Of a DNA stretch of 56,045 nt, positions 1-56,045 are shown piece after piece (position 1 is the stretch's first letter; every line of letters begins with the position of its first letter). Source of the DNA: a virus; IMG/VR virus record IMGVR_UViG_3300028666_000040, positions 1 to 56,045 of that record, one strand, 5' to 3'. The position numbers were made by a program, and so were the translations under genes. The notes under the pieces were generated by a model. It ran no database searches. It was given only the letters and a program-made list of their open reading frames with translations, and had not been told where the DNA came from.

Positions 1-12
1 GCGCCGCCGCGG
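1..12. repeat. Left copy of 12-bp terminal direct repeat, candidate cohesive end (cos)
   Basis: GCGCCGCCGCGG at the left end is identical to the last 12 bases of the window. Lambda has 12-nt cohesive ends and its GpA-type terminase is the family found here, so a 12-nt cos overhang is the simplest reading. An assembly overlap of a circular genome is the alternative. Confidence 0.65.
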
Positions 13-49
13 CCCGAAAATTCGCTAGTCAGATGCCGTCAAAATTAGG

Positions 50-84
50 TTGACACGCTTGACACTTTGCCGCCGGGGTTGACA
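50..84 (+). promoter_or_regulatory. Three TTGACA hexamers just right of the left end
   Basis: TTGACA occurs at 50-55, 59-64 and 79-84, the first two 9 bases apart. Each could be a -35 element, but I see no good -10 at the right spacing. They may be protein-binding repeats near cos (compare lambda cosB R sites) or chance. They overlap the uncertain start of the first gene. Confidence 0.25.
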
Positions 85-1497
85 GTCGTGAGGCCGTTAG
101 TCGTCGAATATCTGCCGGCCGCGGTGCTGGTCCCTTACGCCGGCAATGCCCGACTCCATTCGGCCGACCAGGTCGAAAAAATCGCCGCTTCGATCCAGCG
201 GTTCGGTTTCAATAATCCAATCCTGATCGACGCCGCCGGCACCATCGTCGCCGGCCACGGCCGCCTCGCCGGCGCTAAGCGCGTCGAGTCGCAATGGCCC
301 GACCTAAAGCCGGACGTCCGGCAAAAGCTTTCCGACTCCGGCTTGTTCTCCGCCGAGGGCCGGCTCGGTAATCTTCCGGTCATTCGCCTTGGCCATCTGA
401 CCGACGTCGAACGTCGCGCCTATACGCTCGCCGATAACCGCATCGCGCTCGACGCGACCTGGGATGCGGATTTGCTGGCGAAAGAGGTTGCGGCAATCGA
501 GTCGGAACTGGAGGGCCTGTCGTCGCTCGCCGGCTTCGGCGATAAGGAAATCGAGCGCTTGCTGCTCGCGGCCACCGGCGGCGGCGGCGGCCACACCGAT
601 CCCAACGCGGCGCCGCCGGCGCCGGTGCGCGCGGTGTCGCTGCCTGGCGACCTTTGGCTGCTCGGTCGCCACCGCGTGCTGTGCGGCGATTCAACGTCGG
701 CCCCGGCCGTTGCCCGGCTGCTCGCCGGCGACAGGCCGCATCTTATGGTGACCGATCCGCCCTATGGCGTCGAATACGATCCGAACTGGCGCAACGAGGC
801 GTCGCGCTCCAGCGATGCGCTCGGCGCGATCGGCGCCCGCGCTGTCGGCACGGTTGCTAACGACGGCCGCGCCGATTGGCGCGAAGCGTGGGCGCTCTTT
901 CCTGGCAGCGTCGCCTATGTGTGGCACTCCGGCTTGCATGCGGCCGAGGTGCAGGCTTCGCTTGAGGCCGTCGAGTTCAAGCTTCGCGCGCAGATCATTT
1001 GGGTGAAGACGCGCCCGGTTATCTCGCGCGGCCACTATCACTGGCAACATGAGCCGGCGCTCTATGTCGCCAAGGATGGCGCCGACGATCGTTGGCGCTT
1101 CGAGCCGGAGCATGAGGTTGCCACTTACGCGGTGCTCGACGGTGAAACCGCGAACTGGCACGGCAACCGCAAGCAGTCGACCGTATGGCCGATCGAGCAC
1201 GTCAAATCCGAAACCGGCCACGGTACGCAGAAGCCGATCGAGTGCATGCGCCGGCCGATCGTGAACAATTCCGACGTCGGCGATTTCGTTTACGAGCCGT
1301 TCGCCGGCTCTGGCACCACGCTGATCGCCTGTGAAATCGCCGGCCGGCGCGCGCTCTGCGTTGAATTGAAGCCGGCCTATGTCGACGTGATCGTTCGGCG
1401 CTGGCAGGATTTTACCGGCGAACGCGCCGCGCTCGCCGGCGATGACGCAACGTTCGAGCAGGTCGCCGCGGCGCGCGGCGTGTCGCTCGCGGCGTAG
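67..1497 (+). CDS. ParB/sulfiredoxin-like domain fused to beta-class DNA methyltransferase
   Basis: Predicted DNA methyltransferase (N6-adenine or N4-cytosine) acting on phage or host DNA. Residues ~15-110 form a ParB N-terminal fold with the nucleotide-binding signature GHGRLAGAKR at 63-72. Residues ~195-460 carry motif IV DPPY (230-233) first and the AdoMet-binding FAGSGTT (412-418) later, the beta-class order. No target-recognition assignment is possible from sequence. The start is uncertain: TTG 67, TTG 79 and GTG 88 are in frame and none has a clear Shine-Dalgarno. It is the first gene after cos, upstream of terminase, a common position for phage modification genes. ParB-methyltransferase fusions are widespread in phages. 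Confidence 0.9.
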   Translation: MPPGLTVVRPLVVEYLPAAVLVPYAGNARLHSADQVEKIAASIQRFGFNNPILIDAAGTIVAGHGRLAGAKRVESQWPDLKPDVRQKLSDSGLFSAEGRLGNLPVIRLGHLTDVERRAYTLADNRIALDATWDADLLAKEVAAIESELEGLSSLAGFGDKEIERLLLAATGGGGGHTDPNAAPPAPVRAVSLPGDLWLLGRHRVLCGDSTSAPAVARLLAGDRPHLMVTDPPYGVEYDPNWRNEASRSSDALGAIGARAVGTVANDGRADWREAWALFPGSVAYVWHSGLHAAEVQASLEAVEFKLRAQIIWVKTRPVISRGHYHWQHEPALYVAKDGADDRWRFEPEHEVATYAVLDGETANWHGNRKQSTVWPIEHVKSETGHGTQKPIECMRRPIVNNSDVGDFVYEPFAGSGTTLIACEIAGRRALCVELKPAYVDVIVRRWQDFTGERAALAGDDATFEQVAAARGVSLAA

Positions 1498-1547
1498 GAG
1501 TTATACCGCAGAGAGGCGTCCGGTAAGGCTCGCGAGGCCCCCGGCGG

Positions 1548-1667
1548 TCACTCATCGGGGTGACCCTCTCGCCGGCGCTTAGCGGCGCTGGCGGGGTGAA
1601 GCGGACTTCAGGTCGCGCCTCCATCACAGCAGGGCGTGGCGCGTTCCTAAAAAAACGCGTCACGCCC
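1548..1667 (+). other. Structured intergenic region before terminase genes
   Basis: The 190 bases after the methyltransferase stop contain a 6-bp hairpin (GGTCAC/GTGACC, 1548-1567), an imperfect GC-rich stem near 1571-1592, and a strong stem at 1632-1645 pairing with 1654-1667 (14 bp, one mismatch) around an A-rich 8-base loop. The last could be a terminator, although only a short T run follows, or an mRNA-processing or cos-associated element. Confidence 0.45.
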
Positions 1668-1689
1668 ACTCTTTCGGGTATCTGCGCCG

Positions 1690-1893
1690 ATGCTCTGCCC
1701 GTCATGCCTTGGCCGCCTGTCGCGCGGCGTGCTTGTTTGCTCGATGTGCGGCGGCTTCGGCGTGATCCATTGTTGCGAGGGCGATCGCGCGCAGCCAGGA
1801 AGGTGTGACGATGGCGTCGCGTCTGGAAATGTCCCAGGCCGAATATGCCCGCCACCGGGGCGTGTCGCGCCAGGCCGTCAATCAACTGGTTAA
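1690..1893 (+). CDS. Small zinc-ribbon-like protein (tentative)
   Basis: Possible 67-residue protein. Its N-terminal half has CPSC (3-6), CSMCGG (17-22) and a CC pair (28-29), spaced like a treble-clef or DnaJ-type zinc ribbon. The rest is not recognisable and overlaps the terminase small-subunit gene by 83 bases in another frame, which is long for a genuine neighbour. There is no strong ribosome-binding site. Small CxxC proteins next to terminase genes do occur in phages. It may instead be a chance reading frame. Confidence 0.35.
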   Translation: MLCPSCLGRLSRGVLVCSMCGGFGVIHCCEGDRAQPGRCDDGVASGNVPGRICPPPGRVAPGRQSTG

Positions 1894-2395
1894 GGACGAA
1901 AAAATTCAGCTTGTGCCGTCCGAGGATAATCCGGGGCGCAAGATCATCGACGTTGCCGCCGCCGATCGCGCGCTCGGCGAGGCTCGCGAGCGTATCAATA
2001 GCCGCGACGACGCGCCGGCGCCGCGCAGCGATTACGCTGCGCCCGGTGAAACCGCGGGCCTGACCAAGGCGCGGACTGCGACCGAGGTTTACCGCGCGCG
2101 CCTGGCGCAACTCGACTACGAGGAAAAAGTCGGCCGCCTGCTGTCGCGCGACGATGTCGTGCGCTCCATGCGGGTTTGCGCCGAAACGATCGCCCGCGAT
2201 CTGGAGGCGATCGCCAACGCGGCGCCCGACCTGGTCGCCGCCTTCCGTCACGGCGACGAGGCTGGTCTGCGTACGGCGCTTAAACAAATGGTGCGCCGGA
2301 TACAAACCACGGTCGCCGATAACCTGTCCGCGCTCGCGGTGCCGGCCGGCGAGCCGGCGGCGCCGGCGCCGCCGCCGAGTGCTAGTGTGTCGTGA
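1811..2395 (+). CDS. Terminase small subunit (Nu1-like)
   Basis: DNA-recognition subunit of the packaging motor, 194 residues. The N-terminal ~45 residues form a helix-turn-helix (AEYARHRGVSRQAVNQLVKD) as in lambda Nu1, which binds cosB. The middle is helical (RARLAQLDYEEKVGRLLSRDDV) and the C-terminus is proline/alanine-rich, probably a linker to the large subunit. ATG 1811 is chosen over GTG 1805 because AGGAAGG at 1797-1803 sits 7 bases upstream of it. Its stop overlaps the GTG of the large subunit (GTGA), suggesting translational coupling. Confidence 0.88.
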   Translation: MASRLEMSQAEYARHRGVSRQAVNQLVKDEKIQLVPSEDNPGRKIIDVAAADRALGEARERINSRDDAPAPRSDYAAPGETAGLTKARTATEVYRARLAQLDYEEKVGRLLSRDDVVRSMRVCAETIARDLEAIANAAPDLVAAFRHGDEAGLRTALKQMVRRIQTTVADNLSALAVPAGEPAAPAPPPSASVS

Positions 2396-4431
2396 AAACA
2401 ATTCCCGCGGCGCTGCCGGTTATCGCCGGTGCGCTCGCCGAAGTTATCCGGCCTGGCGAACAGATTGCGCCGTCGGGTTGGGCCGCCAAGCATTTCATTT
2501 TGCCGGACGGTGAATACCGCGGGCAAAAAATCGATTTTGAGCGCACGCCGCATATCGTTGAGCCGCTCGACATGCTTGGGCCGGACTCGGCGGTGAATGA
2601 GGTTGGCGTGATGAAATGCGCGCAATCGGCGTTCACCACCATGCTGCAATGCTCGCTCGGGCACCGCATCGATTGCGATCCGTGCGACATGATGGTGGTG
2701 CAGCCGACCGATGGTGCGCTGACCGCGTTCAATTCGACCAAGCTTAACCGCATGATCGAAATGACCGAGGTGCTCGGCGGCAAGCCGGACGGCCGCGGCG
2801 GGTTTATCGGCGGCAAGGTGTACCCGCAGACGTCGCGCTCGGGCGCCGGTTCGACCACGTACGAGAAAAAATTTCCGCGCGGTTCGCTCTCGCTCGCTCT
2901 GGCGTCGTCGCCGGCCGATCTGCGGCTGAAAACCATCAAGATCGCTTATTGTGACGAGATCGACGAATATGCCGACGATCTCGATCACCAGGGCGACCCG
3001 CTCGATCTGATCGCCGGTCGCCAGATCTCGTTTCTCGCGTCGCGCACTTGGAAGCGCGCCTATGTTTCGACTCCGACCGTCAAGGGCGTTTCCAAGGTTG
3101 AAAAGGTGTATGAGCGCGGCGACCGGCGCCGGTGGCACGTCGAGTGCCCGCAATGCCGCGAGCGCTTTCCGTTTGAATGGAACGCGCCGTTTGATCGCGG
3201 CACCTATGGTCTTAAGTTCAATAAGGGCTATCCGTATGAGCCCTATTACGTCGCGCAATGTTGCGGCGCGCTTATCGAGGCCTGGCAAAAGACCGCTGTC
3301 TATCGCACCGGCCGTTGGGTCGCGACGGCGCCCGGTCCGGGGAAAATCCCGACTTATCATTTCGACGCGCTCGCGTCGCCGTTTGTGCCATGGGATGAAA
3401 TCGCCAAGGCGTTCGTTGAGGCGGGCGAGGACCCGAGCAAACTAAAAGCGTTCTGGAATCTTTATCTCGGCTTGCCTTATGACGTGACCGGCGATGCGCC
3501 GGACTTTGAATTGTTGATGCAGCGCCGCGAGGCTTACGAGCCGAACTGCATCCCGCCCGGCGCGCTGCTCTTGACCGCGGCCGCCGACGTGCAGATGCGC
3601 GGCATCTATGTCGAGGTGGTTGCCTGGGCGCCCGATCAGCAAAGCTGGACGGTCTATGCCGACTATCTGGACGGCGCCACCACCGACGTCGACGCCGGCG
3701 CCTTTGCCGAACTGACCAAACTCTATTTGCGCGAATGGCCGGACGCGTATGGTCGCCGCTGGCGCCTCGATGAGTTTCTGATCGACTCCGGCTATCGCAC
3801 CGACGTCGTTTATGAATGGACGCGCCGGCATCCCGGCACCAAGGCCACCAAGGGCATCGACGGCTGGAGTAAGGTTCCGCTCGGCGCTGCAACCGATCAG
3901 GACGTCGATTATCGCGGCCGCAAGTTCAAAGGCGGCGCTAAGCTGCGCCTGGTCGGCACCTGGCCGCTCAAATCGAAATTCTACACGTACGCGGCGCTCA
4001 CGCCGATCGTGCAGGGCTCGACGCTGTTTCATCCGCCTGGCTATTGCCATTTCGGCGCGTTTCTCGACGACAATTACTTTCGGCAGATCACGTCCGAGTA
4101 TCTCGCCGAGGAAACGATCCGCGGTCGCACGCAAAAAAAATGGAAAGAGCGGAGCCGGGCAAATCACTGGCTTGATTGCCGCGTCGGCAATCTTGCCGGT
4201 TCGCACGCGTATTTTACCAGCTTCCGCGCCGAGGATTGGGCCGAGCGTGCCCGCGAGCGTGGCCTGCCGGATGATCTGACGGCGCCGGATTTATTCACGC
4301 CAAAACCGTTTCACCAGGCTTCCGCGCGGACGCCGCAAGCGTCGGCCGGACCGCGGGGGGATTCCGATCCCGGCTCGGCGTCCTCCCGCGACTCCTTCGA
4401 CTCGCTCGCCGATCTGAATCGGGGGTTGTAA
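2392..4431 (+). CDS. Terminase large subunit, GpA family
   Basis: ATPase and endonuclease that cuts concatemers at cos and pumps DNA into the prohead. The 679 residues are typical of the lambda GpA family. A deviant Walker A lies at residues ~74-84 (MKCAQSAFTTM, aligning with lambda MKSARVGYSKM), Walker B acidic residues are D188-E189 (IAYCDEIDEY), and candidate RNase-H-fold nuclease aspartates are D399 (AADVQMRG) and D465 (LIDSGY). The start GTG overlaps the small-subunit stop. The last ~50 residues are Ser/Pro-rich and may bind the portal. GpA terminases act at cos sites, which agrees with the 12-base terminal repeat. Confidence 0.97.
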   Translation: MKTIPAALPVIAGALAEVIRPGEQIAPSGWAAKHFILPDGEYRGQKIDFERTPHIVEPLDMLGPDSAVNEVGVMKCAQSAFTTMLQCSLGHRIDCDPCDMMVVQPTDGALTAFNSTKLNRMIEMTEVLGGKPDGRGGFIGGKVYPQTSRSGAGSTTYEKKFPRGSLSLALASSPADLRLKTIKIAYCDEIDEYADDLDHQGDPLDLIAGRQISFLASRTWKRAYVSTPTVKGVSKVEKVYERGDRRRWHVECPQCRERFPFEWNAPFDRGTYGLKFNKGYPYEPYYVAQCCGALIEAWQKTAVYRTGRWVATAPGPGKIPTYHFDALASPFVPWDEIAKAFVEAGEDPSKLKAFWNLYLGLPYDVTGDAPDFELLMQRREAYEPNCIPPGALLLTAAADVQMRGIYVEVVAWAPDQQSWTVYADYLDGATTDVDAGAFAELTKLYLREWPDAYGRRWRLDEFLIDSGYRTDVVYEWTRRHPGTKATKGIDGWSKVPLGAATDQDVDYRGRKFKGGAKLRLVGTWPLKSKFYTYAALTPIVQGSTLFHPPGYCHFGAFLDDNYFRQITSEYLAEETIRGRTQKKWKERSRANHWLDCRVGNLAGSHAYFTSFRAEDWAERARERGLPDDLTAPDLFTPKPFHQASARTPQASAGPRGDSDPGSASSRDSFDSLADLNRGL

Positions 4432-4658
4432 TGACGACGACGGTGCCGACTCTCGCCGACCGCATCGCCGACGCGCAACTCGCGATGCATCGCCTGCAGA
4501 TCGGCCAGGCCTTCGTCCGCGTGCGCATGAGCGACGGCTCGGAAACCGAATTTAGGCCGGCGCAGATCAACGAGTTGCGCGCCTATTTGGATGACCTTTA
4601 TCGCGAGCAGGCCGGTGTCGACTGTCCGCGCCGCGGCGCCATCAACTTTGTCTTTTGA
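4431..4658 (+). CDS. Head-tail joining protein, gpW family
   Basis: 75-residue protein that plugs the portal after packaging. It has the gpW layout: an N-terminal helix (LADRIADAQLAMHRLQIG), a beta hairpin (VRVRMSDGSETEFRPA), a second helix (INELRAYLDDLYREQ) and a basic end RRGAINFVF. The usual gpW length is about 68. The start codon overlaps the terminase stop (TAATG). The order terminase-gpW-portal is that of lambda. Confidence 0.9.
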   Translation: MTTTVPTLADRIADAQLAMHRLQIGQAFVRVRMSDGSETEFRPAQINELRAYLDDLYREQAGVDCPRRGAINFVF

Positions 4659-4668
4659 GGCTTGGCGA

Positions 4669-4881
4669 ATGAGCAAATTTCGCAAAGATCGGCGGGCCGC
4701 GGCTGCCTTGCCGCGCGCGGCCGTCGCGCCGGCGTCGAATCCGATCTTGCCGCAGATGTCGCAAGTGTCGCCGGGCGAACAGCCGGAGAAGCTGGCTCCG
4801 GTCGCCACGCCGCGTCTTGCCGTCATCGTCCGGCGTTATGACGGCGACGGCTGTCTGGTTTGTCCGCGGGGGCAGTCCTAA
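4669..4881 (+). CDS. Small basic protein between gpW and portal, unknown function
   Basis: 70 residues, beginning MSKFRKDRRAAAALPRA and rich in Arg, Ala and Pro. It ends in a short segment with two cysteines (GDGCLVCPRGQS). ATG 4669 has GAGG eight bases upstream. It ends 2 bases before the portal start. I recognise no family. Its position suggests a minor connector or packaging accessory role, but that is only context. Confidence 0.6.
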   Translation: MSKFRKDRRAAAALPRAAVAPASNPILPQMSQVSPGEQPEKLAPVATPRLAVIVRRYDGDGCLVCPRGQS

Positions 4882-4883
4882 CA

Positions 4884-6611
4884 ATGGGCGCCTTGGATTT
4901 CTGGAGCGTACCGGACGGGCGTGCCGATCTGGTCCGTGAAGACGGCGGCGAGCGTCAGTTTCCGTCCGTCTATAAGGCGGCGTCGCTCGACACTCAGGAG
5001 ACCTACGCGTGGCGGCCGCCGTTGACGTCCGGCGAAAGCGCGACCCTCTACGATCGCATTTGGGCGAACGCGCGGGCCGACGACATCGCGCGCAACGATC
5101 CGCACGCGGTTGCGGCAATCACGCGCCTGGTCGACATGATCGTCGGCGCCGGCGTGCAACTATCGCCGCGGCCGAACGCACGCGCGCTCGGCTTCGACCC
5201 GAGCAACAAAACCGATCGCGGCGCCCTGAAGGAATTTTCCGCGAAGCTGAAAAGCGAGTGGTCGCTGTTCGCCAACGACCCGCGCTTTTTCTGTGACGCG
5301 CAGCGCCGGTACGGGCTCAATACGTTGTTTCGTTTGATGGCGCGCACGTCGTGCCGGCGCGGCGAAACAACCGCCTATCTGACATGGAAGCCGCATGCGG
5401 CGGCGCGCTATGCGACGTGTCTGCGCGTCATCGATCCCGACCGCGTATCGAACCCTATGGGCGAAGCCGATACGCTGCGCCAGCGCGCCGGCATCGAATA
5501 CGACGAGGACGGCGTTCCGCTCGCCTATCACGTCCGCAATGGCCATCCGTCCGACTGGTTCCGTTACGCGCAGCTTCTGAAATGGACCCGGATTCCCCGC
5601 ACCACGCCGTGGGGGCGCCCGGTCTTTATTCACGCCATGGAGCCGGACCGCGAAGACCAGTCGCGCGCCGTCACGCCGTTCGCCGCGCTGCTCACGCGGC
5701 TCCGCATGATCAATAAGTTTGCCGACGCCGAACTGGCGAACGCAACCGTTAATGCGCTTTTTGCCGCGTTCGTGCATTCCAATCTGCCGATCGGCGAAGC
5801 GACCCAGGCTTTTACGGCTTCCGCCACGACCTTCGCCGACAAGCGTAACGCGTATTGGAAGGGCAATCCGGCGAAGCTTAACGGCGTCCGCATCCCGGTG
5901 CTGCCGATCGGCGACGACATCAAGATCAACGCGTCGCCGCGCCAAACCAACGCCTTTCAGCATTTTCAAACCGCGTTCCTGCAATCGATCGCGTCGTCGC
6001 TTGGGCTGTCTTATGAGCAGCTCGCCATGGATTGGTCGAAGACCAATTATTCATCGGCGCGCGCTGCGCTTAATGAGGTGTGGCGGCACATTCAGGCCAA
6101 GTTCGCGGTTTTCGTCGAGCAGATCATCGTTCCGATTTATTTTGCCGTCGTCGAGGAAGGCTTCGACCGCGGTTATCTGAAAGCGCCCGCCGGCGCGCCG
6201 GACTTTTACGACATGCCCGGCGCCTATCTGGAGGCGCGCTGGATCGGTCCGGCCCGCGGTTATGTCGACCCGGTGAAGGAAGGCCAGGCCGCCGGCATCC
6301 GCATGGATCAGCTTACCTCCACGCTCGAGGAAGAAAACGCGCTGACCGGCGCCGATTGGGAGGACACGCTCGACCAGGCGGCAATCGAGCGCGAGGAATT
6401 GGCGGCGCGCGGGTTGGTGCGCGCCGTCTCGGCGCCTGGTCGCATTGCCACCGATCCGTCCGACGATCCGGCCGGCACGCCGGCGCCGGAGGAATTGCCG
6501 GGCGCCGGCAATGCCGAGGAACAAAAGGCCGCGACCGATGCATCGATTGCTTCGATCGACGCCCGGCTGCGCGCGCTCGAAACGGCGGCCGCCGAGAGCG
6601 CGGCGGCTTAA
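4884..6611 (+). CDS. Portal protein, lambda gpB family
   Basis: Dodecameric portal at the capsid vertex, 575 residues. Family features include an N-terminal region with ARADDIARNDPHAVAAI and IVGAGVQLSPRPN, a middle with YEQLAMDWSKTNYSSARAA (the conserved segment of lambda portals), and a charged C-terminal tail (DTDPSDDP-like, Ala/Glu-rich) that may contact scaffold. ATG 4884 follows a G-rich Shine-Dalgarno. Next comes a small exported protein and then the S49 protease, as in lambda gpB-gpC. Confidence 0.95.
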   Translation: MGALDFWSVPDGRADLVREDGGERQFPSVYKAASLDTQETYAWRPPLTSGESATLYDRIWANARADDIARNDPHAVAAITRLVDMIVGAGVQLSPRPNARALGFDPSNKTDRGALKEFSAKLKSEWSLFANDPRFFCDAQRRYGLNTLFRLMARTSCRRGETTAYLTWKPHAAARYATCLRVIDPDRVSNPMGEADTLRQRAGIEYDEDGVPLAYHVRNGHPSDWFRYAQLLKWTRIPRTTPWGRPVFIHAMEPDREDQSRAVTPFAALLTRLRMINKFADAELANATVNALFAAFVHSNLPIGEATQAFTASATTFADKRNAYWKGNPAKLNGVRIPVLPIGDDIKINASPRQTNAFQHFQTAFLQSIASSLGLSYEQLAMDWSKTNYSSARAALNEVWRHIQAKFAVFVEQIIVPIYFAVVEEGFDRGYLKAPAGAPDFYDMPGAYLEARWIGPARGYVDPVKEGQAAGIRMDQLTSTLEEENALTGADWEDTLDQAAIEREELAARGLVRAVSAPGRIATDPSDDPAGTPAPEELPGAGNAEEQKAATDASIASIDARLRALETAAAESAAA

Positions 6612-6628
6612 ACCGGAGGAAACTGAAA

Positions 6629-6838
6629 ATGTTTTCCAAGCGCATGCCTGTCGTGCCGTTTTTTCTGCTCGCCGGCGCGCTCGCGGGTGCGGCCGCCCAG
6701 GCGGCTGTCCCGCTGGCGCCGCGCAAACAAACAAAGCGACTCGGCATGCCATTGAATCGATCGAAGCGGTGGCCCGCGGCCGGCAGTTATCAGCACGCGC
6801 GCACGTTGGCGCCGCAGCCCGGCCGTCCGGTTCGCTAG
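6629..6838 (+). CDS. Small exported protein between portal and protease genes
   Basis: 69 residues with a clear signal peptide: basic start MFSKRMP, hydrophobic core VVPFFLLAGALAGAA, likely cleavage after AAAQA. The mature part is short and basic (APRKQTKR...). GGAGG at 6616-6620 sits eight bases before the ATG. A secreted peptide inside the head operon is unexpected. It could be an envelope-acting moron. No family recognised. Confidence 0.6.
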   Translation: MFSKRMPVVPFFLLAGALAGAAAQAAVPLAPRKQTKRLGMPLNRSKRWPAAGSYQHARTLAPQPGRPVR

Positions 6839-6852
6839 AGGAGTTTTGCGTC

Positions 6853-7773
6853 ATGAATGTGCTCTTGCCGCATATCGCCGCCCGCGTTTTCAATACGCCG
6901 CTTATGGTCGACGCCGGCAAGGCGGTGGCGATCGTCGCCGGGCTCGGCGGCCGCCTGGTCGACGGCGAGTTGGTCATCGAGGGGCCGCCCGCGCTCGATC
7001 ATGTCGCTTTTGCCGGCGGCAAGCCGTCGGATCGGATGGGCCGGCTCGGCTTTTCCGAGCGCCTCGAAGCGCGCGGCCGTACCGATGAATTGCTGACCAT
7101 GGTCGGTTCGACGGCGCTTATTTCGATCGAGGGCTCTCTGGTTCATAAGGGCGCGTGGGTCGGCAGTTTTTCCGGCGAGACGTCCTACCAGGGAATCCAG
7201 GCGCAGGTGACGCGCGCCCGCGTCGACGATCGGGTCCGCGCCGTCGTGTTCGAGGTCGATAGCTTCGGCGGCGAGGTGTCCGGCGCGTTTGATACGGCCG
7301 AGGCGATCGCCGAACTGTCGGCCGACAAGCCGACCGTGGCCATCCTCACCGATCATGCGCTTTCAGCCGGTTATCTGCTCGCGTCGGCCGCGCGGCAGAT
7401 CGTGCTGCCCGAAACCGGCTATGCCGGATCAATCGGCGTCATCGCCATGCATGTCGATTTTTCCCGCGCCATCGAGAATGACGGCATGCGCGTGACGGTC
7501 GTTACCGCCGGCGCGCGCAAGGACGAGGGCTCGCCGTTCAAGCCGTTGGCGGCGGACGTCATCGCGCGCTGGCGCGACGATCTGGAGGCTTCGCGCGAAC
7601 TGTTTGCATCGACGGTCGCGCGCTATCGCGGGCGCCGGCTTTCCAAAAAAGCGGCGCTCGAAACCGAGGCCGGCGTGTTCCGCGGCCAGGCCGCGGTCGA
7701 TGCAGGCCTGGCGGATGGCGTGGTGCGCCCCACCACGGCATTTGCCGAATTTATCCAACGTGTCAGCCGCTGA
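6853..7773 (+). CDS. Head maturation protease, S49 (SppA/lambda gpC) family
   Basis: Serine protease that processes capsid precursors during prohead assembly, 306 residues. The ClpP/crotonase fold is seen in the VDSFGGEVSGAFDTAEAI strand-helix, the nucleophile S171 in ALSAGYLLASAA, and candidate general-base K223 (GARKDEGSPFKPL). GSIGVIAMHVDFS follows as in SppA. ATG 6853 follows GAGGAG. Unlike lambda gpC, the scaffold-like part is not fused but encoded by the next gene. Confidence 0.93.
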   Translation: MNVLLPHIAARVFNTPLMVDAGKAVAIVAGLGGRLVDGELVIEGPPALDHVAFAGGKPSDRMGRLGFSERLEARGRTDELLTMVGSTALISIEGSLVHKGAWVGSFSGETSYQGIQAQVTRARVDDRVRAVVFEVDSFGGEVSGAFDTAEAIAELSADKPTVAILTDHALSAGYLLASAARQIVLPETGYAGSIGVIAMHVDFSRAIENDGMRVTVVTAGARKDEGSPFKPLAADVIARWRDDLEASRELFASTVARYRGRRLSKKAALETEAGVFRGQAAVDAGLADGVVRPTTAFAEFIQRVSR

Positions 7774-7808
7774 TCTGCGCCTGATCTTTCAGAGGAGCGA
7801 ACTGTAAA

Positions 7809-8297
7809 ATGAACACCCAGGAAAAGACGGGCCTCGCTGCAATCGCCGCGGCGCTCGAAACCTCGACGGCATTGCCGGCCGCTGTTGCGGCGGCCGCGGC
7901 CGAACCGGCGCGCGCCGAGAGTGTGGATGTCGCGAAGCCGGACGCTACCGCAAAGCCGGCGCCGACCGCTGCTGCCGGCGACGCCGTCGCCGAGCGCGCT
8001 CGCATCGGTGCCATCATCAATGCGCCGGAAGCGAGCGGTCGCGAAAAGCTGGCGAACCATCTGGCGTTCGAGACGACGATGTCGGCCGAGCAGGCGGTCG
8101 CCGTCCTTAAGGCTTCGCCGGTTGCTGCTCCGGCAAAAACCGAATCGGGCCTTGCCGCGGCGATGGCAAAATTTGCTCCGCATGTCGATCCGGAGGAAGG
8201 CCCCGCCGATTCCGCCAAGGAGCGGGCCGCTGGTCTGACCGGCGCCGTCGATCGTCAGCTTAGCCGGCTCGGCCTTAAGGCGCGCGAACTGCACTAA
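7809..8297 (+). CDS. Probable scaffolding protein (Nu3-like)
   Basis: 162 residues. An alanine-rich N-terminus is followed by a helical segment ERARIGAIINAPEASGREKL and FETTMSAEQAVAVLKASP. From memory this segment is common at the C-terminal, scaffold end of S49 proteases in related phages. Lambda makes its scaffold Nu3 from the 3' end of gpC, so a stand-alone gene just after the protease fits the same role. AGAGGAGC precedes the ATG. It should be absent from mature virions if this is right. Confidence 0.7.
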   Translation: MNTQEKTGLAAIAAALETSTALPAAVAAAAAEPARAESVDVAKPDATAKPAPTAAAGDAVAERARIGAIINAPEASGREKLANHLAFETTMSAEQAVAVLKASPVAAPAKTESGLAAAMAKFAPHVDPEEGPADSAKERAAGLTGAVDRQLSRLGLKARELH

Positions 8298-8383
8298 GGC
8301 CGCGCGCCTTCCCGCTCGCGCCCTCCCCTTCCGCCCCGCTCGCGCGCGAACCGCCGAGCAAATAACCGGAGTTTTGATCCACC

Positions 8384-9064
8384 ATGTCCACGCTCTACAC
8401 CAAGACCGTGAACCGCCCGACCTTGCAGACGGCGGTCATCAAGTGGTTTCTCGCCGAGGCGATGTCCTTCGAGCAGGAGACCGCGCTCGCCAATTCCGCC
8501 GCGGGCCAGGCCACCCCAGGCCTGCTCGATATCGGCACCGTCATGGGCCGGCAGGCCGGCGGCGCGCCGGCCGCCGCCGTCGCCGGCGCCGGCAATACCG
8601 GCAACGGCACGGTGTCTGCGCCGGCCGCCGCGGTCGGCATTCAGGTCGGCACCTATTTCATCGAGTTCTCCGCCGCCACCAAGTTCAATGTGTTTGATCC
8701 GGCCGGCAAGCTCGTTGGCGAGGGCGCAACCGGCGTCGCGTTCGCCAATCAGATCGGCTTTACCATTACCGCCGGCGGCACCGCATTCGCCGACGGCGAC
8801 TCCTTCACCGTTGCGGTCGCGGCCGGCAGCGGCAAGGTCGTGCCGCTCAATCTTGCCGCGACCGATGGCTCCGCCGTCGCCATCGGCATCGTCGCCCGCC
8901 AGGTGACGGTGCCGTCCGGCGCCGACGTACCGGCGGTCTTGCTGGAGCGTCTCGCCACTGTCGACTCGTCCAATCTGATTTGGCCGGGCGGCATCACGAC
9001 GCAACAGCAGGCCACGGCGCTCGCGCAACTCGCGCAGGCCTTCATTATCGCGCGGCCCGAGTAA
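8384..9064 (+). CDS. Head decoration protein (gpD-like)
   Basis: 226-residue capsid-stabilising protein. The C-terminal half matches the lambda gpD / HDPD layout: SGKVVPLNLAATDGSAVAIG, VTVPSGADVPAVLLE, SSNLIWPGG and a helical end. The middle (residues ~50-130) is a Gly/Ala-rich insertion making it about twice the length of lambda gpD (110), possibly an outward-facing domain. CCGGAG lies ~10 bases before the ATG. The gene is followed by a strong terminator and then the capsid gene. Confidence 0.85.
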   Translation: MSTLYTKTVNRPTLQTAVIKWFLAEAMSFEQETALANSAAGQATPGLLDIGTVMGRQAGGAPAAAVAGAGNTGNGTVSAPAAAVGIQVGTYFIEFSAATKFNVFDPAGKLVGEGATGVAFANQIGFTITAGGTAFADGDSFTVAVAAGSGKVVPLNLAATDGSAVAIGIVARQVTVPSGADVPAVLLERLATVDSSNLIWPGGITTQQQATALAQLAQAFIIARPE

Positions 9065-9098
9065 GCCGCGACCAAACAAAGACCCGAGACGTGAAAAA

Positions 9099-9122
9099 GG
9101 CGGCGCGAAAGCGCCGCTTTTT
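9099..9122 (+). terminator. Rho-independent terminator between decoration and capsid genes
   Basis: Stem GCGGCGC (9100-9106), GAAA tetraloop, GCGCCGC (9111-9117), then TTTTT; A5 precedes, so it could act in both directions. The 23 bases 9111-9133 recur exactly at 13169-13191 before the sheath gene. Confidence 0.85.
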
Positions 9123-9209
9123 GATTCCGCGCGCCGCGAGCGCATCCGCGGCTTTATCCACCACCCGAACAAAGCGCCCGCCGCGCGGGCCTAACGGAGC
9201 GTTTCCGCC

Positions 9210-10262
9210 ATGGAAGACCTTGCACTGATTTTTCCGTACACCGCGACGGAACTGACCGACCAGGTCGATCGTATTCCCAACCTTTACGGGTTGGTCGGCG
9301 AGTTGGACTTGTTTCCCGAAGAGGGAAGCATCAGCCGCATCGTCGAACTGCGCTACGAGAATCACCAGCTTCGCGTGCTGCCTGCCAAGGATCGCGGCAC
9401 GCCCGGAACGCCGGCGCAGACCCGCACCGGCTCGACGGTGTTCATCGAGATCCCGCATTTTCCCGAACTGGACCTGATCACGCCGAAGGACATTCAGGAT
9501 ATCCTGATCCAAATCAATCAAACAAAGCGGTTGACCACGGTCGCCGAAGAGGTCGCCAAGCGCCTGATCGACATCAAGCGCGCGCACGACATCACGCTGG
9601 AGTGGCTGCGCTGCAGTGCCCTGCAGGGCATCGTGCTCGATGGCAACAGCCAGCAACTGCTCGACCTTTACGGCGCGCTCGGCGTCAATAAGACCACGGT
9701 CGATTTCGATCTCGGCAACGACGCTGCGGACATGACCGCAAAGTGCCAGGCGCTCTTTCAGGATGTGACGGTCAACCTGAAAGGCGAGTCGATGCGCGGC
9801 GTGGAGGCGATCGTCGATCCGACGTTCTTCCAGCGCTTCGTGACGCATACCAGCGTCAAGCAATACTACTTGCAGGCCGAGCAGGCTGTGCAACTGGCGC
9901 AGATGCTGCGGCGTGAGCGGGGCGGCAATATGTGGGGCCGTGAGTGGCGGTTCGCAAATGTGCTGTTCCGCGAGTACTACGGGACCGCGCCGGTGCGGGC
10001 GAATCCCACCGCCGGCATCACCAGCACGCCGTTTTGGGCGGCCAACAGCGGCACCGCATATCCTGTCGGCACCGCCAAGATGTTCCGCACCTATTTTGCG
10101 CCGGCGGACGATCTGCGGACGGCGAATACGCGCGGCAACGCGGTTCATATCTCGCCGAAGTTTCTTGATCACGGCGAGGGCATCGAACTGAAATCGCAAT
10201 CCAACCCGCTGCCGATCTGTCGCCGCCCCGAGGCGGTGATCCAGCTTATCTCCAATAGCTAA
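9210..10262 (+). CDS. Major capsid protein, gpE family
   Basis: Main shell protein, 350 residues (lambda gpE is 341). Typical E-family features are visible: N-terminal EDLALIFPYTATELTDQVDRIPN, ISRIVELRYENHQL, PHFPELDLITPKDIQ, a helical spine QTKRLTTVAEEVAKRLIDIKRAHDITLE cut into two parts by short loops, and the C-terminal GEGIELKSQSNPLPICRRPEAVI. The gene stands alone between hairpins at 9099-9122 and 10267-10368, consistent with separately controlled high-level expression. Confidence 0.96.
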   Translation: MEDLALIFPYTATELTDQVDRIPNLYGLVGELDLFPEEGSISRIVELRYENHQLRVLPAKDRGTPGTPAQTRTGSTVFIEIPHFPELDLITPKDIQDILIQINQTKRLTTVAEEVAKRLIDIKRAHDITLEWLRCSALQGIVLDGNSQQLLDLYGALGVNKTTVDFDLGNDAADMTAKCQALFQDVTVNLKGESMRGVEAIVDPTFFQRFVTHTSVKQYYLQAEQAVQLAQMLRRERGGNMWGREWRFANVLFREYYGTAPVRANPTAGITSTPFWAANSGTAYPVGTAKMFRTYFAPADDLRTANTRGNAVHISPKFLDHGEGIELKSQSNPLPICRRPEAVIQLISNS

Positions 10263-10266
10263 CCGT

Positions 10267-10368
10267 TCGTGCCGCGGGCACGGCGCCTCCTTGCCCGGTG
10301 CCGCCGAGCAAACATTCGCCAGCCGTTCCCGCCAAAAGCGGCCGCCGCGACGCACTGTTGCGGCGGCC
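10267..10368 (+). terminator. Two hairpins downstream of the capsid gene
   Basis: CGTGCC/GGCACG hairpin at 10267-10281, then a perfect 9-bp stem GGCCGCCGC (10340-10348) with GCGGCGGCC (10360-10368) and an 11-base loop. No strong T run follows, so transcript stabilisation or partial termination is more likely than full termination. Confidence 0.5.
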
Positions 10369-10394
10369 GGCCCGTCTTAATGTGAGCCGCCGGC

Positions 10395-10802
10395 ATGACG
10401 TTGTTTGATGAGGGCGCCGCGCTTGTCTCCGCGGCGATCGACGTGGTGCGCGGCGAGCAGTGGGTTTATCAGCCGTTTGCGACCGTTGCCGGCGACGTCA
10501 ATGCGCGCCTGGCGCCGGACCCGGACCGCGATCAACTGCCGATCGTCGGTGCCTATATCGAGAGTTACGCGCGCGCCATGTCGTCGGAGGCGCGCAAGCA
10601 GGGCGTTAAGCCCGAACATCCCGGCCACGCGTCGTCGCGGCCGCAGATTGATTTTGACGTGACGCAGTTGCCCTACGAAACGCGCCAGGGCGACCGTGTG
10701 CTCCGCGTCGCCACCGGCGTGCTGTATCACGTCGCCGAGCGCAAGTTTACATCGGGCGGCACGCGCAAGCAGTTCGACTTGAACGAAATCGGCCGGGCCT
10801 AG
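10395..10802 (+). CDS. Probable head-tail connector protein
   Basis: 135 residues, soluble, no membrane segment. It lies directly after the capsid gene, where phages of this layout encode connector or stopper proteins. Motifs seen: FATVAGDVNARLAPDPDRDQ, IESYARAMSSEARKQG, and a C-terminal beta-rich segment (VLRVATGVLYHVAERKF). I cannot name the family with certainty; a lambda FII-like or Mu-type completion role is inferred from position. The next gene starts 5 bases after its stop. Confidence 0.55.
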   Translation: MTLFDEGAALVSAAIDVVRGEQWVYQPFATVAGDVNARLAPDPDRDQLPIVGAYIESYARAMSSEARKQGVKPEHPGHASSRPQIDFDVTQLPYETRQGDRVLRVATGVLYHVAERKFTSGGTRKQFDLNEIGRA

Positions 10803-10807
10803 AAACC

Positions 10808-11680
10808 ATGGGCCTTTATCGAACGGCTTTGCGCCTGGCGACGCTGGAGGCGTTGCGCCCGAGCGCGCTGCTCAAACAAGGTGAAGGCGCGGAATGGCCG
10901 ACGCTCGCGCAGACGCGCGTGTTCGACTCGCGCATCGATCCGATCGAAGACCTGACCGCCGATCAGCATAAGGCGGCTATTGTCGTCTATACGCAGGAAG
11001 ATTTGGGCTATGGGAGCCAGCACCGTGGCGGCGCCCCGTTCCGTCGCGTTGTCGACCTGGTGTTTGAAATCTCGCAGATCGCCCGCGCCGACGACGATGT
11101 TAATAACCGCTACGTCGCCGGCGTGCCGCAAACCGACGCCGAACTTGAGGCCGAACTGGACCGCATCGAGTTCGAGATTGAGTTGGCGCTGCTGCATGGG
11201 CCTGGCGGCCATGTCTTTCGCCAACTGACGAGCGGCGGCTCCGTGACCGATCCGCGCTCCACGCCGCATCGAGATTCCGAGGAAGGCGCGCGGCTCGCCA
11301 TGCGCTCGTTGTGCTGGAAAGTTCAAGTAAGGGACAACGCGCCGGAATTACTGCCGCTCACCAATAAGGCCGGCATCGAGCGCCTGCCCGAGCCGCTGCG
11401 CTTCGTCGTTAAAAAGTTTCCCGAGTCCACTTATGTCGCCGCGCTCGGCTTGGGGCTTGGCGAGACCATGCCGATGCTGCCGATCGCGACCCCGCTGCGC
11501 ACTGTTACGACCGCCGGCGAAGTGATCGCGCATGGCGCCGCGCGGACCGGCGTCGCCAACGTCAATGGTTCGATTCCGCTTGCCGGTATGCCGGCGGCCG
11601 TCGTGTCCGACGCCGCCGGTTCGACCGAGTCGCACGCCGCCGTCGCGTCCGACTCCGATGCGCCGAACGAGACGGAATAA
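10808..11680 (+). CDS. Probable tail terminator / tail completion protein
   Basis: 290 residues. The segment AAIVVYTQEDLGYGSQHRG then RRVVDLVFEISQI is the pattern seen in tail-terminator proteins: a beta strand with 'YT/DxE', then an R-rich VDLVxEI strand. Helices ELEAELDRIEFEIELALL follow. The last ~90 residues are low-complexity (A, S, T, D) and probably flexible. Position after the connector and before the tail genes fits the ring that caps the tail tube. Confidence 0.6.
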   Translation: MGLYRTALRLATLEALRPSALLKQGEGAEWPTLAQTRVFDSRIDPIEDLTADQHKAAIVVYTQEDLGYGSQHRGGAPFRRVVDLVFEISQIARADDDVNNRYVAGVPQTDAELEAELDRIEFEIELALLHGPGGHVFRQLTSGGSVTDPRSTPHRDSEEGARLAMRSLCWKVQVRDNAPELLPLTNKAGIERLPEPLRFVVKKFPESTYVAALGLGLGETMPMLPIATPLRTVTTAGEVIAHGAARTGVANVNGSIPLAGMPAAVVSDAAGSTESHAAVASDSDAPNETE

Positions 11681-11694
11681 GCCGGAGACCAATC

Positions 11695-12102
11695 ATGCGT
11701 TTGCCCCACATTGCCGGAATCGTCGGCGCCGCGCTGTTTGGCGTGGCGCTGCTGGCTCTGACTGAACATCACGCGCCGGCCGTTCCGCCCGCGCCGCCGC
11801 CCGAACCCTCCGCCGCCACGGTGCCCGTCCCGGCGCCCGCGGTCATCGCGCCGCCGGCGCCGGACGTCACCGCGCCGGCGCCGGCGCCCGAGGAGCCCGC
11901 GCCGCAATCCTTCGATCCGGCGCCGGCGCCCGCGGTCGTGCCGTTGCCGGCGTCGCGTCCGCACGTGCATCACCGGCGCCGCGCCGTCCGCCATCATCAT
12001 GTTGTTGCTCGCCGTCGCCGCGTCTCGAAACATTCGCCGGCGTCGCCGTTGCACTGCGTGCTGCTGTCGTACCTGCGGCTTTTGTTTGGAGGCCGCCAAT
12101 GA
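11695..12102 (+). CDS. Membrane-anchored Pro/Ala-rich, His/Arg-ended protein
   Basis: 135 residues. An N-terminal hydrophobic helix (HIAGIVGAALFGVALLALT) can anchor it in the inner membrane. Residues ~28-90 are almost entirely Pro, Ala and Val, an extended periplasm-spanning type of linker. The end is rich in His and Arg (RPHVHHRRRAVRHHH). This TonB-like layout suggests a stalk with a charged tip, but no family is recognised. Its stop overlaps the start of the ParA-like gene (ATGA), so the two are probably made together. Confidence 0.6.
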   Translation: MRLPHIAGIVGAALFGVALLALTEHHAPAVPPAPPPEPSAATVPVPAPAVIAPPAPDVTAPAPAPEEPAPQSFDPAPAPAVVPLPASRPHVHHRRRAVRHHHVVARRRRVSKHSPASPLHCVLLSYLRLLFGGRQ

Positions 12103-12827
12103 CGCCGCCGACCGTCGTGCTGGTCGGCGCCGATAAGGGTGGCGTCGGCAAGACCATGACCGCGCGCGCGCTGCTCGACTATCTGGCGGCGCATCAGGTG
12201 CCGGTGCGCGTATTCGACAGCCAATCCGGCGGCGATCTCATCCGCTTTGCCCCGGAGGCCACGCTGATCGATCTTGCGTCGGTTGCGGATCAGATGAAGG
12301 TGTTCGACGGCGTGTCGGCGGAGACCGTCACCGTGGTCGATATCTGCGCCGGCCTTTTGTCGCCAACTCTCCGCGCGCTCGATGAGGCGCAATTGCTCGC
12401 CGATGTGCGCTCCGGCGCCATGCGGCTTGTGGTTCTGCATGTGCTTGGCGCCAGCATGGTATCGATCGGCGAGATCGCCACCGCATCGAAAAGCCTGGGG
12501 GGCGCCAAGCACCTGATTGTGAAAAATCACGCCAGCGCCACGGATTTTTCAGAATGGGATAAAGGCCCGGCGCAGGCGATCTTCGCAAAGTATAGCGACG
12601 TTACGATTACGATCGACCGTCTTGTCGATCCGGCGCCGAAGCTGCTCGAAATGCGCGCTATCGAGGAGCGCGGCGGCAGCTTTCTGTCTTTCATCAACGA
12701 TCCGGGCGAGTCTCGCATGATGCGCGGCCGCGTCAATTCCTGGCTGAGCCGGGTTTGGGCGGAGTTCGAGCGTGTCAATGTGCGCGGCCCCGACGTGCCA
12801 AGCGAGGGAGCAAGTGACCATGAATAA
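12099..12827 (+). CDS. ParA/MinD-superfamily P-loop ATPase in the tail operon
   Basis: 242 residues. The deviant Walker A KGGVGKT (13-19) with the signature lysine K13 marks a ParA/MinD/Soj-type ATPase; a switch-I-like VRVFDSQSGGDL and a switch-II-like TVVDICAGLLSP follow. There is no HTH, so it is unlike P1/F plasmid ParA and closer in size to MipZ, McdA or conjugative nucleotide-binding proteins. Such ATPases position cargo on nucleoid or membrane. Its location between a membrane protein and the sheath region, far from the ParB-like genes, argues against simple plasmid partition. Role unknown. Confidence 0.75.
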   Translation: MTPPTVVLVGADKGGVGKTMTARALLDYLAAHQVPVRVFDSQSGGDLIRFAPEATLIDLASVADQMKVFDGVSAETVTVVDICAGLLSPTLRALDEAQLLADVRSGAMRLVVLHVLGASMVSIGEIATASKSLGGAKHLIVKNHASATDFSEWDKGPAQAIFAKYSDVTITIDRLVDPAPKLLEMRAIEERGGSFLSFINDPGESRMMRGRVNSWLSRVWAEFERVNVRGPDVPSEGASDHE

Positions 12828-13125
12828 CGTATTTTTGAAGCCGCGGCAGGTCGACGGCCAGCCGGTTCTTGTCCGTGATCCGCAAAGCGGCAAGCCGCTC
12901 GATGCTGGCGGCGAATGGAAGCCGCTCACGCAATTCTGGTCGCGGCGCCTGGCGCAGGGCGACGTCGTCGACGGCACCGCCGAGCAAAACAAAAAGCAGG
13001 CGGCGGCGTCGGCCGCCGCTGCGCAGGCGCTCGAACCGCCGCCGCCACCCTCGCCCGCGGCGCCGGCCTCGTTCGAGCCTGGTCCGTCGCTTCGCACGGC
13101 GCCGGCGCCGGCGCCGAAAAAGTAG
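12820..13125 (+). CDS. Mu-type small tail-operon protein (DUF2635-like)
   Basis: 101 residues. The N-terminal half VFLKPRQVDGQPVLVRDPQSGKPL (in two overlapping parts) then GEWKPLTQFWSRRLAQGDV matches, from memory, the DUF2635 pattern found just before the sheath gene in Mu-like phages. The C-terminus is Ala/Pro-rich and probably disordered. ATG 12820 is preceded by GAGGGAG. It overlaps the end of the ParA-like gene by 8 bases, tying that ATPase into the tail operon. Confidence 0.75.
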   Translation: MNNVFLKPRQVDGQPVLVRDPQSGKPLDAGGEWKPLTQFWSRRLAQGDVVDGTAEQNKKQAAASAAAAQALEPPPPPSPAAPASFEPGPSLRTAPAPAPKK

Positions 13126-13155
13126 CGTCGGCCCCTAGAGCAAACCATCACCGGA

Positions 13156-13180
13156 AGCGGCGCCGCGCGCGCCGCTTTTT
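13156..13180 (+). terminator. Rho-independent terminator before the sheath gene
   Basis: Perfect 8-bp stem AGCGGCGC (13156-13163) / GCGCCGCT (13169-13176), loop CGCGC, T4 tail. Its 3' half plus the following leader is an exact 23-base copy of the element before the capsid gene (9111-9133). Confidence 0.8.
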
Positions 13181-13212
13181 GATTCCGCGCGTCGCGCACT
13201 GGAGACATGCCC

Positions 13213-14790
13213 ATGTCGCTTTCCGCCGTTCCGTTTAACAACGTGCCGTCGAATATCCTCGTTCCGTTCTTTTGGGGCGAGTTCAATTCCGGCGGCTCGC
13301 CGTTCGAAAATATCCCGCGGCCGCTCCTGGTCGGCCAGAAGACCACCGCCGGCGCCGCGCCGGCCGGCGTGCCATATGGCCCGATCATGTCGCATGCCGA
13401 TGCGATCGTGCAGTTCGGCCCGACGTCGATGCTGGTCGGCATGTATGATGCCGCCTCGAAAGCGGCGCCGCTGCAGCCGTTTTGGGCGCTGCCGATCGCC
13501 GATCCCGCCGGCTCCGCCGCGGCCGGCAACATCGTCTTTACCGCGCCCGACGTGACCGGCGCCGCCGTGCTTTATGTGTGCGGCCGCAAGGTCGCGTTTC
13601 AGGTCAATGCGTCGGATACGGCCTCGATCGTCTGCAGCAATGCTGTCGCGGCGATCAACGCACTGTCGGCCACCGGCGCCCCATCGGGCTCTAACGTGCC
13701 GATCGTTGCCGCGGTCGACGGCACCAATCCGGCCAAATGCAATTTGACGTGCGCGCATATCGGCACGGTCGGCAACGGCATGGAGGTCATCGTCGCAACC
13801 GACCAGGCGAACGTCCTGACCGGCACCAACGCCGTCATAACGGCGCTTGTCGGGGGCACCGGCGTGCCCGATCTGTCGGCGCCGCTCGCCGCGCTCGGCG
13901 ATCAGACCTACGACTGGATTGGCGCGCCTTATGTCGACACCGCGTCGCTCAACAGCGTGCGGGATTTTTTGTCTGACCAGAGCGGTCGGTGGTCGCCGGC
14001 GCAGCAGCTTTATGGCCACTACACCACTGCCTATCTGGGCCAGACGTTGTCGACGCTGGTGACGTTCGGCAATGGCCGCAACGATCAGCACGTCACCATT
14101 TTCGGCGGCTTCGGCTCCGGCGCTTCGCCGACGCCGCCTTGGGAGGTCGCGGCCTCTCTGGTCGGCATCGAGGTGCTGCACCTGGCGAACCCGCCCGAAC
14201 TGTCGCGGCCGTTGCAGACCCTGCAACTGCCTGGCGTGTTGCCGCCGCGCGATCAGACGACGTGGTGGACAACGACGGAGCGCCAGGCGCTCTATTCGGA
14301 TGGCATCGCCGGCGGCAAGGTGAATGTTGATCAAACCGTGCAGATCGACCGCATGGTGACCACCTATCAAAAAACCGCGCCCGGCGTTCCCGACCAGACG
14401 TTTCTCGATATCGAAACCATGGCGCAGGGCATGTTCACCATGCGCTATCTGCGAACGGCGGTCACCGACGCATGGGGCCGCGCCGCGTTCGCCGACGAGA
14501 ATCCCGACAACCTGCCCAATCTCGCTACGCCGGCGGCGCTCGCCAACACGTTGCGCTTTGCTTATAACGATCTGGTCGCGCTCGGCGTCGCGCAGCATCC
14601 CGAACTGTTCTCAAAATATGTGGTCGTGCAGCGCAACCTGCTCGATCCCGACCGGGCCGATGCGTACATCCCGGAGAACATGGTCGGACAGTTGCGCGTG
14701 TTTGCCGCCAATGTGACGGCGTTCCGCAGCTACACGTCGCCCGGCGGCTCTCCGCTGGTGCCGAGCGCGCCGGGTTTCGGCGGCAACTAA
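13213..14790 (+). CDS. Contractile tail sheath protein (Mu gpL-like)
   Basis: 525 residues forming the outer, contracting layer of the tail. The N-terminal MSLSAVPFNNVPSN and LVPFFWGEF match the Mu-type sheath start, followed by PRPLLVGQK. The C-terminal domain has TMRYLRTAVTDAWGRAAF and the segment ending YTSPGGSPLVPSAPG. ATG 13213 is chosen over 13207 because GGAG at 13201-13204 is 8 bases away. The presence of a sheath establishes myovirus morphology. Confidence 0.92.
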   Translation: MSLSAVPFNNVPSNILVPFFWGEFNSGGSPFENIPRPLLVGQKTTAGAAPAGVPYGPIMSHADAIVQFGPTSMLVGMYDAASKAAPLQPFWALPIADPAGSAAAGNIVFTAPDVTGAAVLYVCGRKVAFQVNASDTASIVCSNAVAAINALSATGAPSGSNVPIVAAVDGTNPAKCNLTCAHIGTVGNGMEVIVATDQANVLTGTNAVITALVGGTGVPDLSAPLAALGDQTYDWIGAPYVDTASLNSVRDFLSDQSGRWSPAQQLYGHYTTAYLGQTLSTLVTFGNGRNDQHVTIFGGFGSGASPTPPWEVAASLVGIEVLHLANPPELSRPLQTLQLPGVLPPRDQTTWWTTTERQALYSDGIAGGKVNVDQTVQIDRMVTTYQKTAPGVPDQTFLDIETMAQGMFTMRYLRTAVTDAWGRAAFADENPDNLPNLATPAALANTLRFAYNDLVALGVAQHPELFSKYVVVQRNLLDPDRADAYIPENMVGQLRVFAANVTAFRSYTSPGGSPLVPSAPGFGGN

Positions 14791-14806
14791 TCAAACAAAC
14801 ATCAAG

Positions 14807-14876
14807 GAGCGGCCGCCGCGCCTGGCGCCCGCTCTTTTGTGTGCTCGCGCGCCGCGCGCGTAGTCGCGGCTTTTTT
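14807..14876 (+). terminator. Two tandem terminators between sheath and tube genes
   Basis: First: GAGCGG (14807-14812) pairs with CCGCTC (14829-14834), then TTTT. Second: GCCGCG (14851-14856), 8-base loop, CGCGGC (14865-14870), then T6. Together they should strongly reduce readthrough between the two major tail proteins. Confidence 0.75.
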
Positions 14877-14896
14877 CGAACAAACAAGAGAGTCCG

Positions 14897-15283
14897 ATGG
14901 CTAACGAGGTTCAGGGCCAGTTTGGCGGCCGCGTCTCCTTCACTTTCGGCCAAAATTCCTTCACGCTGGCGGAGGCCGAGGTCAAACTGTCGCCGGCGGT
15001 GGTCGAATATTCGGCCAAGGCCAACCAGGACGGCTCGGCGGCCTACGAGGGCAAGCCGTCGTTGGTTGCGGCTGAGTTCGATTTCCGCAATGTCGGCGAC
15101 GTCGACTGGAGCGCGCTTATGTTCCAGATCGGCGATGTCACGATCGCCGAACTGGACAACGGCCGCCAGCATCTGTTCACCACCACCCGCTTTGTCGGGA
15201 AGCCCGAGGTGAACGTGTCCACCGGCGAGGTGAAGGGTCTTAAGATCGAGGGCGGAAAATATCAGTTCATTGCCAGTTCGTAA
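14897..15283 (+). CDS. Tail tube protein (Mu gpM-like)
   Basis: 128 residues that polymerise into the inner tube. The small beta-rich protein has the Mu/P2-type tube features: QGQFGGRVSFTFG, LSPAVVEYSAKANQDGS, then ATG-side residues VDWSALMFQIGDVTIAELDNGR and a closing GEVKGLKIEGGKYQ. The length fits the family (about 120). It follows the sheath gene and is separately bracketed by hairpins. Confidence 0.92.
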   Translation: MANEVQGQFGGRVSFTFGQNSFTLAEAEVKLSPAVVEYSAKANQDGSAAYEGKPSLVAAEFDFRNVGDVDWSALMFQIGDVTIAELDNGRQHLFTTTRFVGKPEVNVSTGEVKGLKIEGGKYQFIASS

Positions 15284-15290
15284 CGTGCTG

Positions 15291-15368
15291 CAGCTTCGCG
15301 CGGTGTAGGCCGCCCTTCAATGGGTAAACACTTAAAGCGGCCGTTGGCGGGGCCGCGCCGCGAAGCTG
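15291..15368 (+). other. Long-stem RNA structure between tube and chaperone genes
   Basis: CAGCTTCGCG (15291-15300) pairs perfectly with CGCGAAGCTG (15359-15368), enclosing an inner GCGGCC/GGCCGC hairpin (around 15336-15356). No T run, so mRNA protection or processing is likelier than termination. A 31-codon frame (15320-15415) inside it ends overlapping the next ATG. Confidence 0.5.
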
Positions 15369-15411
15369 ATCCGCCGTCGTCATCTGAAATTAAAAGCCGG
15401 AGATTTCTATT

Positions 15412-15813
15412 ATGAGCGCAACCGACAAAGGTGCCGCCAAGGCGACGCCGAAGCTTGAAATTACCGATGCGGTTATCACGCTGGTGCATCCGGTCGAAGG
15501 GCACCACGGCCTGGTCAAGCAAATCGCATTGCGGCCGCCGGTGTTTCGCGAGGTCATGAATTTCGGCGAGCCGTCGTCGCGCGGTTATCAGCGCACCGGC
15601 GATGTGGTCTATGTCGCCGACAATTGGGATGTCATTCGTCAATACGCGCAGGCGCTGTTGCGCCATCCGCCGGTCGGTAGCACCGAGCCGCGCCTCGACG
15701 CGATCCTGCTCGAAAATCTGTCGCTGGAGGACACGCTGCAAATCAAGGAGGCGATCACGAGTTTTTTTACGGTCGCCGGATTGATATTATCCGGCAAAAC
15801 GTCGACCTCCTAG
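15412..15813 (+). CDS. Tail assembly chaperone, short (zero-frame) form
   Basis: 133 residues, gp41/gpE-type chaperone that coats the tape measure during tail assembly and is absent from virions. Features: PKLEITDAVITLVHPVEG, GLVKQIALRPPVFREVMNFGEP, and YAQALLRHPPVGSTEPRLD. The gene ends with a slippery T7 run at 15762-15768, giving a second, longer product. Position between tube and tape measure is the conserved place for the frameshifting chaperone pair. Confidence 0.9.
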   Translation: MSATDKGAAKATPKLEITDAVITLVHPVEGHHGLVKQIALRPPVFREVMNFGEPSSRGYQRTGDVVYVADNWDVIRQYAQALLRHPPVGSTEPRLDAILLENLSLEDTLQIKEAITSFFTVAGLILSGKTSTS

Positions 15814-15917
15814 TTTTTCACCTGAAAATCATTGATCCGGTGCGCGCCGGCGATCTCACATTTACCGAGATCGATTATTGGATTGCGCGCGGCGTTGCTA
15901 ATAAACTCCTGAAATAG
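15412..15917 (+). CDS. Tail assembly chaperone, long form by programmed -1 frameshift
   Basis: At 15762-15768 the zero frame reads agT TTT TTT, a perfect X XXY YYZ slippery heptamer. A -1 slip continues at 15768 with Tyr-Gly-Arg-Arg-Ile-Asp and runs 49 codons to TAG 15915-15917, giving a 168-residue fusion. The extension (DIIRQNVDLLVFHLKIIDPV, then FTEIDYWIARGVANKLLK) has convincing coding character and no start of its own. It stops 11 bases before the tape-measure ATG. Xu, Hendrix and Duda described such frameshifts as conserved in tailed phages. Confidence 0.88.
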
Positions 15918-15928
15918 GCGGCCCGCCC

Positions 15929-17836
15929 ATGGCGCGCATCATCCAGGCCGAAGCGCGAATAACCGCCGTCGACGCCACCGGCGAGACATTCGCGGCGATC
16001 GCCCAAAAGGTGCGCGGCGTCACGTCGGCATTCAAATCGCTGGGCGGCATTTCGACGTCCGGCATCGGTCGGCTCGATCGCACGGTCGGCCGTCTGCAGC
16101 ACACCATGCGAATGGTGTCGCCGGTTGCCTCCGGCTTTGCGGCGGCCGAGGGCGCGCGCGGTCTGTCCGGGCTTATTCACGAAACCGTCAAGGCGACCGC
16201 CGATCGCGCGCACGAGCGGGTTCGCATGGACGTTTCCGGCATGTCGGCCGCGGAAATCGACGAGGCCGAGCAAGTGTCAGGCGACTTGTCGCAGCGCTAT
16301 AAGGCGCTGTCGCAGACCACGATCATGCACGCGCTCCGCAACATGCGGGCGATCGTCGGTACCTATGAGGAAGCCGGCAAGATTTTGGAGCCAATCCTCA
16401 AGTTGCGCGTCGCCGCGATGGGCGCGCATCCCGAACGGGCGGCCGAACTGGAGGAAGATTTCGACAAGCTTGTTAAGGGCATGGAGATCAAGGGCGTCAC
16501 CATGGACCCTGCGAAATTTACCTCCTACATGCAGGGCATGGCGAAAGCCATCAACGTGTTCGGCGATACGCTGCGCCCGACCGACTATTATGAAATGTTT
16601 AAGTATGGTCGGCAGTCGACGCAAAACCTGTCGCAAAAATTCATGCTCGAAACCGCGCCAACTCTGGCGCAGGAACTTGGCGGCTCCAGCGCCGGTAAGG
16701 CGATGTCGAGTTTCTATCAGGCCATCGTCGGCGGCCGCATCAAACAACAATCGGTCAAGGAACTGGAGACGCTTGGCCTGATCGTTCCCGATCGCGTCGT
16801 GCGCACCAAGACCGGCTCGATCAAGGGGTTGATGCCCGGCGGCGTCAAGGGTTGGGAATTGGCGGCGTCAGATCCGTATGCGTGGGTCAATAACGTGTTG
16901 CTGCCCGCGCTGCACGCGCACGGCATCAGTTCGCCGCAGGCCGTTCAAGCCGTCATCGGTACGATCTTTCAGCAGGCAACCGCCGCGCAGATGGCCGGCA
17001 TCTTCGCTACCCAGCAGCCGCGGATTCAAAAAGACTGGAACCTGGTGCACGGCGCCAAGGGTCTTGAGGCCGCCGACGCGTTCCAAACAAAAGACCCGTT
17101 CATCGCCATGCAGGGTGTGACGGAGCAATTCAAAAATCTTTTGGCGATCGCCGGCGGTCCGCTCGCCGAGCCGGCGGCGAAAGGCCTTAACGATATCGCG
17201 TCCGGCCTGGTCGCGCTCGAAAACGCCGCCAAAGGGCATCCGGTTATGGCCGCCGGCGGCCTGCTCGCCGCGATCACCGGCGCCGGCTATACCGCCTATA
17301 AGCTGTCGACCGCGGCGCTTGGCGGTTTGTTCAAGCTTGGCCGCGCCGCCGCCGGCGGCGCCGGCGCAACCGCGGTCGAGGACTTGTCGGCCGAGGGCGC
17401 CATCAAGGCGATGCAGGCCGCGCAACTCGCCGACGCCGGCGCGGCCGGCGCCGGCTGGCTTAGCTCCGCGCTGTTGCCGCTGTCGCTATTGCCGGCGGCG
17501 GCCGCCGGGTCGATTTGGGCGGGCGGTAAGGCGCAGCAGATTTTTGGCGACGTCGACGTCGGACAAAAGACCGGCTCGTTCGCGCCTGGCGTCGGTTACG
17601 TGCCGTCCTCATTCCCGAGCCTGTCGCCCAACATTCCCAAGCCCGAGGTGAAAGGCAGCGCCGACCTTAACGTCAACGTGCAGGTTGAGCCGTCCGACAG
17701 TTTTATTTCGCGCATCGTCACCGCGATCGAGAATCGCATCAACGCCTTCGGCGCGCTTGGCAACGAGCCCGGCACCGGCGTCGGCACCGCGGGTTCCACC
17801 GGGCTGTCCATGCCGCCGGCGGCGCCGGCGCCGTAG
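15929..17836 (+). CDS. Tape measure protein
   Basis: 635 residues that set tail length; at ~0.15 nm per residue this predicts a tail of roughly 95 nm. Layout: helical N-terminus with VDATGETFAAIAQKVRGV and SGIGRLDRTVGRLQ (Mu-type tape start), a long helical middle with ALRNMRAIVGTYEEAGKILE, then Ala/Gly-rich hydrophobic segments (residues ~430-545) likely to enter the host membrane. The C-terminus DLNVNVQVEPSDSFISRIV is also seen, diverged, at the start of the transglycosylase encoded two genes later. Confidence 0.9.
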   Translation: MARIIQAEARITAVDATGETFAAIAQKVRGVTSAFKSLGGISTSGIGRLDRTVGRLQHTMRMVSPVASGFAAAEGARGLSGLIHETVKATADRAHERVRMDVSGMSAAEIDEAEQVSGDLSQRYKALSQTTIMHALRNMRAIVGTYEEAGKILEPILKLRVAAMGAHPERAAELEEDFDKLVKGMEIKGVTMDPAKFTSYMQGMAKAINVFGDTLRPTDYYEMFKYGRQSTQNLSQKFMLETAPTLAQELGGSSAGKAMSSFYQAIVGGRIKQQSVKELETLGLIVPDRVVRTKTGSIKGLMPGGVKGWELAASDPYAWVNNVLLPALHAHGISSPQAVQAVIGTIFQQATAAQMAGIFATQQPRIQKDWNLVHGAKGLEAADAFQTKDPFIAMQGVTEQFKNLLAIAGGPLAEPAAKGLNDIASGLVALENAAKGHPVMAAGGLLAAITGAGYTAYKLSTAALGGLFKLGRAAAGGAGATAVEDLSAEGAIKAMQAAQLADAGAAGAGWLSSALLPLSLLPAAAAGSIWAGGKAQQIFGDVDVGQKTGSFAPGVGYVPSSFPSLSPNIPKPEVKGSADLNVNVQVEPSDSFISRIVTAIENRINAFGALGNEPGTGVGTAGSTGLSMPPAAPAP

Positions 17837-17858
17837 TAAAAGGAAGGAGGCCGGGACC

Positions 17859-18119
17859 GTGACCGATGACGTTGAAACTCATCCAGTGCAGGTCCACTGG
17901 CGGCATGGCATGGCGGCCCACGCGCCCAAGGTCGTCACCATGCGCGCCTATGAGGTCTATTGCCATGTGTTTGGTGAGCAGAAGGCTTTAGTTACCGGAT
18001 GGTGCCGCGGCGGCTTCGGTCTCGGTGAGTTAACGGCGTTCTTGTACGCGCGGTCGTTTCCGAAAGAGGAATGGCGCAATCGCTTCGATGAGGCGCTACG
18101 CGGACTTAAATTGCCCTAG
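17859..18119 (+). CDS. Small protein after the tape measure, unknown function
   Basis: 86 residues starting at GTG 17859, with AGGAAGGAGG (17841-17850) eight bases upstream. Sequence includes VQVHWRHGMAAHAPKVVTM, two cysteines, and an amphipathic C-terminal helix FPKEEWRNRFDEALRGL. No family recognised. Position suggests a tail-assembly or tail-tip accessory. Confidence 0.6.
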   Translation: MTDDVETHPVQVHWRHGMAAHAPKVVTMRAYEVYCHVFGEQKALVTGWCRGGFGLGELTAFLYARSFPKEEWRNRFDEALRGLKLP

Positions 18120-18138
18120 CGGAGAGGGAGAAAATTTC

Positions 18139-18282
18139 TTGAGGTATTTTTGTTGGTTTGGGCGCCATAGGCGGCAAAGCTATTGGGATGCCGAGGCGTC
18201 ATCCCGAACGTTCTATTGCGCTCGCTGCGGCGTGCCGCTCGGCTTGGAGGCAGCGTGGCGCTTAACATCAACGTCCAGGTGA
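18139..18282 (+). CDS. Tiny zinc-ribbon-like protein
   Basis: 47 residues from TTG 18139, preceded by AGGGAG. It reads RYFCWFGRHRRQSYWDAEAS then TFYCARCGVPLG, with a CxxCG knuckle and an upstream cysteine. From memory it resembles small phage proteins of the DUF1660 kind (short FGRHK-like start, then CxxCG). It overlaps the start of the transglycosylase gene by 28 bases. Start codon choice is the weak point. Confidence 0.5.
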   Translation: MRYFCWFGRHRRQSYWDAEASSRTFYCARCGVPLGLEAAWRLTSTSR

Positions 18283-19250
18283 AGGTCGACGACGAGCACT
18301 TCAACGCGTCGACGTCGACCAAAATCCGCAACGACATTGCGCTCGGCGATCCTGGCCCGAACGATCGGGCCACCGGCCTCGACGATCTGCAGGGCGACCT
18401 GGCGTCGTTTGGTCCGGATGACGGCGTCGGTCGCGCCATGCGCGGCACACAGCTGCACGATTTGAACGGGGGGTCCGAGCGCGGAGAGTGGCCGCGCGCG
18501 CATTCGACGCATCCGCATGGGTCGGCGCCCGGTGCGCCGGCGCGGCATGCGCATTCTCCGGCCGGGCTCGCGCCCGTATCTCACGCGCCGCATCATCATG
18601 CGCACGGCGGCTACACGCCGCGCCCGGCGTCGCCGGCGCGCGCAAACCACACGCCAAGGCCGGCAATGCCGGCGCACCACGTGCCTGGCGCCTATACGCC
18701 GCGGCCGCCGCATGGCAGCGCGCCGCGCACCGGCTCGGCTGAGACTGATAGGGCGATCCGCGAGGCGGCGCGTGAGGGTGGCATCGACGTCAATACGATG
18801 CGCGCCATCGCTTCGATCGAGTCCGGCATGAATCCCGGATCAAACCGGAACAACCGGCACACGCAATATAAGGGGCTTTATCAGATCGGCCACAACGAGT
18901 GGGCCACATTCGGTCGCGGCGATATCTATAACGCGCACGATAACGCCATGGCGGCGGCGCGCATGTTGCGCGCGCATCGCGCGGCGTTTCGCGCGCGCTT
19001 CGGCCGCGACCCGACCGATCGCGAACTTTATATGATCCATCAGCAGGGGCTCGGCTTCTACACGCGCGGCATCATGACCAACATCCGCGGCAATGCTTAT
19101 CCCCACATGCGCGGCCGCCAGACGCAGCAGTCGTTCGAAGCTGGCTGGGGGCGCGAACTGGAACGCCGCGCCGCGTTTTTCCGGGCGCGCGAACGTGCGG
19201 CGCAGGCCGCGTCGTCGTCGGCGCCCGCCGCGCCGGCCGCCGGTCGTTAA
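18255..19250 (+). CDS. Lytic transglycosylase (SLT fold) tail protein
   Basis: 331 residues that probably open peptidoglycan during DNA injection. The C-terminal SLT domain (residues ~165-300) carries catalytic E189 in AIASIESGMNPGS, then YKGLYQIGHNEW and MIHQQGLGFYTRG. Residues ~80-165 form a His/Pro/Ala linker. The N-terminus ALNINVQVKVDDEHF resembles the tape-measure C-terminus. Start GTG 18255 follows GGAGG. Soluble lytic transglycosylase domains are often fused to tape measures; here the domain is a separate gene. Confidence 0.85.
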   Translation: MALNINVQVKVDDEHFNASTSTKIRNDIALGDPGPNDRATGLDDLQGDLASFGPDDGVGRAMRGTQLHDLNGGSERGEWPRAHSTHPHGSAPGAPARHAHSPAGLAPVSHAPHHHAHGGYTPRPASPARANHTPRPAMPAHHVPGAYTPRPPHGSAPRTGSAETDRAIREAAREGGIDVNTMRAIASIESGMNPGSNRNNRHTQYKGLYQIGHNEWATFGRGDIYNAHDNAMAAARMLRAHRAAFRARFGRDPTDRELYMIHQQGLGFYTRGIMTNIRGNAYPHMRGRQTQQSFEAGWGRELERRAAFFRARERAAQAASSSAPAAPAAGR

Positions 19251-19259
19251 GCGGAGAAG

Positions 19260-20621
19260 ATGATGGCCACGGCGCGGGACTATACAAAGACATCGTGGGC
19301 GGCGTCTTACAAAGGCTTTCCGTTCTACTTTGAGCGCGACGACGACGAGATCGGGCGCGGCGTCGTCGTGCATGAATTTCCGAACCGCGACACGCCGTTC
19401 AACGAGGACTTGGGCGCCAAGGCCGTCTATTTCTCCGGCTCGGCTTATATCACCGGCGACGACGTCGATACGCGGGCCGCCGCTTTCAGGGCGCTGTTCA
19501 GCGCGCCTGGTCCCGGCATCCTGGTTGTGCCGCTGTTAGGGCCGGTGCTCGTTCGCGGGCTTACCTGCAAGCGGGTTTCTGAAAAGGACCGGCTCGGCCG
19601 CGTCGCCTTTGATGTCCGCTTCGTGCAGGAGGGCGCGTCGACCGCGCTCATTTCTGTTCCGCTGCTCAATCAGACCGCGGCGACGGCTTCGGCGACGCTC
19701 GCCGCAGCAATCGTCGCCGCGTCGACGTCCATTCTGGCGATCGCCGGTCAGCCGGAGTTTGTCGCGGCGGCGGCTGCGGATGAGGTGCAGGCCGGCGCCG
19801 CAATGATCGATGCGGTCCGCACGTCGAATCCGGTGGACGTCGCCGTCTCTGAAACGGTGGCGGCGCAAATCCGGGCGATCGTGACGGCGGCGCCGTTGTT
19901 GCTCGATCCGGACGGCCCGGCGACGGCAGATGTCGCCGCGCTCGCCGCCGTCATGAATACGCCGGCGCCCGCCACGCCGGCCGCGACCGTGGCGCCCGAA
20001 ACCGGCATCGCGGCGATCGCCGGCGCCATCGTGCAGGCGGCCGTGACGCTCGGCGCCGGCATGTCGCCGCCGGCGGCGCGCGGCGCCATGGCGAGCCTGA
20101 TCGATTTCTACGCGCCGGAAACCGCCGCGGCGATCGACGATGCGCTGTCCGCCAACGCGCAAACGGCGGCGCAGAATGTGCTTGGCGTGCATCAGTTGGT
20201 GCGCCTGGCGGCGCTCACCGCGTGGGCCAATGCGCTGATCGGCGTTATCTACACCGACCGACCGCAGGGCGTGACGGCGCGCGCCGAGGCCGCCGAGCGG
20301 TTTGAAATCGAATTGAACAACTGCCCCGGCGCCGCGTTCGCCGGGCTCTATATCGCAATTGAAGCGCTGCAGGGCGGCGTCGTCGCCTATCTGACGCAAC
20401 TGATCGCCAACCTGGCGCCGGTGGTGACGGTTGAGGCGGCGACGTCGCTGCCGTCGCTGGTGTGGGCCTGGTCGCTTTATCAGGACCCGACGCGCGGCGT
20501 CGACCTGGCGCTGCGCAACGGCGTTCGCCATCCGTCGTTCATGCCGCAAACGTTCGACGCGCTCGCGCCTGGTTACAAGGCGCCCGGCATCTTGACCGCG
20601 TGGCCGGCGCCGCCGCTCTGA
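19260..20621 (+). CDS. DNA circularisation / baseplate-proximal protein (Mu gpN-like)
   Basis: 453 residues. The N-terminal domain has the DNA_circ_N pattern: TSWAASYKGFPFYFERDDDE, GRGVVVHEFPNRDTPFNEDLG, then RAAFRALFSAPGPGILVVPLLG. The rest is long and helical. In Mu the homologue gpN is a tail-baseplate component despite the 'circularisation' name from SfV. Two in-frame ATGs (19260, 19263) follow GGAG; the second is better spaced. The gene order gpN-gpP-gp45-gp46-gp47-gp48 is exactly that of Mu. Confidence 0.88.
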   Translation: MMATARDYTKTSWAASYKGFPFYFERDDDEIGRGVVVHEFPNRDTPFNEDLGAKAVYFSGSAYITGDDVDTRAAAFRALFSAPGPGILVVPLLGPVLVRGLTCKRVSEKDRLGRVAFDVRFVQEGASTALISVPLLNQTAATASATLAAAIVAASTSILAIAGQPEFVAAAAADEVQAGAAMIDAVRTSNPVDVAVSETVAAQIRAIVTAAPLLLDPDGPATADVAALAAVMNTPAPATPAATVAPETGIAAIAGAIVQAAVTLGAGMSPPAARGAMASLIDFYAPETAAAIDDALSANAQTAAQNVLGVHQLVRLAALTAWANALIGVIYTDRPQGVTARAEAAERFEIELNNCPGAAFAGLYIAIEALQGGVVAYLTQLIANLAPVVTVEAATSLPSLVWAWSLYQDPTRGVDLALRNGVRHPSFMPQTFDALAPGYKAPGILTAWPAPPL

Positions 20622-20634
20622 GGGTTTTGTTGTC

Positions 20635-21690
20635 ATGGGGCCGGAATTAGTCACCGTCTCTGCCGGCGGCAGCTTGTGGTCGGCGTTCGAGCGGGTCGCC
20701 GTCGCGGCCGGCGCCAACGAGGCCGCCCGCAGCTTTTCGCTGGCGATCGCCGCCGAGAATGGTCCTAGCGCGGCCGCCTGGACGTTCGCTTGCGGCACCG
20801 AGGTTTCGATTTTCGCCAACGGCGATTTGCTGGTCACCGGCTACGTCGACCGCTATCAGCCGAAATTGAGCGAAAAAAATCAGGCAATCATTCACGTCTC
20901 AGGCCGCAGCAAGGCACAGGACGCGGTCGACTCGTCGGCGATTCACCCGACCGGGCATTTTGAAAATCAAACGCTGCTGCAGATCGCGCAGACCCTCGAT
21001 CTGTTCGGCATCGGCTTTAGTTCGGACCAGCAGCTAAACCAAATTCCGTTTTACCACATCACGCCGGGCGAGACGGTGTTCCGCGCTATCGAAAAGCTGG
21101 CGCGCCAGCAGGGCGTTATTCTGATGGGGCAACCGGACGGCTCGGTCATCATCACGCGCGCCGGCTCCGGTCAAAACTCGCCGCTCATCGAGGGCGTCAA
21201 TTGCAAGGCGCTGGAGGCGGATCACAATTGGGCCGGCCGGCACTCGCATGCCATCGCGCGCGGCCAGCGGCCGATCGGTACCGGCACCGATAATTTGCAA
21301 ATCGAGGAGCAGGCCCAGGACGGCGCCGTGTCGCGTTACCGGCCTGTCGTCGTGGTGCTCGACGACGATACCGATACGCAGCGCGCCCAGCAGGCGGCTA
21401 ACTGGCGCCTGGCGCGCGAAGCCGGCCATTCGCTCAAGGCGCATATTCAGACGCAAGGCTTTCATGATGACGGCGGTCAATTGTGGGCGCCGGGCAATCT
21501 GACGTTTGTCGACAGCGACTTTCTCGACATTCATCAGACCATGGCGATCGAGCGCATCCAATATTCGCAGGCGCGCGGCCCAGGCTCGATCGCTCATATC
21601 AGTCTGTGCGATCCGCAGGCGCTCGGCGGCAAGGGCGGCGGCGCCGGCACGTCTAACAAGGCCTGGTCGACCAAGTTCAAGAGCGAGTGA
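20635..21690 (+). CDS. Baseplate hub protein (Mu gpP-like)
   Basis: 351 residues. It matches the Mu gp44/gpP layout: LWSAFERVAVAAGANEAARS, VSIFANGDLLVTGYVDRYQP, HVSGRSKAQDAVDSSA and a C-terminal domain with RAQQAANWRLAREAGHSLKA and ERIQYSQARGPG. It forms the trimeric hub carrying the spike. The next gene starts overlapping its stop (GTGA), or 2 bases after it at ATG 21693. Confidence 0.9.
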   Translation: MGPELVTVSAGGSLWSAFERVAVAAGANEAARSFSLAIAAENGPSAAAWTFACGTEVSIFANGDLLVTGYVDRYQPKLSEKNQAIIHVSGRSKAQDAVDSSAIHPTGHFENQTLLQIAQTLDLFGIGFSSDQQLNQIPFYHITPGETVFRAIEKLARQQGVILMGQPDGSVIITRAGSGQNSPLIEGVNCKALEADHNWAGRHSHAIARGQRPIGTGTDNLQIEEQAQDGAVSRYRPVVVVLDDDTDTQRAQQAANWRLAREAGHSLKAHIQTQGFHDDGGQLWAPGNLTFVDSDFLDIHQTMAIERIQYSQARGPGSIAHISLCDPQALGGKGGGAGTSNKAWSTKFKSE

Positions 21691-21692
21691 AG

Positions 21693-22214
21693 ATGTCTTA
21701 TTCCTGGCTTCGTCATTCGCTGGAAAACAACGACGGCGTTTTAGGAACGCTACGCCGCGCTCTTATCACGGCGGTCGACGACTCCGGCGACCAGCAACTC
21801 GTCAACCTGCAGGCGCTGGCGAAAGACTTTCCGCAGAAGATCGTTCGCATCCTGCCGCACGGCTTTTCGTCGAATCCGCCGCAAAACTCGGAGGGCGTTC
21901 TTAAATCGCTCGGCGGCCGCTCCGATCGCGGCATGTTCATCGGCGGCGAGCACAAGCAATATCGCCAGAAGAATTTGAAGCCCGGCAATGCCGTTCTGTA
22001 CGACGATCAAGGCAACATCGTCTTTATGCAGAGCGGCACCGGCATCACCGTGTCGGCCAAAAAGGGCCAGGTCGTTGTGCAAACGCAGGGCCAGCAGATC
22101 GTCGTCAATCCGAACGGCGCCAATGTGTATTTGGGCGGCGATCCGAGTAAGGACGGGTTTTCCAAGGTCCTGACCGTCGCCGGGCCGTCCTTCAACGTGT
22201 ACGCCAAAATCTAG
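21693..22214 (+). CDS. Baseplate spike / assembly protein (Mu gp45-like)
   Basis: 173 residues, the central membrane-piercing spike. It has an OB-fold-type N-terminal half (DGVLGTLRRALITAVDDSGDQ, VRILPHGFSSNPP, GGRSDRGMFIGGEH) and a C-terminal beta-helix (ITVSAKKGQVVVQTQGQQIV). ATG 21693 is used; GTG 21687 overlapping the previous stop is the alternative. The HxH iron-binding motif of the Mu spike tip is not visible here. Confidence 0.9.
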   Translation: MSYSWLRHSLENNDGVLGTLRRALITAVDDSGDQQLVNLQALAKDFPQKIVRILPHGFSSNPPQNSEGVLKSLGGRSDRGMFIGGEHKQYRQKNLKPGNAVLYDDQGNIVFMQSGTGITVSAKKGQVVVQTQGQQIVVNPNGANVYLGGDPSKDGFSKVLTVAGPSFNVYAKI

Positions 22215-22226
22215 CGCGGTTCGCCG

Positions 22227-22793
22227 ATGCCAGAATATTTGATCCGCTCGCAGGAGGGCTGTTCGCCCGATCCGTTCCTGCTGTGGGACTCCGTCCTGAT
22301 CGGAATTGAAGGCGGCACCGATTTCGTTTGCGATTGGGCGCTGGCGGCTCCGCCGCACAACGCATTGAACGCCGGCGGCCTGCAGGCCGTCGCCGAACTG
22401 CAGACCGCGGTGTTTCTGCTGCTGTTCACCGATGCGTTCGTGCCGCCCGATCATCCGCTTGCTTATTTGGCCGATGGCATCGCCGCCGGCTTTTGGGGCG
22501 ACGGCATCGACGTTCGCGCCGACTTGAACGAGCAGCCGCTCGGCTCGTTTCTTTGGTTGCTGGAGCGTGCGCCGCTGCAGGCCGCCGGCATGCCGATCGA
22601 GTACTGGGCCGAGGTGTTCGCGGTCGAAGCGCTGGCGCCGCTGAAGGCGCAGGGCGCCGTCGTCGAGATCGACGTGTCCGCCGTCGCCAACACGCTGATG
22701 AGCCGCGTCGAGTTGTCGGTGCAATTGTATGGCCGCGACGGTGCCGCGGTTTACGACGGCCGCTTCGATCTCGCCTGGCGACAGTTGGCTTAG
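22227..22793 (+). CDS. Baseplate wedge protein (Mu gp46-like)
   Basis: 188 residues with gp46 family marks: LQTAVFLLLFTDAF, IAAGFWGDGI, GSFLWLLERAPL, ELSVQLYGRDG. In Mu-like and P2-like phages the equivalent (gpW in P2) joins baseplate wedges to the hub and has a gp25-like fold. It lies between spike and baseplate J genes, the conserved order. Confidence 0.88.
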   Translation: MPEYLIRSQEGCSPDPFLLWDSVLIGIEGGTDFVCDWALAAPPHNALNAGGLQAVAELQTAVFLLLFTDAFVPPDHPLAYLADGIAAGFWGDGIDVRADLNEQPLGSFLWLLERAPLQAAGMPIEYWAEVFAVEALAPLKAQGAVVEIDVSAVANTLMSRVELSVQLYGRDGAAVYDGRFDLAWRQLA

Positions 22794-22805
22794 GGAAAAC
22801 ACAAA

Positions 22806-23951
22806 ATGCCGTTTCCGATTCCGGCGCTCGCCGATCTTGTTCAGCGGGCGCGCTCGGGTTTTCGCACCTATCTTCCGGGCAGCGATGCGTGGATGTGGCC
22901 GAATAATCTTTATGCTTCGGCAAAGGTCATCGGCGGCGCGGCATTCGAGATTTTCGGGTTCGCCGACTACATTCAAAAACAAAAGTTCGCCATTACGGCG
23001 GACGGCGAAAATCTCGATTTGCATGGCGCCGAGTTCGGCCTGGCGCGGCGCCCGGCATCGCCGGCGGACGGCAATGTCATCTTTACCACGACGGATGCGA
23101 TCGCCGTCGACGCCGGTGCGCAACTCGCGCGGACCGATGGTGTTGTTCTCATCGCCCAACAGGCCGGCACGCTCAATGGCGCCGGCAACTTGACGATTGC
23201 CGTTGAGGCGGCGAGCGGCGGCCTCAATACCTCGACGGCCGCCAACGCGCCGTTGGCCATTCTGTCCGGTGTCAGCGGGCCTGGCGCGTCGACCGCGCTT
23301 GTCGCCGTCGACTCCAGCGGCCTTACCGGCGGCCTCGATATCGAGCCGGATGGCGAGCCCTACACCACCGACCTGTCAACCTATCGCGGCCGCATCCTGT
23401 TTAGGAAGCGCAACCCGCCGTTCGGCGGTTGTCCGGCGGACTATGTGCAGTGGGCCACCAACGTGACCGGCGTCACGCGCGTGTTTGTTGAGCGCAACTG
23501 GAACGGCCCCGGCACGGTTCGCGTGTTTCCCATCATGGACGATCTGTTCGCCGCCGCCGGCGGCGTTCCCGGCGCCGCCGACATCGAACGCGTGACCGAA
23601 TATCTGGCGAGCGTGCAGCCGTCCGATGCTCTCGTTACGGTGCAGGCGCCGGCGCCGGTCATCGTCAATCTGACCGTGCAGGGGCTCAATCCGAACACGG
23701 CGCCGGTGCGCAATGCCGTGCAGGCCGAGCAGGCCGCCGCGTTTCGCCGGCTGTCGCGGGTCGCCGGCGGCGATACCTATTTTTCTTCGATGCCCTATCT
23801 CGCCTATCCGGCGGCCTATGCGCTGCAATGGCTTTGGGGCGCGCTCAATGACGCGATCGGCGAACAGAGCGCCGTGCTGGTGTCGCCGGCCGCCGACGTT
23901 GTGCTGGAGCCGGGCCAGTTCCCGGTGCTCGGCGCCATTTCGTTTGAATAG
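22806..23951 (+). CDS. Baseplate protein J (Mu gp47-like)
   Basis: 381 residues; a baseplate wedge organiser. Marks: PIPALADLVQRARSGFRTYL, LDLHGAEFGLARRPASPA, GNVIFTTTDAIAVDAGAQL, and RILFRKRNPPFGGCPADYVQ, followed by TGVTRVFVERNWNGPGTV. All are arranged as in the gpJ/gp47 family. Adjacent gp46 and gp48 homologues confirm the assignment. Confidence 0.92.
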   Translation: MPFPIPALADLVQRARSGFRTYLPGSDAWMWPNNLYASAKVIGGAAFEIFGFADYIQKQKFAITADGENLDLHGAEFGLARRPASPADGNVIFTTTDAIAVDAGAQLARTDGVVLIAQQAGTLNGAGNLTIAVEAASGGLNTSTAANAPLAILSGVSGPGASTALVAVDSSGLTGGLDIEPDGEPYTTDLSTYRGRILFRKRNPPFGGCPADYVQWATNVTGVTRVFVERNWNGPGTVRVFPIMDDLFAAAGGVPGAADIERVTEYLASVQPSDALVTVQAPAPVIVNLTVQGLNPNTAPVRNAVQAEQAAAFRRLSRVAGGDTYFSSMPYLAYPAAYALQWLWGALNDAIGEQSAVLVSPAADVVLEPGQFPVLGAISFE

Positions 23952-23962
23952 GGCGCGCCGCA

Positions 23963-24682
23963 ATGACGACGTGTTCGACGGCGGCGCCGGCGCCGCTGCA
24001 ATGCCCGACGCTGCAGCAATCGATCGAAGCCACCGCGGCGCTGTTGCCGCGCGGCCGCGCCTGGCCGGCGCGCGATCGGTCGGCGGTGGCGCGGTTTCTG
24101 GAGTGGCTCGGCGGCCTTACCGGGACGCCGGCGCCGGCTGATTATCCGCCCGGCTTTGTGCAGACCGGATTTGTCGCCGCGCTCGGCGCGGTGCGAAATT
24201 TTATCGAGACGCAACTGTGCGCTTTGCGTCTTGAGTTTTGGTGCGCGACGCAAACGCTGACCACAGATCTGTGGATGCTGGAGTACGGTCTGCCCGACGA
24301 GTGCGATCCGTTCCCCGATCTGTGCGCCAAGGTTGCGGCGCTCGGCGGCCGGCGCTGTGAACTTTATCAGAAGATCGTCGCCGACAACGGTTGGACCATC
24401 ACCTGCAGCCCGGTTGAGTATTGCGTCGGCAACGGCGCGTTCGCCGGTTCTGGTTTTGCCGGAAACATCATGGTTGGCGGTCCGCCGGTCGGCGGTCACA
24501 TCGTCATCACGGTCTTTCTCGCCGAGAGTCCCTCCTACGGCCTCAAACAGTCGCCGTTCCTTGCCGGCTGCGCGCTCGCCGGCATGCCGCTCACCTGTCC
24601 GCCTGAAATCGGGCCGCTGCAGTGCCTGATCGAGCGGATCGTTCCCGCCCATGTCGTCGTCAGCTATCAAACGGTGAATTGA
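23963..24682 (+). CDS. Baseplate / tail protein (Mu gp48-like)
   Basis: 239 residues. The diagnostic LLPRGRAWP (around 28-36) and RFLEWLGGL segments are typical of the gp48 / DUF2313 family, equivalent to P2 gpI, which links wedge and fibres. The C-terminal half has many cysteines (CDPFPDLC, CELYQ, CSPVEYCVG, CALAGMPLTCPP), more than usual. The fibre gene follows 2 bases later. Confidence 0.88.
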   Translation: MTTCSTAAPAPLQCPTLQQSIEATAALLPRGRAWPARDRSAVARFLEWLGGLTGTPAPADYPPGFVQTGFVAALGAVRNFIETQLCALRLEFWCATQTLTTDLWMLEYGLPDECDPFPDLCAKVAALGGRRCELYQKIVADNGWTITCSPVEYCVGNGAFAGSGFAGNIMVGGPPVGGHIVITVFLAESPSYGLKQSPFLAGCALAGMPLTCPPEIGPLQCLIERIVPAHVVVSYQTVN

Positions 24683-24684
24683 AA

Positions 24685-26040
24685 ATGTCGCTTGATATTC
24701 TCGGCCCCGCCTCCGCGTCCAACTCGGTTACGGCGCGTCCCACGCAAACGACGACTTATGGTGCGCTGCGCACCTGGTTTAAGGCGTGCTCCAGCCTGAC
24801 CGCGCAAGACGGCACGCAAGTCACCGCGGATTGGCTCAACGATATCCTGGCGCAATTCCGCACGGCATTCGATAATGCCGGCATCGTCGAAGACAACGGC
24901 GACGATATGCTGTGGCGCGCCATCCAAACAATCGGCATTCGGTGGGGTGTCGACGCCGGCACGCCGAACGCGCTTGACGTGACGTTCGGCTTGACGATCT
25001 CGGCGCTTGCCGTGCCGCTTTACATGGCGGTCGTGGTCGGCAACACCAACGGCGCCGCGGCCACCATCACGATCCGGGACGGCGCCGGCCATAATTATGG
25101 CCCGCTGCCGATCGTCGACAACACCGGCCAGCCGCTCGGCGCCGCTTCGCTCGTCAAAAGCCAAATTGCGCTTTTGATGCTGTTGCCAGGCGTGACGCAG
25201 GTTCAGTTGATGAACCCCGCCGTTCGCGTCCTGCAACAGGTCGCTAATTTCTATGTCAACGGGGCAACGGGAAATGACACTTACGACGGCACCGCCGCCG
25301 TCGTCGGCGGCGGTCATGGGCCGTTCCAGACCATTCAAAGAGCCGTCGCGCAGACGCAGCTCTACAATATGAATGGTTACGACCAAAACATTTTCGTGGC
25401 GGACGGCTCCTACACCGGGCCGGTGAACTTGCCGCAAACCAACGGCGCCGGTGCGGTCAATATCATCGGTAACGTCAACGTTCCGGCAAATTGCCAGGTG
25501 ACGTCGACCGGCGCGCAAGGCTCGGCATTCGCGCAGACCGGAGGCAATTATTACGTTACGGGTTTCCGCCTGGCATCGGGCGCCACCGGCGATTATGGGT
25601 TCGGCGCGAGCGGCGGCACGGTGCTGCTCGGCAATCTGCAATTTGGGCCATGCGGATTAGCCCACATCGCGGCGTCCAATTCGGGCACGCAGATTACGCT
25701 CAATGCCGGCGCGCAGATCACGATCGAAACCGGCGCTAACACCTCTGTCGGTCATATCTGGCTCGCCGCCAACGCCGGCCTTAATGTACCTAATCCGCCC
25801 GGGCCGAGCGGCTATCCCAAGGTCACAATCAATGGCTCGGTGTCGCTCGGCACCTGGGTTACGGCCAATCAGCTTGGTCAGGTGCAGTTGGTTTACAACA
25901 CCATCACCGGCGCCGCGAACGTCACCGCCTCGAAATTCAACGCTACGCTCTGCGGCATCATCCAAACGCTCGGCGGTGGCACCAGCTATTACCCCGGCAA
26001 CACCGCCGGCGCGACGTCGCTTGGCGGCGAGTGTCAATAA
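24685..26040 (+). CDS. Tail fibre with right-handed beta-helix
   Basis: 451 residues. The N-terminus has the fibre-attachment pattern YGALRTWFKACSSLTAQDG then VTADWLNDILAQFRTAFDNA. Residues ~185-440 read FYVNGATGNDTYDGT, GPFQTIQRAVAQTQ, FVADGSYTGPVNLP: a pectate-lyase-like parallel beta-helix with 'NDTYDG' and 'FQTIQ' rungs, as in receptor-binding fibres and depolymerases. Catalytic residues cannot be assigned. ATG 24685 is 2 bases after the gp48 stop. Confidence 0.8.
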   Translation: MSLDILGPASASNSVTARPTQTTTYGALRTWFKACSSLTAQDGTQVTADWLNDILAQFRTAFDNAGIVEDNGDDMLWRAIQTIGIRWGVDAGTPNALDVTFGLTISALAVPLYMAVVVGNTNGAAATITIRDGAGHNYGPLPIVDNTGQPLGAASLVKSQIALLMLLPGVTQVQLMNPAVRVLQQVANFYVNGATGNDTYDGTAAVVGGGHGPFQTIQRAVAQTQLYNMNGYDQNIFVADGSYTGPVNLPQTNGAGAVNIIGNVNVPANCQVTSTGAQGSAFAQTGGNYYVTGFRLASGATGDYGFGASGGTVLLGNLQFGPCGLAHIAASNSGTQITLNAGAQITIETGANTSVGHIWLAANAGLNVPNPPGPSGYPKVTINGSVSLGTWVTANQLGQVQLVYNTITGAANVTASKFNATLCGIIQTLGGGTSYYPGNTAGATSLGGECQ

Positions 26041-26084
26041 ATCCGCGCCGGGGCCACCAAACAAACAAACCCTAAGAGGCAAAC

Positions 26085-26681
26085 ATGGCGGACGGTAAAT
26101 TTCCGAATGACTGGTATTGGGCGGTTGCCGGCAGCACCGCGCAGGTGTTTTCGTCTGCCCGCGGCATCTATGTTGCGGCCTCGGATGCGGATTATGCCGC
26201 CTGGCAGGCGCTCGGCTATCACGCGGTTAATATCGGCAGCGAGCAGGAATTGCTCGCGGTGCTCGCCGCCCACGGCCTGGTCGCACAGATCCCGGCGGCG
26301 CTTGGCGCCTATGCGCAGCAAAAACAGGCGGCGCTCGCCGCCGGCGGCGTATCGGTCAATGTCGGGGCGCCAAGCGCCCCGATCAATGTCGAGGCCTCGA
26401 CCGATCCGACGTCGCTCATTCTGTTGCAGGGTGCCTATACGTTGGCGCAGGCCAATTCCCAGGCGGCCTTTAGTTGGGTGCAGGAGAACGGCACGGCCGT
26501 GACGCTCACGTCGGCGCAGATCGCCACCGTCTTCAATGCTGTTACTGCGTTTATGCAGGCGACCTTTACAACGCTCGCCGGCGTGCTCGCCGGCATCGCC
26601 GCCAATCCGCCGACCGTTACCACGCGCGCGCAGGTCGATACGCCGCCGGCGCCGATCCCGGCGTGGCCCGAAAACTCCTAA
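26085..26681 (+). CDS. Fibre-associated protein, probable fibre assembly or tip
   Basis: 198 residues. It starts FPNDWYWAVAGSTAQVFSSA followed by DADYAAWQALGYHAVNI, the sort of 'W-[VA]AGS' opening common in fibre-adaptor proteins. The C-terminal half ends with TAQIATVFNAVTAFMQATF-like helix, resembling DUF4376-type tails from memory. CTAAGAGG precedes the ATG. Probably chaperone or part of the distal fibre. Confidence 0.55.
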   Translation: MADGKFPNDWYWAVAGSTAQVFSSARGIYVAASDADYAAWQALGYHAVNIGSEQELLAVLAAHGLVAQIPAALGAYAQQKQAALAAGGVSVNVGAPSAPINVEASTDPTSLILLQGAYTLAQANSQAAFSWVQENGTAVTLTSAQIATVFNAVTAFMQATFTTLAGVLAGIAANPPTVTTRAQVDTPPAPIPAWPENS

Positions 26682-26729
26682 AGCTTTTTCCACGATCCAA
26701 CAAAATCCACCCTAGCCGTCCTTTGGCAA

Positions 26730-26770
26730 CTCGCGCGCAAGCGGGTTGGCGGGCGGCGCTTGCGCGCGAG
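26730..26770 (+). promoter_or_regulatory. 14-bp hairpin covering the ribosome-binding site of the next gene
   Basis: CTCGCGCGCAAGCG (26730-26743) pairs perfectly with CGCTTGCGCGCGAG (26757-26770). The 3' arm includes the first three bases of the GAGG Shine-Dalgarno (26768-26771) of the gene at 26779. Folding would hide the site; a translational on/off control is plausible. Confidence 0.6.
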
Positions 26771-26778
26771 GTAAGAAA

Positions 26779-27897
26779 ATGTCGGTTACGCCAAACAACA
26801 TCATCATTTACGGGTCGGCCAATATGCCGGAGGTCGACGGCGCGACGGTCGGCGGCGCAATCGATCTGACCAAGCGCGTTGCGTTCTATGATATTCCGGT
26901 CACCGGCGCCGTCGACGTGGTGTCGTCGTCGGCCGCCGATGTCGCCACCAAGATTCAAGTCATGGGCCGCGACGGCACCGGCGCGTTGCAGACGCCGGCG
27001 GCAATCACGCTGACCGGCACCACCGTCATCGCCAATGCGTTCGGTGCGCAGCAATTCCAGCGGCTGCTCGCCGGCGTCATTACCGGCGGCGCCATCGCCG
27101 GCCTGGTCAATCCCGGCGGCACCGCCGCGGTCGGCGATGTTGCCGTCATGGCGCACACGCGGGCGATTGCCGGGCATACGGCGCAGGCCGGTTCGGCGAA
27201 CACGTCAGGCGTGACGCCGCCGCTGTTCAAGCTGCAGGCCGGCGATGGTGCCACTATCGGCGCGTTGACCAATGCGGGCTTAGGCCTGATCGTCCGCATT
27301 ACCGGCGGCACCGGCGTTGGGCAACTGCGCATGATCGTCGCGCAGTACGCGGCCGGGGCCTACGGCTCTGATATTATCGCCGTCAATCGCGATTGGGGCA
27401 CGCTGCCCGACGCGACGTCGACATACGATATCGCCTACGGCTTTTTGTTCGACATTGCGCCCAATCCCGTTACGGCGATCACCCGGATGTTTGTCGGCGC
27501 CGCGGCCGACATTCCCGGCGGGGCGGCCCGCGTGTTCTATGAAAAGGTGTTCGCGCTTAACACCAACGGCGCGACGTCGCTGCTGTCTGCGGCGATCGAG
27601 GTGCTGTCGGAGTCGCCCGCGCTCCCCGCCGGCGCCACGCTCGATCTCGCGCTGTGCAAGGCGCTCAACGATACCGCGACCGCGGCCAACCGGCAGACGC
27701 TGCCCACCAACCAGGATACGTCGGCGCTGACTTTCGTGGTGCAGCCGGCGACCATCAATGTGCCGACGCCGGGCAACCTGCCGGCCGGCAATGCCGCGGC
27801 CGATGCGGAAGGCTTGTGGCTGCGGCTTACGCTGAATGCCGGCACGGCGACCTACGACGGCTCTGCGGTGCTGCGCACGACGGGGTCGACCGTCTAA
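26779..27897 (+). CDS. Structural tail-tip or fibre protein, unknown family
   Basis: 372 residues beginning MSVTPNNIIIYGSANMPEVD. Gly/Ala/Val/Thr-rich and beta-strand-like throughout, with few charged residues (GATVGGAIDLTKRVAFYDIP, ATAYGSDIIAVNRDWGTL-like segments). It has no signal peptide or membrane helix. Position among fibre genes suggests a virion component. Its start lies under a strong hairpin. No family recognised with confidence. Confidence 0.6.
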   Translation: MSVTPNNIIIYGSANMPEVDGATVGGAIDLTKRVAFYDIPVTGAVDVVSSSAADVATKIQVMGRDGTGALQTPAAITLTGTTVIANAFGAQQFQRLLAGVITGGAIAGLVNPGGTAAVGDVAVMAHTRAIAGHTAQAGSANTSGVTPPLFKLQAGDGATIGALTNAGLGLIVRITGGTGVGQLRMIVAQYAAGAYGSDIIAVNRDWGTLPDATSTYDIAYGFLFDIAPNPVTAITRMFVGAAADIPGGAARVFYEKVFALNTNGATSLLSAAIEVLSESPALPAGATLDLALCKALNDTATAANRQTLPTNQDTSALTFVVQPATINVPTPGNLPAGNAAADAEGLWLRLTLNAGTATYDGSAVLRTTGSTV

Positions 27898-27914
27898 CAA
27901 AACAAAATATTTTG

Positions 27915-27949
27915 CACGCGGCCTGCTCGGGTTGGCCGCGTGATTTTTT
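27915..27949 (+). terminator. Rho-independent terminator
   Basis: Perfect 9-bp stem CACGCGGCC (27915-27923) / GGCCGCGTG (27934-27942), 10-base loop, then ATTTTTT. Ends a transcript after the 372-residue tail protein. Confidence 0.85.
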
Positions 27950-27964
27950 CGGTGCGGAGCGACT

Positions 27965-29065
27965 ATGGCGCGACTGCTCAATCGGTGCGGCTTTGTTGCA
28001 GCGTCAAGCGGCAGCGGAGACTATGTTGTCTCCACGGCTGCACTTGGTTGCCGCACTCCCGCCGCGGCCGGAGCGATCGACGGAGGGTGTTATACTTATT
28101 ACGCGCAATCGGCGGACCTGACACAGTATGAGTGGGGGATCGGTATCTACGCCGCGTCGACAACCAAATTGGCGCGGACCAAAATCTTAGGTTCGACCAG
28201 TGGCGGCGCCGCCGTCAGTTTCACGCAAGCGCCGACCGTGAAGCTCGACGCGCTGGCCGAAAATATTGTGACGGGCGGCCCGCAACAGGGGCGGCTCGTT
28301 TACGGCTCCGGTAACAACACGGTTTTATTTGTGCCGTTCGGTGGCGATCTGGTGCAGATCGCCGGCGTGCTTTACCGCATCCCGTCCGCCGGTGTTCCTG
28401 GAACGACTTTCAGCGCGTCTTATAGTTTTCTTAATGGCGTCAACAACAGTAATCTGGTGCTTGAGACGTTGTATTATGTTTACGTCTTCAATAACGGCGG
28501 GACGCTGGCGCTCGATTTTTGCTCCACGGGCCATGCGACCGATACGACCGAGGGCAATGTCGGCGTCGAGATTAAAAGCGGCGACAACTCCCGAACCCTC
28601 GTTGGCATGGTCTATACGGGAATCCACGCGGTTGCGGAGTTTGAAGACACTCCAGCTACGCGGAATGTCGCCTCGTGGTTCAATCGGCGCCCGCGTCAAA
28701 TAGCGGGCACTGCAACTTCCGGCGCGACAACCAGTTCGACGTCGTCGTGGGCTGAATTAAATTTCAATGACAGGGCTTATTTTGTTTGTTGGGGCGACTC
28801 TGACCCGTTGTCCTTTATTGGCGGTTCGGCTTCTAATTCAACGTCCGCCAATCAAACGGTTTATGCCGCAGTCGGCATCGACGGTACGACGACGCTCGGC
28901 GCCGAGGGTTCGATCACGCCGCCGGCCGCCAATGCCGGGTGGGGCATTCCGAATGTCGCCGGCGTTTCGCTGGCGGAGGGCGCCCACTATTTTACCCCGC
29001 TTGGTTTGGTGACTGGCGGCACGGGTAGCTACTACGTGTCTGCCGGAGGGATGATCTTTATATGA
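27965..29065 (+). CDS. Fibre / receptor-binding candidate
   Basis: 366 residues, Ser/Thr/Gly-rich, with beta-type segments such as YYAQSADLTQYEWGIGIY, TVLFVPFGGDLVQIAG and VLYRIPSAG, then an Asn/Ser/Thr-rich C-terminal half. It looks lower in GC and richer in A/T codons than neighbours (for example around 28420-28540 and 28750-28860), a sign of recent exchange common for adhesins. It starts after a terminator with GGAG six bases upstream. Probable distal tail fibre or tip; no enzyme motif seen. Confidence 0.6.
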   Translation: MARLLNRCGFVAASSGSGDYVVSTAALGCRTPAAAGAIDGGCYTYYAQSADLTQYEWGIGIYAASTTKLARTKILGSTSGGAAVSFTQAPTVKLDALAENIVTGGPQQGRLVYGSGNNTVLFVPFGGDLVQIAGVLYRIPSAGVPGTTFSASYSFLNGVNNSNLVLETLYYVYVFNNGGTLALDFCSTGHATDTTEGNVGVEIKSGDNSRTLVGMVYTGIHAVAEFEDTPATRNVASWFNRRPRQIAGTATSGATTSSTSSWAELNFNDRAYFVCWGDSDPLSFIGGSASNSTSANQTVYAAVGIDGTTTLGAEGSITPPAANAGWGIPNVAGVSLAEGAHYFTPLGLVTGGTGSYYVSAGGMIFI

Positions 29066-29475
29066 TCAAGATCGGACCCACCTTCGCCGCCGAACTGGCC
29101 GCCGCCGGGCTTGGCGGCTTGCCGTGCTCATGGTGCCCCGACGGCACTGTCAACGTCGCGCAATTGTCGGCGGCGCAGCAGCAGATTTTTCAACAGGTTC
29201 TTGCGGCGCACGATCCAACCAAACAAGCGCCGGCGGTCGTTCCCTATCTGCAATTTCGCGCGCTGTTTACGGCTGCGGAAAATCAGGCGATCATGACGGC
29301 GGCGCAGTCTAATCACGCCGTCCTTGACTGGTTGCTGCAGGCCGCCGGCGCGTCGGTCATCAATCTTGGCGATCCGCAAACAAAGGCCGGCCTTGATGCG
29401 CTGGTCGCCGGCGGCTTGCTTGCCGCGGCCCGCGAAACTGCGATCCTTGCCAACCAGGCGCCGCCGGCGTCCTGA
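29062..29475 (+). CDS. Small fibre-linked protein, unknown
   Basis: 137 residues; start overlaps the previous stop (ATGA). The N-terminal IKIGPTFAAELAAAGLGGLP and CSWCPDG lead into a helical C-terminal part ending AARETAILANQAPP. Tight coupling to the fibre gene suggests a fibre chaperone or tip cofactor. No named family. Confidence 0.6.
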   Translation: MIKIGPTFAAELAAAGLGGLPCSWCPDGTVNVAQLSAAQQQIFQQVLAAHDPTKQAPAVVPYLQFRALFTAAENQAIMTAAQSNHAVLDWLLQAAGASVINLGDPQTKAGLDALVAGGLLAAARETAILANQAPPAS

Positions 29476-29478
29476 CCG

Positions 29479-31164
29479 ATGCTCGGATTTGGTGCGCCTG
29501 GCGCCCGGCCGCTTGGCGCGGATGGCGACGTTTTTGTCATCGTGGATGCGGGCGCGGTTCGCGGCGAGGCGACGTTGTCGGCGCGTCTCGATGCGGCCAT
29601 GCCGGGAGAGGTCGCGCGCTCGCTCGCGCGTACAGATGCTGCGCCCCCGGAATTTATTGCGTTGGCGCGCAGCGACGTTTCCGCGGCGGCGGAGGCTTTT
29701 GCGAAGTTCCTGACCGATAGCCGGCTCGTTGGCGAGACGGCCCTGGCGCACTCTTTCGACCATGTGGCGATCGCTGAAATCTTGCTGACTGTTGCCGGCG
29801 ATGCGGTGGCTGCTCCCGCGGCCATCGCGTTGTTCAGCGGCCGCGCCGGTGTTCCCGGCGAGAGTTCGGCGATCGTTAAGGCGCGTGACGACGTCGTGCC
29901 GGTTGAGTTCGCGCGCTCGGTTGCCGGTGATGCTGGGTCGGCGCCGGAGTTTAGGCTTATGCTCGCCGCGGACGGCACGGCGCCGATCGGCACATTAAGC
30001 GTGCATCTTGTCGTTACCGAAACGTCGACCGAGAGCGTTGTCGCCGTCGCCGGCGGCGCTGCGGCCGCGGGTGAAAATTTGCTTTTGTTGCTCGCGCCTG
30101 GCGCACCGGCGGCCGAGGCGTTGCTCGGCGAGGTCATCGCCGCCGGCGCTCCAGCCGAGGCGCTGCTCACTCAGGTCATCGCCGCTGGCGCTTCGGCCGA
30201 GGCGCTGCTCGCCGAGGTCATTGCTGCCGGCGTCACGGCCGAGGCGCTGCTCGCGGCGATCGGCGCTGCCGGTCCCGCGGCCGATACGGTGCGGTATGTG
30301 CGCCGCGATCGCGCGTTCGGCGTTGAGACCCAGGCGGCCGCGCGGCGCGACGCCGGCGCCGGCGTGGAGGCGCTTGGCCTCGACCTGGTCGACGGCGCCG
30401 CCGGCGTGCCATTCGAGGCGTTGGCGGCCGCTCGCGGCGATGCCGGTGCGCGCGACGAGGCGCTAGGGCTCGATCGTGTCGATGGCGGCGCCGGCGTGCC
30501 GTTCGAGGCAATGGCGGCCGCCGGGGGTGTGGTCGGGGCCGGCGTTGAGCACGGCGCGCAATCGGGCACCGATGCCGGCGCGGCGGCCGACAGCGGCCTG
30601 GACGTGCGTCTGGCGGCGCCGGCCGGGTTCGAGGCGCAGGGCGGCCTGGCGCGCGACAGCGGCGTTCCTATCGAACACGGCGGCCTGGTCCTTGTTCACG
30701 GCGACGCCGGCGCGGTGCTGGAGATCGGCGCTGCGCTCGCGCTGTCGTCCGGCATCCCGGCCGAATGGATTGCCGGCGTGGCGTTTACGGCGCCAGCGTT
30801 GGCCGAGGGCCTGGCGGGCGCGCTTGTCGCCGCCGGCGGCGGCCCGATCGAGGCGTTGCTGTCGGTTGCCGATGACGACGGGTCTGCGCTTGCCGCGCGG
30901 CTTGTGGTGCGCGCGCTCGCCGCCGGCGCCGGCGTCGCGCTCGAAATCGTCGGTCGCCTGGCAGCCGATGAGGCGGCCGCGCTGTTCATCGATCCGGGCG
31001 CGCCGCTATTCGCGGTCCGTGTCGCCGGCCGCACCATGCGCGTCATGCTCGCCGGCCGCGCCGCGGGCGCCGCGTTCCGCGGCAGCGATCGCGGCGAGCC
31101 GTTATCGGGTCAATCGTCCGGCGCCGCGTTCGGCGGGCATGATGGCGGTCGCGGCAAGTTCTAG
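29479..31164 (+). CDS. 561-residue Ala/Gly/Val-rich repeat fibre protein
   Basis: Built almost entirely of degenerate ~14-residue units. The clearest array is four units starting at residue 213, EALLxxVIAAGxxA, followed by 28-residue double units (ALGLDLVDGAAGVPFEALAA and a near copy ALGLDRVDGGAGVPFEAMAA). Similar 'xDxGxPxExxxx' units continue to the C-terminus. Such regularity suggests a beta-solenoid or elongated trimeric fibre. No enzyme motif, membrane helix or signal is present. It starts 3 bases after the previous stop. Composition is extreme (almost no Lys, Asn, Tyr, Cys). Confidence 0.65.
   Translation: MLGFGAPGARPLGADGDVFVIVDAGAVRGEATLSARLDAAMPGEVARSLARTDAAPPEFIALARSDVSAAAEAFAKFLTDSRLVGETALAHSFDHVAIAEILLTVAGDAVAAPAAIALFSGRAGVPGESSAIVKARDDVVPVEFARSVAGDAGSAPEFRLMLAADGTAPIGTLSVHLVVTETSTESVVAVAGGAAAAGENLLLLLAPGAPAAEALLGEVIAAGAPAEALLTQVIAAGASAEALLAEVIAAGVTAEALLAAIGAAGPAADTVRYVRRDRAFGVETQAAARRDAGAGVEALGLDLVDGAAGVPFEALAAARGDAGARDEALGLDRVDGGAGVPFEAMAAAGGVVGAGVEHGAQSGTDAGAAADSGLDVRLAAPAGFEAQGGLARDSGVPIEHGGLVLVHGDAGAVLEIGAALALSSGIPAEWIAGVAFTAPALAEGLAGALVAAGGGPIEALLSVADDDGSALAARLVVRALAAGAGVALEIVGRLAADEAAALFIDPGAPLFAVRVAGRTMRVMLAGRAAGAAFRGSDRGEPLSGQSSGAAFGGHDGGRGKF
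30115..30270 (+). repeat. Tandem 42-bp repeats inside the fibre gene
   Basis: Four successive diverged copies of a 42-base unit coding EALLxxVIAAGxxA. Repeat-number change would keep the reading frame and alter fibre length. Confidence 0.75.
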
Positions 31165-31232
31165 GCGGCAAAGCTCTTGGGCGGCACGGTTCTAACCGGC
31201 GCCTCATAACCAAAAAAGGAAAGTGTCGCGAA

Positions 31233-31571
31233 ATGGCCGCACTGCATCCGCTTGTCAGTTTCTATGCCGGCGACGAGTTTCAGATCGCCGGCAGTCTGTT
31301 TGACCAGGACGGCACGCCGATCGGGCTTACCGGCGCCGCCATCGAGTGGAAGCTCGCCACGCTCGATCGGTCCGTGGTGCTCGATTATTCGATCGGCGGC
31401 GGCATCGCGGTCACCGACGCGGCAAACGGCCTCATTCTGATCACGGTGTCGGAGGGCGATTCCGCAAAGCTGTCGCCCGGCCGTTATCGCGACCAGCTTC
31501 GGGTGACGACGTCGACCGGCGTTCTGTCCACGCAATGGGTCGGCTTCATCGACGTAAAACAGCCGCTTTGA
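31233..31571 (+). CDS. Small Ig-like phage tip protein
   Basis: 112 residues. The pattern FYAGDEFQIAGSLFDQDGTP then LTGAAIEWKLATLD and DGVSEGDSAKLSPGRYRDQL-like strands is the beta-sandwich type seen in baseplate upper (BppU N-terminal) or fibre-linked domains. AAAAGGAAAG lies upstream. Likely a virion adaptor next to the repeat fibre. Confidence 0.6.
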   Translation: MAALHPLVSFYAGDEFQIAGSLFDQDGTPIGLTGAAIEWKLATLDRSVVLDYSIGGGIAVTDAANGLILITVSEGDSAKLSPGRYRDQLRVTTSTGVLSTQWVGFIDVKQPL

Positions 31572-31624
31572 TTTTCCGGCGCGGTGAAAGCGCGCCGCCG
31601 TTTACGACAACAGAGGTTCTAAAA

Positions 31625-32029
31625 ATGCGGGCCGCGATTCTCGCCACGGCATTGCTATGTTTGTTGTGCGCCGGCGCCGGCGCCGATACTGCGTCGTGCT
31701 ATGGCCGCGAACACGGCCAGACGCGCACCGCAACCGGCGAAAATTATAATCCGTCGCGGTTGACGGCGGCTTATTGGTTCGCTCCGCTCGGCTCGCTCAT
31801 TCGCGTTCTCAATCTGGACAACGGCCGCGCCGTCGACGTGCGCGTCAATGATCGCGGCCCGGCACACCGCCTGGTCGCGCGCGGCCGCGTCATCGATCTG
31901 TCGCTCGGTGCCTGCCGGGCGATCGGCAGCAACGGCCTGGCGCGCATCGCGCTGCGGGTCGTGGAGCAAGGCCAGGGGGCAGCGCCGTCTCATCGTGTTC
32001 GGCATCGCCGGCGCCGCCGGCGCCGCTGA
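31625..32029 (+). CDS. Exported RlpA-like double-psi beta-barrel protein
   Basis: 134 residues. A signal peptide (MRAAILATALLCLLCAGAGA) precedes a double-psi beta-barrel: ASCYGREHGQTRTATGENYN, LTAAYWFAPLGSLIRV, LDNGRAVDVRVNDRGP. RlpA is a septal lytic transglycosylase. Of the three residues reported as important in Pseudomonas RlpA (Glu, His, Asp), the Glu (E39) and Asp (D76) are present but the His of LTAAH is Tyr (Y50). It ends in a run of arginines. Position at the start of the lysis region suggests a periplasmic wall enzyme or wall-binding helper. Confidence 0.75.
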   Translation: MRAAILATALLCLLCAGAGADTASCYGREHGQTRTATGENYNPSRLTAAYWFAPLGSLIRVLNLDNGRAVDVRVNDRGPAHRLVARGRVIDLSLGACRAIGSNGLARIALRVVEQGQGAAPSHRVRHRRRRRRR

Positions 32030-32141
32030 AAACTCCGCGTTTGTCGCGCCGCGTTTGGGGCGCTGATCGTCGCGCGGCCGCGCTCTTTCCCGGTCCAGCT
32101 TAAGAGCGCGGCCGCCGGCGTGAACCGGGGATTTTTTGGTC

Positions 32142-32495
32142 ATGCGGCTGACATTGGCTTGGCTCGCGGCACTGATCGTCGCCGCCGCCTGGCTTTCCGT
32201 GTTTGCGGTAGTCGCCAGTCGACCCGCGCCGGACGGCTTCCGGCAATCTGAAGCACGAGGAACGAAAATGCACGATCGTAAAGGCCGCGAACTGAAAGCG
32301 GGTGACGTGGTGCTGATCCCGATGCGGATCAAAGAGGTTTCAGCGACCGAGGATTATTGCAACGTTTCGGCGGAGAGCATCTTCGGTCGCCGCCCCGATG
32401 ACGCCAAGGAATATTTCGGCGCCATTAATACCGGCGTGATGCTGCGCGCCAACGCCGGCGACGACAACGATCTTTCGGAGATCGTGGTGTCGTGA
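32142..32495 (+). CDS. Membrane-anchored small protein with probable internal second start
   Basis: 117 residues from ATG 32142: one N-terminal membrane helix (LAWLAALIVAAAWLSVFAVV), then a soluble domain. That domain has its own start, ATG 32268, with GAGGA six bases upstream, and reads MHDRKGRELKAGDVVLIPMR then TEDYCNVSAESIFGRRPD, like stand-alone phage proteins of ~75 residues. So two products are possible: a membrane form and a cytoplasmic form (75 residues). Function unknown. Confidence 0.6.
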   Translation: MRLTLAWLAALIVAAAWLSVFAVVASRPAPDGFRQSEARGTKMHDRKGRELKAGDVVLIPMRIKEVSATEDYCNVSAESIFGRRPDDAKEYFGAINTGVMLRANAGDDNDLSEIVVS

Positions 32496-32743
32496 GTCCG
32501 CCGCCCGGTGGTGTCTTGTTCGCGCTGCCCGTTGAGGTGCGGCGCTGCGCCCGCAATTCCAAGCGCCTGGTCGTCGTCTCGGCGACCGGCGAGGTGTTGC
32601 TGCGCACGCTCAAAGACGGCGTGCGCGAGCAGGATACCGCCGAGCGGTTCGCGCGGGCGATGAACGAGTGGGCCGCCGACCCGGCGCGGCTCAGACCGTG
32701 GCGTTACGGGTTGTCCAAACTCAAAAGCGAGAGCGAACAATGA
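32492..32743 (+). CDS. Small protein in lysis region, unknown
   Basis: 83 residues from GTG 32492, overlapping the previous stop (GTGA). Contains RRCARNSKRLVVVSATGEVL and a helical DTAERFARAMNEWAAD. Coupled by ATGA overlap to the endolysin gene. No membrane helix. Function unknown. Confidence 0.6.
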   Translation: MSPPPGGVLFALPVEVRRCARNSKRLVVVSATGEVLLRTLKDGVREQDTAERFARAMNEWAADPARLRPWRYGLSKLKSESEQ

Positions 32744-33483
32744 ACAACACCATCATGATGCTCGACGTCGCCGAGGACGTCACTGCGCAACTGCCGGCCA
32801 TCAAGCGCGGCGGCTATCAAATCGTCGGCGGCTATATGTCGTCGATTTCTCCCAACGGCGGCAAATGCATCACGCCGACGCGAGCGCGCGCGATCGCCGG
32901 CGCGTCGCTGCAAATGCTCTTGGTGCACGAGGGGTGCGGTGGCGTCGGCGGCCGCGGCATTTCGGCGGCCGATGGCAAGCGCGACGGCGAATTTTGTCGC
33001 GACCGCGCGCTTTATCTCGGCGCCGGCAAGCCGCCCTATCGGGTCGGCGTCTATGGCTCTGGCGCGGTCTGTGCGGCCGTCATCGGCCATGGCCTGGCAG
33101 ATCTGTCCTGGGAGGCGCAGTCGCACGGCTGGGCCGGCTATGCGGCATGGCGCGCGCGCGCCGATATCGCGCAAGGCCCGGAGGGCCGCATCGCCGGCGT
33201 CGACGCTGACTCCGACCAGGCTGGCGCCGACGTAGGCGCGTTCACGCCATTCGGCGCGGCGCCGGCGAAACCGCCGTGCATCTATTTCGCCTGCGACCAG
33301 GATTTTACGCTGGCGCAGATCGCGGGGCTGGTGCTGCCCTATTTTCGTGCCATCCGCACCGCGTTCGGTCCGCTGGTCATTCCGCCGGCGATCACCGTCG
33401 CGACGGCAAATCCGGCGCCCGCGGCCGCGCCGTCCGGTTGGCTTGGCGGCTTTATGAAAAAGCTGCGCGGCATCGGGTCCTGA
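32740..33483 (+). CDS. Endolysin candidate, DUF1906 / Rv2525c-like glycoside-hydrolase fold
   Basis: 247 residues. It follows the TIM-barrel pattern of DUF1906 lysins: KRGGYQIVGGYMSS, TPTRARAIAGASLQMLLVHEG, a Cys-containing loop, RDRALYLGAGKPP, VYGSGAVCAAVIGHG, HGWAGYAAWRARADIAQG, DADSDQAGADVGAF and IYFACDQDF with candidate acidic residues. The C-terminus is Ala/Pro-rich then basic and amphipathic (GWLGGFMKKLRGIG), which may help it reach membranes. No signal peptide, so a holin would be needed. Followed by two small membrane proteins. Confidence 0.75.
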   Translation: MNNTIMMLDVAEDVTAQLPAIKRGGYQIVGGYMSSISPNGGKCITPTRARAIAGASLQMLLVHEGCGGVGGRGISAADGKRDGEFCRDRALYLGAGKPPYRVGVYGSGAVCAAVIGHGLADLSWEAQSHGWAGYAAWRARADIAQGPEGRIAGVDADSDQAGADVGAFTPFGAAPAKPPCIYFACDQDFTLAQIAGLVLPYFRAIRTAFGPLVIPPAITVATANPAPAAAPSGWLGGFMKKLRGIGS

Positions 33484-33494
33484 TAGGCCCGGTC

Positions 33495-33590
33495 ATGGCG
33501 CACTGGCCCCTAATCCTGTTTGTTTGTTTCGGCCTGGCCGTTGTGGCGCTCGGCATCTATTGGGCGTGTACGACCGACTTTTCCCACTGA
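33495..33590 (+). CDS. 31-residue single-helix membrane protein
   Basis: Almost the whole peptide is one membrane helix (WPLILFVCFGLAVVALGIYW) with a short polar end. It lies 11 bases after the endolysin stop. A pinholin, holin regulator or antiholin role is possible by position. Confidence 0.5.
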   Translation: MAHWPLILFVCFGLAVVALGIYWACTTDFSH

Positions 33591-33656
33591 CGGCCCGCCG
33601 TTAACCGCGCCGGCCGGGAGCCGGTAAATCTTCCAAATAAAACGGAGTTGCTCGCA

Positions 33657-33998
33657 ATGAAAAAGCTTGCCCTCGTGGCGAGCCGCTTTGGCTCGCCATA
33701 CCCCAGGCGCTCGGCGCCGGCGCCGATAATCTTCTTGCCGGTGCTCTCGCTTATGATTCTGGTCGCGCTCACCGGCTTCGTGCTTGCGGCCGTGATGCGC
33801 GCGCCGGCGTCCGAGCCGCCGGATTTGCTCGACACCATCGTCGCGCTTTACGGGCCGGCATGCGGCGTCCTGATCGCGCTGGTCATCCTGTGCGAGCGCG
33901 TCGCCAGGCTTATTCCAAACAGCACCACGAGCCGCGTGCTCAAGGTGCTGCTGGTCATCACCACGGTTCTCGGGGTGAAAGTCCCCGACAATCAGTAA
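33657..33998 (+). CDS. Holin candidate with two membrane helices
   Basis: 113 residues: basic N-terminus (MKKLALVASRFGS), helix 1 around residues 24-48 (PIIFLPVLSLMILVALTGFV), an acidic loop (ASEPPDLLDT), helix 2 (IVALYGPACGVLIALVILCE), then a basic tail and a possible third hydrophobic stretch (VLKVLLVITTVLGV). Size, topology and place beside the endolysin fit a holin. CGGAG precedes it. No specific family recognised. Confidence 0.6.
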   Translation: MKKLALVASRFGSPYPRRSAPAPIIFLPVLSLMILVALTGFVLAAVMRAPASEPPDLLDTIVALYGPACGVLIALVILCERVARLIPNSTTSRVLKVLLVITTVLGVKVPDNQ

Positions 33999-34012
33999 GA
34001 CCGCGCGCCGCC

Positions 34013-34312
34013 ATGGAGACCTTTCTCCTTGCGCTGGTCGCCGCCGCCATCAAGGGCGGCGCCGCCGGCGCGGCCACTTATGTCACCGGCCTGTCTCTGG
34101 ACGAGTGGTTGACGTTTGGGGCTTCGCTCGCCGCGGCGGTCGAGCCCGAATTGGCCGGCAAGCTCGGCTTGCACGAGCAGTCGCCGGCCGCGTTCGTTGA
34201 GGCGTTGCTTAAGGGCATGGCCGACGAATTGCTGAACAATTCCGCGCAACGCTGGCTTTCCGCCAACGCCGACGCGGCGATGCGGTTGCGGCCCGGCATG
34301 GGGCCGCACTGA
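34013..34312 (+). CDS. Small lysis-region protein, unknown
   Basis: 99 residues. The N-terminal stretch LLALVAAAIKGGAAGAATYV is moderately hydrophobic and may associate with the membrane; the rest is helical (EWLTFGASLAAAVEPELAG, FVEALLKGMADELLNNSAQR). Start 14 bases after the holin-like gene. Function unknown. Confidence 0.6.
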   Translation: METFLLALVAAAIKGGAAGAATYVTGLSLDEWLTFGASLAAAVEPELAGKLGLHEQSPAAFVEALLKGMADELLNNSAQRWLSANADAAMRLRPGMGPH

Positions 34313-34349
34313 TCTTTTGTAGGTGCGTTCAAACAAACGGGAGAATTGC

Positions 34350-34895
34350 ATGACTGATACGACCACGACCGCGGCCGTTCCGGCCGCGGCGCCGGCTCCG
34401 ACGAGCCTGCAAACGTTCTTCGCCGATCTTGAGGCGAAGCTTTCGGCCGACGCGCAGAAGGCGGTCGCCTTTCTCAAACAGCTTGCCCAGGCCGAGGCTT
34501 CCATTCTCGCCAAGGCCGGCTCCGGCCTGCCTATCATTATTTCGGAGTTCGAGACGCTGCTGCAATCGATCAACACCAAGTTGCCGGTGATCAACGCCTC
34601 GATCGGTGCGGTGAAGGCCGAAGCCGCCACCGCGGCGCCAAATAACACGGCGCTGCAAAAGTTGATTTCGGACGTGGAGCAAGGCGTCAACGATGCCGCC
34701 GAGGTTTCGACGGCGCTGTCGTCCGGCTCCGCTGCCGGCGACAACACCGTGGTGACGACGGCGGTCGCGACCGTGACCGCGGTCAATTCGCTGGCGGCGC
34801 TCGCCTCGCAGGCGTCGGCCATGCTTGGCCAGGCTTCGGTCGACTCGCCGAACGCAACGCAGGCGGTGTCGCCGGCGTCGCCGCCGGAAGACTGA
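34350..34895 (+). CDS. Ala/Thr-rich helical protein, unknown
   Basis: 181 residues, predicted almost all helix: FFADLEAKLSADAQKAVAFL, QAEASILAKAGSG, and FETLLQSINTKLPVINAS, with a low-complexity Ala/Thr/Ser C-terminus. Preceded by CGGGAG and by a CAAACAAAC leader. No signal peptide. It is followed by a strong terminator, closing this part of the lysis operon. Confidence 0.6.
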   Translation: MTDTTTTAAVPAAAPAPTSLQTFFADLEAKLSADAQKAVAFLKQLAQAEASILAKAGSGLPIIISEFETLLQSINTKLPVINASIGAVKAEAATAAPNNTALQKLISDVEQGVNDAAEVSTALSSGSAAGDNTVVTTAVATVTAVNSLAALASQASAMLGQASVDSPNATQAVSPASPPED

Positions 34896-34914
34896 CACTC
34901 CGGTTGCTTCGCGT

Positions 34915-34954
34915 ATCCCGGCCCCAGGGCGGCGTCCTTGGGGCCGGGATTTTA
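34915..34954 (+). terminator. Strong rho-independent terminator
   Basis: Perfect 12-bp stem ATCCCGGCCCCA (34915-34926) / TGGGGCCGGGAT (34939-34950), 12-base loop, then TTTATTT. Separates the lysis genes from the lipase gene. Confidence 0.85.
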
Positions 34955-34977
34955 TTTGATGTCCGGGGGCGGGACCG

Positions 34978-35622
34978 ATGATTACCGATCTTAAGTTGGC
35001 GCAGGCCTGTCTCGATGCATACAGCTTGCCGCCGTCGCTGCCGATCCCGTCGACCGGCACCTGCGTGCGCGTCGTCGTGAGCGGTGCCGACATCATCGTG
35101 GCGTTCCGCGGCTCGAAGACGCCGCAGGATTGGTTCCGCGATTTTTGCTGCGCGCCGGTTCACGTGCGCGAACATCCGCAGCTTGGCCTTTGCCATGAGG
35201 GTTTTTCGAATGCCGTCGAGAGCGTCTATGGCGTCATCGCCGGCGCGATCGGCGCCCATAATCTCTATGTCACCGGACATAGCCTTGGCGGCGCGCTCGC
35301 GGTCGGCTTTGGTGCGCTGTACGCGTGCGCCAACCGGCCTGTTGCGGCCATCGTGACGTGCGGCGCGCCGCGTTTCGGCATGCAGCCTTTCGTCGACGTG
35401 CTTAAGGCCGTCACCGTCCGTCAATACCGCAACGGCAACGATCCGGTTCCTGATCTGCCGTTCGACGTTCCGCCCGACTTTGCTTTTGTTGATACGCGCG
35501 CGCCGATCGGCATCGGCGTTCCGCGCGCGATCGACATCGAATGTCATCCGATGGCCGCGTACCAGGCCGCGTTGACCGCGTATGTCGCAAAGCAGGAGGG
35601 GAGCATTGCAGCAGCAAGCTAA
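34978..35622 (+). CDS. Class 3 lipase-like alpha/beta hydrolase
   Basis: 214 residues. Lipase_3 fold with nucleophile elbow GHSLGG (S102), candidate acid D155 (GNDPVPDLP) and H190 (ECHPMAAY), plus AFRGSKTPQDWFRDF upstream as in fungal-type lipases. No signal peptide, so release would depend on lysis. A lipase beside endolysin and holin could attack the outer membrane at lysis, as LysB does for mycobacteriophage, or act on host lipids. Its own position just after a terminator suggests separate transcription, though no clear promoter is visible. Confidence 0.82.
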   Translation: MITDLKLAQACLDAYSLPPSLPIPSTGTCVRVVVSGADIIVAFRGSKTPQDWFRDFCCAPVHVREHPQLGLCHEGFSNAVESVYGVIAGAIGAHNLYVTGHSLGGALAVGFGALYACANRPVAAIVTCGAPRFGMQPFVDVLKAVTVRQYRNGNDPVPDLPFDVPPDFAFVDTRAPIGIGVPRAIDIECHPMAAYQAALTAYVAKQEGSIAAAS

Positions 35623-36100
35623 GGGGCAGGATGCGCTGGGCGTTCGCGTCCGCACTGTCGAGGAAGGGCTGCGGGACCTTAAAAAGGATTTTTCCGGCCT
35701 GGAGCAAAAGTTCGAGACGTCGATCGGCCAGTTGGGCACGGAATTGCGCACCGCGCTTTCGGTGCTCGCCGATCGGGTCGTGGCGCGCTCGCAGCCGAAT
35801 TTCATGGTGCTGATTTCCGCGGCGGGCGTGCTCGCGTCGGCAATGACCACGGTCGGCTATCTGGCGCTGTCGCCGGTGCAGGCGAACGTGGCCGCCTTGC
35901 AGCGCGAGATCGTGCCGCGTGAGGAATATGACCGGCGCGCGGTCGATATCGATCACCGGCTTGGCGACACCGCCGGCGCGGTCGAAGAAATCCGGCGCGA
36001 GCGCTACCAGGAACAGCGCGACACCATTGCGCGCCTGGCGGCCGAGTTGCGCGAGGTTCGCGCCCGCGCCGCCGCGCCGCCGGCGCGCGCGGTCCCATAG
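35606..36100 (+). CDS. Membrane protein with flanking coiled coils
   Basis: 164 residues from TTG 35606, with AGGAGGGG just upstream; ATG 35582 is an alternative. A cytoplasmic heptad-rich part (VEEGLRDLKKDFSGLEQKFE), one membrane helix (FMVLISAAGVLASAMTTVGYL) and a second heptad-rich part (VEEIRRERYQEQRDTIARLA, AELREVRARAA). This layout is seen in phage i-spanin-like and holin-accessory proteins. It is the last gene before the 36.2 kb terminator; no partner o-spanin lipobox gene was found nearby. Confidence 0.6.
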   Translation: MQQQAKGQDALGVRVRTVEEGLRDLKKDFSGLEQKFETSIGQLGTELRTALSVLADRVVARSQPNFMVLISAAGVLASAMTTVGYLALSPVQANVAALQREIVPREEYDRRAVDIDHRLGDTAGAVEEIRRERYQEQRDTIARLAAELREVRARAAAPPARAVP

Positions 36101-36212
36101 GGCGCGTCGGCCGGGTGAATCCATTTTTGTGGCGTTATGTGGCGTGGCGTTGCGTCGGTTGTGTCGGGTTGCGTCGCGTACCCTTCAATAATCCTCCCTG
36201 TTTGAACTTAAA

Positions 36213-36256
36213 GCCGCCCGGCCCGGTCGTCGTAACGCCGGCCGGGCGGCCTTTTT
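36213..36256 (+). terminator. Strong rho-independent terminator ending the late operon
   Basis: Perfect 11-bp stem GCCGCCCGGCC (36213-36223) / GGCCGGGCGGC (36240-36250), then C and TTTTT. The 283 bases 36101-36383 otherwise hold a GT-rich stretch and the repeats at 36276-36320; no gene is seen. Confidence 0.9.
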
Positions 36257-36275
36257 GCGTCTAGCGCGCGGCGAA

Positions 36276-36320
36276 TTGACCGGGAAACCGGACAAAAGGA
36301 CTTGACCGGAAAACCGGACA
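36276..36320 (+). repeat. Two 19-base near-identical operator-like repeats
   Basis: TTGACCGG-G/A-AAACCGGACA occurs at 36276-36293 and 36302-36320, 26 bases apart, each containing CCGG-AAA-CCGG. They lie between the late terminator and the next gene and look like a regulator-binding array or promoter part. Confidence 0.55.
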
Positions 36321-36383
36321 GAGCGAACGGGACCCTAAGCCGGGCGATGGGCCTGGCGAGTCGGCTTTAGGAGGGCCGCACAC

Positions 36384-36860
36384 ATGGTAAATCCCGCAGC
36401 CAGGGCCACTCTTGCCCTCATAATTCTGGTCGCCGGCGTTGCCGGCGCGCACGCGGCGCCGTCATCGACGTCGCCGGCGCCGGCCGTTCCGTCGCCGAAC
36501 GTCACCACGGCGCCGGTGCTGCGCTTTCCAAACCGTTGGGCATACTACATGGCGGCGCTGTCCTGCCCGAATAGTCACGCGCGCCGCGTCGCGACGTGCT
36601 GGAACGACGTCAAGCAATGCTTGAGCGGCTATCGCGACGACGGCACGCTGATCGGCGAAATCACCAACGCCGACCGCACCGCGGTCATCGCGCATCTGAA
36701 TTGCGGCGGTTCGATCTGCTACAACCTCGATACCGGCGACGCTTTCTATAACGGCCGGCACATCGTGCAACTCGATCTGAAACAAGATATGCGCGCCGCC
36801 GATGTCGCGGCGGTGCGCGCGCAATGCTCTGCCCCGGCCGATAACGGAGGCGCGCAATGA
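36384..36860 (+). CDS. Exported cysteine-rich protein
   Basis: 158 residues with a signal peptide (ATLALIILVAGVAGAHA, cleavage before APSS). The mature part has a Pro/Ser/Ala linker and then a domain with several cysteines (ALSCPNSHARRVATCWNDVK, QCLSGYRDDGTLIG, LNCGGSICYNLDTG, RAQCSAP), probably disulfide-bonded in the periplasm. TAGGAGGG precedes the start. It heads a short unit between the lysis operon and attP, a usual place for lysogenic-conversion genes. No family recognised. Confidence 0.65.
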   Translation: MVNPAARATLALIILVAGVAGAHAAPSSTSPAPAVPSPNVTTAPVLRFPNRWAYYMAALSCPNSHARRVATCWNDVKQCLSGYRDDGTLIGEITNADRTAVIAHLNCGGSICYNLDTGDAFYNGRHIVQLDLKQDMRAADVAAVRAQCSAPADNGGAQ

Positions 36861-37150
36861 AGGTTGTTCGCCTCAATGAAGACGACGCGGCGTTGATCGC
36901 CCGCGCCTTCCTGCCGCACAATCCGAACAAGTTGCGCGGCCCGCTCGAAACCCGGCAGGCGCTTAAGGATGCCTGCCATCGTTTCCGCGAGGCGCTCGCG
37001 GTCGCGGCCGAGCCGCAAGCTGGTGATCTAAGCTTCGTGCATGAGACGCTCAAAGGTTGCCGCGCGGCGCTCGCCGGCGAGCCTGGCGCGCCGCCGGCGG
37101 CCGAACTGCTCGGCGCGCTTCGCGTCGCCATCCATGGCTTTGAAGGCTAG
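36857..37150 (+). CDS. Small helical protein, unknown
   Basis: 97 residues; start overlaps the previous stop (ATGA). Helical segments (DDAALIARAFLPH, ETRQALKDACHRFREALAVA, LLGALRVAIHGFEG). No motif recognised. Probably co-translated with the exported protein. Confidence 0.55.
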   Translation: MKVVRLNEDDAALIARAFLPHNPNKLRGPLETRQALKDACHRFREALAVAAEPQAGDLSFVHETLKGCRAALAGEPGAPPAAELLGALRVAIHGFEG

Positions 37151-37159
37151 GAGGGCACA

Positions 37160-37420
37160 ATGGCTTCCAAGCTTACCTTCGGCACAACAAGTCCTTACCA
37201 CTGCGGTTGGCAAGGTTGGCGCGATAGGATCGAGGTGTTTTTAGATGGCGTTCACGTCGCCGATTTGGTCGCATCTGGCCCAAACAGGCGGCAAATGCGT
37301 TACGGTTTGCGCACCCACCATCCTTCACTGAAGCAGTATCCCGCCATCGCTCTGCCTGTCGGTATCAAAGCCGCCAAAAGAGCCGTTCGGGCTGCTCTTG
37401 CGAAAGGGGATGGCGTTTAG
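37160..37420 (+). CDS. Small protein, unknown
   Basis: 86 residues with AGGAGGG upstream. WQGWRDRIEVFLDGVHVADL suggests a beta hairpin; the C-terminus is basic (GIKAAKRAVRAALAKG). Codon use is less GC-biased than neighbours (for example 37300-37400), hinting at separate origin. Function unknown. Confidence 0.55.
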   Translation: MASKLTFGTTSPYHCGWQGWRDRIEVFLDGVHVADLVASGPNRRQMRYGLRTHHPSLKQYPAIALPVGIKAAKRAVRAALAKGDGV

Positions 37421-37651
37421 ATGAACGCGAAACGGCGTAAGCAAATAAGCGCCGCGATCGAGCACCTGGCGCAAGCCAGGGAAATTCTCGAAACGGCGCA
37501 ATCTGACGAGCAAGACTATTTCGACAACATGCCGGCCGGTCCCGCCGGCGGGGAAAAAGGCGATCGGGCGCAAGCCGCGGCCGATGCATTGCAAGAGGCC
37601 GTCGACGCGTGCGAGGAAGCAACTGGCGCGGCGGAGAGGGCAATGGAATGA
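37421..37651 (+). CDS. Small acidic helical protein, unknown
   Basis: 76 residues starting immediately after the previous stop (TAGATG). It resembles, from memory, a common phage family that starts MNAKRRK and contains SDEQDYFDNMP followed by a helical AADALQEAVDACEEATG. Function not known to me. Confidence 0.6.
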   Translation: MNAKRRKQISAAIEHLAQAREILETAQSDEQDYFDNMPAGPAGGEKGDRAQAAADALQEAVDACEEATGAAERAME

Positions 37652-37908
37652 AGCGGTCTAAACCAAAAACGCCGGCGCGGCTCACGCCGGCGTTTCTCGC
37701 CAAGGTCGGCCAGGCGCTGCACGGCCCGTCCTGGCGCGCGGCGCTCGCCGGCGATCTTAACGTATCCGAACGGACCGTCCGCCGTTGGGCGGACGGCACC
37801 ACGGCGATCGCCGCCGGCGTGCGCTTCGATCTGATCGTGCTGTGTCAAACCCGCGCCGCTGATCTCGCTGGCCTGGTCAAGACGCTGGAGGAGCGCTTCG
37901 TAGGGTGA
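37648..37908 (+). CDS. Small HTH DNA-binding protein
   Basis: 86 residues; ATGA overlap with the previous gene. The segment LAGDLNVSERTVRRWADGTT is a helix-turn-helix. The N-terminus is basic (MKRSKPKTPARL). Last gene before attP in this unit; it may regulate the unit or the integration genes. Confidence 0.6.
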   Translation: MKRSKPKTPARLTPAFLAKVGQALHGPSWRAALAGDLNVSERTVRRWADGTTAIAAGVRFDLIVLCQTRAADLAGLVKTLEERFVG

Positions 37909-37985
37909 CGGCGCTGACTTTCAGAGAGTCGGTCGTTTCGGTGGCGGTATCGGTGGCGGAAGGCCTGGTCAATTCAGCTAAGTGT

Positions 37986-38030
37986 TGGTCGGAGTGGCAG
38001 GATTTGAACCTGCGACCCCCTCGTCCCGAA
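37986..38030 (-). other. attP core: 3' half of a tRNA-Pro gene
   Basis: Read on the minus strand, 38030-37986 is an anticodon loop TTCGGGA (anticodon CGG, proline), anticodon 3' stem, variable loop, T arm GCAGG-TTCAAAT-CCTGC, acceptor CACTCCG, A, and CCA. No 5' half is present, so it is not a working tRNA gene. It is the crossover identity copied from the host tRNA-Pro(CGG). The integrase gene ends 28 bases away. Confidence 0.9.
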
Positions 38031-38058
38031 TTTTTGCCGCACCGTCGAGAACACGCAT

Positions 38059-39267
38059 TTACGGCCATTTCCGCGCGGTCCCGCGCCGTTCTTTTCGTGT
38101 TTTGTTCCGTCGTTTCGGTGGCGGAGCGGTGGCGGGATCGCTTTGTTCACGGTTCCGCGCCGGCGCTGTTCTCACCATGCGGCGGAACGCCAGACGGGCG
38201 CCATCGAGGTGGTCGGGATGGTGGTGGCCGTAGGTCTGATGCAGCGTCTGCGGGCTCATGCCGATGAAGCCCGCCGCCTGCCACAGATCCGTGCCGGCCT
38301 GCATCTGCCAGGTCGCGCTGGTATGGCGCAGCGTGTGCGGCGTGACGTCGTCAAGGCCGCAGTCGCGCGCCACGCTGCGAAAGGCGCGGTCGCAATCGTG
38401 CACCGCGTCGCCGTTCCATTCGACCGGGTGTTGTTGTCCCTTGCGTTTCCAGCGCCGCAAATGCGCCAACAGGCCCGGCGGCAGCGGGATCGGCGGTTTG
38501 CGTTTTTTTGTTTGACGCTCGCCTGGCGCGCGGCGGTAAAACACGCCGCGGTCGACGTCGATATAGCCGTGGCCGGCTTTTGGCTTGAATGATGCCGCGC
38601 AGATCGCGCCGGCGCGGGTGCCGGTGTAGAGTCCGATCAGGATGAATCTGGCGACGTGCTTGCGGCTCGCCCGGTCGGTCGGCTTGCCTTTCTGGATTTC
38701 GCGATAGCGCCAGGCGCTGCGAATAAGCTTCGCCGCTTCCGGCCGCGTCAGCCACCGATCGCGCGGTTCGTTTTTCTCCGGCAGCCAAACGCTGATGACG
38801 CGATCGTGGTAGCCTTCGCGGCGGTGCAGGTTTATCGCCGCGCGCAACAGGCTCAAGTCGCCGGCGGCGCCGGTGGCCGTGCCGCGGGCCTTGACGAAGG
38901 CGCGGCATAGTTCGCCGTTGATGTCGCCCAGCATCGTGGCTTCGCCGAAATAGGACGCCAGCCGCGCAATGTGGGCGCGCGCGTCGTCCGGCCGCGCCAG
39001 GCTTTCGACCTTTTGTTCGAGATAAAGATTTAGGACGTCGGCGATCGGAATTTGATCGGGATCACGCAGGCGCTTGGCGGCGCCGCCGTGCTTTTGCGCG
39101 AGATAGGTTTGGAGCGCTCGCTCTGCGCCCGCAAGGTCACGCGCAAGGCATCCAGTGCCGGTTTGCACGCCGCGATCTTTGATAATCCAGACGGCGTCGT
39201 GCTGGCCGCGGCCGTCATGCCGTCCGGGGCGGAGCCAGAGGTAAGGGCCTTTTGCGCGGCGCGGCAT
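38059..39267 (-). CDS. int: Tyrosine-recombinase integrase
   Basis: 402 residues. Site-specific recombinase joining attP to the host tRNA-Pro site. Catalytic residues: R218 (YTGTRAG), H311 and R314 (HTLRHTSATW) and nucleophile Y346 (HQTYGHHHPDH). The N-terminal ~60 residues (GPYLWLRPGR, AVWIIKDRG) form an arm-binding domain and ~70-165 the core-binding domain. The last ~35 residues are basic and low-complexity. Its stop abuts attP, and the gene shares a leftward transcript with the excisionase gene, whose end overlaps its start by about 240 bases. Confidence 0.95.
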   Translation of the reverse strand: MPRRAKGPYLWLRPGRHDGRGQHDAVWIIKDRGVQTGTGCLARDLAGAERALQTYLAQKHGGAAKRLRDPDQIPIADVLNLYLEQKVESLARPDDARAHIARLASYFGEATMLGDINGELCRAFVKARGTATGAAGDLSLLRAAINLHRREGYHDRVISVWLPEKNEPRDRWLTRPEAAKLIRSAWRYREIQKGKPTDRASRKHVARFILIGLYTGTRAGAICAASFKPKAGHGYIDVDRGVFYRRAPGERQTKKRKPPIPLPPGLLAHLRRWKRKGQQHPVEWNGDAVHDCDRAFRSVARDCGLDDVTPHTLRHTSATWQMQAGTDLWQAAGFIGMSPQTLHQTYGHHHPDHLDGARLAFRRMVRTAPARNREQSDPATAPPPKRRNKTRKERRGTARKWP

Positions 39268-39470
39268 AGCTTTCTCATGCGGCCGATCGCCGCCAAGGTC
39301 GTGTAATCCTTGCCCGCGATCCGTTCAATGTCCAGCCGCCCGCGTTTGCCTTCGAGGCGAAGTCCATGCGCCGTCATGGTGCCGTCCGGGAAGGCGAACG
39401 CCGCGGCCACTTCAAGCCGCAGCGGCGTGTCGGGCGTTATCTGGTCGCGCGGTGGAATTTGCGCTTTCAC
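39030..39470 (-). CDS. Excisionase-like protein
   Basis: 146 residues from GTG 39470, with GGAG eight bases upstream. DTPLRLEVAAAFAFPDGTMT then RLDIERIAGKDYTTLAAIGRM is, from memory, the pattern of small rhizobial phage excisionases (winged-helix, with a Tyr-Thr-Thr recognition helix). The recognisable domain ends near residue 85; the remainder overlaps the integrase gene in another frame and looks non-specific, so the functional part is N-terminal. It would direct excision with the integrase. Confidence 0.7.
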   Translation of the reverse strand: MKAQIPPRDQITPDTPLRLEVAAAFAFPDGTMTAHGLRLEGKRGRLDIERIAGKDYTTLAAIGRMRKLCRAAQKALTSGSAPDGMTAAASTTPSGLSKIAACKPALDALRVTLRAQSERSKPISRKSTAAPPSACVIPIKFRSPTS

Positions 39471-39493
39471 GGCGTGCGCTCCGGCGGTCCGCT

Positions 39494-39754
39494 TTATCCT
39501 TGCGCGCGGCGGTTGGCGTGCCGGCGCGCCCGCGCGGCATAGGCGGCGATCTGCGCCGGCGTCCAGCCGAGGATTTCCATGTCGTCTTGCGACATCGCGC
39601 CGGCCGCGGCGGCAAAGATGCGGAAATCGTCCGCCATTTGCATCACCGCGCGCTGGTCGCAAAGCGTGCTGCGATCGAGGAATGGGCTGTAGGCAGGGCT
39701 GAACGCTCGCTTATCGACGACGATTTGGCGCGTGGCGTTGGAACATCTTGGCAT
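39494..39754 (-). CDS. Small protein at the head of the integration operon
   Basis: 86 residues; AAAGGAGG five bases before the ATG, a very strong site. Contains CDQRAVMQMADDFRIFAAAA and the helical end MEILGWTPAQIAAYAARARR. First gene behind the leftward promoter at 39781-39808. May act in integration control; no family name known to me. Confidence 0.65.
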   Translation of the reverse strand: MPRCSNATRQIVVDKRAFSPAYSPFLDRSTLCDQRAVMQMADDFRIFAAAAGAMSQDDMEILGWTPAQIAAYAARARRHANRRAQG

Positions 39755-39780
39755 TTTGGCCTCCTTTCGGGAAGGCGGCC

Positions 39781-39808
39781 ATTATGCAAAACGCATTGTC
39801 AGTGTCAA
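39781..39808 (-). promoter_or_regulatory. Leftward sigma70-type promoter for integration genes
   Basis: On the minus strand: TTGACA (39808-39803), 16-base spacer, CATAAT (39786-39781). This is a near-consensus promoter 27 bases ahead of the first gene of the integrase operon. Confidence 0.75.
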
Positions 39809-39839
39809 TTCGTTACGCATAGTCGAAAGGAACGGGTTT

Positions 39840-40352
39840 TTACTCAGCCTCGTCGGCCGCCTCCACCGTGAACCAGAGTCCCATCGATTTTTGCAGCGTG
39901 AACTTGCGCTCCTCTGTTTCAATCGACATCAAATTGCCGACCGGCAACGCCTCAATAAGGAGCGAAATAATCTTACCGCGATCTTTGTCGCTGACTTCAG
40001 GGGTTGTGACGCTGATAGCCGCTGCATAGGCGCGCAGGCACTTACTGCTGTCCATCGGGTTTCCTGCGGTGCAAATAATCGTCAGCTCGGTCATGTCGGC
40101 GCCGCCTTTTGCCGAAGATGCCATGATCTGCATGATATCGCCGATGCGGAAAGTGCAGACCGTCCGTTTATTTTTATCCCCCGGCAGGCATCCGAAGCGC
40201 TTAATTGGGTCGCGAACGTTGAGGACGTCAAGTTGATGGCGCATCGCCGCCGGGAACGTGGCAAATGACAACGGCTTGAGCGTGTCACTGTCCGCCATGC
40301 ACTGCTGGCTGGCTGCAGCAAGGGCGACGACTGCGGCGGCGAGCTCTTTCAC
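39840..40352 (-). CDS. Exported protein downstream of the repressor, lysogenic-conversion candidate
   Basis: 170 residues from GTG 40352, with GGAGGG six bases upstream. The N-terminus KELAAAVVALAAASQQCMA is a plausible signal peptide. The mature part has further cysteines (FGCLPGDKNKRTVCTFRIGD, TIICTAG, SKCLRAY) and a helical/beta mix ending acidic. It starts 11 bases after the repressor stop, so it should be made from the repressor-maintenance transcript in lysogens. This fits superinfection exclusion or another envelope change. No family recognised. Confidence 0.65.
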   Translation of the reverse strand: MKELAAAVVALAAASQQCMADSDTLKPLSFATFPAAMRHQLDVLNVRDPIKRFGCLPGDKNKRTVCTFRIGDIMQIMASSAKGGADMTELTIICTAGNPMDSSKCLRAYAAAISVTTPEVSDKDRGKIISLLIEALPVGNLMSIETEERKFTLQKSMGLWFTVEAADEAE

Positions 40353-40363
40353 GGGCTTCCCTC

Positions 40364-40981
40364 CTATTGCGGCATCATGCTCTTGACTCGCGCCGCCCAT
40401 TCGACAGCGACGTCAAGGATCGGCGGTTCGGTTTGCGATATCAGGTGGAACAGGCCGCGTGCGCGGCTGCGCTGTAGTTTTTTAATCAGGATGCGGCCGT
40501 CCTCCAGCCCAACGACGCATAGCCTGCCCATTAAATCCGTTGTGACCGGCCGGCGCACGTCGTCGTAAAAAACCAGCCATTTGTCGAATAGGGAGCCGAG
40601 ACTTTCGCCGCGAATTTCAACTGCCACTGTCGCTTCGCTGGCCCATTCCGGTGCCGGCGCTTCACCGATCGGGCCGCCCGGAGGCATGAAATGCGCTTCG
40701 GCGCCGGCGCTGACGTAACCCACCAAGGGTACGCGGCGTTGTCCCGTTGCCGTCGCCGGCAATGGCGCGACCCGGCGTTCACGTGGCCCGCGTTCGGTTA
40801 GCAGCCATTCGAGCGCGACGTTGAATTTTCTGGCGTAAAGCTCGGCACTGTCCTTGAACCCGCGGCTGCCATTTTCGTGGCCGGCGTAGGTTTGTGTATT
40901 TATCCCCATGGCCCGCGCGGCGGCGGTCGCGGTCGGAAAAAGCTTCTCTCGGGCCTCTTTGAGGCGGTGGTGGGCTTCCAT
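40364..40981 (-). CDS. CI-like repressor with S24/LexA-type C-terminal domain
   Basis: 205 residues. N-terminal XRE helix-turn-helix (MGINTQTYAGHENGSRGF, ~25-42). The C-terminal peptidase-S24 domain contains Ser S127 in RGESLGS and Lys K167/K168 in ILIKKL, with a possible Ala-Gly cleavage site at 92-93 (VSAGAE), so RecA-stimulated self-cleavage is plausible. ATG 40981 is used; upstream in-frame codons lie in the operator. It faces the Cro-like gene across the operator region. Confidence 0.9.
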   Translation of the reverse strand: MEAHHRLKEAREKLFPTATAAARAMGINTQTYAGHENGSRGFKDSAELYARKFNVALEWLLTERGPRERRVAPLPATATGQRRVPLVGYVSAGAEAHFMPPGGPIGEAPAPEWASEATVAVEIRGESLGSLFDKWLVFYDDVRRPVTTDLMGRLCVVGLEDGRILIKKLQRSRARGLFHLISQTEPPILDVAVEWAARVKSMMPQ

Positions 40982-41053
40982 GACGATGCAGAATGCATAG
41001 GGGTAGTATGCAGGGGGCGTTGACACACACTATGCATATTGCATAGTTGCCCC
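40982..41053. promoter_or_regulatory. Divergent operator/promoter region between repressor and cro-like genes
   Basis: Contains a perfect 17-bp palindrome CTATGCA-TAT-TGCATAG (41030-41046) and a second pair of half-sites TGCATA (40994-40999) and TATGCA (41007-41012). Rightward TTGACA (41020-41025) and CATAGT (41042-41047), 16 bases apart, make a promoter overlapped by the palindrome, so repressor binding there would block it. No strong leftward promoter is obvious, as expected for a maintenance promoter. Confidence 0.8.
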
Positions 41054-41248
41054 ATGCTTGATTCGACTGCGATCAGGGTGGCGCGGGAGCGTTGCGGGGA
41101 AAGCCAGGCTCGGTTTGGCCGGCGGTTCGGCGTTGACCAGGGCACGATCTCGCGCTGGGAAGCCGGACGCCTTCCTAAGCGCGGCCTGGTGCGCCGGGCG
41201 GTCGAACGCGAACTTGCTGATCTTAAGCGTAGCCGGAGGCCGCGATGA
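41054..41248 (+). CDS. Cro-like XRE regulator, probably leaderless
   Basis: 64 residues, with the XRE motif ESQARFGRRFGVDQGTISRW near the N-terminus and a basic end. ATG 41054 lies 6 bases after the -10, so transcription should begin at or next to the start codon; no Shine-Dalgarno is present. First gene of the rightward early operon; it should oppose the repressor at shared operators. Confidence 0.85.
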   Translation: MLDSTAIRVARERCGESQARFGRRFGVDQGTISRWEAGRLPKRGLVRRAVERELADLKRSRRPR

Positions 41249-41285
41249 TGGGCGCGCCGGCCGGCCTTTTGTGCGGGGCTCTGTC

Positions 41286-41582
41286 ATGCGTGCACACTCG
41301 CCGGCGGCGATTGCGCCGTCGATTCTCGGCACTGACAAAAGTGGCAGTGTTTTCGCCATTTCATGGCAGCGGATTTTTCGCGAGGCCAAGCTCTACTGGC
41401 CGCGCAACACCGCCAAGCATCTGGCGCGGATTACCGGCTGCAGCGTCCGCACCTCGTATCGTTGGCTTGCCGGCAAATCCGAGCCGCCGGGCGGCGCCAT
41501 TGTCGCCGTCGTGCTGGCGCTGCGCGCCGAATACGTGGCGCGCGGCCGTATCTTCGAGCAGCTCGAACTTGGGCTCGATTAA
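41286..41582 (+). CDS. Small HTH regulator
   Basis: 98 residues. HLARITGCSVRTSYRWLAGK is a helix-turn-helix; the flanks are helical (IFREAKLYWPRNTA, VVLALRAEYVARGRIF). Second gene of the early operon, the position of CII-like or early-activator proteins, though no CII similarity is evident. The start has no strong Shine-Dalgarno. Confidence 0.65.
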   Translation: MRAHSPAAIAPSILGTDKSGSVFAISWQRIFREAKLYWPRNTAKHLARITGCSVRTSYRWLAGKSEPPGGAIVAVVLALRAEYVARGRIFEQLELGLD

Positions 41583-41612
41583 TTCCCGCGCACCGGACCG
41601 GCGGGGCGCGGC

Positions 41613-41888
41613 ATGACCGAGCGCTCGCGCCTTTCCCGTCCGCAGATCGTCGTCATGCGCTCGCTGTTCATGCGTAGCGGCGGCGTTCCGGTTTCGCTGG
41701 GGCGACGATTGCGCGGCTACGTGGTGCCGCTTTGGCGACGCGAACTGATCCATGTCTGGCACCGCACGTCGCCTGAACGCGGCGCTGAAGGTCCTTATTA
41801 CTCGCTGACCCAGGCCGGTCGGCGTCTCGCACAATCACTGTTCGACCGTGCGCCTCGGCGGTCCTCAGGGGCGGAGCAACATCTATGA
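41613..41888 (+). CDS. Small winged-helix-like protein
   Basis: 91 residues: SRPQIVVMRSLFMRSGGVPV, LRRELIHVWHR-like middle, then YYSLTQAGRRLAQSLF, the wing-plus-helix end typical of MarR/PadR-like folds. The next gene's ATG overlaps its stop. Possible early regulator. Confidence 0.55.
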   Translation: MTERSRLSRPQIVVMRSLFMRSGGVPVSLGRRLRGYVVPLWRRELIHVWHRTSPERGAEGPYYSLTQAGRRLAQSLFDRAPRRSSGAEQHL

Positions 41889-42187
41889 TCAACCATCCGA
41901 ACCGTTCCAAACAAAAGGAGCGGGCCGTCCTCGTCACGACCAGCCATCGCGGCGTCTTCTTCGGCTACGCCACCGATATCGATGGCGCCGTCGTTAATCT
42001 TCGCGCCGGCCGCAACTGCCTCTATTGGTCCGCGGACGTGAAGGGCTTTGCCGGCCTCGCCGCAACCGGACCAAGCAAAAGCTGCCGCATCGGTCCTGCG
42101 GTCGACATTCAGCTTCGCGACATCACCAGCGTCTCGCTCGTCACCGACGAGGCGGCGAAGGCCTGGGAGGCCGCGCCGTGGAAATAG
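41885..42187 (+). CDS. Phage DUF6948-like protein
   Basis: 100 residues. AVLVTTSHRGVFFGYATDID, RNCLYWSADVKGFAGLAATG, and CRIGPAVDIQLRDITSVSLV match, from memory, a family common in phages and encoded next to Gly-Tyr-repeat proteins, exactly as here. ATGA overlap with the previous gene. Molecular function unknown. Confidence 0.7.
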   Translation: MINHPNRSKQKERAVLVTTSHRGVFFGYATDIDGAVVNLRAGRNCLYWSADVKGFAGLAATGPSKSCRIGPAVDIQLRDITSVSLVTDEAAKAWEAAPWK

Positions 42188-42807
42188 TGCCGTCGGCAAG
42201 CGTCGTCCGGGGCGCAGTCCCGGACGCCATTTTATTTGATCGCTCCGGCTACGGCTACGGCTACGGCGACGGCTACGGCTACGGCTCCGGCTACGGCTAC
42301 GGCGACGGCTACGGCTCCGGCTACGGCGACGGCTACGGCGACGGCTACGGCGACGGCTACGGCGACGGCTACGGCTACGGCTACGGCTCCGGCTACGGCT
42401 ACGGCTCCGGCTCCGGCGACGGCTACGGCTACGGCGACGGCTACGGCTACGGCTCTGAAGAATATTGGCTGTCCACTATCGATGCTTTCGCATCGAAGTG
42501 GCCAGAAACTCTCCGCTCGCGGCTCGCTGCGCTGCGCCGCGAGGGGGCAACGATCGCCTTTTGGCGATCAAACAACGACGGCCAGCCGGCGAATAACGGC
42601 GGTCAGATCGAGCCGGCCGCGCCTGGCGTCGTTCACACCGCGCCCGGCCCGCTGAATGTCTGCCATCGCGGCACGCTGCACGCCACCTTCGTTCCACCAA
42701 AATGGAAGGGCGACCGCTGGTGGATCGTCGCCATGATCGGTGAAACGGCGCGCGTGGACGACAAGATCGGCGCGCTCAAGCGCGAAATCATCGGCGAGTG
42801 TTTGTAA
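42178..42807 (+). CDS. Gly-Tyr/Asp/Ser dipeptide-repeat protein with conserved C-terminal domain
   Basis: 209 residues from GTG 42178 (GGGAGG seven bases upstream). After VPSASVVRGAVPDAILF come 35 exact Gly-X dipeptides (21 Gly-Tyr, 8 Gly-Asp, 6 Gly-Ser), all written GGC plus TAC, GAC, TCC or TCT. A C-terminal domain follows (ATIAFWRSNNDGQPANN, GPLNVCHRGTLHATFVPP, WWIVAMIGETARVDDKIGAL), resembling DUF7666 from memory. It overlaps the DUF6948-like gene by 10 bases. The repeat tract is likely disordered and hypervariable in length. Confidence 0.75.
   Translation: MEIVPSASVVRGAVPDAILFDRSGYGYGYGDGYGYGSGYGYGDGYGSGYGDGYGDGYGDGYGDGYGYGYGSGYGYGSGSGDGYGYGDGYGYGSEEYWLSTIDAFASKWPETLRSRLAALRREGATIAFWRSNNDGQPANNGGQIEPAAPGVVHTAPGPLNVCHRGTLHATFVPPKWKGDRWWIVAMIGETARVDDKIGALKREIIGECL
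42247..42456 (+). repeat. 35-copy hexanucleotide microsatellite GGCNNC
   Basis: 210 bases made only of GGCTAC, GGCGAC, GGCTCC (last unit GGCTCT). All three forward frames stay open across it. Six-base slippage keeps frame, so it can vary repeat number without knocking the gene out. Confidence 0.97.
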
Positions 42808-42813
42808 CGTCTT

Positions 42814-42868
42814 GCGCGCGGCTCTGACGCCCTAGCCGCTTCGGACCGCGCGTCTTTTTCAGTTCCGC
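42814..42868 (+). terminator. Possible terminator after the repeat gene
   Basis: GCGCGCGG pairs with CCGCGCGT (one G-T) around a long loop, followed by CTTTTT near 42860. Moderate strength only. Confidence 0.4.
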
Positions 42869-42950
42869 GTATCGGGAAAGTCAACGCCGCCGAGATCGTC
42901 TTGGCGGCGAACGGCCGCGGCTTGTCCGCGGGCATGGCTGGGGGATTGCG

Positions 42951-43181
42951 ATGACGATCAATAAACGCGCGGCGCTGGTCGCGGCGGTCATACGGCCCGC
43001 GGCGCATCCGCGCTTCTACGTCCGCTCAACCGATAGCGCCACCATGGTGAAGGTCGGCCGCGGTTGTTTCGTTGCGCTCGAACCCGCGCGCGCGTTCGGC
43101 CTGATCACGGACGTCGAATATCGCGGCGTCTATATCGCCCGCCATGGACGGCCGCCGATCGAACAAGGAGGCGGCCAATGA
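42951..43181 (+). CDS. Small early protein, unknown
   Basis: 76 residues: NKRAALVAAVIRPAAHPRFY, SATMVKVGRGCFVALEPARA, EYRGVYIARHGRPP; beta-rich, basic. ATGA overlap with the next small membrane gene. Function unknown. Confidence 0.55.
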   Translation: MTINKRAALVAAVIRPAAHPRFYVRSTDSATMVKVGRGCFVALEPARAFGLITDVEYRGVYIARHGRPPIEQGGGQ

Positions 43182-43312
43182 TGATGTTGCTCGCGCTCAA
43201 TGCCGCGCAGCTTCTTTTTGTTGAGCACTGCGTCGAGTCCTCGGCGGTCGTGCTGTCGCTGTCGCTGTCGCTGTCGCTCGGTGTCATCGTCGGCTGGAGA
43301 GCGCGGCCATGA
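43178..43312 (+). CDS. 44-residue membrane peptide containing a hexamer repeat
   Basis: Mostly hydrophobic (MMLLALNAAQLLFV, then SSAVVLSLSLSLSLGVIVGW) and able to form one or two membrane helices. The Leu-Ser run is encoded by four perfect CTGTCG copies (43253-43276). ATGA overlaps at both ends tie it to its neighbours. Function unknown. Confidence 0.55.
   Translation: MMMLLALNAAQLLFVEHCVESSAVVLSLSLSLSLGVIVGWRARP
43253..43276 (+). repeat. Four tandem CTGTCG hexamers
   Basis: Perfect tandem hexamer inside a membrane-peptide gene, about 800 bases after the larger GGCNNC tract. Confidence 0.95.
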
Positions 43313-43650
43313 ACGCGCCGCGCACGCTGTTCGACGATGTCGCGCTGCTCGGCGACATCACCGCCTTCGCCGGCCGCATGCTGGCGAAGCCGTTGGCGCT
43401 GCCGCCCGGCGATTGGGCCGAGGCCATCGAGGCGTTCGATCAAAAGCTGCACGCGGCGGTGGTTGAAAGCGCCCACCGTTCTTTCGTCGGCAATTTCGCG
43501 CCGGTGCTGCTCACCGCCATGCGCGCGTCCGTCGCCGCGCACCGCTGCCGCGATCGCTGCGCGCCGCGCTGGGACTCGCTGATCGGTCATTTGGTGCCGT
43601 GCGTGCGCGAAGACGCGGACGCGCTCTTGGCAAAGGCGGAGGAGGCTTAA
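43309..43650 (+). CDS. Small early protein, unknown
   Basis: 113 residues, helical, with AEAIEAFDQKLHAAVVESAH, FVGNFAPVLLTAMRASVAAH and three cysteines near the end. ATGA overlap upstream; 1 base separates it from the ParB/MT-A70 gene. Function unknown. Confidence 0.55.
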   Translation: MNAPRTLFDDVALLGDITAFAGRMLAKPLALPPGDWAEAIEAFDQKLHAAVVESAHRSFVGNFAPVLLTAMRASVAAHRCRDRCAPRWDSLIGHLVPCVREDADALLAKAEEA

Positions 43651-43651
43651 A

Positions 43652-45001
43652 ATGGCGAAGCGCCCAACCAAAGCAACAAAGCGGGCCCAGGCGCGCAGGG
43701 TGCGCAGCGTTCGCCGCCAGGTCGTGGCCGCGGTCAAGAAAGGCGGCAAGCCCGGCGATGTTCCGCGCTTTGAGGCCGTGCCGCGCGCCGAGGGTTGGTT
43801 GCCGCCGGCGCGCAACGAGCATGCGTATCGCGGCGAACGGCGCCCGGTGGTGCAAATCAAAGTCGGCAAGCGCTTTCGTAAGGACATGGGCGATGTCGCG
43901 GCGCTGGCGCGCTCGATCAATAAAGAGGGCTTGCTGCAGCCGATCGTCATCGATCGTGACGGCAACCTGATCGCCGGCGAGCGCCGGTTGCGCGCCTGGC
44001 AGTTGTCCATGTTCCGCACCGAGCACATCCCGGTGCATGTCGTGCCGCTGCAGACCATCGTTGCCGGCGAATGGGCGGAAAACGATCCGGCGCTGCGAAA
44101 GGACTTCAAATACACGGAGGCCGTCGCGATCCGCGAGGCCATCGAGGCCAAGGTTCGGCCGGCGGCGCTCGCGCGCCAGGCGGCAGGCGGCAAGACCAAA
44201 ACCAAAGCGGCAGGCGAGCCGGTCCGCGCCGCCGAAGCTGCAGCGGCGTTTACCGGCAAGTCGCGCCGCTCGCTCGACAAGGCCGCGGTGGTTGTGGCCG
44301 CCGGCAAGGCCGAGCCGGCAAAATACGGCAAGCTCGTTGAGGACATGGACCGCACCGGCCGTGTCGACGGTCCGTACAAGCGCCTTCAAACAATGAAGGC
44401 CGCGGAGCAAATCAGGAAAGAGCCGCCGCCGCCGCCCGGCCAGGGCGCCCCGTATCGCGCCGGCGTCATCGATTGGCCGTGGGCCGCGGAACCTGAGAGC
44501 GACGATGCCTCCCGCCTGGCGCGGGGCTATTACCCCTATCCGACCATGTCGCAGGCGCAGATCGTCGAATACGCGCGCGACAAGGTGCGGCCCATTCTTG
44601 CCGACGACTGCGTCGTCGCCATGTGGATTCCGAATTTTCATCTGGTGCGCGGCTATCACGTCGCCGTGCTGGAGGCGCTCGGGCTCAGAGGCGTCACGCT
44701 GCGCACCTGGACCAAAAACGTCATGGGCCAGGGGCAAGTGCTGCGCGGCAAGACCGAGTCCGCCATCATCGCCACGTGCGGCAAGCCGGTCATTACGGTC
44801 GGCAACCTCACCACCGAACTGTCGGCGCCGGTCGACCGCAAGCACCACTCGCGCAAGCCGCAAAAGTTCTACGACGATTTCGAGCTCCTGGTCGCCGCGT
44901 CGCGTTACTTTTCGCTGTTCGAGACGGCCGACCGCGGCCCGAAATGGGACGGCCACGGCGATAAGGCGCCGGCGGCGCATCGCGTCGGGGCCGCGGCATG
45001 A
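43652..45001 (+). CDS. ParB-domain protein fused to MT-A70-like methyltransferase
   Basis: 449 residues. The N-terminal ParB fold (~68-165) has GERRLRAW at 109-116; a helical middle domain follows (~165-255). The C-terminal MT-A70-like domain (~265-430) has VIDWPWAAEP with D274-W275-P276-W277 where the family usually reads DPPW, then GYYPYPTMSQAQIVEY, CVVAMWIPNF and GKPVITVG, KPQKFYDDFELLV. Predicted N6-adenine DNA methylation. The Pro-to-Trp change at the second catalytic-motif position is odd. The stop overlaps the next ATG. A paralogous ParB domain without methyltransferase lies at 52804. Confidence 0.88.
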   Translation: MAKRPTKATKRAQARRVRSVRRQVVAAVKKGGKPGDVPRFEAVPRAEGWLPPARNEHAYRGERRPVVQIKVGKRFRKDMGDVAALARSINKEGLLQPIVIDRDGNLIAGERRLRAWQLSMFRTEHIPVHVVPLQTIVAGEWAENDPALRKDFKYTEAVAIREAIEAKVRPAALARQAAGGKTKTKAAGEPVRAAEAAAAFTGKSRRSLDKAAVVVAAGKAEPAKYGKLVEDMDRTGRVDGPYKRLQTMKAAEQIRKEPPPPPGQGAPYRAGVIDWPWAAEPESDDASRLARGYYPYPTMSQAQIVEYARDKVRPILADDCVVAMWIPNFHLVRGYHVAVLEALGLRGVTLRTWTKNVMGQGQVLRGKTESAIIATCGKPVITVGNLTTELSAPVDRKHHSRKPQKFYDDFELLVAASRYFSLFETADRGPKWDGHGDKAPAAHRVGAAA

Positions 45002-45258
45002 AAAACAGACTCTCGGACCTCAACGACCATCTATTTGCGCAGATCGAGCGGTTATCCGACGAAAGCCTGAGCGGCGGTCAGCTCGAGCTAGAGGTGTCTC
45101 GCGGAGAAGCAATCGTCGCGGTCGCTGATCAGATCATTCGAAATGCCAGCCTCAAAATCCAGGCCGCGAAAATTATGTCGGATCACGGCCTCGACCCGTC
45201 TCGGTTTTTAGATGGTGTGCACGCGAGCCCAAAGTTGATCGGGGACAATAAGTCGTGA
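44998..45258 (+). CDS. Small conserved phage protein, unknown
   Basis: 86 residues. LSDLNDHLFAQIERLSDESL, LELEVSRGEAIVAVADQIIR resemble a family very common before HNH or SSB genes in phages (recalled, not searched). Helical. ATGA overlap upstream and GTGA downstream. Function unknown. Confidence 0.65.
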   Translation: MKNRLSDLNDHLFAQIERLSDESLSGGQLELEVSRGEAIVAVADQIIRNASLKIQAAKIMSDHGLDPSRFLDGVHASPKLIGDNKS

Positions 45259-46079
45259 GGAGGCGCGCGATTTCATATTCCGTCGCGGAAATGGCGTGGC
45301 TTGAGGCCAATCAGGCAATGATCATCAGCGATTATCACTACGCCTTCTGCGCCGCGTTTGGCCGAACCGACGTCGCCGCCATTCATTTGCACGGGCTGCG
45401 CAAGCGCAAGGGCTGGAAGGTCGGTCGCGCGCGCGGCCGCTTCGCCGGACGGCACCTGCGATACTCTGCCGAGGAAATTGCTTGGCTGAGCCAAAACCGT
45501 TCGATGGAGATCGGCGCCTATCATCGTGAATTCTGCGCAGCCTTCAGGCGCAAAGACGTGACGGCCGAAAATCTTCTCGGCTTGCGCAAGCGCATGAAGT
45601 GGAAAACCGGCCGGACCGGGCGGTTCGAAAAAGGCGCGGCGCCGTGGAGCAAGGGTAAAAAACTCGGCAACAATCCCGGCTCGGCGCGGACGCAATTTCG
45701 GAAGGGCGCGCTGCCTCACAACGTGAAATATGCCGGGCATGAACGTGTCGGCTCGATCGGCTATGTGGAAATCAGCATCAACGAGACCAACCCTCATACC
45801 GGCTTCGAACGTCGCTATGTCCTGAAACACCGTTGGCTCTGGCAACAAAAGCACGGCCCGATTCCCGATGGCATGGTGCTGAAATGCAAGGGCGACGTGC
45901 TCGATACAGATCCATCTAATTGGGAACTGGTGCCGCGCGCATTGTTGCCGCGCCTCAACGGACGGTTCGGCCGCGGCTACGACGATGCGCCGGCGGAACT
46001 TAAGCCGACGATCATGGCTGTCGCCAAGCTGGAACAGCGTCTCTCATTAAAATCGAAGCGAAAGGCCTCCGAACAATGA
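45255..46079 (+). CDS. HNH-family endonuclease with duplicated N-terminal domain
   Basis: 274 residues. Residues 8-63 and 70-124 are two copies of one domain (YSVAEMAWLEANQ / YSAEEIAWLSQNR ... HGLRKRKGWK / LGLRKRMKWK), probably DNA-binding. The C-terminal HNH-like fold has RYVLKHRWLWQQKHGPIP (H192), KCKGD at 210-214 where classical HNH has a His pair, and DTDPSNWELVPR (N222). This variant is common in phages; nicking activity is likely but the altered residue should be noted. GTGA start overlap; stop overlaps SSB. Confidence 0.85.
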   Translation: MRRRAISYSVAEMAWLEANQAMIISDYHYAFCAAFGRTDVAAIHLHGLRKRKGWKVGRARGRFAGRHLRYSAEEIAWLSQNRSMEIGAYHREFCAAFRRKDVTAENLLGLRKRMKWKTGRTGRFEKGAAPWSKGKKLGNNPGSARTQFRKGALPHNVKYAGHERVGSIGYVEISINETNPHTGFERRYVLKHRWLWQQKHGPIPDGMVLKCKGDVLDTDPSNWELVPRALLPRLNGRFGRGYDDAPAELKPTIMAVAKLEQRLSLKSKRKASEQ

Positions 46080-46549
46080 GCGGAACCCTAAACAAGGTTT
46101 TGTTGATCGGCCATCTTGGCGCCGATCCTGAAATCCGGCGCACGCAAGACGGCAAGCCGGTGGTGACGCTGTCGATCGCTACCGGCGAAACCTGGCGCGA
46201 CAAGGCGTCGGGCGAGCGGCGTGAAATTACCGATTGGCACCGCGTCGTCATCTTCAACGAGAACCTTTGCAAGGTCGCCGAGCAGTATCTGAAAAAGGGC
46301 TCCAAGGTTTTTGTTGAGGGCCAGCAAAAAACCCGCAAGTGGCAGGATCAGGCCGGCACCGATCGCTACACCACCGAGGTGGTGCTCGGCGCCTATCGCG
46401 CCGAGTTGGTGCTGCTCGATCGCTCCGACCGGCCGGCGCCGGCGCCGGCCGATTACGGCACGTCGTCGACCCGCTCGCCTGGCCCGGCGCCGACCGCCGC
46501 CGGCGGCGCGCGGCCGCGCGGCGACATGGACGATGAAATCCCGTTCTGA
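46076..46549 (+). CDS. ssb: Single-stranded DNA-binding protein
   Basis: 157 residues. OB fold: LNKVLLIGHLGADPEIRRTQ, TLSIATGETWRDK, TDWHRVVIFNENLCKVAEQY, GSKVFVEGQQKTRKWQDQ. A Pro/Ala-rich linker leads to the acidic tip DMDDEIPF that recruits replication partners. ATGA overlap with the HNH gene. Supports phage replication together with the primase-helicase. Confidence 0.95.
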   Translation: MSGTLNKVLLIGHLGADPEIRRTQDGKPVVTLSIATGETWRDKASGERREITDWHRVVIFNENLCKVAEQYLKKGSKVFVEGQQKTRKWQDQAGTDRYTTEVVLGAYRAELVLLDRSDRPAPAPADYGTSSTRSPGPAPTAAGGARPRGDMDDEIPF

Positions 46550-46560
46550 GGCCGGCGGTC

Positions 46561-46749
46561 ATGAAACGCAAAGCCGTTCGCTTCGATCCGGCGCAATGCC
46601 CGCGCTGCAGCCGCCCGATGCGCATCGTCGGCGGCTTGCGGCGTTGCGGCTGCGGCCACGTCGCCGGCGAACAAAATCCAATGAGCGAGCAGCCGCGCAA
46701 CGATGCGGGCCGCGTTGAGCCGCGATTGCAGGAGGAGCGATATCAATGA
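46561..46749 (+). CDS. Small zinc-ribbon protein
   Basis: 62 residues: CPRC (13-16) and CGCG (29-32) with basic residues between, a four-cysteine zinc knuckle. The tail is polar. ATGA overlap with the next gene. Possibly a nucleic-acid-binding helper. Confidence 0.6.
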   Translation: MKRKAVRFDPAQCPRCSRPMRIVGGLRRCGCGHVAGEQNPMSEQPRNDAGRVEPRLQEERYQ

Positions 46750-47279
46750 CCACGGAACGCGTGCGCTTGCCGAACCGGCGCTATCACGAATCGTTTCAGT
46801 TCGTCCACGACAGCCAGATCTACACGGTCGGCATCGGCCGCTATCCGGACGGCCGTCTCGCCGAAATGTTCCTGGATTGCGGCAAGTCCGGCACCGCGGT
46901 GCAAACGCACGCGCGTGATTCCGCCGTCCTGGTGTCGCTGCTCGTTCAGCACGGCGTGTCGCTGGCGCAGGCGCGGCACTCGCTCACGCGGTTGCCGGAC
47001 GATCGTGCGTCCGGGCCGATTGGCGCGCTGCTCGATCTGCTCGCCGGCGAAGAGCCGCCGCCGGCGGCGCCGCTATCTGATTGTCCCTTGGAGCGCGCCG
47101 GCCTCCGCGGCTGTTCCTGTATTGATGACGTCGAAAAGGATAAATGCCGGCGCCGTTTTTTGGTGGCCGAGGCGGCGGTCGATGCGGCGCGTCTCGATCG
47201 CTGCATCTGTGCAGAGTCCGGCGTCGCGGCGCCGGCGGCCGGATGCGACGCCTGCGATCATGCGGAGGCGCTGTCATGA
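46746..47279 (+). CDS. TSCPD-domain protein (NrdJ C-terminal-like) with Cys-rich tail
   Basis: 177 residues. Residues ~5-98 (RRYHESFQFVHDSQIYTVGI, GRLAEMFLDCGKSGTAVQTH, VSLLVQHGVSLAQARHSLTR) match the TSCPD domain found at the C-terminus of B12-dependent ribonucleotide reductase and as a separate phage protein. Residues ~110-177 add a segment with nine cysteines (DCPLERAGLRGCSCIDDVEK, CRRRFLV, RCICAES, GCDACDHAEA) that is not part of that domain and may bind metal. A role in nucleotide or cobalamin-enzyme control is guesswork. Confidence 0.7.
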   Translation: MTTERVRLPNRRYHESFQFVHDSQIYTVGIGRYPDGRLAEMFLDCGKSGTAVQTHARDSAVLVSLLVQHGVSLAQARHSLTRLPDDRASGPIGALLDLLAGEEPPPAAPLSDCPLERAGLRGCSCIDDVEKDKCRRRFLVAEAAVDAARLDRCICAESGVAAPAAGCDACDHAEALS

Positions 47280-47467
47280 TGCGCCTGGTCGCTTTGCTGC
47301 TCGCCGGATTGCCCGATCCCGCGGCAACGGCCGCCGGCTCGCCGGGCGCCGCGGCGGCGCCATCGCATTCGTATGGCCTTCCCGGTTGCTGCGGCATGAA
47401 CTGGACCGACGACGACAAGCGCCGGCGCCCCGACGCCTGGCGCCGGCATCTGGAGGCCGTGTCGTGA
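47276..47467 (+). CDS. 63-residue small protein, unknown
   Basis: The N-terminus MMRLVALLLAGLPDPAATAA could be a short signal or membrane segment; the C-terminus is charged (WTDDDKRRRPDAWRRHLEAV) after a CC pair. ATGA overlap upstream and GTGA downstream. Function unknown. Confidence 0.5.
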   Translation: MMRLVALLLAGLPDPAATAAGSPGAAAAPSHSYGLPGCCGMNWTDDDKRRRPDAWRRHLEAVS

Positions 47468-47832
47468 TCCGGGTGACGATCGAATTGCTGCCCGGCGGCA
47501 GCGAAACCGGCAAGCGCGTCATTGGCCTTATGGAAATGGCGCTGATCAGCGCGCCGCGGCTCGACGGCACCGCCGATTACGCGGTCTCGCTGAAAAAGTC
47601 GCCGCCGTTCTCCGGCGCGCTCCGCGAAGCTTGGAAGCGCGGCCGCGTGCGCAGCGAGGACGGCGCGCTTAATGCCGCGCTCGCCGGCGAAGACGACGCC
47701 GTCGTCGTCGGCCTGGTCACCGGCCACCACCGCATGCGCCGCGGCGTTTACGACCTTTTGTTTCGCGGTTTGAAGGCGTGCGGGCTGCACGTGCGCAATC
47801 CGCAGCAAGCCGCGGAGGCCGCCCATGGCTGA
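47464..47832 (+). CDS. Small conserved phage protein, unknown
   Basis: 122 residues from GTG 47464. VIRVTIELLPGGSETGKRVI followed by GALREAWKRGRVRSEDG and a helical VYDLLFRGLKACGL. The 'TIELLPGG' opening is common in phage accessory proteins, function unknown to me. GTGA overlap. Confidence 0.6.
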   Translation: MIRVTIELLPGGSETGKRVIGLMEMALISAPRLDGTADYAVSLKKSPPFSGALREAWKRGRVRSEDGALNAALAGEDDAVVVGLVTGHHRMRRGVYDLLFRGLKACGLHVRNPQQAAEAAHG

Positions 47833-47971
47833 TGCGCTGGTCGCCTGTCTCTGTCACGCGCTGCAGTTCGTCGGGGCCTATGCGCTCGCCTATTGGGCGG
47901 CGCGCGGCATCGAGCCGCTGCTCGACCGGCCGCGGGTTACGCCGGGGCTCGACGATGGGGCCGCGTCATGA
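47825..47971 (+). CDS. 48-residue membrane-associated peptide
   Basis: MADALVACLCHALQFVGAYA then LAYWAARGIEPLLD, one weak membrane helix. It overlaps genes on both sides (8 bases upstream, ATGA downstream), which supports a real gene despite its size. Function unknown. Confidence 0.5.
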   Translation: MADALVACLCHALQFVGAYALAYWAARGIEPLLDRPRVTPGLDDGAAS

Positions 47972-48255
47972 GTCCCATTCTTTATTTCCTGCCGCGCACT
48001 GCGGAGAGCGAGATCGTCAAGCTCGGCGACGTCATGATCGGCGAGGTGGGCAATTTCTCCCGCGCACCGGCGGCGCATTTTACGGTCTATCTGCCCGACG
48101 AGCAGCGCGGCTTTCGCCCGGCAAAGAGCATGCACGAGGCGCGCGTCGCCGTCGTGCGCGCCGTGGAGCAATGGCTGGTTCGCGTCGGCGTGTTCTATCC
48201 CGGCCAATCGATCGACATTGAAGCGCCGACCGACAGCGAACTTGAGGCCGTATGA
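47968..48255 (+). CDS. Small protein, unknown
   Basis: 95 residues: ILYFLPRTAESEIVKLGDVM, HFTVYLPDEQRGFRPAKSMH, and a helix ARVAVVRAVEQWLVRVG; an alpha/beta single domain. ATGA overlaps both sides. Confidence 0.55.
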   Translation: MSPILYFLPRTAESEIVKLGDVMIGEVGNFSRAPAAHFTVYLPDEQRGFRPAKSMHEARVAVVRAVEQWLVRVGVFYPGQSIDIEAPTDSELEAV

Positions 48256-48581
48256 GCGACGCGCCGGCAGCCGAGCAAAAATGCACCGCGCGCCTGGTCG
48301 GCACCGTGTTCGAGTGCGTGCCGTGCGCGCTCGCCTGGGATGAAGCCGATCCGTCGCCGCGGCCGCCATGCGGCAAGGCTACGTTCACGCGCCTGGTCGA
48401 GGCTGTGCTGACCGAAGCCGCGCGCATCGAGGGCTCGCAGCGCGCGCTGGTCGCCGCCGGCGATCGCGCCTTCCGCTATCGGCCGTATCTGACGCGCGCC
48501 ATAGAATTGCGCGCCTGCGCCACGGCGCTCGAAAAATTCCGCGAACTGCTTCACCGGGACGGAGGCCACCATGACTACTGA
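48252..48581 (+). CDS. Small protein, unknown
   Basis: 109 residues with four cysteines in the first half (EQKCTARLVGTVFECVPCAL, RPPCGKA) and a helical second half. Possible metal-binding knuckle. ATGA overlap upstream; overlaps the next gene by 11 bases. Confidence 0.5.
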   Translation: MSDAPAAEQKCTARLVGTVFECVPCALAWDEADPSPRPPCGKATFTRLVEAVLTEAARIEGSQRALVAAGDRAFRYRPYLTRAIELRACATALEKFRELLHRDGGHHDY

Positions 48582-48855
48582 AACGGAGCGCAAATTCATC
48601 AAAGAGCGGCAACAGGCCTATGGCCGGGCGCTGGCGGCCGCGGCGATGTCGGTTCGATCAAATAGCAAGCTTGTCGGCGCCGATCGTATTCGCACGCCGA
48701 TGGCGGAGCGCGCCGCTCTGAAGGCGCTCGCCTGTCCGGGCGTGAACGGATTCGAGGTGCCGTCCGGCGCCGGCCCGGTCGCGCCGGCGTTTCTGGAAAT
48801 CATTCAGGCGGCGTTTGCCGACGCGGTCGCGGCCGCCAGGGGGGCGTTGGCATGA
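48571..48855 (+). CDS. Small protein, unknown
   Basis: 94 residues: ERKFIKERQQAYGRALAAAA then ALKALACPGVNGFEVPSGAG. GGAGG precedes the ATG within the upstream gene. ATGA overlap downstream. Function unknown. Confidence 0.5.
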   Translation: MTTETERKFIKERQQAYGRALAAAAMSVRSNSKLVGADRIRTPMAERAALKALACPGVNGFEVPSGAGPVAPAFLEIIQAAFADAVAAARGALA

Positions 48856-49214
48856 ATTTGCGGAAGAAAGCCCGGCGGGAATGGAAAGTGTGGCGCAAGT
48901 TCAACCGCGCCATGCGCTTTGCGCCGGCCGGCACGCGCTTCGAGGTCGGCGCCTCCTACAATGCCGGCCACGGCTGGCGGCCTTATTACCGGCTCGGCGC
49001 CGGCGCCGCTTGCGTGTTCCTGTCGCCGGCGGAGGCCCGCGGCCTGGTCGCGCTGGTCGACGGATTTAAGGTCGCGCCGGCGGCGTGGCGCCTGGCGCCG
49101 GTAGTGATCTTGCATCTGTTCGGCGAACTGAAACGCGCGGCCGACGATTGCGACCGCAAGAACAAGTCCGGCGAGATCATGCTGCCAGGCATGGTGGCGG
49201 AGCAGCCGGCGTGA
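48852..49214 (+). CDS. Small basic protein, unknown
   Basis: 120 residues. Strongly basic N-terminus (LRKKARREWKVWRKFNRAMR), then beta segments (GTRFEVGASYNAGHGWRPYY) and a helix. GTGA overlap with the next gene. Nucleic-acid binding is possible from charge alone. Confidence 0.5.
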   Translation: MNLRKKARREWKVWRKFNRAMRFAPAGTRFEVGASYNAGHGWRPYYRLGAGAACVFLSPAEARGLVALVDGFKVAPAAWRLAPVVILHLFGELKRAADDCDRKNKSGEIMLPGMVAEQPA

Positions 49215-49444
49215 TCCGCATCCAAATCGACAAGCGCGCGCTTGAGGATGATGCGCCGGAAACGGCCGGCCTCGCCTATGCGGCCGGCTGGCGTATCGAA
49301 GAGGACTTTTGGTGGGTTCGGCCGTGTCCCGATCCGCCGCCTTTGATGGAGCCTTGCTTTTGGGAGCAGCGGCATGTGTTCGCGCCGGATGCTGCCTCCG
49401 CGCTCGCTTTCGACGCTTGGAACAAGAAAATAACAACAAAATGA
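49211..49444 (+). CDS. Small protein, unknown
   Basis: 77 residues from GTG 49211: IRIQIDKRALEDDAPETAGL, WRIEEDFWWVRPCPDPPPLM, then DAASALAFDAWNKK. ATGA overlap with primase-helicase. Function unknown. Confidence 0.5.
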   Translation: MIRIQIDKRALEDDAPETAGLAYAAGWRIEEDFWWVRPCPDPPPLMEPCFWEQRHVFAPDAASALAFDAWNKKITTK

Positions 49445-52380
49445 AAATCTCCGACGCCGCGCTCGCCGACCTGAAATTGCGCCACCCGTGTTGCGACGTG
49501 GCGGCGCAATGGGTGAAGCTGCGCAAGCGCGGCAAAAAATACATTGGCCCCTGCCCGCTGCATTCGGCCGATCCCGCCGCCAAGGACTCGACATCGTTCG
49601 AGTGCGATGCGGAGGGCTGGGTTTGCGCGGTCTGTCATGACGGCGGCGACGTGCTGCGCCTGGTCGCGCTCCGCCACGGCCTCGATCCTCGCGCCGATTT
49701 TCTCGCCGTCATCGATCTGCTCGGCGGCGTCGCCGAGCCGTCGCCGGAGCGCGCCGCCGAACTGGAAAAGGAGCGCGCGCTGCGCAAGGAGCAGCGCGAA
49801 AAGGAGTCGAACGAATACCGCGAGAAGGAACGCCGGCGCGCTTTTGAAATCTGGCACGCCGGCGCGGCCTGGCGCGGCACGCCGGTGGAGCAATACTTGC
49901 GCGAGGCGCGCGGCATCACCGTGCTGCCCGAGCGGTTGCTGCTCCGCTTCGCGCCGGTGGTCGCCTATTTCGACGGCGAGGAAACCGACCAAACAACAGG
50001 CCTTACCCGCCCGCGCGTCGTGCATCGCGGCCCGGCGCAACTGGCGCCGATCGTCGACGCCGGCGGAACGTTCCGCGGCGTGCATGTCACCTGGCTCGAC
50101 CTGGCGCGGCCCGGCGGCAAGGCCACCATCACAGATCCCGCCACCGGCGAGGTGCTGGTGTCGAAAAAGAGTTACGGGTCGGTCGGCGGCAACGTCATTC
50201 CGTTGGTGGAGGCGCCGGCGCCCGATGCCGGCGGTCTTACCGGCTACGCCGGCGAGGGCATCGAGACGGTGCTGTCGGTCTGGTCGGCAATGACGCGCGC
50301 CGGCCGCGACCTGTCGCGCGTCTGGTTTCGCTCCACCGTCAGTCTCGGCAACCTTGCCGGCAAGTCGGCCGAAAGCGTCCGGCATCCGACGCTGAAGGAT
50401 AAGGCGAAGCGCGCCTTGCGCGTGCCGGGGCCGCAGCCTGATCCGGCCGACAAAGGCTTCGCCGTGCCGCACGGAACGTCACACGTCGTGCTGCTCGGCG
50501 ACGGCGATAGCGATCCCTTCACCACTCGGTGCGCGCTGCACCGCGGCTCTAAACGGCTTGAGGCCGCCGGCATCGGCGCGTCGGTCGCCATGGCGCCGGA
50601 CGGCGAGGATTTTAACGACCAGTTGCGCGGTTTGGGCGGCGCGCTCGCGGTCGACGCCGCGATCGGCGCGGCCGCGCCGCTCGCCGATCCGACCGCGGCG
50701 CCAAGTTCCGGTCGCGAGAGCGGGACCGGCAGCGAGCAAAAAGCCGATCCGGCTTCGGCCGCGGCTTCGGCTCCGCCGGCGCCCGCGGCCGAGCCGGATG
50801 CGGCGCCGCCGCCGCCCGAGCAGGAGAGCGGCGAGGACAATAATAATGTCATCGTCCTTCCCGTTACAAATAAACGGAAGGGCAAGCGCGGCGACGGCAA
50901 AAAGCCGGCGAAGCAAACGGCCGCCGCCGGCGCCGGCGGTGATGACGAAGCACCGCCGCGCGAACCGCGGCCGCTCGGCTATTCGGTCGAACAATTGAAC
51001 GAGCGCTTTGCGCTGGTCATTCTCGGCTCAAAGCCGGTCATCTATGCCGAAACGCCGAGCGCGCCGATCAAGGATCGCAAGCGCTTCATTTCCCTCACCG
51101 CGTTCCAGGCGTGGCACGCCAATCGCTTTACCGAGTATCGCGACGGCGCCGGCGCCATCCGCACCACCACCTGGTCGGAGTCGTGGATGCGCTCGTTCAA
51201 GCGCCGCGAGTTTTTCGGCGTCGAATTTTCGCCGCCCGACAATAATGGCAACGAGGTCACCACGCCGACCTATCTGAACCTGTGGAGCGGCTTCGCCTAT
51301 AAGCCGGCCGAAAAGCCGGACCCGATGCGCTATAAAATCTTCCGCGACCATCTGCTCAATAACGTGTGCGGCGGCGACCAGTTGCTGTTCCGCTGGGTTT
51401 TCGGTTTCCTGGCGCATGTCGTGCAGCGGCCGCGCGAACGCATCGGCGTCGCGCTCGTTCTCCGCGGCCAGATGGGCACCGGAAAGACCAAAGTCGGCGA
51501 GGTGCTCGGCAGGATGATCCCCGAGCATTGGTTTCTGTGCGACGATCCGCGCTACATCACCGGCAATTTCAACGTCCACATGGCGACCTGTCTGTTGCTG
51601 CAGGCCGACGAGGCGGTGTGGGCCGGCGACAAGGCGGCCGAGGGCCGGCTTAAGGGACTGATCACGTCGCCGCGGCAAGCGATCGAAGCTAAGGGCATCG
51701 ATCCGATCTGGGTCGAGAATTACGTCCGGCTGATCCTGACGTCGAATGAGGATTGGGTCGTGCCGGCCGGCAAAGACGAGCGGCGTTTCGCCGTGCTCGA
51801 CGTCGACCCGCGCTGCGCGCAAAACACCGACTATTTCGCCGAAATGGACCGCGAACTTGAAAGCGGCGGCTTTGAGCATCTGCTCGGCGCGCTGCTCCGC
51901 TTCCCGCTCGACTCCGTCGACCTGCGCAAAATTCCGCGCACCAAGGCGCTGCTGGAGCAAAAAATCCGCTCGCTCGATTCCGTGGAGTCGTGGTGGTTTA
52001 CCCGGTTGTCGGTCGGCGCGCCGCTGCGGCGCCTGGCGGAATGGAAAACCGAAATTCCCACCACCGAACTGTTCGACGACTACATCGCGGCGTCGGAAAA
52101 AATCGGGGTGAAGCGCAAGCAGGAAGAGACCGTTTTCGGCATCAAGCTGCGCAAGCTTATTCCGGGCCTCACGACCCGCAAGGTCAGCATGCTGGTCGAG
52201 GCCGAGGGCGGCCGCGGGCTGAAGAGCGATCGGCCGCGCTGCTACATCCTGCCCGATCTGGACACGGTGCGCGCCGCGTTCGAGGCCGCGGTGCATCAAT
52301 CGGTCGAGTGGCCGCGCGATGATGTTGACGCGGCCGAGGCCGATTCGGGCGAGCGAGAGAGTGATGTTGTTCCGCTGTAA
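49441..52380 (+). CDS. Primase-helicase (CHC2 zinc finger, Toprim, P-loop helicase)
   Basis: 979 residues. CHC2 zinc finger at 38-65 (CPLH ... CAVC). Toprim primase domain ~225-400 with GEGIET (271-276) and LLGDGDSD (351-358). A low-complexity Ala/Pro linker occupies ~415-515. The SF3/DUF5906-like helicase domain ~560-800 has Walker A GQMGTGKT (676-683), LLQADEAVWAGD, and VRLILTSNEDWVVPAGKDER with the arginine finger region. It primes and unwinds DNA at the phage origin. The putative origin iterons begin ~60 bases after its stop. Confidence 0.95.
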   Translation: MKISDAALADLKLRHPCCDVAAQWVKLRKRGKKYIGPCPLHSADPAAKDSTSFECDAEGWVCAVCHDGGDVLRLVALRHGLDPRADFLAVIDLLGGVAEPSPERAAELEKERALRKEQREKESNEYREKERRRAFEIWHAGAAWRGTPVEQYLREARGITVLPERLLLRFAPVVAYFDGEETDQTTGLTRPRVVHRGPAQLAPIVDAGGTFRGVHVTWLDLARPGGKATITDPATGEVLVSKKSYGSVGGNVIPLVEAPAPDAGGLTGYAGEGIETVLSVWSAMTRAGRDLSRVWFRSTVSLGNLAGKSAESVRHPTLKDKAKRALRVPGPQPDPADKGFAVPHGTSHVVLLGDGDSDPFTTRCALHRGSKRLEAAGIGASVAMAPDGEDFNDQLRGLGGALAVDAAIGAAAPLADPTAAPSSGRESGTGSEQKADPASAAASAPPAPAAEPDAAPPPPEQESGEDNNNVIVLPVTNKRKGKRGDGKKPAKQTAAAGAGGDDEAPPREPRPLGYSVEQLNERFALVILGSKPVIYAETPSAPIKDRKRFISLTAFQAWHANRFTEYRDGAGAIRTTTWSESWMRSFKRREFFGVEFSPPDNNGNEVTTPTYLNLWSGFAYKPAEKPDPMRYKIFRDHLLNNVCGGDQLLFRWVFGFLAHVVQRPRERIGVALVLRGQMGTGKTKVGEVLGRMIPEHWFLCDDPRYITGNFNVHMATCLLLQADEAVWAGDKAAEGRLKGLITSPRQAIEAKGIDPIWVENYVRLILTSNEDWVVPAGKDERRFAVLDVDPRCAQNTDYFAEMDRELESGGFEHLLGALLRFPLDSVDLRKIPRTKALLEQKIRSLDSVESWWFTRLSVGAPLRRLAEWKTEIPTTELFDDYIAASEKIGVKRKQEETVFGIKLRKLIPGLTTRKVSMLVEAEGGRGLKSDRPRCYILPDLDTVRAAFEAAVHQSVEWPRDDVDAAEADSGERESDVVPL

Positions 52381-52436
52381 AGGACTTGACAGATGAAAAA
52401 ACGTCATCGTCCGCGATTCTTTTCACCGCCGCGGTG

Positions 52437-52737
52437 CCCAACCTTGGACAACCTCGGCGCCGAGGTTGTCCGGCAAAAAACCCGCGCCGCATCGGTGTTT
52501 GGACAACCTGTCCAACCTGCCCAACCTTTTTTGCGCCTCCATGCGCCCGCGCGCGCGAGGCTTGCAACGCGGCTCCGGACTCGCATGGCGAGCAGAATTT
52601 GGGGCGTGCGTTGGAGGGGGTGTCTTGGTTTTTTTCTTTCTAAAAAAGGTTGTCCAGGTTGGTCAGGTTGTCCAACTGCAACAGCCAAGCGGTTTTCTTA
52701 CTGCCCAACCTTTCAGAGCAAGGTTGGCCAGGTTGGG
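52437..52737. repeat. Twelve-copy 9-bp iteron cluster, candidate replication origin
   Basis: The core CAACCT or its complement AGGTTG occurs 12 times: forward at 52439, 52449, 52504, 52513, 52522, 52706; reverse at 52463, 52647, 52656, 52665, 52721, 52730. Within clusters spacing is exactly 9 bases (GGACAACCT, GTCCAACCT, GCCCAACCT in tandem). Bases 52446-52471 are a perfect 26-bp palindrome. AT-rich runs (T6 at 52527, T7 near 52629, A6 at 52642) lie between. The stretch 52381-52803 has no convincing gene. Position after primase-helicase supports origin function; an operator array for the next gene is the alternative. Confidence 0.7.
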
Positions 52738-52803
52738 CACCGGCTGAATTAGCCGGCGGTCGGCAAGTAAACTTATCGGCAACGCTAAACGGAGGGACTA
52801 AAA

Positions 52804-53604
52804 ATGCTTGCATCTGTTCAAGCCACAATGCCAGTAGCAAAAATCAAAATCGGCAAACGCGCTCGGCGTAATCTTGGCGACATCGCTGCGTTTGCTGCTG
52901 AAATCGATGCCATAGGACTGTTGCAGCCGATTGTCGTTGACGCTCACGGACAACTCATTGCCGGTTATCGGCGGATCGAGGCTTGGAAGCGGTCGCGGTT
53001 TGCTAAGCAAGAAATTCCTGTTCATCGCGTCGACATCGAAGCGATAGCGCGCGGCGAATGGAGTGAGAATGTCCAACGCAAGGCATTCACGCCAACGGAG
53101 GCGGTTGCGCTCGCTCGCCTGGTGGAGCCAATGCTTAAGACCGAAGCCCAACGGCGCCAGAGCGCCGGTGGCCAGGGGGTCAAAGTCGCGGAGCGTCATA
53201 TTACGCGTGATCTTTTAGGTCGGCATTGCGGCCTTTCGGGAAGGTCGCTCGCAAAGGCAATCGCTGTTGTAGATGCGGCCGCGGCGGAGCCGGAAAAGTT
53301 TAGCGGCGTGCTTCAGCAGATGGATGTGACTGGCAATGTCGACGCGGCCTTTAGGGCTGTCGCTATTGTCGAGGCAAAGCGAGCGCTTCAGAGCCCGTCA
53401 ATTTTTAGGCGCACCCTAATAGGTCGGGTGCCGCTAGGTTCGATATCAGTTCCGGAACTGAGGTGGTTGGTAGGTTTTTTCACTGCGCTCGGCGCGAATC
53501 TTCCCGTGGCTCCTACGGACGCGATGAGCGTGTCGGAGTTTTTGTCTGAGAGGCAGGTGCAGCACGCAATTAAGAGCGCGGAGCGCATGCGGCGGACTCG
53601 CTAA
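52804..53604 (+). CDS. ParB/Srx-fold DNA-binding protein
   Basis: 266 residues. ParB N-terminal domain ~10-95 with GYRRIEAW at 54-61, clearly related to the N-terminus of the ParB/MT-A70 fusion (IKIGKRARRNLGDIAAFA versus IKVGKRFRKDMGDVAALA). Residues ~95-190 include a helical KorB-like region (HCGLSGRSLAKAIAVVDAAA). GGAGGG lies nine bases before the ATG. It starts right beside the iteron cluster and could bind it, as initiator accessory, partition or autoregulatory protein. Codon use is less GC-rich than average. Confidence 0.8.
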   Translation: MLASVQATMPVAKIKIGKRARRNLGDIAAFAAEIDAIGLLQPIVVDAHGQLIAGYRRIEAWKRSRFAKQEIPVHRVDIEAIARGEWSENVQRKAFTPTEAVALARLVEPMLKTEAQRRQSAGGQGVKVAERHITRDLLGRHCGLSGRSLAKAIAVVDAAAAEPEKFSGVLQQMDVTGNVDAAFRAVAIVEAKRALQSPSIFRRTLIGRVPLGSISVPELRWLVGFFTALGANLPVAPTDAMSVSEFLSERQVQHAIKSAERMRRTR

Positions 53605-53613
53605 AAGGTTTTG

Positions 53614-53654
53614 GCAAAAGCTTTTGGCAGCAACTTGCCCAAAGCTTCCGGCAG
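53614..53654. repeat. Two palindromic AAAGCTT-centred repeats
   Basis: 53614-53630 contains the 12-bp palindrome CAAAAGCTTTTG followed by GCAG; 53639-53654 is a copy matching 13 of 16 bases, 24 bases downstream. They lie between the ParB-like gene and the next gene and look like an operator. Confidence 0.55.
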
Positions 53655-53709
53655 TGTGCGGTGGCGTTGGCGTGGTCTTAGGCTAATAACGGGGAACGAG
53701 GGTAAGGCA

Positions 53710-54972
53710 ATGAACAACGCAAACGCTCACGGCGCCGGCGGCTTCAAGATCGATCCGGCCATGCCGGAATGGACGCGGTGGCTTGAGTTCTACCGATCAA
53801 GCGGAATGGCAAAACTTGAGGCGCGCATGCTGGCGGCGATCGCCAACGCCAAGCGCTCGCGGCAGCAATGGCTCAATCGGCTGTTGCTTGAAATTTTGTC
53901 GAGCGATTGTCCGCTCGAAGACGTCGAGATTCAGGAGCATCCGGGGCCGCGCACCGTGATCGCAATTCGCGGGGAAGCGGTGCATGCGTTAGTCTGGGAC
54001 GTTTCGTTTGTTGTTCCGTCTGCCGTGCCGCCGGCGTTGCCGCGTGCGGCTAATGTCATGGCGCAAAAATCGGCGCCGGCGCCGGCGCAGGATTTCAAGG
54101 GTGACCGGCGATCGCTCGGCGACGGCGAATTTGATGCGATCGTCGAAAGGCTGGAGAAGCGTATCACCCGCCACGATGCGGAGGCCGGCGAACAAAAAGA
54201 CCGGCGCCGTTCGGCCCGGCGAATGGAGGAACGCCTGGACGATGCTCTGGCGGCCGTGCAGGAAAATCGGCGCCCCGACGTCGACGACGCATCCGATCTC
54301 GATATCTCGTTCGTTGAGGACCCGAACGAGGCCGAGCAGCTTGTGCATGTCGGTAAAGGTCCACCGATGCGAGTGCGGGCGAAAACAAAGCTACGGGCTC
54401 GGGTGCGCAGCATCCGCGACGATCCGATCGGCCAAATGGCAAAGCGCAAGCAGCTTGGAAAGGACGCCGACGTGCTATTGGCGGCGGCGCGGGAATGGCA
54501 AAAGTATCACGAGGCCTCGACGCTGGGCGCCGGCAGCGGTCTTAATCCATTTCGCGAAGCTGTCGACGGCGGCGGCGGCGCTGAAATCGACTTGGCAAAA
54601 ATCACCGAAGCAAACAAACAACTGGCGAGCGTGCGAAAGGCAATCGGCGTCATCCCGGATTTACGTATCCTCGGAGTGCGCCTTTTGGAATGGGTTTTAG
54701 CTGATCGATTGAGCCTTAATAAAATAGCGCAGGTTCATTTTGGCGTCGACGCGTCTAATCGGCTAAAGCTCAGTGCGCATCTGCAATGGTGTCTGCAGGT
54801 CACGGCGGTCGTATTTGGTCAAGCCGCTGAAAAGACGGGGCCTCGCCGGCGGCGAGATCGTTTCGATCGGCAGGCTGCGCCGGTCGACCGCTTTTCCCAC
54901 AATGAAGCGCTTTCCGTGGCGATTCATAGGGCTGATAAGTTGCGTGAGTCGGAGTGCCGTAAGCGGAATTGA
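53710..54972 (+). CDS. 420-residue protein of unknown function with C-terminal HTH-like helices
   Basis: ATG 53710 follows GAGGGTAAGG. Parts: an N-terminal domain (PEWTRWLEFYRSSGMAKLEA), a long charged helical middle rich in Arg/Glu/Asp (IVERLEKRITRHDAEAGEQK, RRSARRMEERLDDALAAVQE), and a C-terminal domain DRLSLNKIAQVHFGVDASNR with features of an HTH. Last gene before a strong terminator. It could be a late-gene regulator or packaging-linked protein given its place upstream of cos; no family recognised. Confidence 0.6.
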   Translation: MNNANAHGAGGFKIDPAMPEWTRWLEFYRSSGMAKLEARMLAAIANAKRSRQQWLNRLLLEILSSDCPLEDVEIQEHPGPRTVIAIRGEAVHALVWDVSFVVPSAVPPALPRAANVMAQKSAPAPAQDFKGDRRSLGDGEFDAIVERLEKRITRHDAEAGEQKDRRRSARRMEERLDDALAAVQENRRPDVDDASDLDISFVEDPNEAEQLVHVGKGPPMRVRAKTKLRARVRSIRDDPIGQMAKRKQLGKDADVLLAAAREWQKYHEASTLGAGSGLNPFREAVDGGGGAEIDLAKITEANKQLASVRKAIGVIPDLRILGVRLLEWVLADRLSLNKIAQVHFGVDASNRLKLSAHLQWCLQVTAVVFGQAAEKTGPRRRRDRFDRQAAPVDRFSHNEALSVAIHRADKLRESECRKRN

Positions 54973-55033
54973 CGAGTCCGGTTCATCCGTGCCATAAAAT
55001 CTCTATTGGGGACGAATCGCGTTCCCACCCTGC

Positions 55034-55069
55034 AAGCGCCCCGGCCGAACACCGGGGCGCTTTGCTTTT
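55034..55069 (+). terminator. Strong rho-independent terminator
   Basis: Perfect 11-bp stem AAGCGCCCCGG (55034-55044) / CCGGGGCGCTT (55052-55062), 7-base loop, then TGCTTTT. Ends the early/replication operon. Confidence 0.85.
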
Positions 55070-55096
55070 GAAACCTTGCCAAGCATTCGCCTCCCT

Positions 55097-55167
55097 GGAG
55101 GACGCCATGTAACGGAACGCGACCATAGGGGCCGCGTCCGCCGCAAATCACGCGGCCCCGTTCCGTT
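55097..55167 (+). promoter_or_regulatory. Start-stop codon pair with perfect ribosome-binding site, inside a compound hairpin
   Basis: GGAGG (55097-55101), 5 bases, then ATG TAA (55107-55112). The TAA is the first base-paired part of an outer stem AACGGAAC (55111-55118) / GTTCCGTT (55160-55167); an inner perfect 10-bp stem GGGGCCGCGT (55128-55137) / ACGCGGCCCC (55150-55159) sits within. The frame after TAA stays open for about 20 codons. Could be a ribosome-stalling leader, a structured RNA, or a gene broken at codon 2. Confidence 0.55.
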
Positions 55168-55187
55168 GCAAATAAAAAAGGCCTGCC

Positions 55188-55385
55188 ATGGGTTGCCGCT
55201 GCAATGAACGCGCCGAAGCGCTGCGCAATGCCGTCAAGGCGGGCGCGCGAGGTGATGTCGTCGCTGCGGCGCGCGATTTGAGTTTTATCGGCAAGACGCT
55301 TCGTGAGGATGTTCGCTCCGGTGACCTAGTGCGGCTCGCCCGGCATCGCTTGTCTGTTCTCCGCGCCGGCGCTCGGCGACGCTGA
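55188..55385 (+). CDS. Small basic protein, unknown
   Basis: 65 residues starting MGCRCNERAEALRNAVKAGA and ending RARRR-like basic. The 'GCxCN' start is common in small phage proteins. It follows the structured leader and precedes the gpZ-like gene. Function unknown. Confidence 0.55.
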   Translation: MGCRCNERAEALRNAVKAGARGDVVAAARDLSFIGKTLREDVRSGDLVRLARHRLSVLRAGARRR

Positions 55386-55445
55386 GCCCCCTACTCCCAG
55401 GGCTCTCCCCAAAACGGCTTCCCAAAATCGGGAGACTCGGCCCCC

Positions 55446-55994
55446 ATGGCGTCGCTGGTTTTCCGGGTCGACACGCGATCGTTTGATCGCATGGTCGCAA
55501 TCTTCGACGAGGCCGGCGTCAGGCTTAAGCCGGCGTTGCGCCGCGCGATCAATCATACCGGCGACAAGGCGCGCACCCAGGTTGCGCGTGCGCTGGTCAA
55601 ACAAACCGGCTTGCGTTACGGCCGCGTGCGCCAGGTGATGAAAGCGCACCGGGCGGGCGCGATGCTGGTTTACCGCATCGTCGCGCGGGATGGTTGGACG
55701 TCGCTCAAAGAGTTCGGGGCGCGTCAGACCCTCGCGGGGGTCTCCGCAGCGCCTTGGCGCAAACGCCGGGTGTTTCCGCACACGTTCATCGTCCAATCGC
55801 TCGGCGGCCACGTGTTCGAGCGAACGGGCAGCGCCCGCTATCCCATCAAGAAACTGTGGGGGCCGGCTGTTCCGGCTGAAATGGTCAAGGATCAAACAAA
55901 GGAAACGTTCGACACTTTCGTCGGTGCCGAACTGCCCGCGCGTTTGGAATACGAGATCAGAGCCATCTTCAGCCGGCAAGCACCGGAAGGTTAG
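55446..55994 (+). CDS. Minor tail protein Z-like (gpZ)
   Basis: 182 residues. FRVDTRSFDRMVAIFDEAGV, ALRRAINHTGDKARTQVARA, FIVQSLGGHVFERTGSARYP and IKKLWGPAVPAEMVK match the prophage minor tail protein Z family, which in lambda acts at the head-tail interface with gpU. Here it lies at the far right end, separated from the other tail genes by cos and the head module once the ends are joined. Start ATG 55446 after a CCCAAAATCGGGAG region. Confidence 0.8.
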   Translation: MASLVFRVDTRSFDRMVAIFDEAGVRLKPALRRAINHTGDKARTQVARALVKQTGLRYGRVRQVMKAHRAGAMLVYRIVARDGWTSLKEFGARQTLAGVSAAPWRKRRVFPHTFIVQSLGGHVFERTGSARYPIKKLWGPAVPAEMVKDQTKETFDTFVGAELPARLEYEIRAIFSRQAPEG

Positions 55995-56028
55995 GCCGGG
56001 GCACGGGTCCTTCCCCGCCCCCGCCCCT

Positions 56029-56045
56029 CCGCGGCGCCGCCGCGG
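56029..56045. repeat. Right terminal repeat and 17-bp palindrome at candidate cos
   Basis: The last 12 bases (56034-56045) repeat bases 1-12. The final 17 bases form a perfect inverted repeat: 8-base arms CCGCGGCG and CGCCGCGG around one central C. Dyad symmetry at the nick site is a known property of lambda cosN. Joining the ends leaves this palindrome intact between the gpZ-like gene and the methyltransferase gene. Confidence 0.65.

Follow-up and report, generated by a model that had tools for sequence, protein, structure and literature searches.

Why would a phage carry a small P-loop ATPase and a membrane-anchored stalk protein among its tail genes? This question is raised by a 56,045-bp virus contig (IMG/VR record IMGVR_UViG_3300028666_000040), the whole of which was analysed and is referred to here as the window. 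A sequence-only reading had taken the two genes, together with the DUF2635-like gene that follows them, for one block embedded in the tail operon and built around a ParA/MinD-type ATPase.

The tether and ATPase genes lie in the tail region of a predicted temperate myophage

Since the phage combines lambda-type head and packaging genes (a GpA terminase, a lambda portal and capsid E) with a contractile Mu-type tail (DUF2635, sheath and tube genes) and a tyrosine integrase, it is best classed as a temperate myophage and not as a Mu phage. The Mu-type label given earlier thus holds for the contractile tail but not for the phage overall. Both gene overlaps that had been noticed were confirmed: the ORFs of the stalk protein, which we call the tether, and of the ATPase share 4 nt, and the DUF2635 gene, starting at the ATG at 12820, overlaps the ATPase ORF by 8 nt. 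The DUF2635 assignment itself was borne out by Pfam (Table 1), and the sheath and tube genes come after this gene. When the sequence was read by eye, a purine-rich, RBS-like stretch was seen directly 5' of the tether, ATPase and DUF2635 starts, while a search for promoter-like sites within this block found none. Codon-position GC was coding-like for all genes of the block.

Elsewhere in the window, a DNA methylase gene (N6_N4_Mtase, 67-1497) lies 5' of the terminase, and the N-terminal region of its product looks ParB-like by eye; genes like it are found near the ATPase in the loci L009-L011. A near-identical phage (L243, IMGVR_UViG_3300028800_000199), whose sheath is 100% identical to that of the window, is cut just 5' of the sheath gene.

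Table 1. Genes of the window at and around the ATPase
Feature	Coordinates	Strand	Description
Upstream tail gene	10808..11680	+	phrog_12983; neighbour marking the insertion site
Tether/stalk gene	11695..12102	+	135 aa; TM, Pro/Ala stalk, His/Arg patch and HCVLLSYLRLLFGGRQ tip
Phage ATPase A, putative TraL-lineage SIMIBI ATPase	12099..12827	+	242 aa; DKGGVGKT P-loop; switch I FDSQ
DUF2635 tail gene	12820..13125	+	Pfam PF10948, E 1e-13; neighbour outside the module
Tail sheath	13213..14790	+	Pfam PF04984, phrog_165; query for tail-block relatives

The ATPase gene is not a fixed part of the tail operon

With the sheath as the query, 71 IMG/VR relatives were fetched, and about 45 loci held the upstream tail gene, the DUF2635 gene and the sheath gene. 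For the upstream tail gene, a single-sequence search of phages and viral contigs found no kin, and alignments were needed. In these ~45 loci the three tail genes are consecutive, normally without an ATPase between them, and only L246, which is the L004 contig, shares the ATPase site of the window. The ATPase lies between the DUF2635 and sheath genes in L272, whose sheath is 79% identical to that of the window, 5-7 kb upstream in six further loci (L249, L252, L255, L262, L271 and L281; after terL where this was read), and between terL and the portal block in L259. Among 22 whole records with the same tail block, exactly one ATPase copy was present in 7 and none in 15, with several of the ATPase-less records measuring 44-58 kb, all of these being records that may be fragments. 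In other phages, ATPase copies adjoin terL, major head, portal, lysis or early genes.

The ATPase was rejected as a part of the tail operon because relatives with the same tail block carry it at three or four other sites or lack it. The proposed three-gene block with DUF2635 likewise did not hold up as a unit, since the ATPase occupies this site only in the window and L246. Judged from gene order, the cassette appears to be position-independent and dispensable. In L192, a prophage of genome G607, the ATPase has lysis genes as well as an integrase and an acyltransferase for neighbours, a position resembling that of lysogenic-conversion genes.

A tether gene recurs with the ATPase in part of the family

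The tether of the window has one predicted TM segment near its N-terminus (about residues 5-23; Kyte-Doolittle 2.07), Pro or Ala at 52 of its 135 residues, a His/Arg-rich patch at approximately residues 88-112 that contains RPHVHHRRR, and a C-terminal Cys/hydrophobic end (HCVLLSYLRLLF). The membrane-anchored Pro/Ala stalk that had been described upstream of the ATPase was thus found as stated. For its tip, the His/Arg stretch stood, and the Cys/hydrophobic motif at the C-terminus, which the sequence-only reading did not mention, has to be added. The tip may be periplasmic, the topology being ambiguous; if so, it would be beyond the reach of a cytosolic ATPase.

BLAST and tblastn found no kin of the tether, a result explained by the blindness of BLAST to low-complexity sequence. 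We rejected the idea that the tether is an orphan, as a search by composition and architecture found like genes in three other phages. These genes lie directly 5' of the ATPase in L005 (4151-4456), L006 (5664-5996) and L026/L029/L259, and their products, of about 100-145 aa, have one TM, a Pro/Ala stalk, an Arg-rich patch (HRRRARR, RPKVRRAR and RPKVKRRSRP, respectively) and a Cys/hydrophobic end (RCFPLLC, SCFLIFC and CRIPIVSRVGTCVFF, respectively). In the same order, the spacing between tether and ATPase is a 4-nt overlap, a 4-nt gap and a 13-nt gap. When 4,958 small ORFs of coding-like composition from the phage loci were screened for the combination of a TM, a Pro-rich tail, 6 or more R/K/H within 10 residues and a Cys among the last 22 residues, only four distinct ORFs passed, each of them the gene directly 5' of an ATPase; the criteria were chosen after the four candidates had been seen, and position was not one of them.

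Since the pair occurs in four phages in four different genome neighbourhoods, the tether and the ATPase appear to constitute a mobile two-gene module whose members move together, in agreement with the earlier proposal that the ATPase has its own membrane partner. No tether was found beside the ATPase in its closest relative, L004, or in most phage copies. A small membrane-protein neighbour was rejected as a family-wide rule, as one was present at 7/91 copies versus 33/534 in the background (p = 0.64). Given the tetherless L004 and the lack of a general membrane-neighbour rule, the tether seems to be confined to part of the ATPase clade to which the window belongs.

The ATPase has a predicted SIMIBI fold and an altered switch I

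The protein encoded by the ATPase gene of the window, termed P0001, has a DKGGVGKT P-loop in which the deviant Walker A motif KGGVGKT spans K13-T19, exactly the residues given in the sequence-only reading. An alignment of 44 relatives showed G10, D12-T19, R23, D40, F50, D70, D81, H114, S122, E125, N143 and W215 to be invariant. Values of dN/dS between 0.03 and 0.35 show that purifying selection acts on the phage members of the family, which argues that the ORF is not a chance one. The only Pfam match was to a half-domain of CbiA, of the MinD/ParA superfamily (E 2.7e-6), and a PHROG ParA match was weak and covered 50 residues.

Structure prediction, which had been suggested as a check on the ATPase, yielded a SIMIBI fold. 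The AlphaFold2 model (pLDDT 91.1, pTM 0.89) was matched by Foldseek to Get3, ParA, ParF, MipZ, NifH and HypB at 12-18% identity. There were 126 PDB matches at E<=0.001, and among the matches listed, all were SIMIBI members and the MipZ dimer had the best TM-score (0.61); no close viral structure model was found in the structure search. The ATPase is thus predicted to have the SIMIBI P-loop fold. As the model is highly confident at the conserved C-terminal helix (206-225), this helix probably belongs to the fold and is less likely to be a free tail for membrane targeting.

In MinD and Soj, hydrolysis is driven by the second switch-I Asp. When this position was assigned through alignment to the IDTD of TraL, it was found to be Gln in the window, while the phage copies as a whole have 59 Glu, 27 Gln and 3 Asp (Glu or Gln in 86/89), and the chromosomal homologue in the host, ATPase A, has Glu in 80/80. 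This family-wide replacement by Glu or Gln suggests that hydrolysis is slow or partner-dependent, as would befit a switch rather than a motor.

Host chromosomes carry ATPase A next to a degenerate homologue

The phage branch of the family has at least 124 matches in IMG/VR, and at least 492 relatives of the ATPase were found on bacterial genome contigs. Family members of ~40% identity, annotated as hypothetical, are also present in two cultured Bradyrhizobium phages, namely WAX24364.1 in the lysis region of ppBeUSDA76-1 and ARQ95354.1 upstream of terL in BDU-MI-1, with no tether gene detected adjoining either. The literature searched held no account of the phage family, none of bll2492, and none of a ParA/MinD positioning system that a phage encodes with its tail genes.

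By profile search, chromosomal ATPase A was present in 89 of 120 genomes sampled from the Bradyrhizobium family, to which strain BTAi1 belongs, as against 13/199 genomes for the order and 22/398 for the phylum of this strain; ATPase A appears to be a core chromosomal gene of Bradyrhizobium-type bacteria. The proteins from Bradyrhizobium, Rhodopseudomonas and Afipia are 41-46% identical to P0001 and have the same invariant residues. In 74 of the 80 loci that were fetched, a second gene on the same strand, ATPase B, comes after ATPase A at a median distance of 61 nt, and LemA and M48 protease genes often lie 5' of the pair, whereas no ATPase B was found near the phage copies within the fetched flanks of up to 6 kb. 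The locus L126:10001-11484 of Bradyrhizobium sp. BTAi1, with a conserved A and a degenerate B, is like 70+ others. ATPase B bears no Pfam or NCBIfam name, is homologous to ATPase A from end to end (hhalign E 4.7e-22) and also has the SIMIBI fold. Since SPRPxxGKT replaces DKGGVGKT and switch I reads FDxN, usually with Asn at the second position, ATPase B is probably a weak or dead ATPase.

In a tree of 90 proteins, the chromosomal copies formed one clade (100/100) that also contained the phage copy L031, so host and phage appear to have exchanged the gene at least once; the tree was rooted on ATPase B over a very long branch, which leaves the root and the direction of the first transfer unsure. 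In the phage contigs L031-L034, the ATPase A is host-like and lies in a region of early type with a resolvase and a methyltransferase; this gene was apparently captured from a Bradyrhizobium-type host. Broken-looking copies of ATPase A were also seen: L195 (G160:C107) has an in-frame TAG and fragments beside pieces of B, in a genome that also has an intact copy, and the chromosomal copy at G257:C1:4523974-4524689 has a split frame.

The family falls on the TraL side of the SIMIBI superfamily

Scores with the family profile were highest for a chromosomal group, L186-L190 (89-103 bits), followed by plasmid proteins encoded near conjugation genes (56-75 bits), host ATPase B (40-72 bits) and TraL (16-32 bits), while the ParA, Soj, MinD and MipZ proteins of BTAi1 reached at most 21 bits. 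In the tree, a 96/94 branch placed TraL, L186-L190, the plasmid proteins, ATPase B and the ATPase A family together on one side and 10 ParA/MinD/MipZ-like proteins of BTAi1 on the other. The TraL model NF010461 matched neither P0001 nor host ATPase A; it was matched weakly by L188 and Pseudanabaena proteins. From this order of scores, the tree and the lack of a TraL-model match, the ATPase appears to belong to an unnamed family on the TraL side of the superfamily, yet not to be a TraL. The ParA/MinD-type assignment was consequently abandoned. Grouping with conjugative proteins, which the sequence-only reading had named as a result that would go against its proposal, is touched by this TraL-side placement.

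Like TraL of the IncP plasmids RP4 and R751 and like StbB, the ATPase is a small SIMIBI protein of ~240 aa with KGGVGK[ST]; it falls on the same side of the tree as TraL with respect to ParA, MinD and MipZ, and hhalign gave a probability of 94% over 134 columns. Unlike TraL/StbB (NF010461), the phage family has Glu or Gln for the second switch-I Asp and is at home in phages and host chromosomes, with no relaxase, TraK/StbA or TraM/StbC neighbour; a search beside the phage copies found no oriT or relaxosome genes, the neighbours being structural, packaging, lysis or early genes. The deviant Walker A and the SIMIBI fold are shared with ParA/Soj, MinD and MipZ, but the family forms a separate clade from these proteins, is missing the second switch-I Asp and has no ParB/MinE-type partner. 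One of 49 upstream genes was ParB-like, and none adjoins the ATPase in the window.

L186-L190, which come from the phylum sample, are a stand-alone chromosomal group with GGEKGGVGKS and FDTDRSH, and of the relatives outside the phage family they are the closest to it. In L080, a ParB-like gene adjoins the ATPase on its upstream side.

A proposed host-directed role and its alternatives

Given its many different sites in related phages and the close chromosomal cousin of the ATPase in the host, the cassette probably serves the phage as an accessory directed at the host cell and not as a part of the tail. The reading that we favour, with a probability of roughly 0.4, is that a late-expressed, membrane-tethered ATPase in a mobile cassette acts on the homologous A/B machinery of the host. 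Two points favour this target: the phage protein has a homologue encoded by a core host gene whose partner is conserved, and the site of the cassette in the phage genome seems not to matter. The cassette would be expressed with the late genes, the ATPase would dimerise on ATP, and the tether, or a membrane partner of the host where no tether is encoded, would hold it at the inner membrane. There it would engage the A/B machinery, for example by replacing ATPase A beside ATPase B or on its target, with the Glu/Gln switch I letting it work as a switch, and host envelope or polar physiology would be altered to the benefit of the phage.

The sequence-only reading had proposed the positioning of assembling virions or tails, or a block of host division; this would be just one of several options. 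The main rival, which we consider unlikely, is a positioning device: an ATPase tethered at the inner membrane or pole would draw procapsids, terminase or replicated phage DNA to a site of assembly, by analogy with StbB/TraL, which act ahead of conjugation by carrying plasmid DNA to the membrane at the pole. Both conjugation and the formation of plasmid foci at the polar membrane depend on StbB of R388 (PMC3098194). Positioning would accord with this precedent, with the TraL-side phylogeny and with the existence of a membrane tether in four phages, and the many copies that flank terL, portal or major head (capsid) genes in late operons fit a packaging role as well. It is harder to square with the absence of the ATPase from 15/22 records with the same tail block, several of them of 44-58 kb, and with sites that extend to lysis and early regions (L003, L031 and L192). 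Furthermore, no conserved DNA-binding partner gene adjoins the ATPase, whereas StbA and TraK adjoin StbB and TraL, and StbB of R388, a member of the described StbB/TraL group that was rejected as the closest kin, reaches only 3 bits against the family profile.

Third come effects on the envelope or lysis, which seem quite improbable to us. Here, the cassette would be an envelope modifier expressed in the lysogen or late, with a part in lysis timing, counter-defence or the exclusion of superinfecting phages. The ATPase would control a membrane protein, and the host homology would be incidental. Its moron-like distribution, dispensable and with one copy per phage, is what such a modifier would show, as are the copies in or beside lysis cassettes, the L192 copy beside an acyltransferase near the integrase, and glycosyltransferase-like neighbours elsewhere (phrog_4603 in 3 downstream neighbours). 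However, expression in the lysogen is not expected in the window, given the lack of an own promoter and the overlapping starts within a late operon, and PADLOC gave no anti-phage defence match. A P1-like ParABS partition system for a plasmid prophage, to which the deviant Walker A and the weak PHROG ParA match would point, was already disfavoured and is very improbable indeed, with no adjoining ParB in nearly all loci, an ATPase outside the ParA clade, and a late-operon position in a phage with a tyrosine integrase.

The reading in which the phage ATPase acts on host A/B machinery has a broader form, tentative and in our view doubtful: the tether-ATPase module of temperate phages of Bradyrhizobium-type bacteria may plug into a conserved, undescribed host membrane system of ATPase A and pseudo-ATPase B, the switch having been exchanged between host and phage. 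If this is true, a host switch would have passed between host and phage and would be used by the phage via its own membrane anchor. Three undescribed things would thereby be joined, namely a phage ATPase family with at least 124 IMG/VR records, a core host pair and a recurrent tether, the pair of two ATPases being core in a major family of soil and symbiont bacteria and having no named function. As a prophage copy exists alongside the chromosomal pair in BTAi1, much of this would be testable in one laboratory strain.
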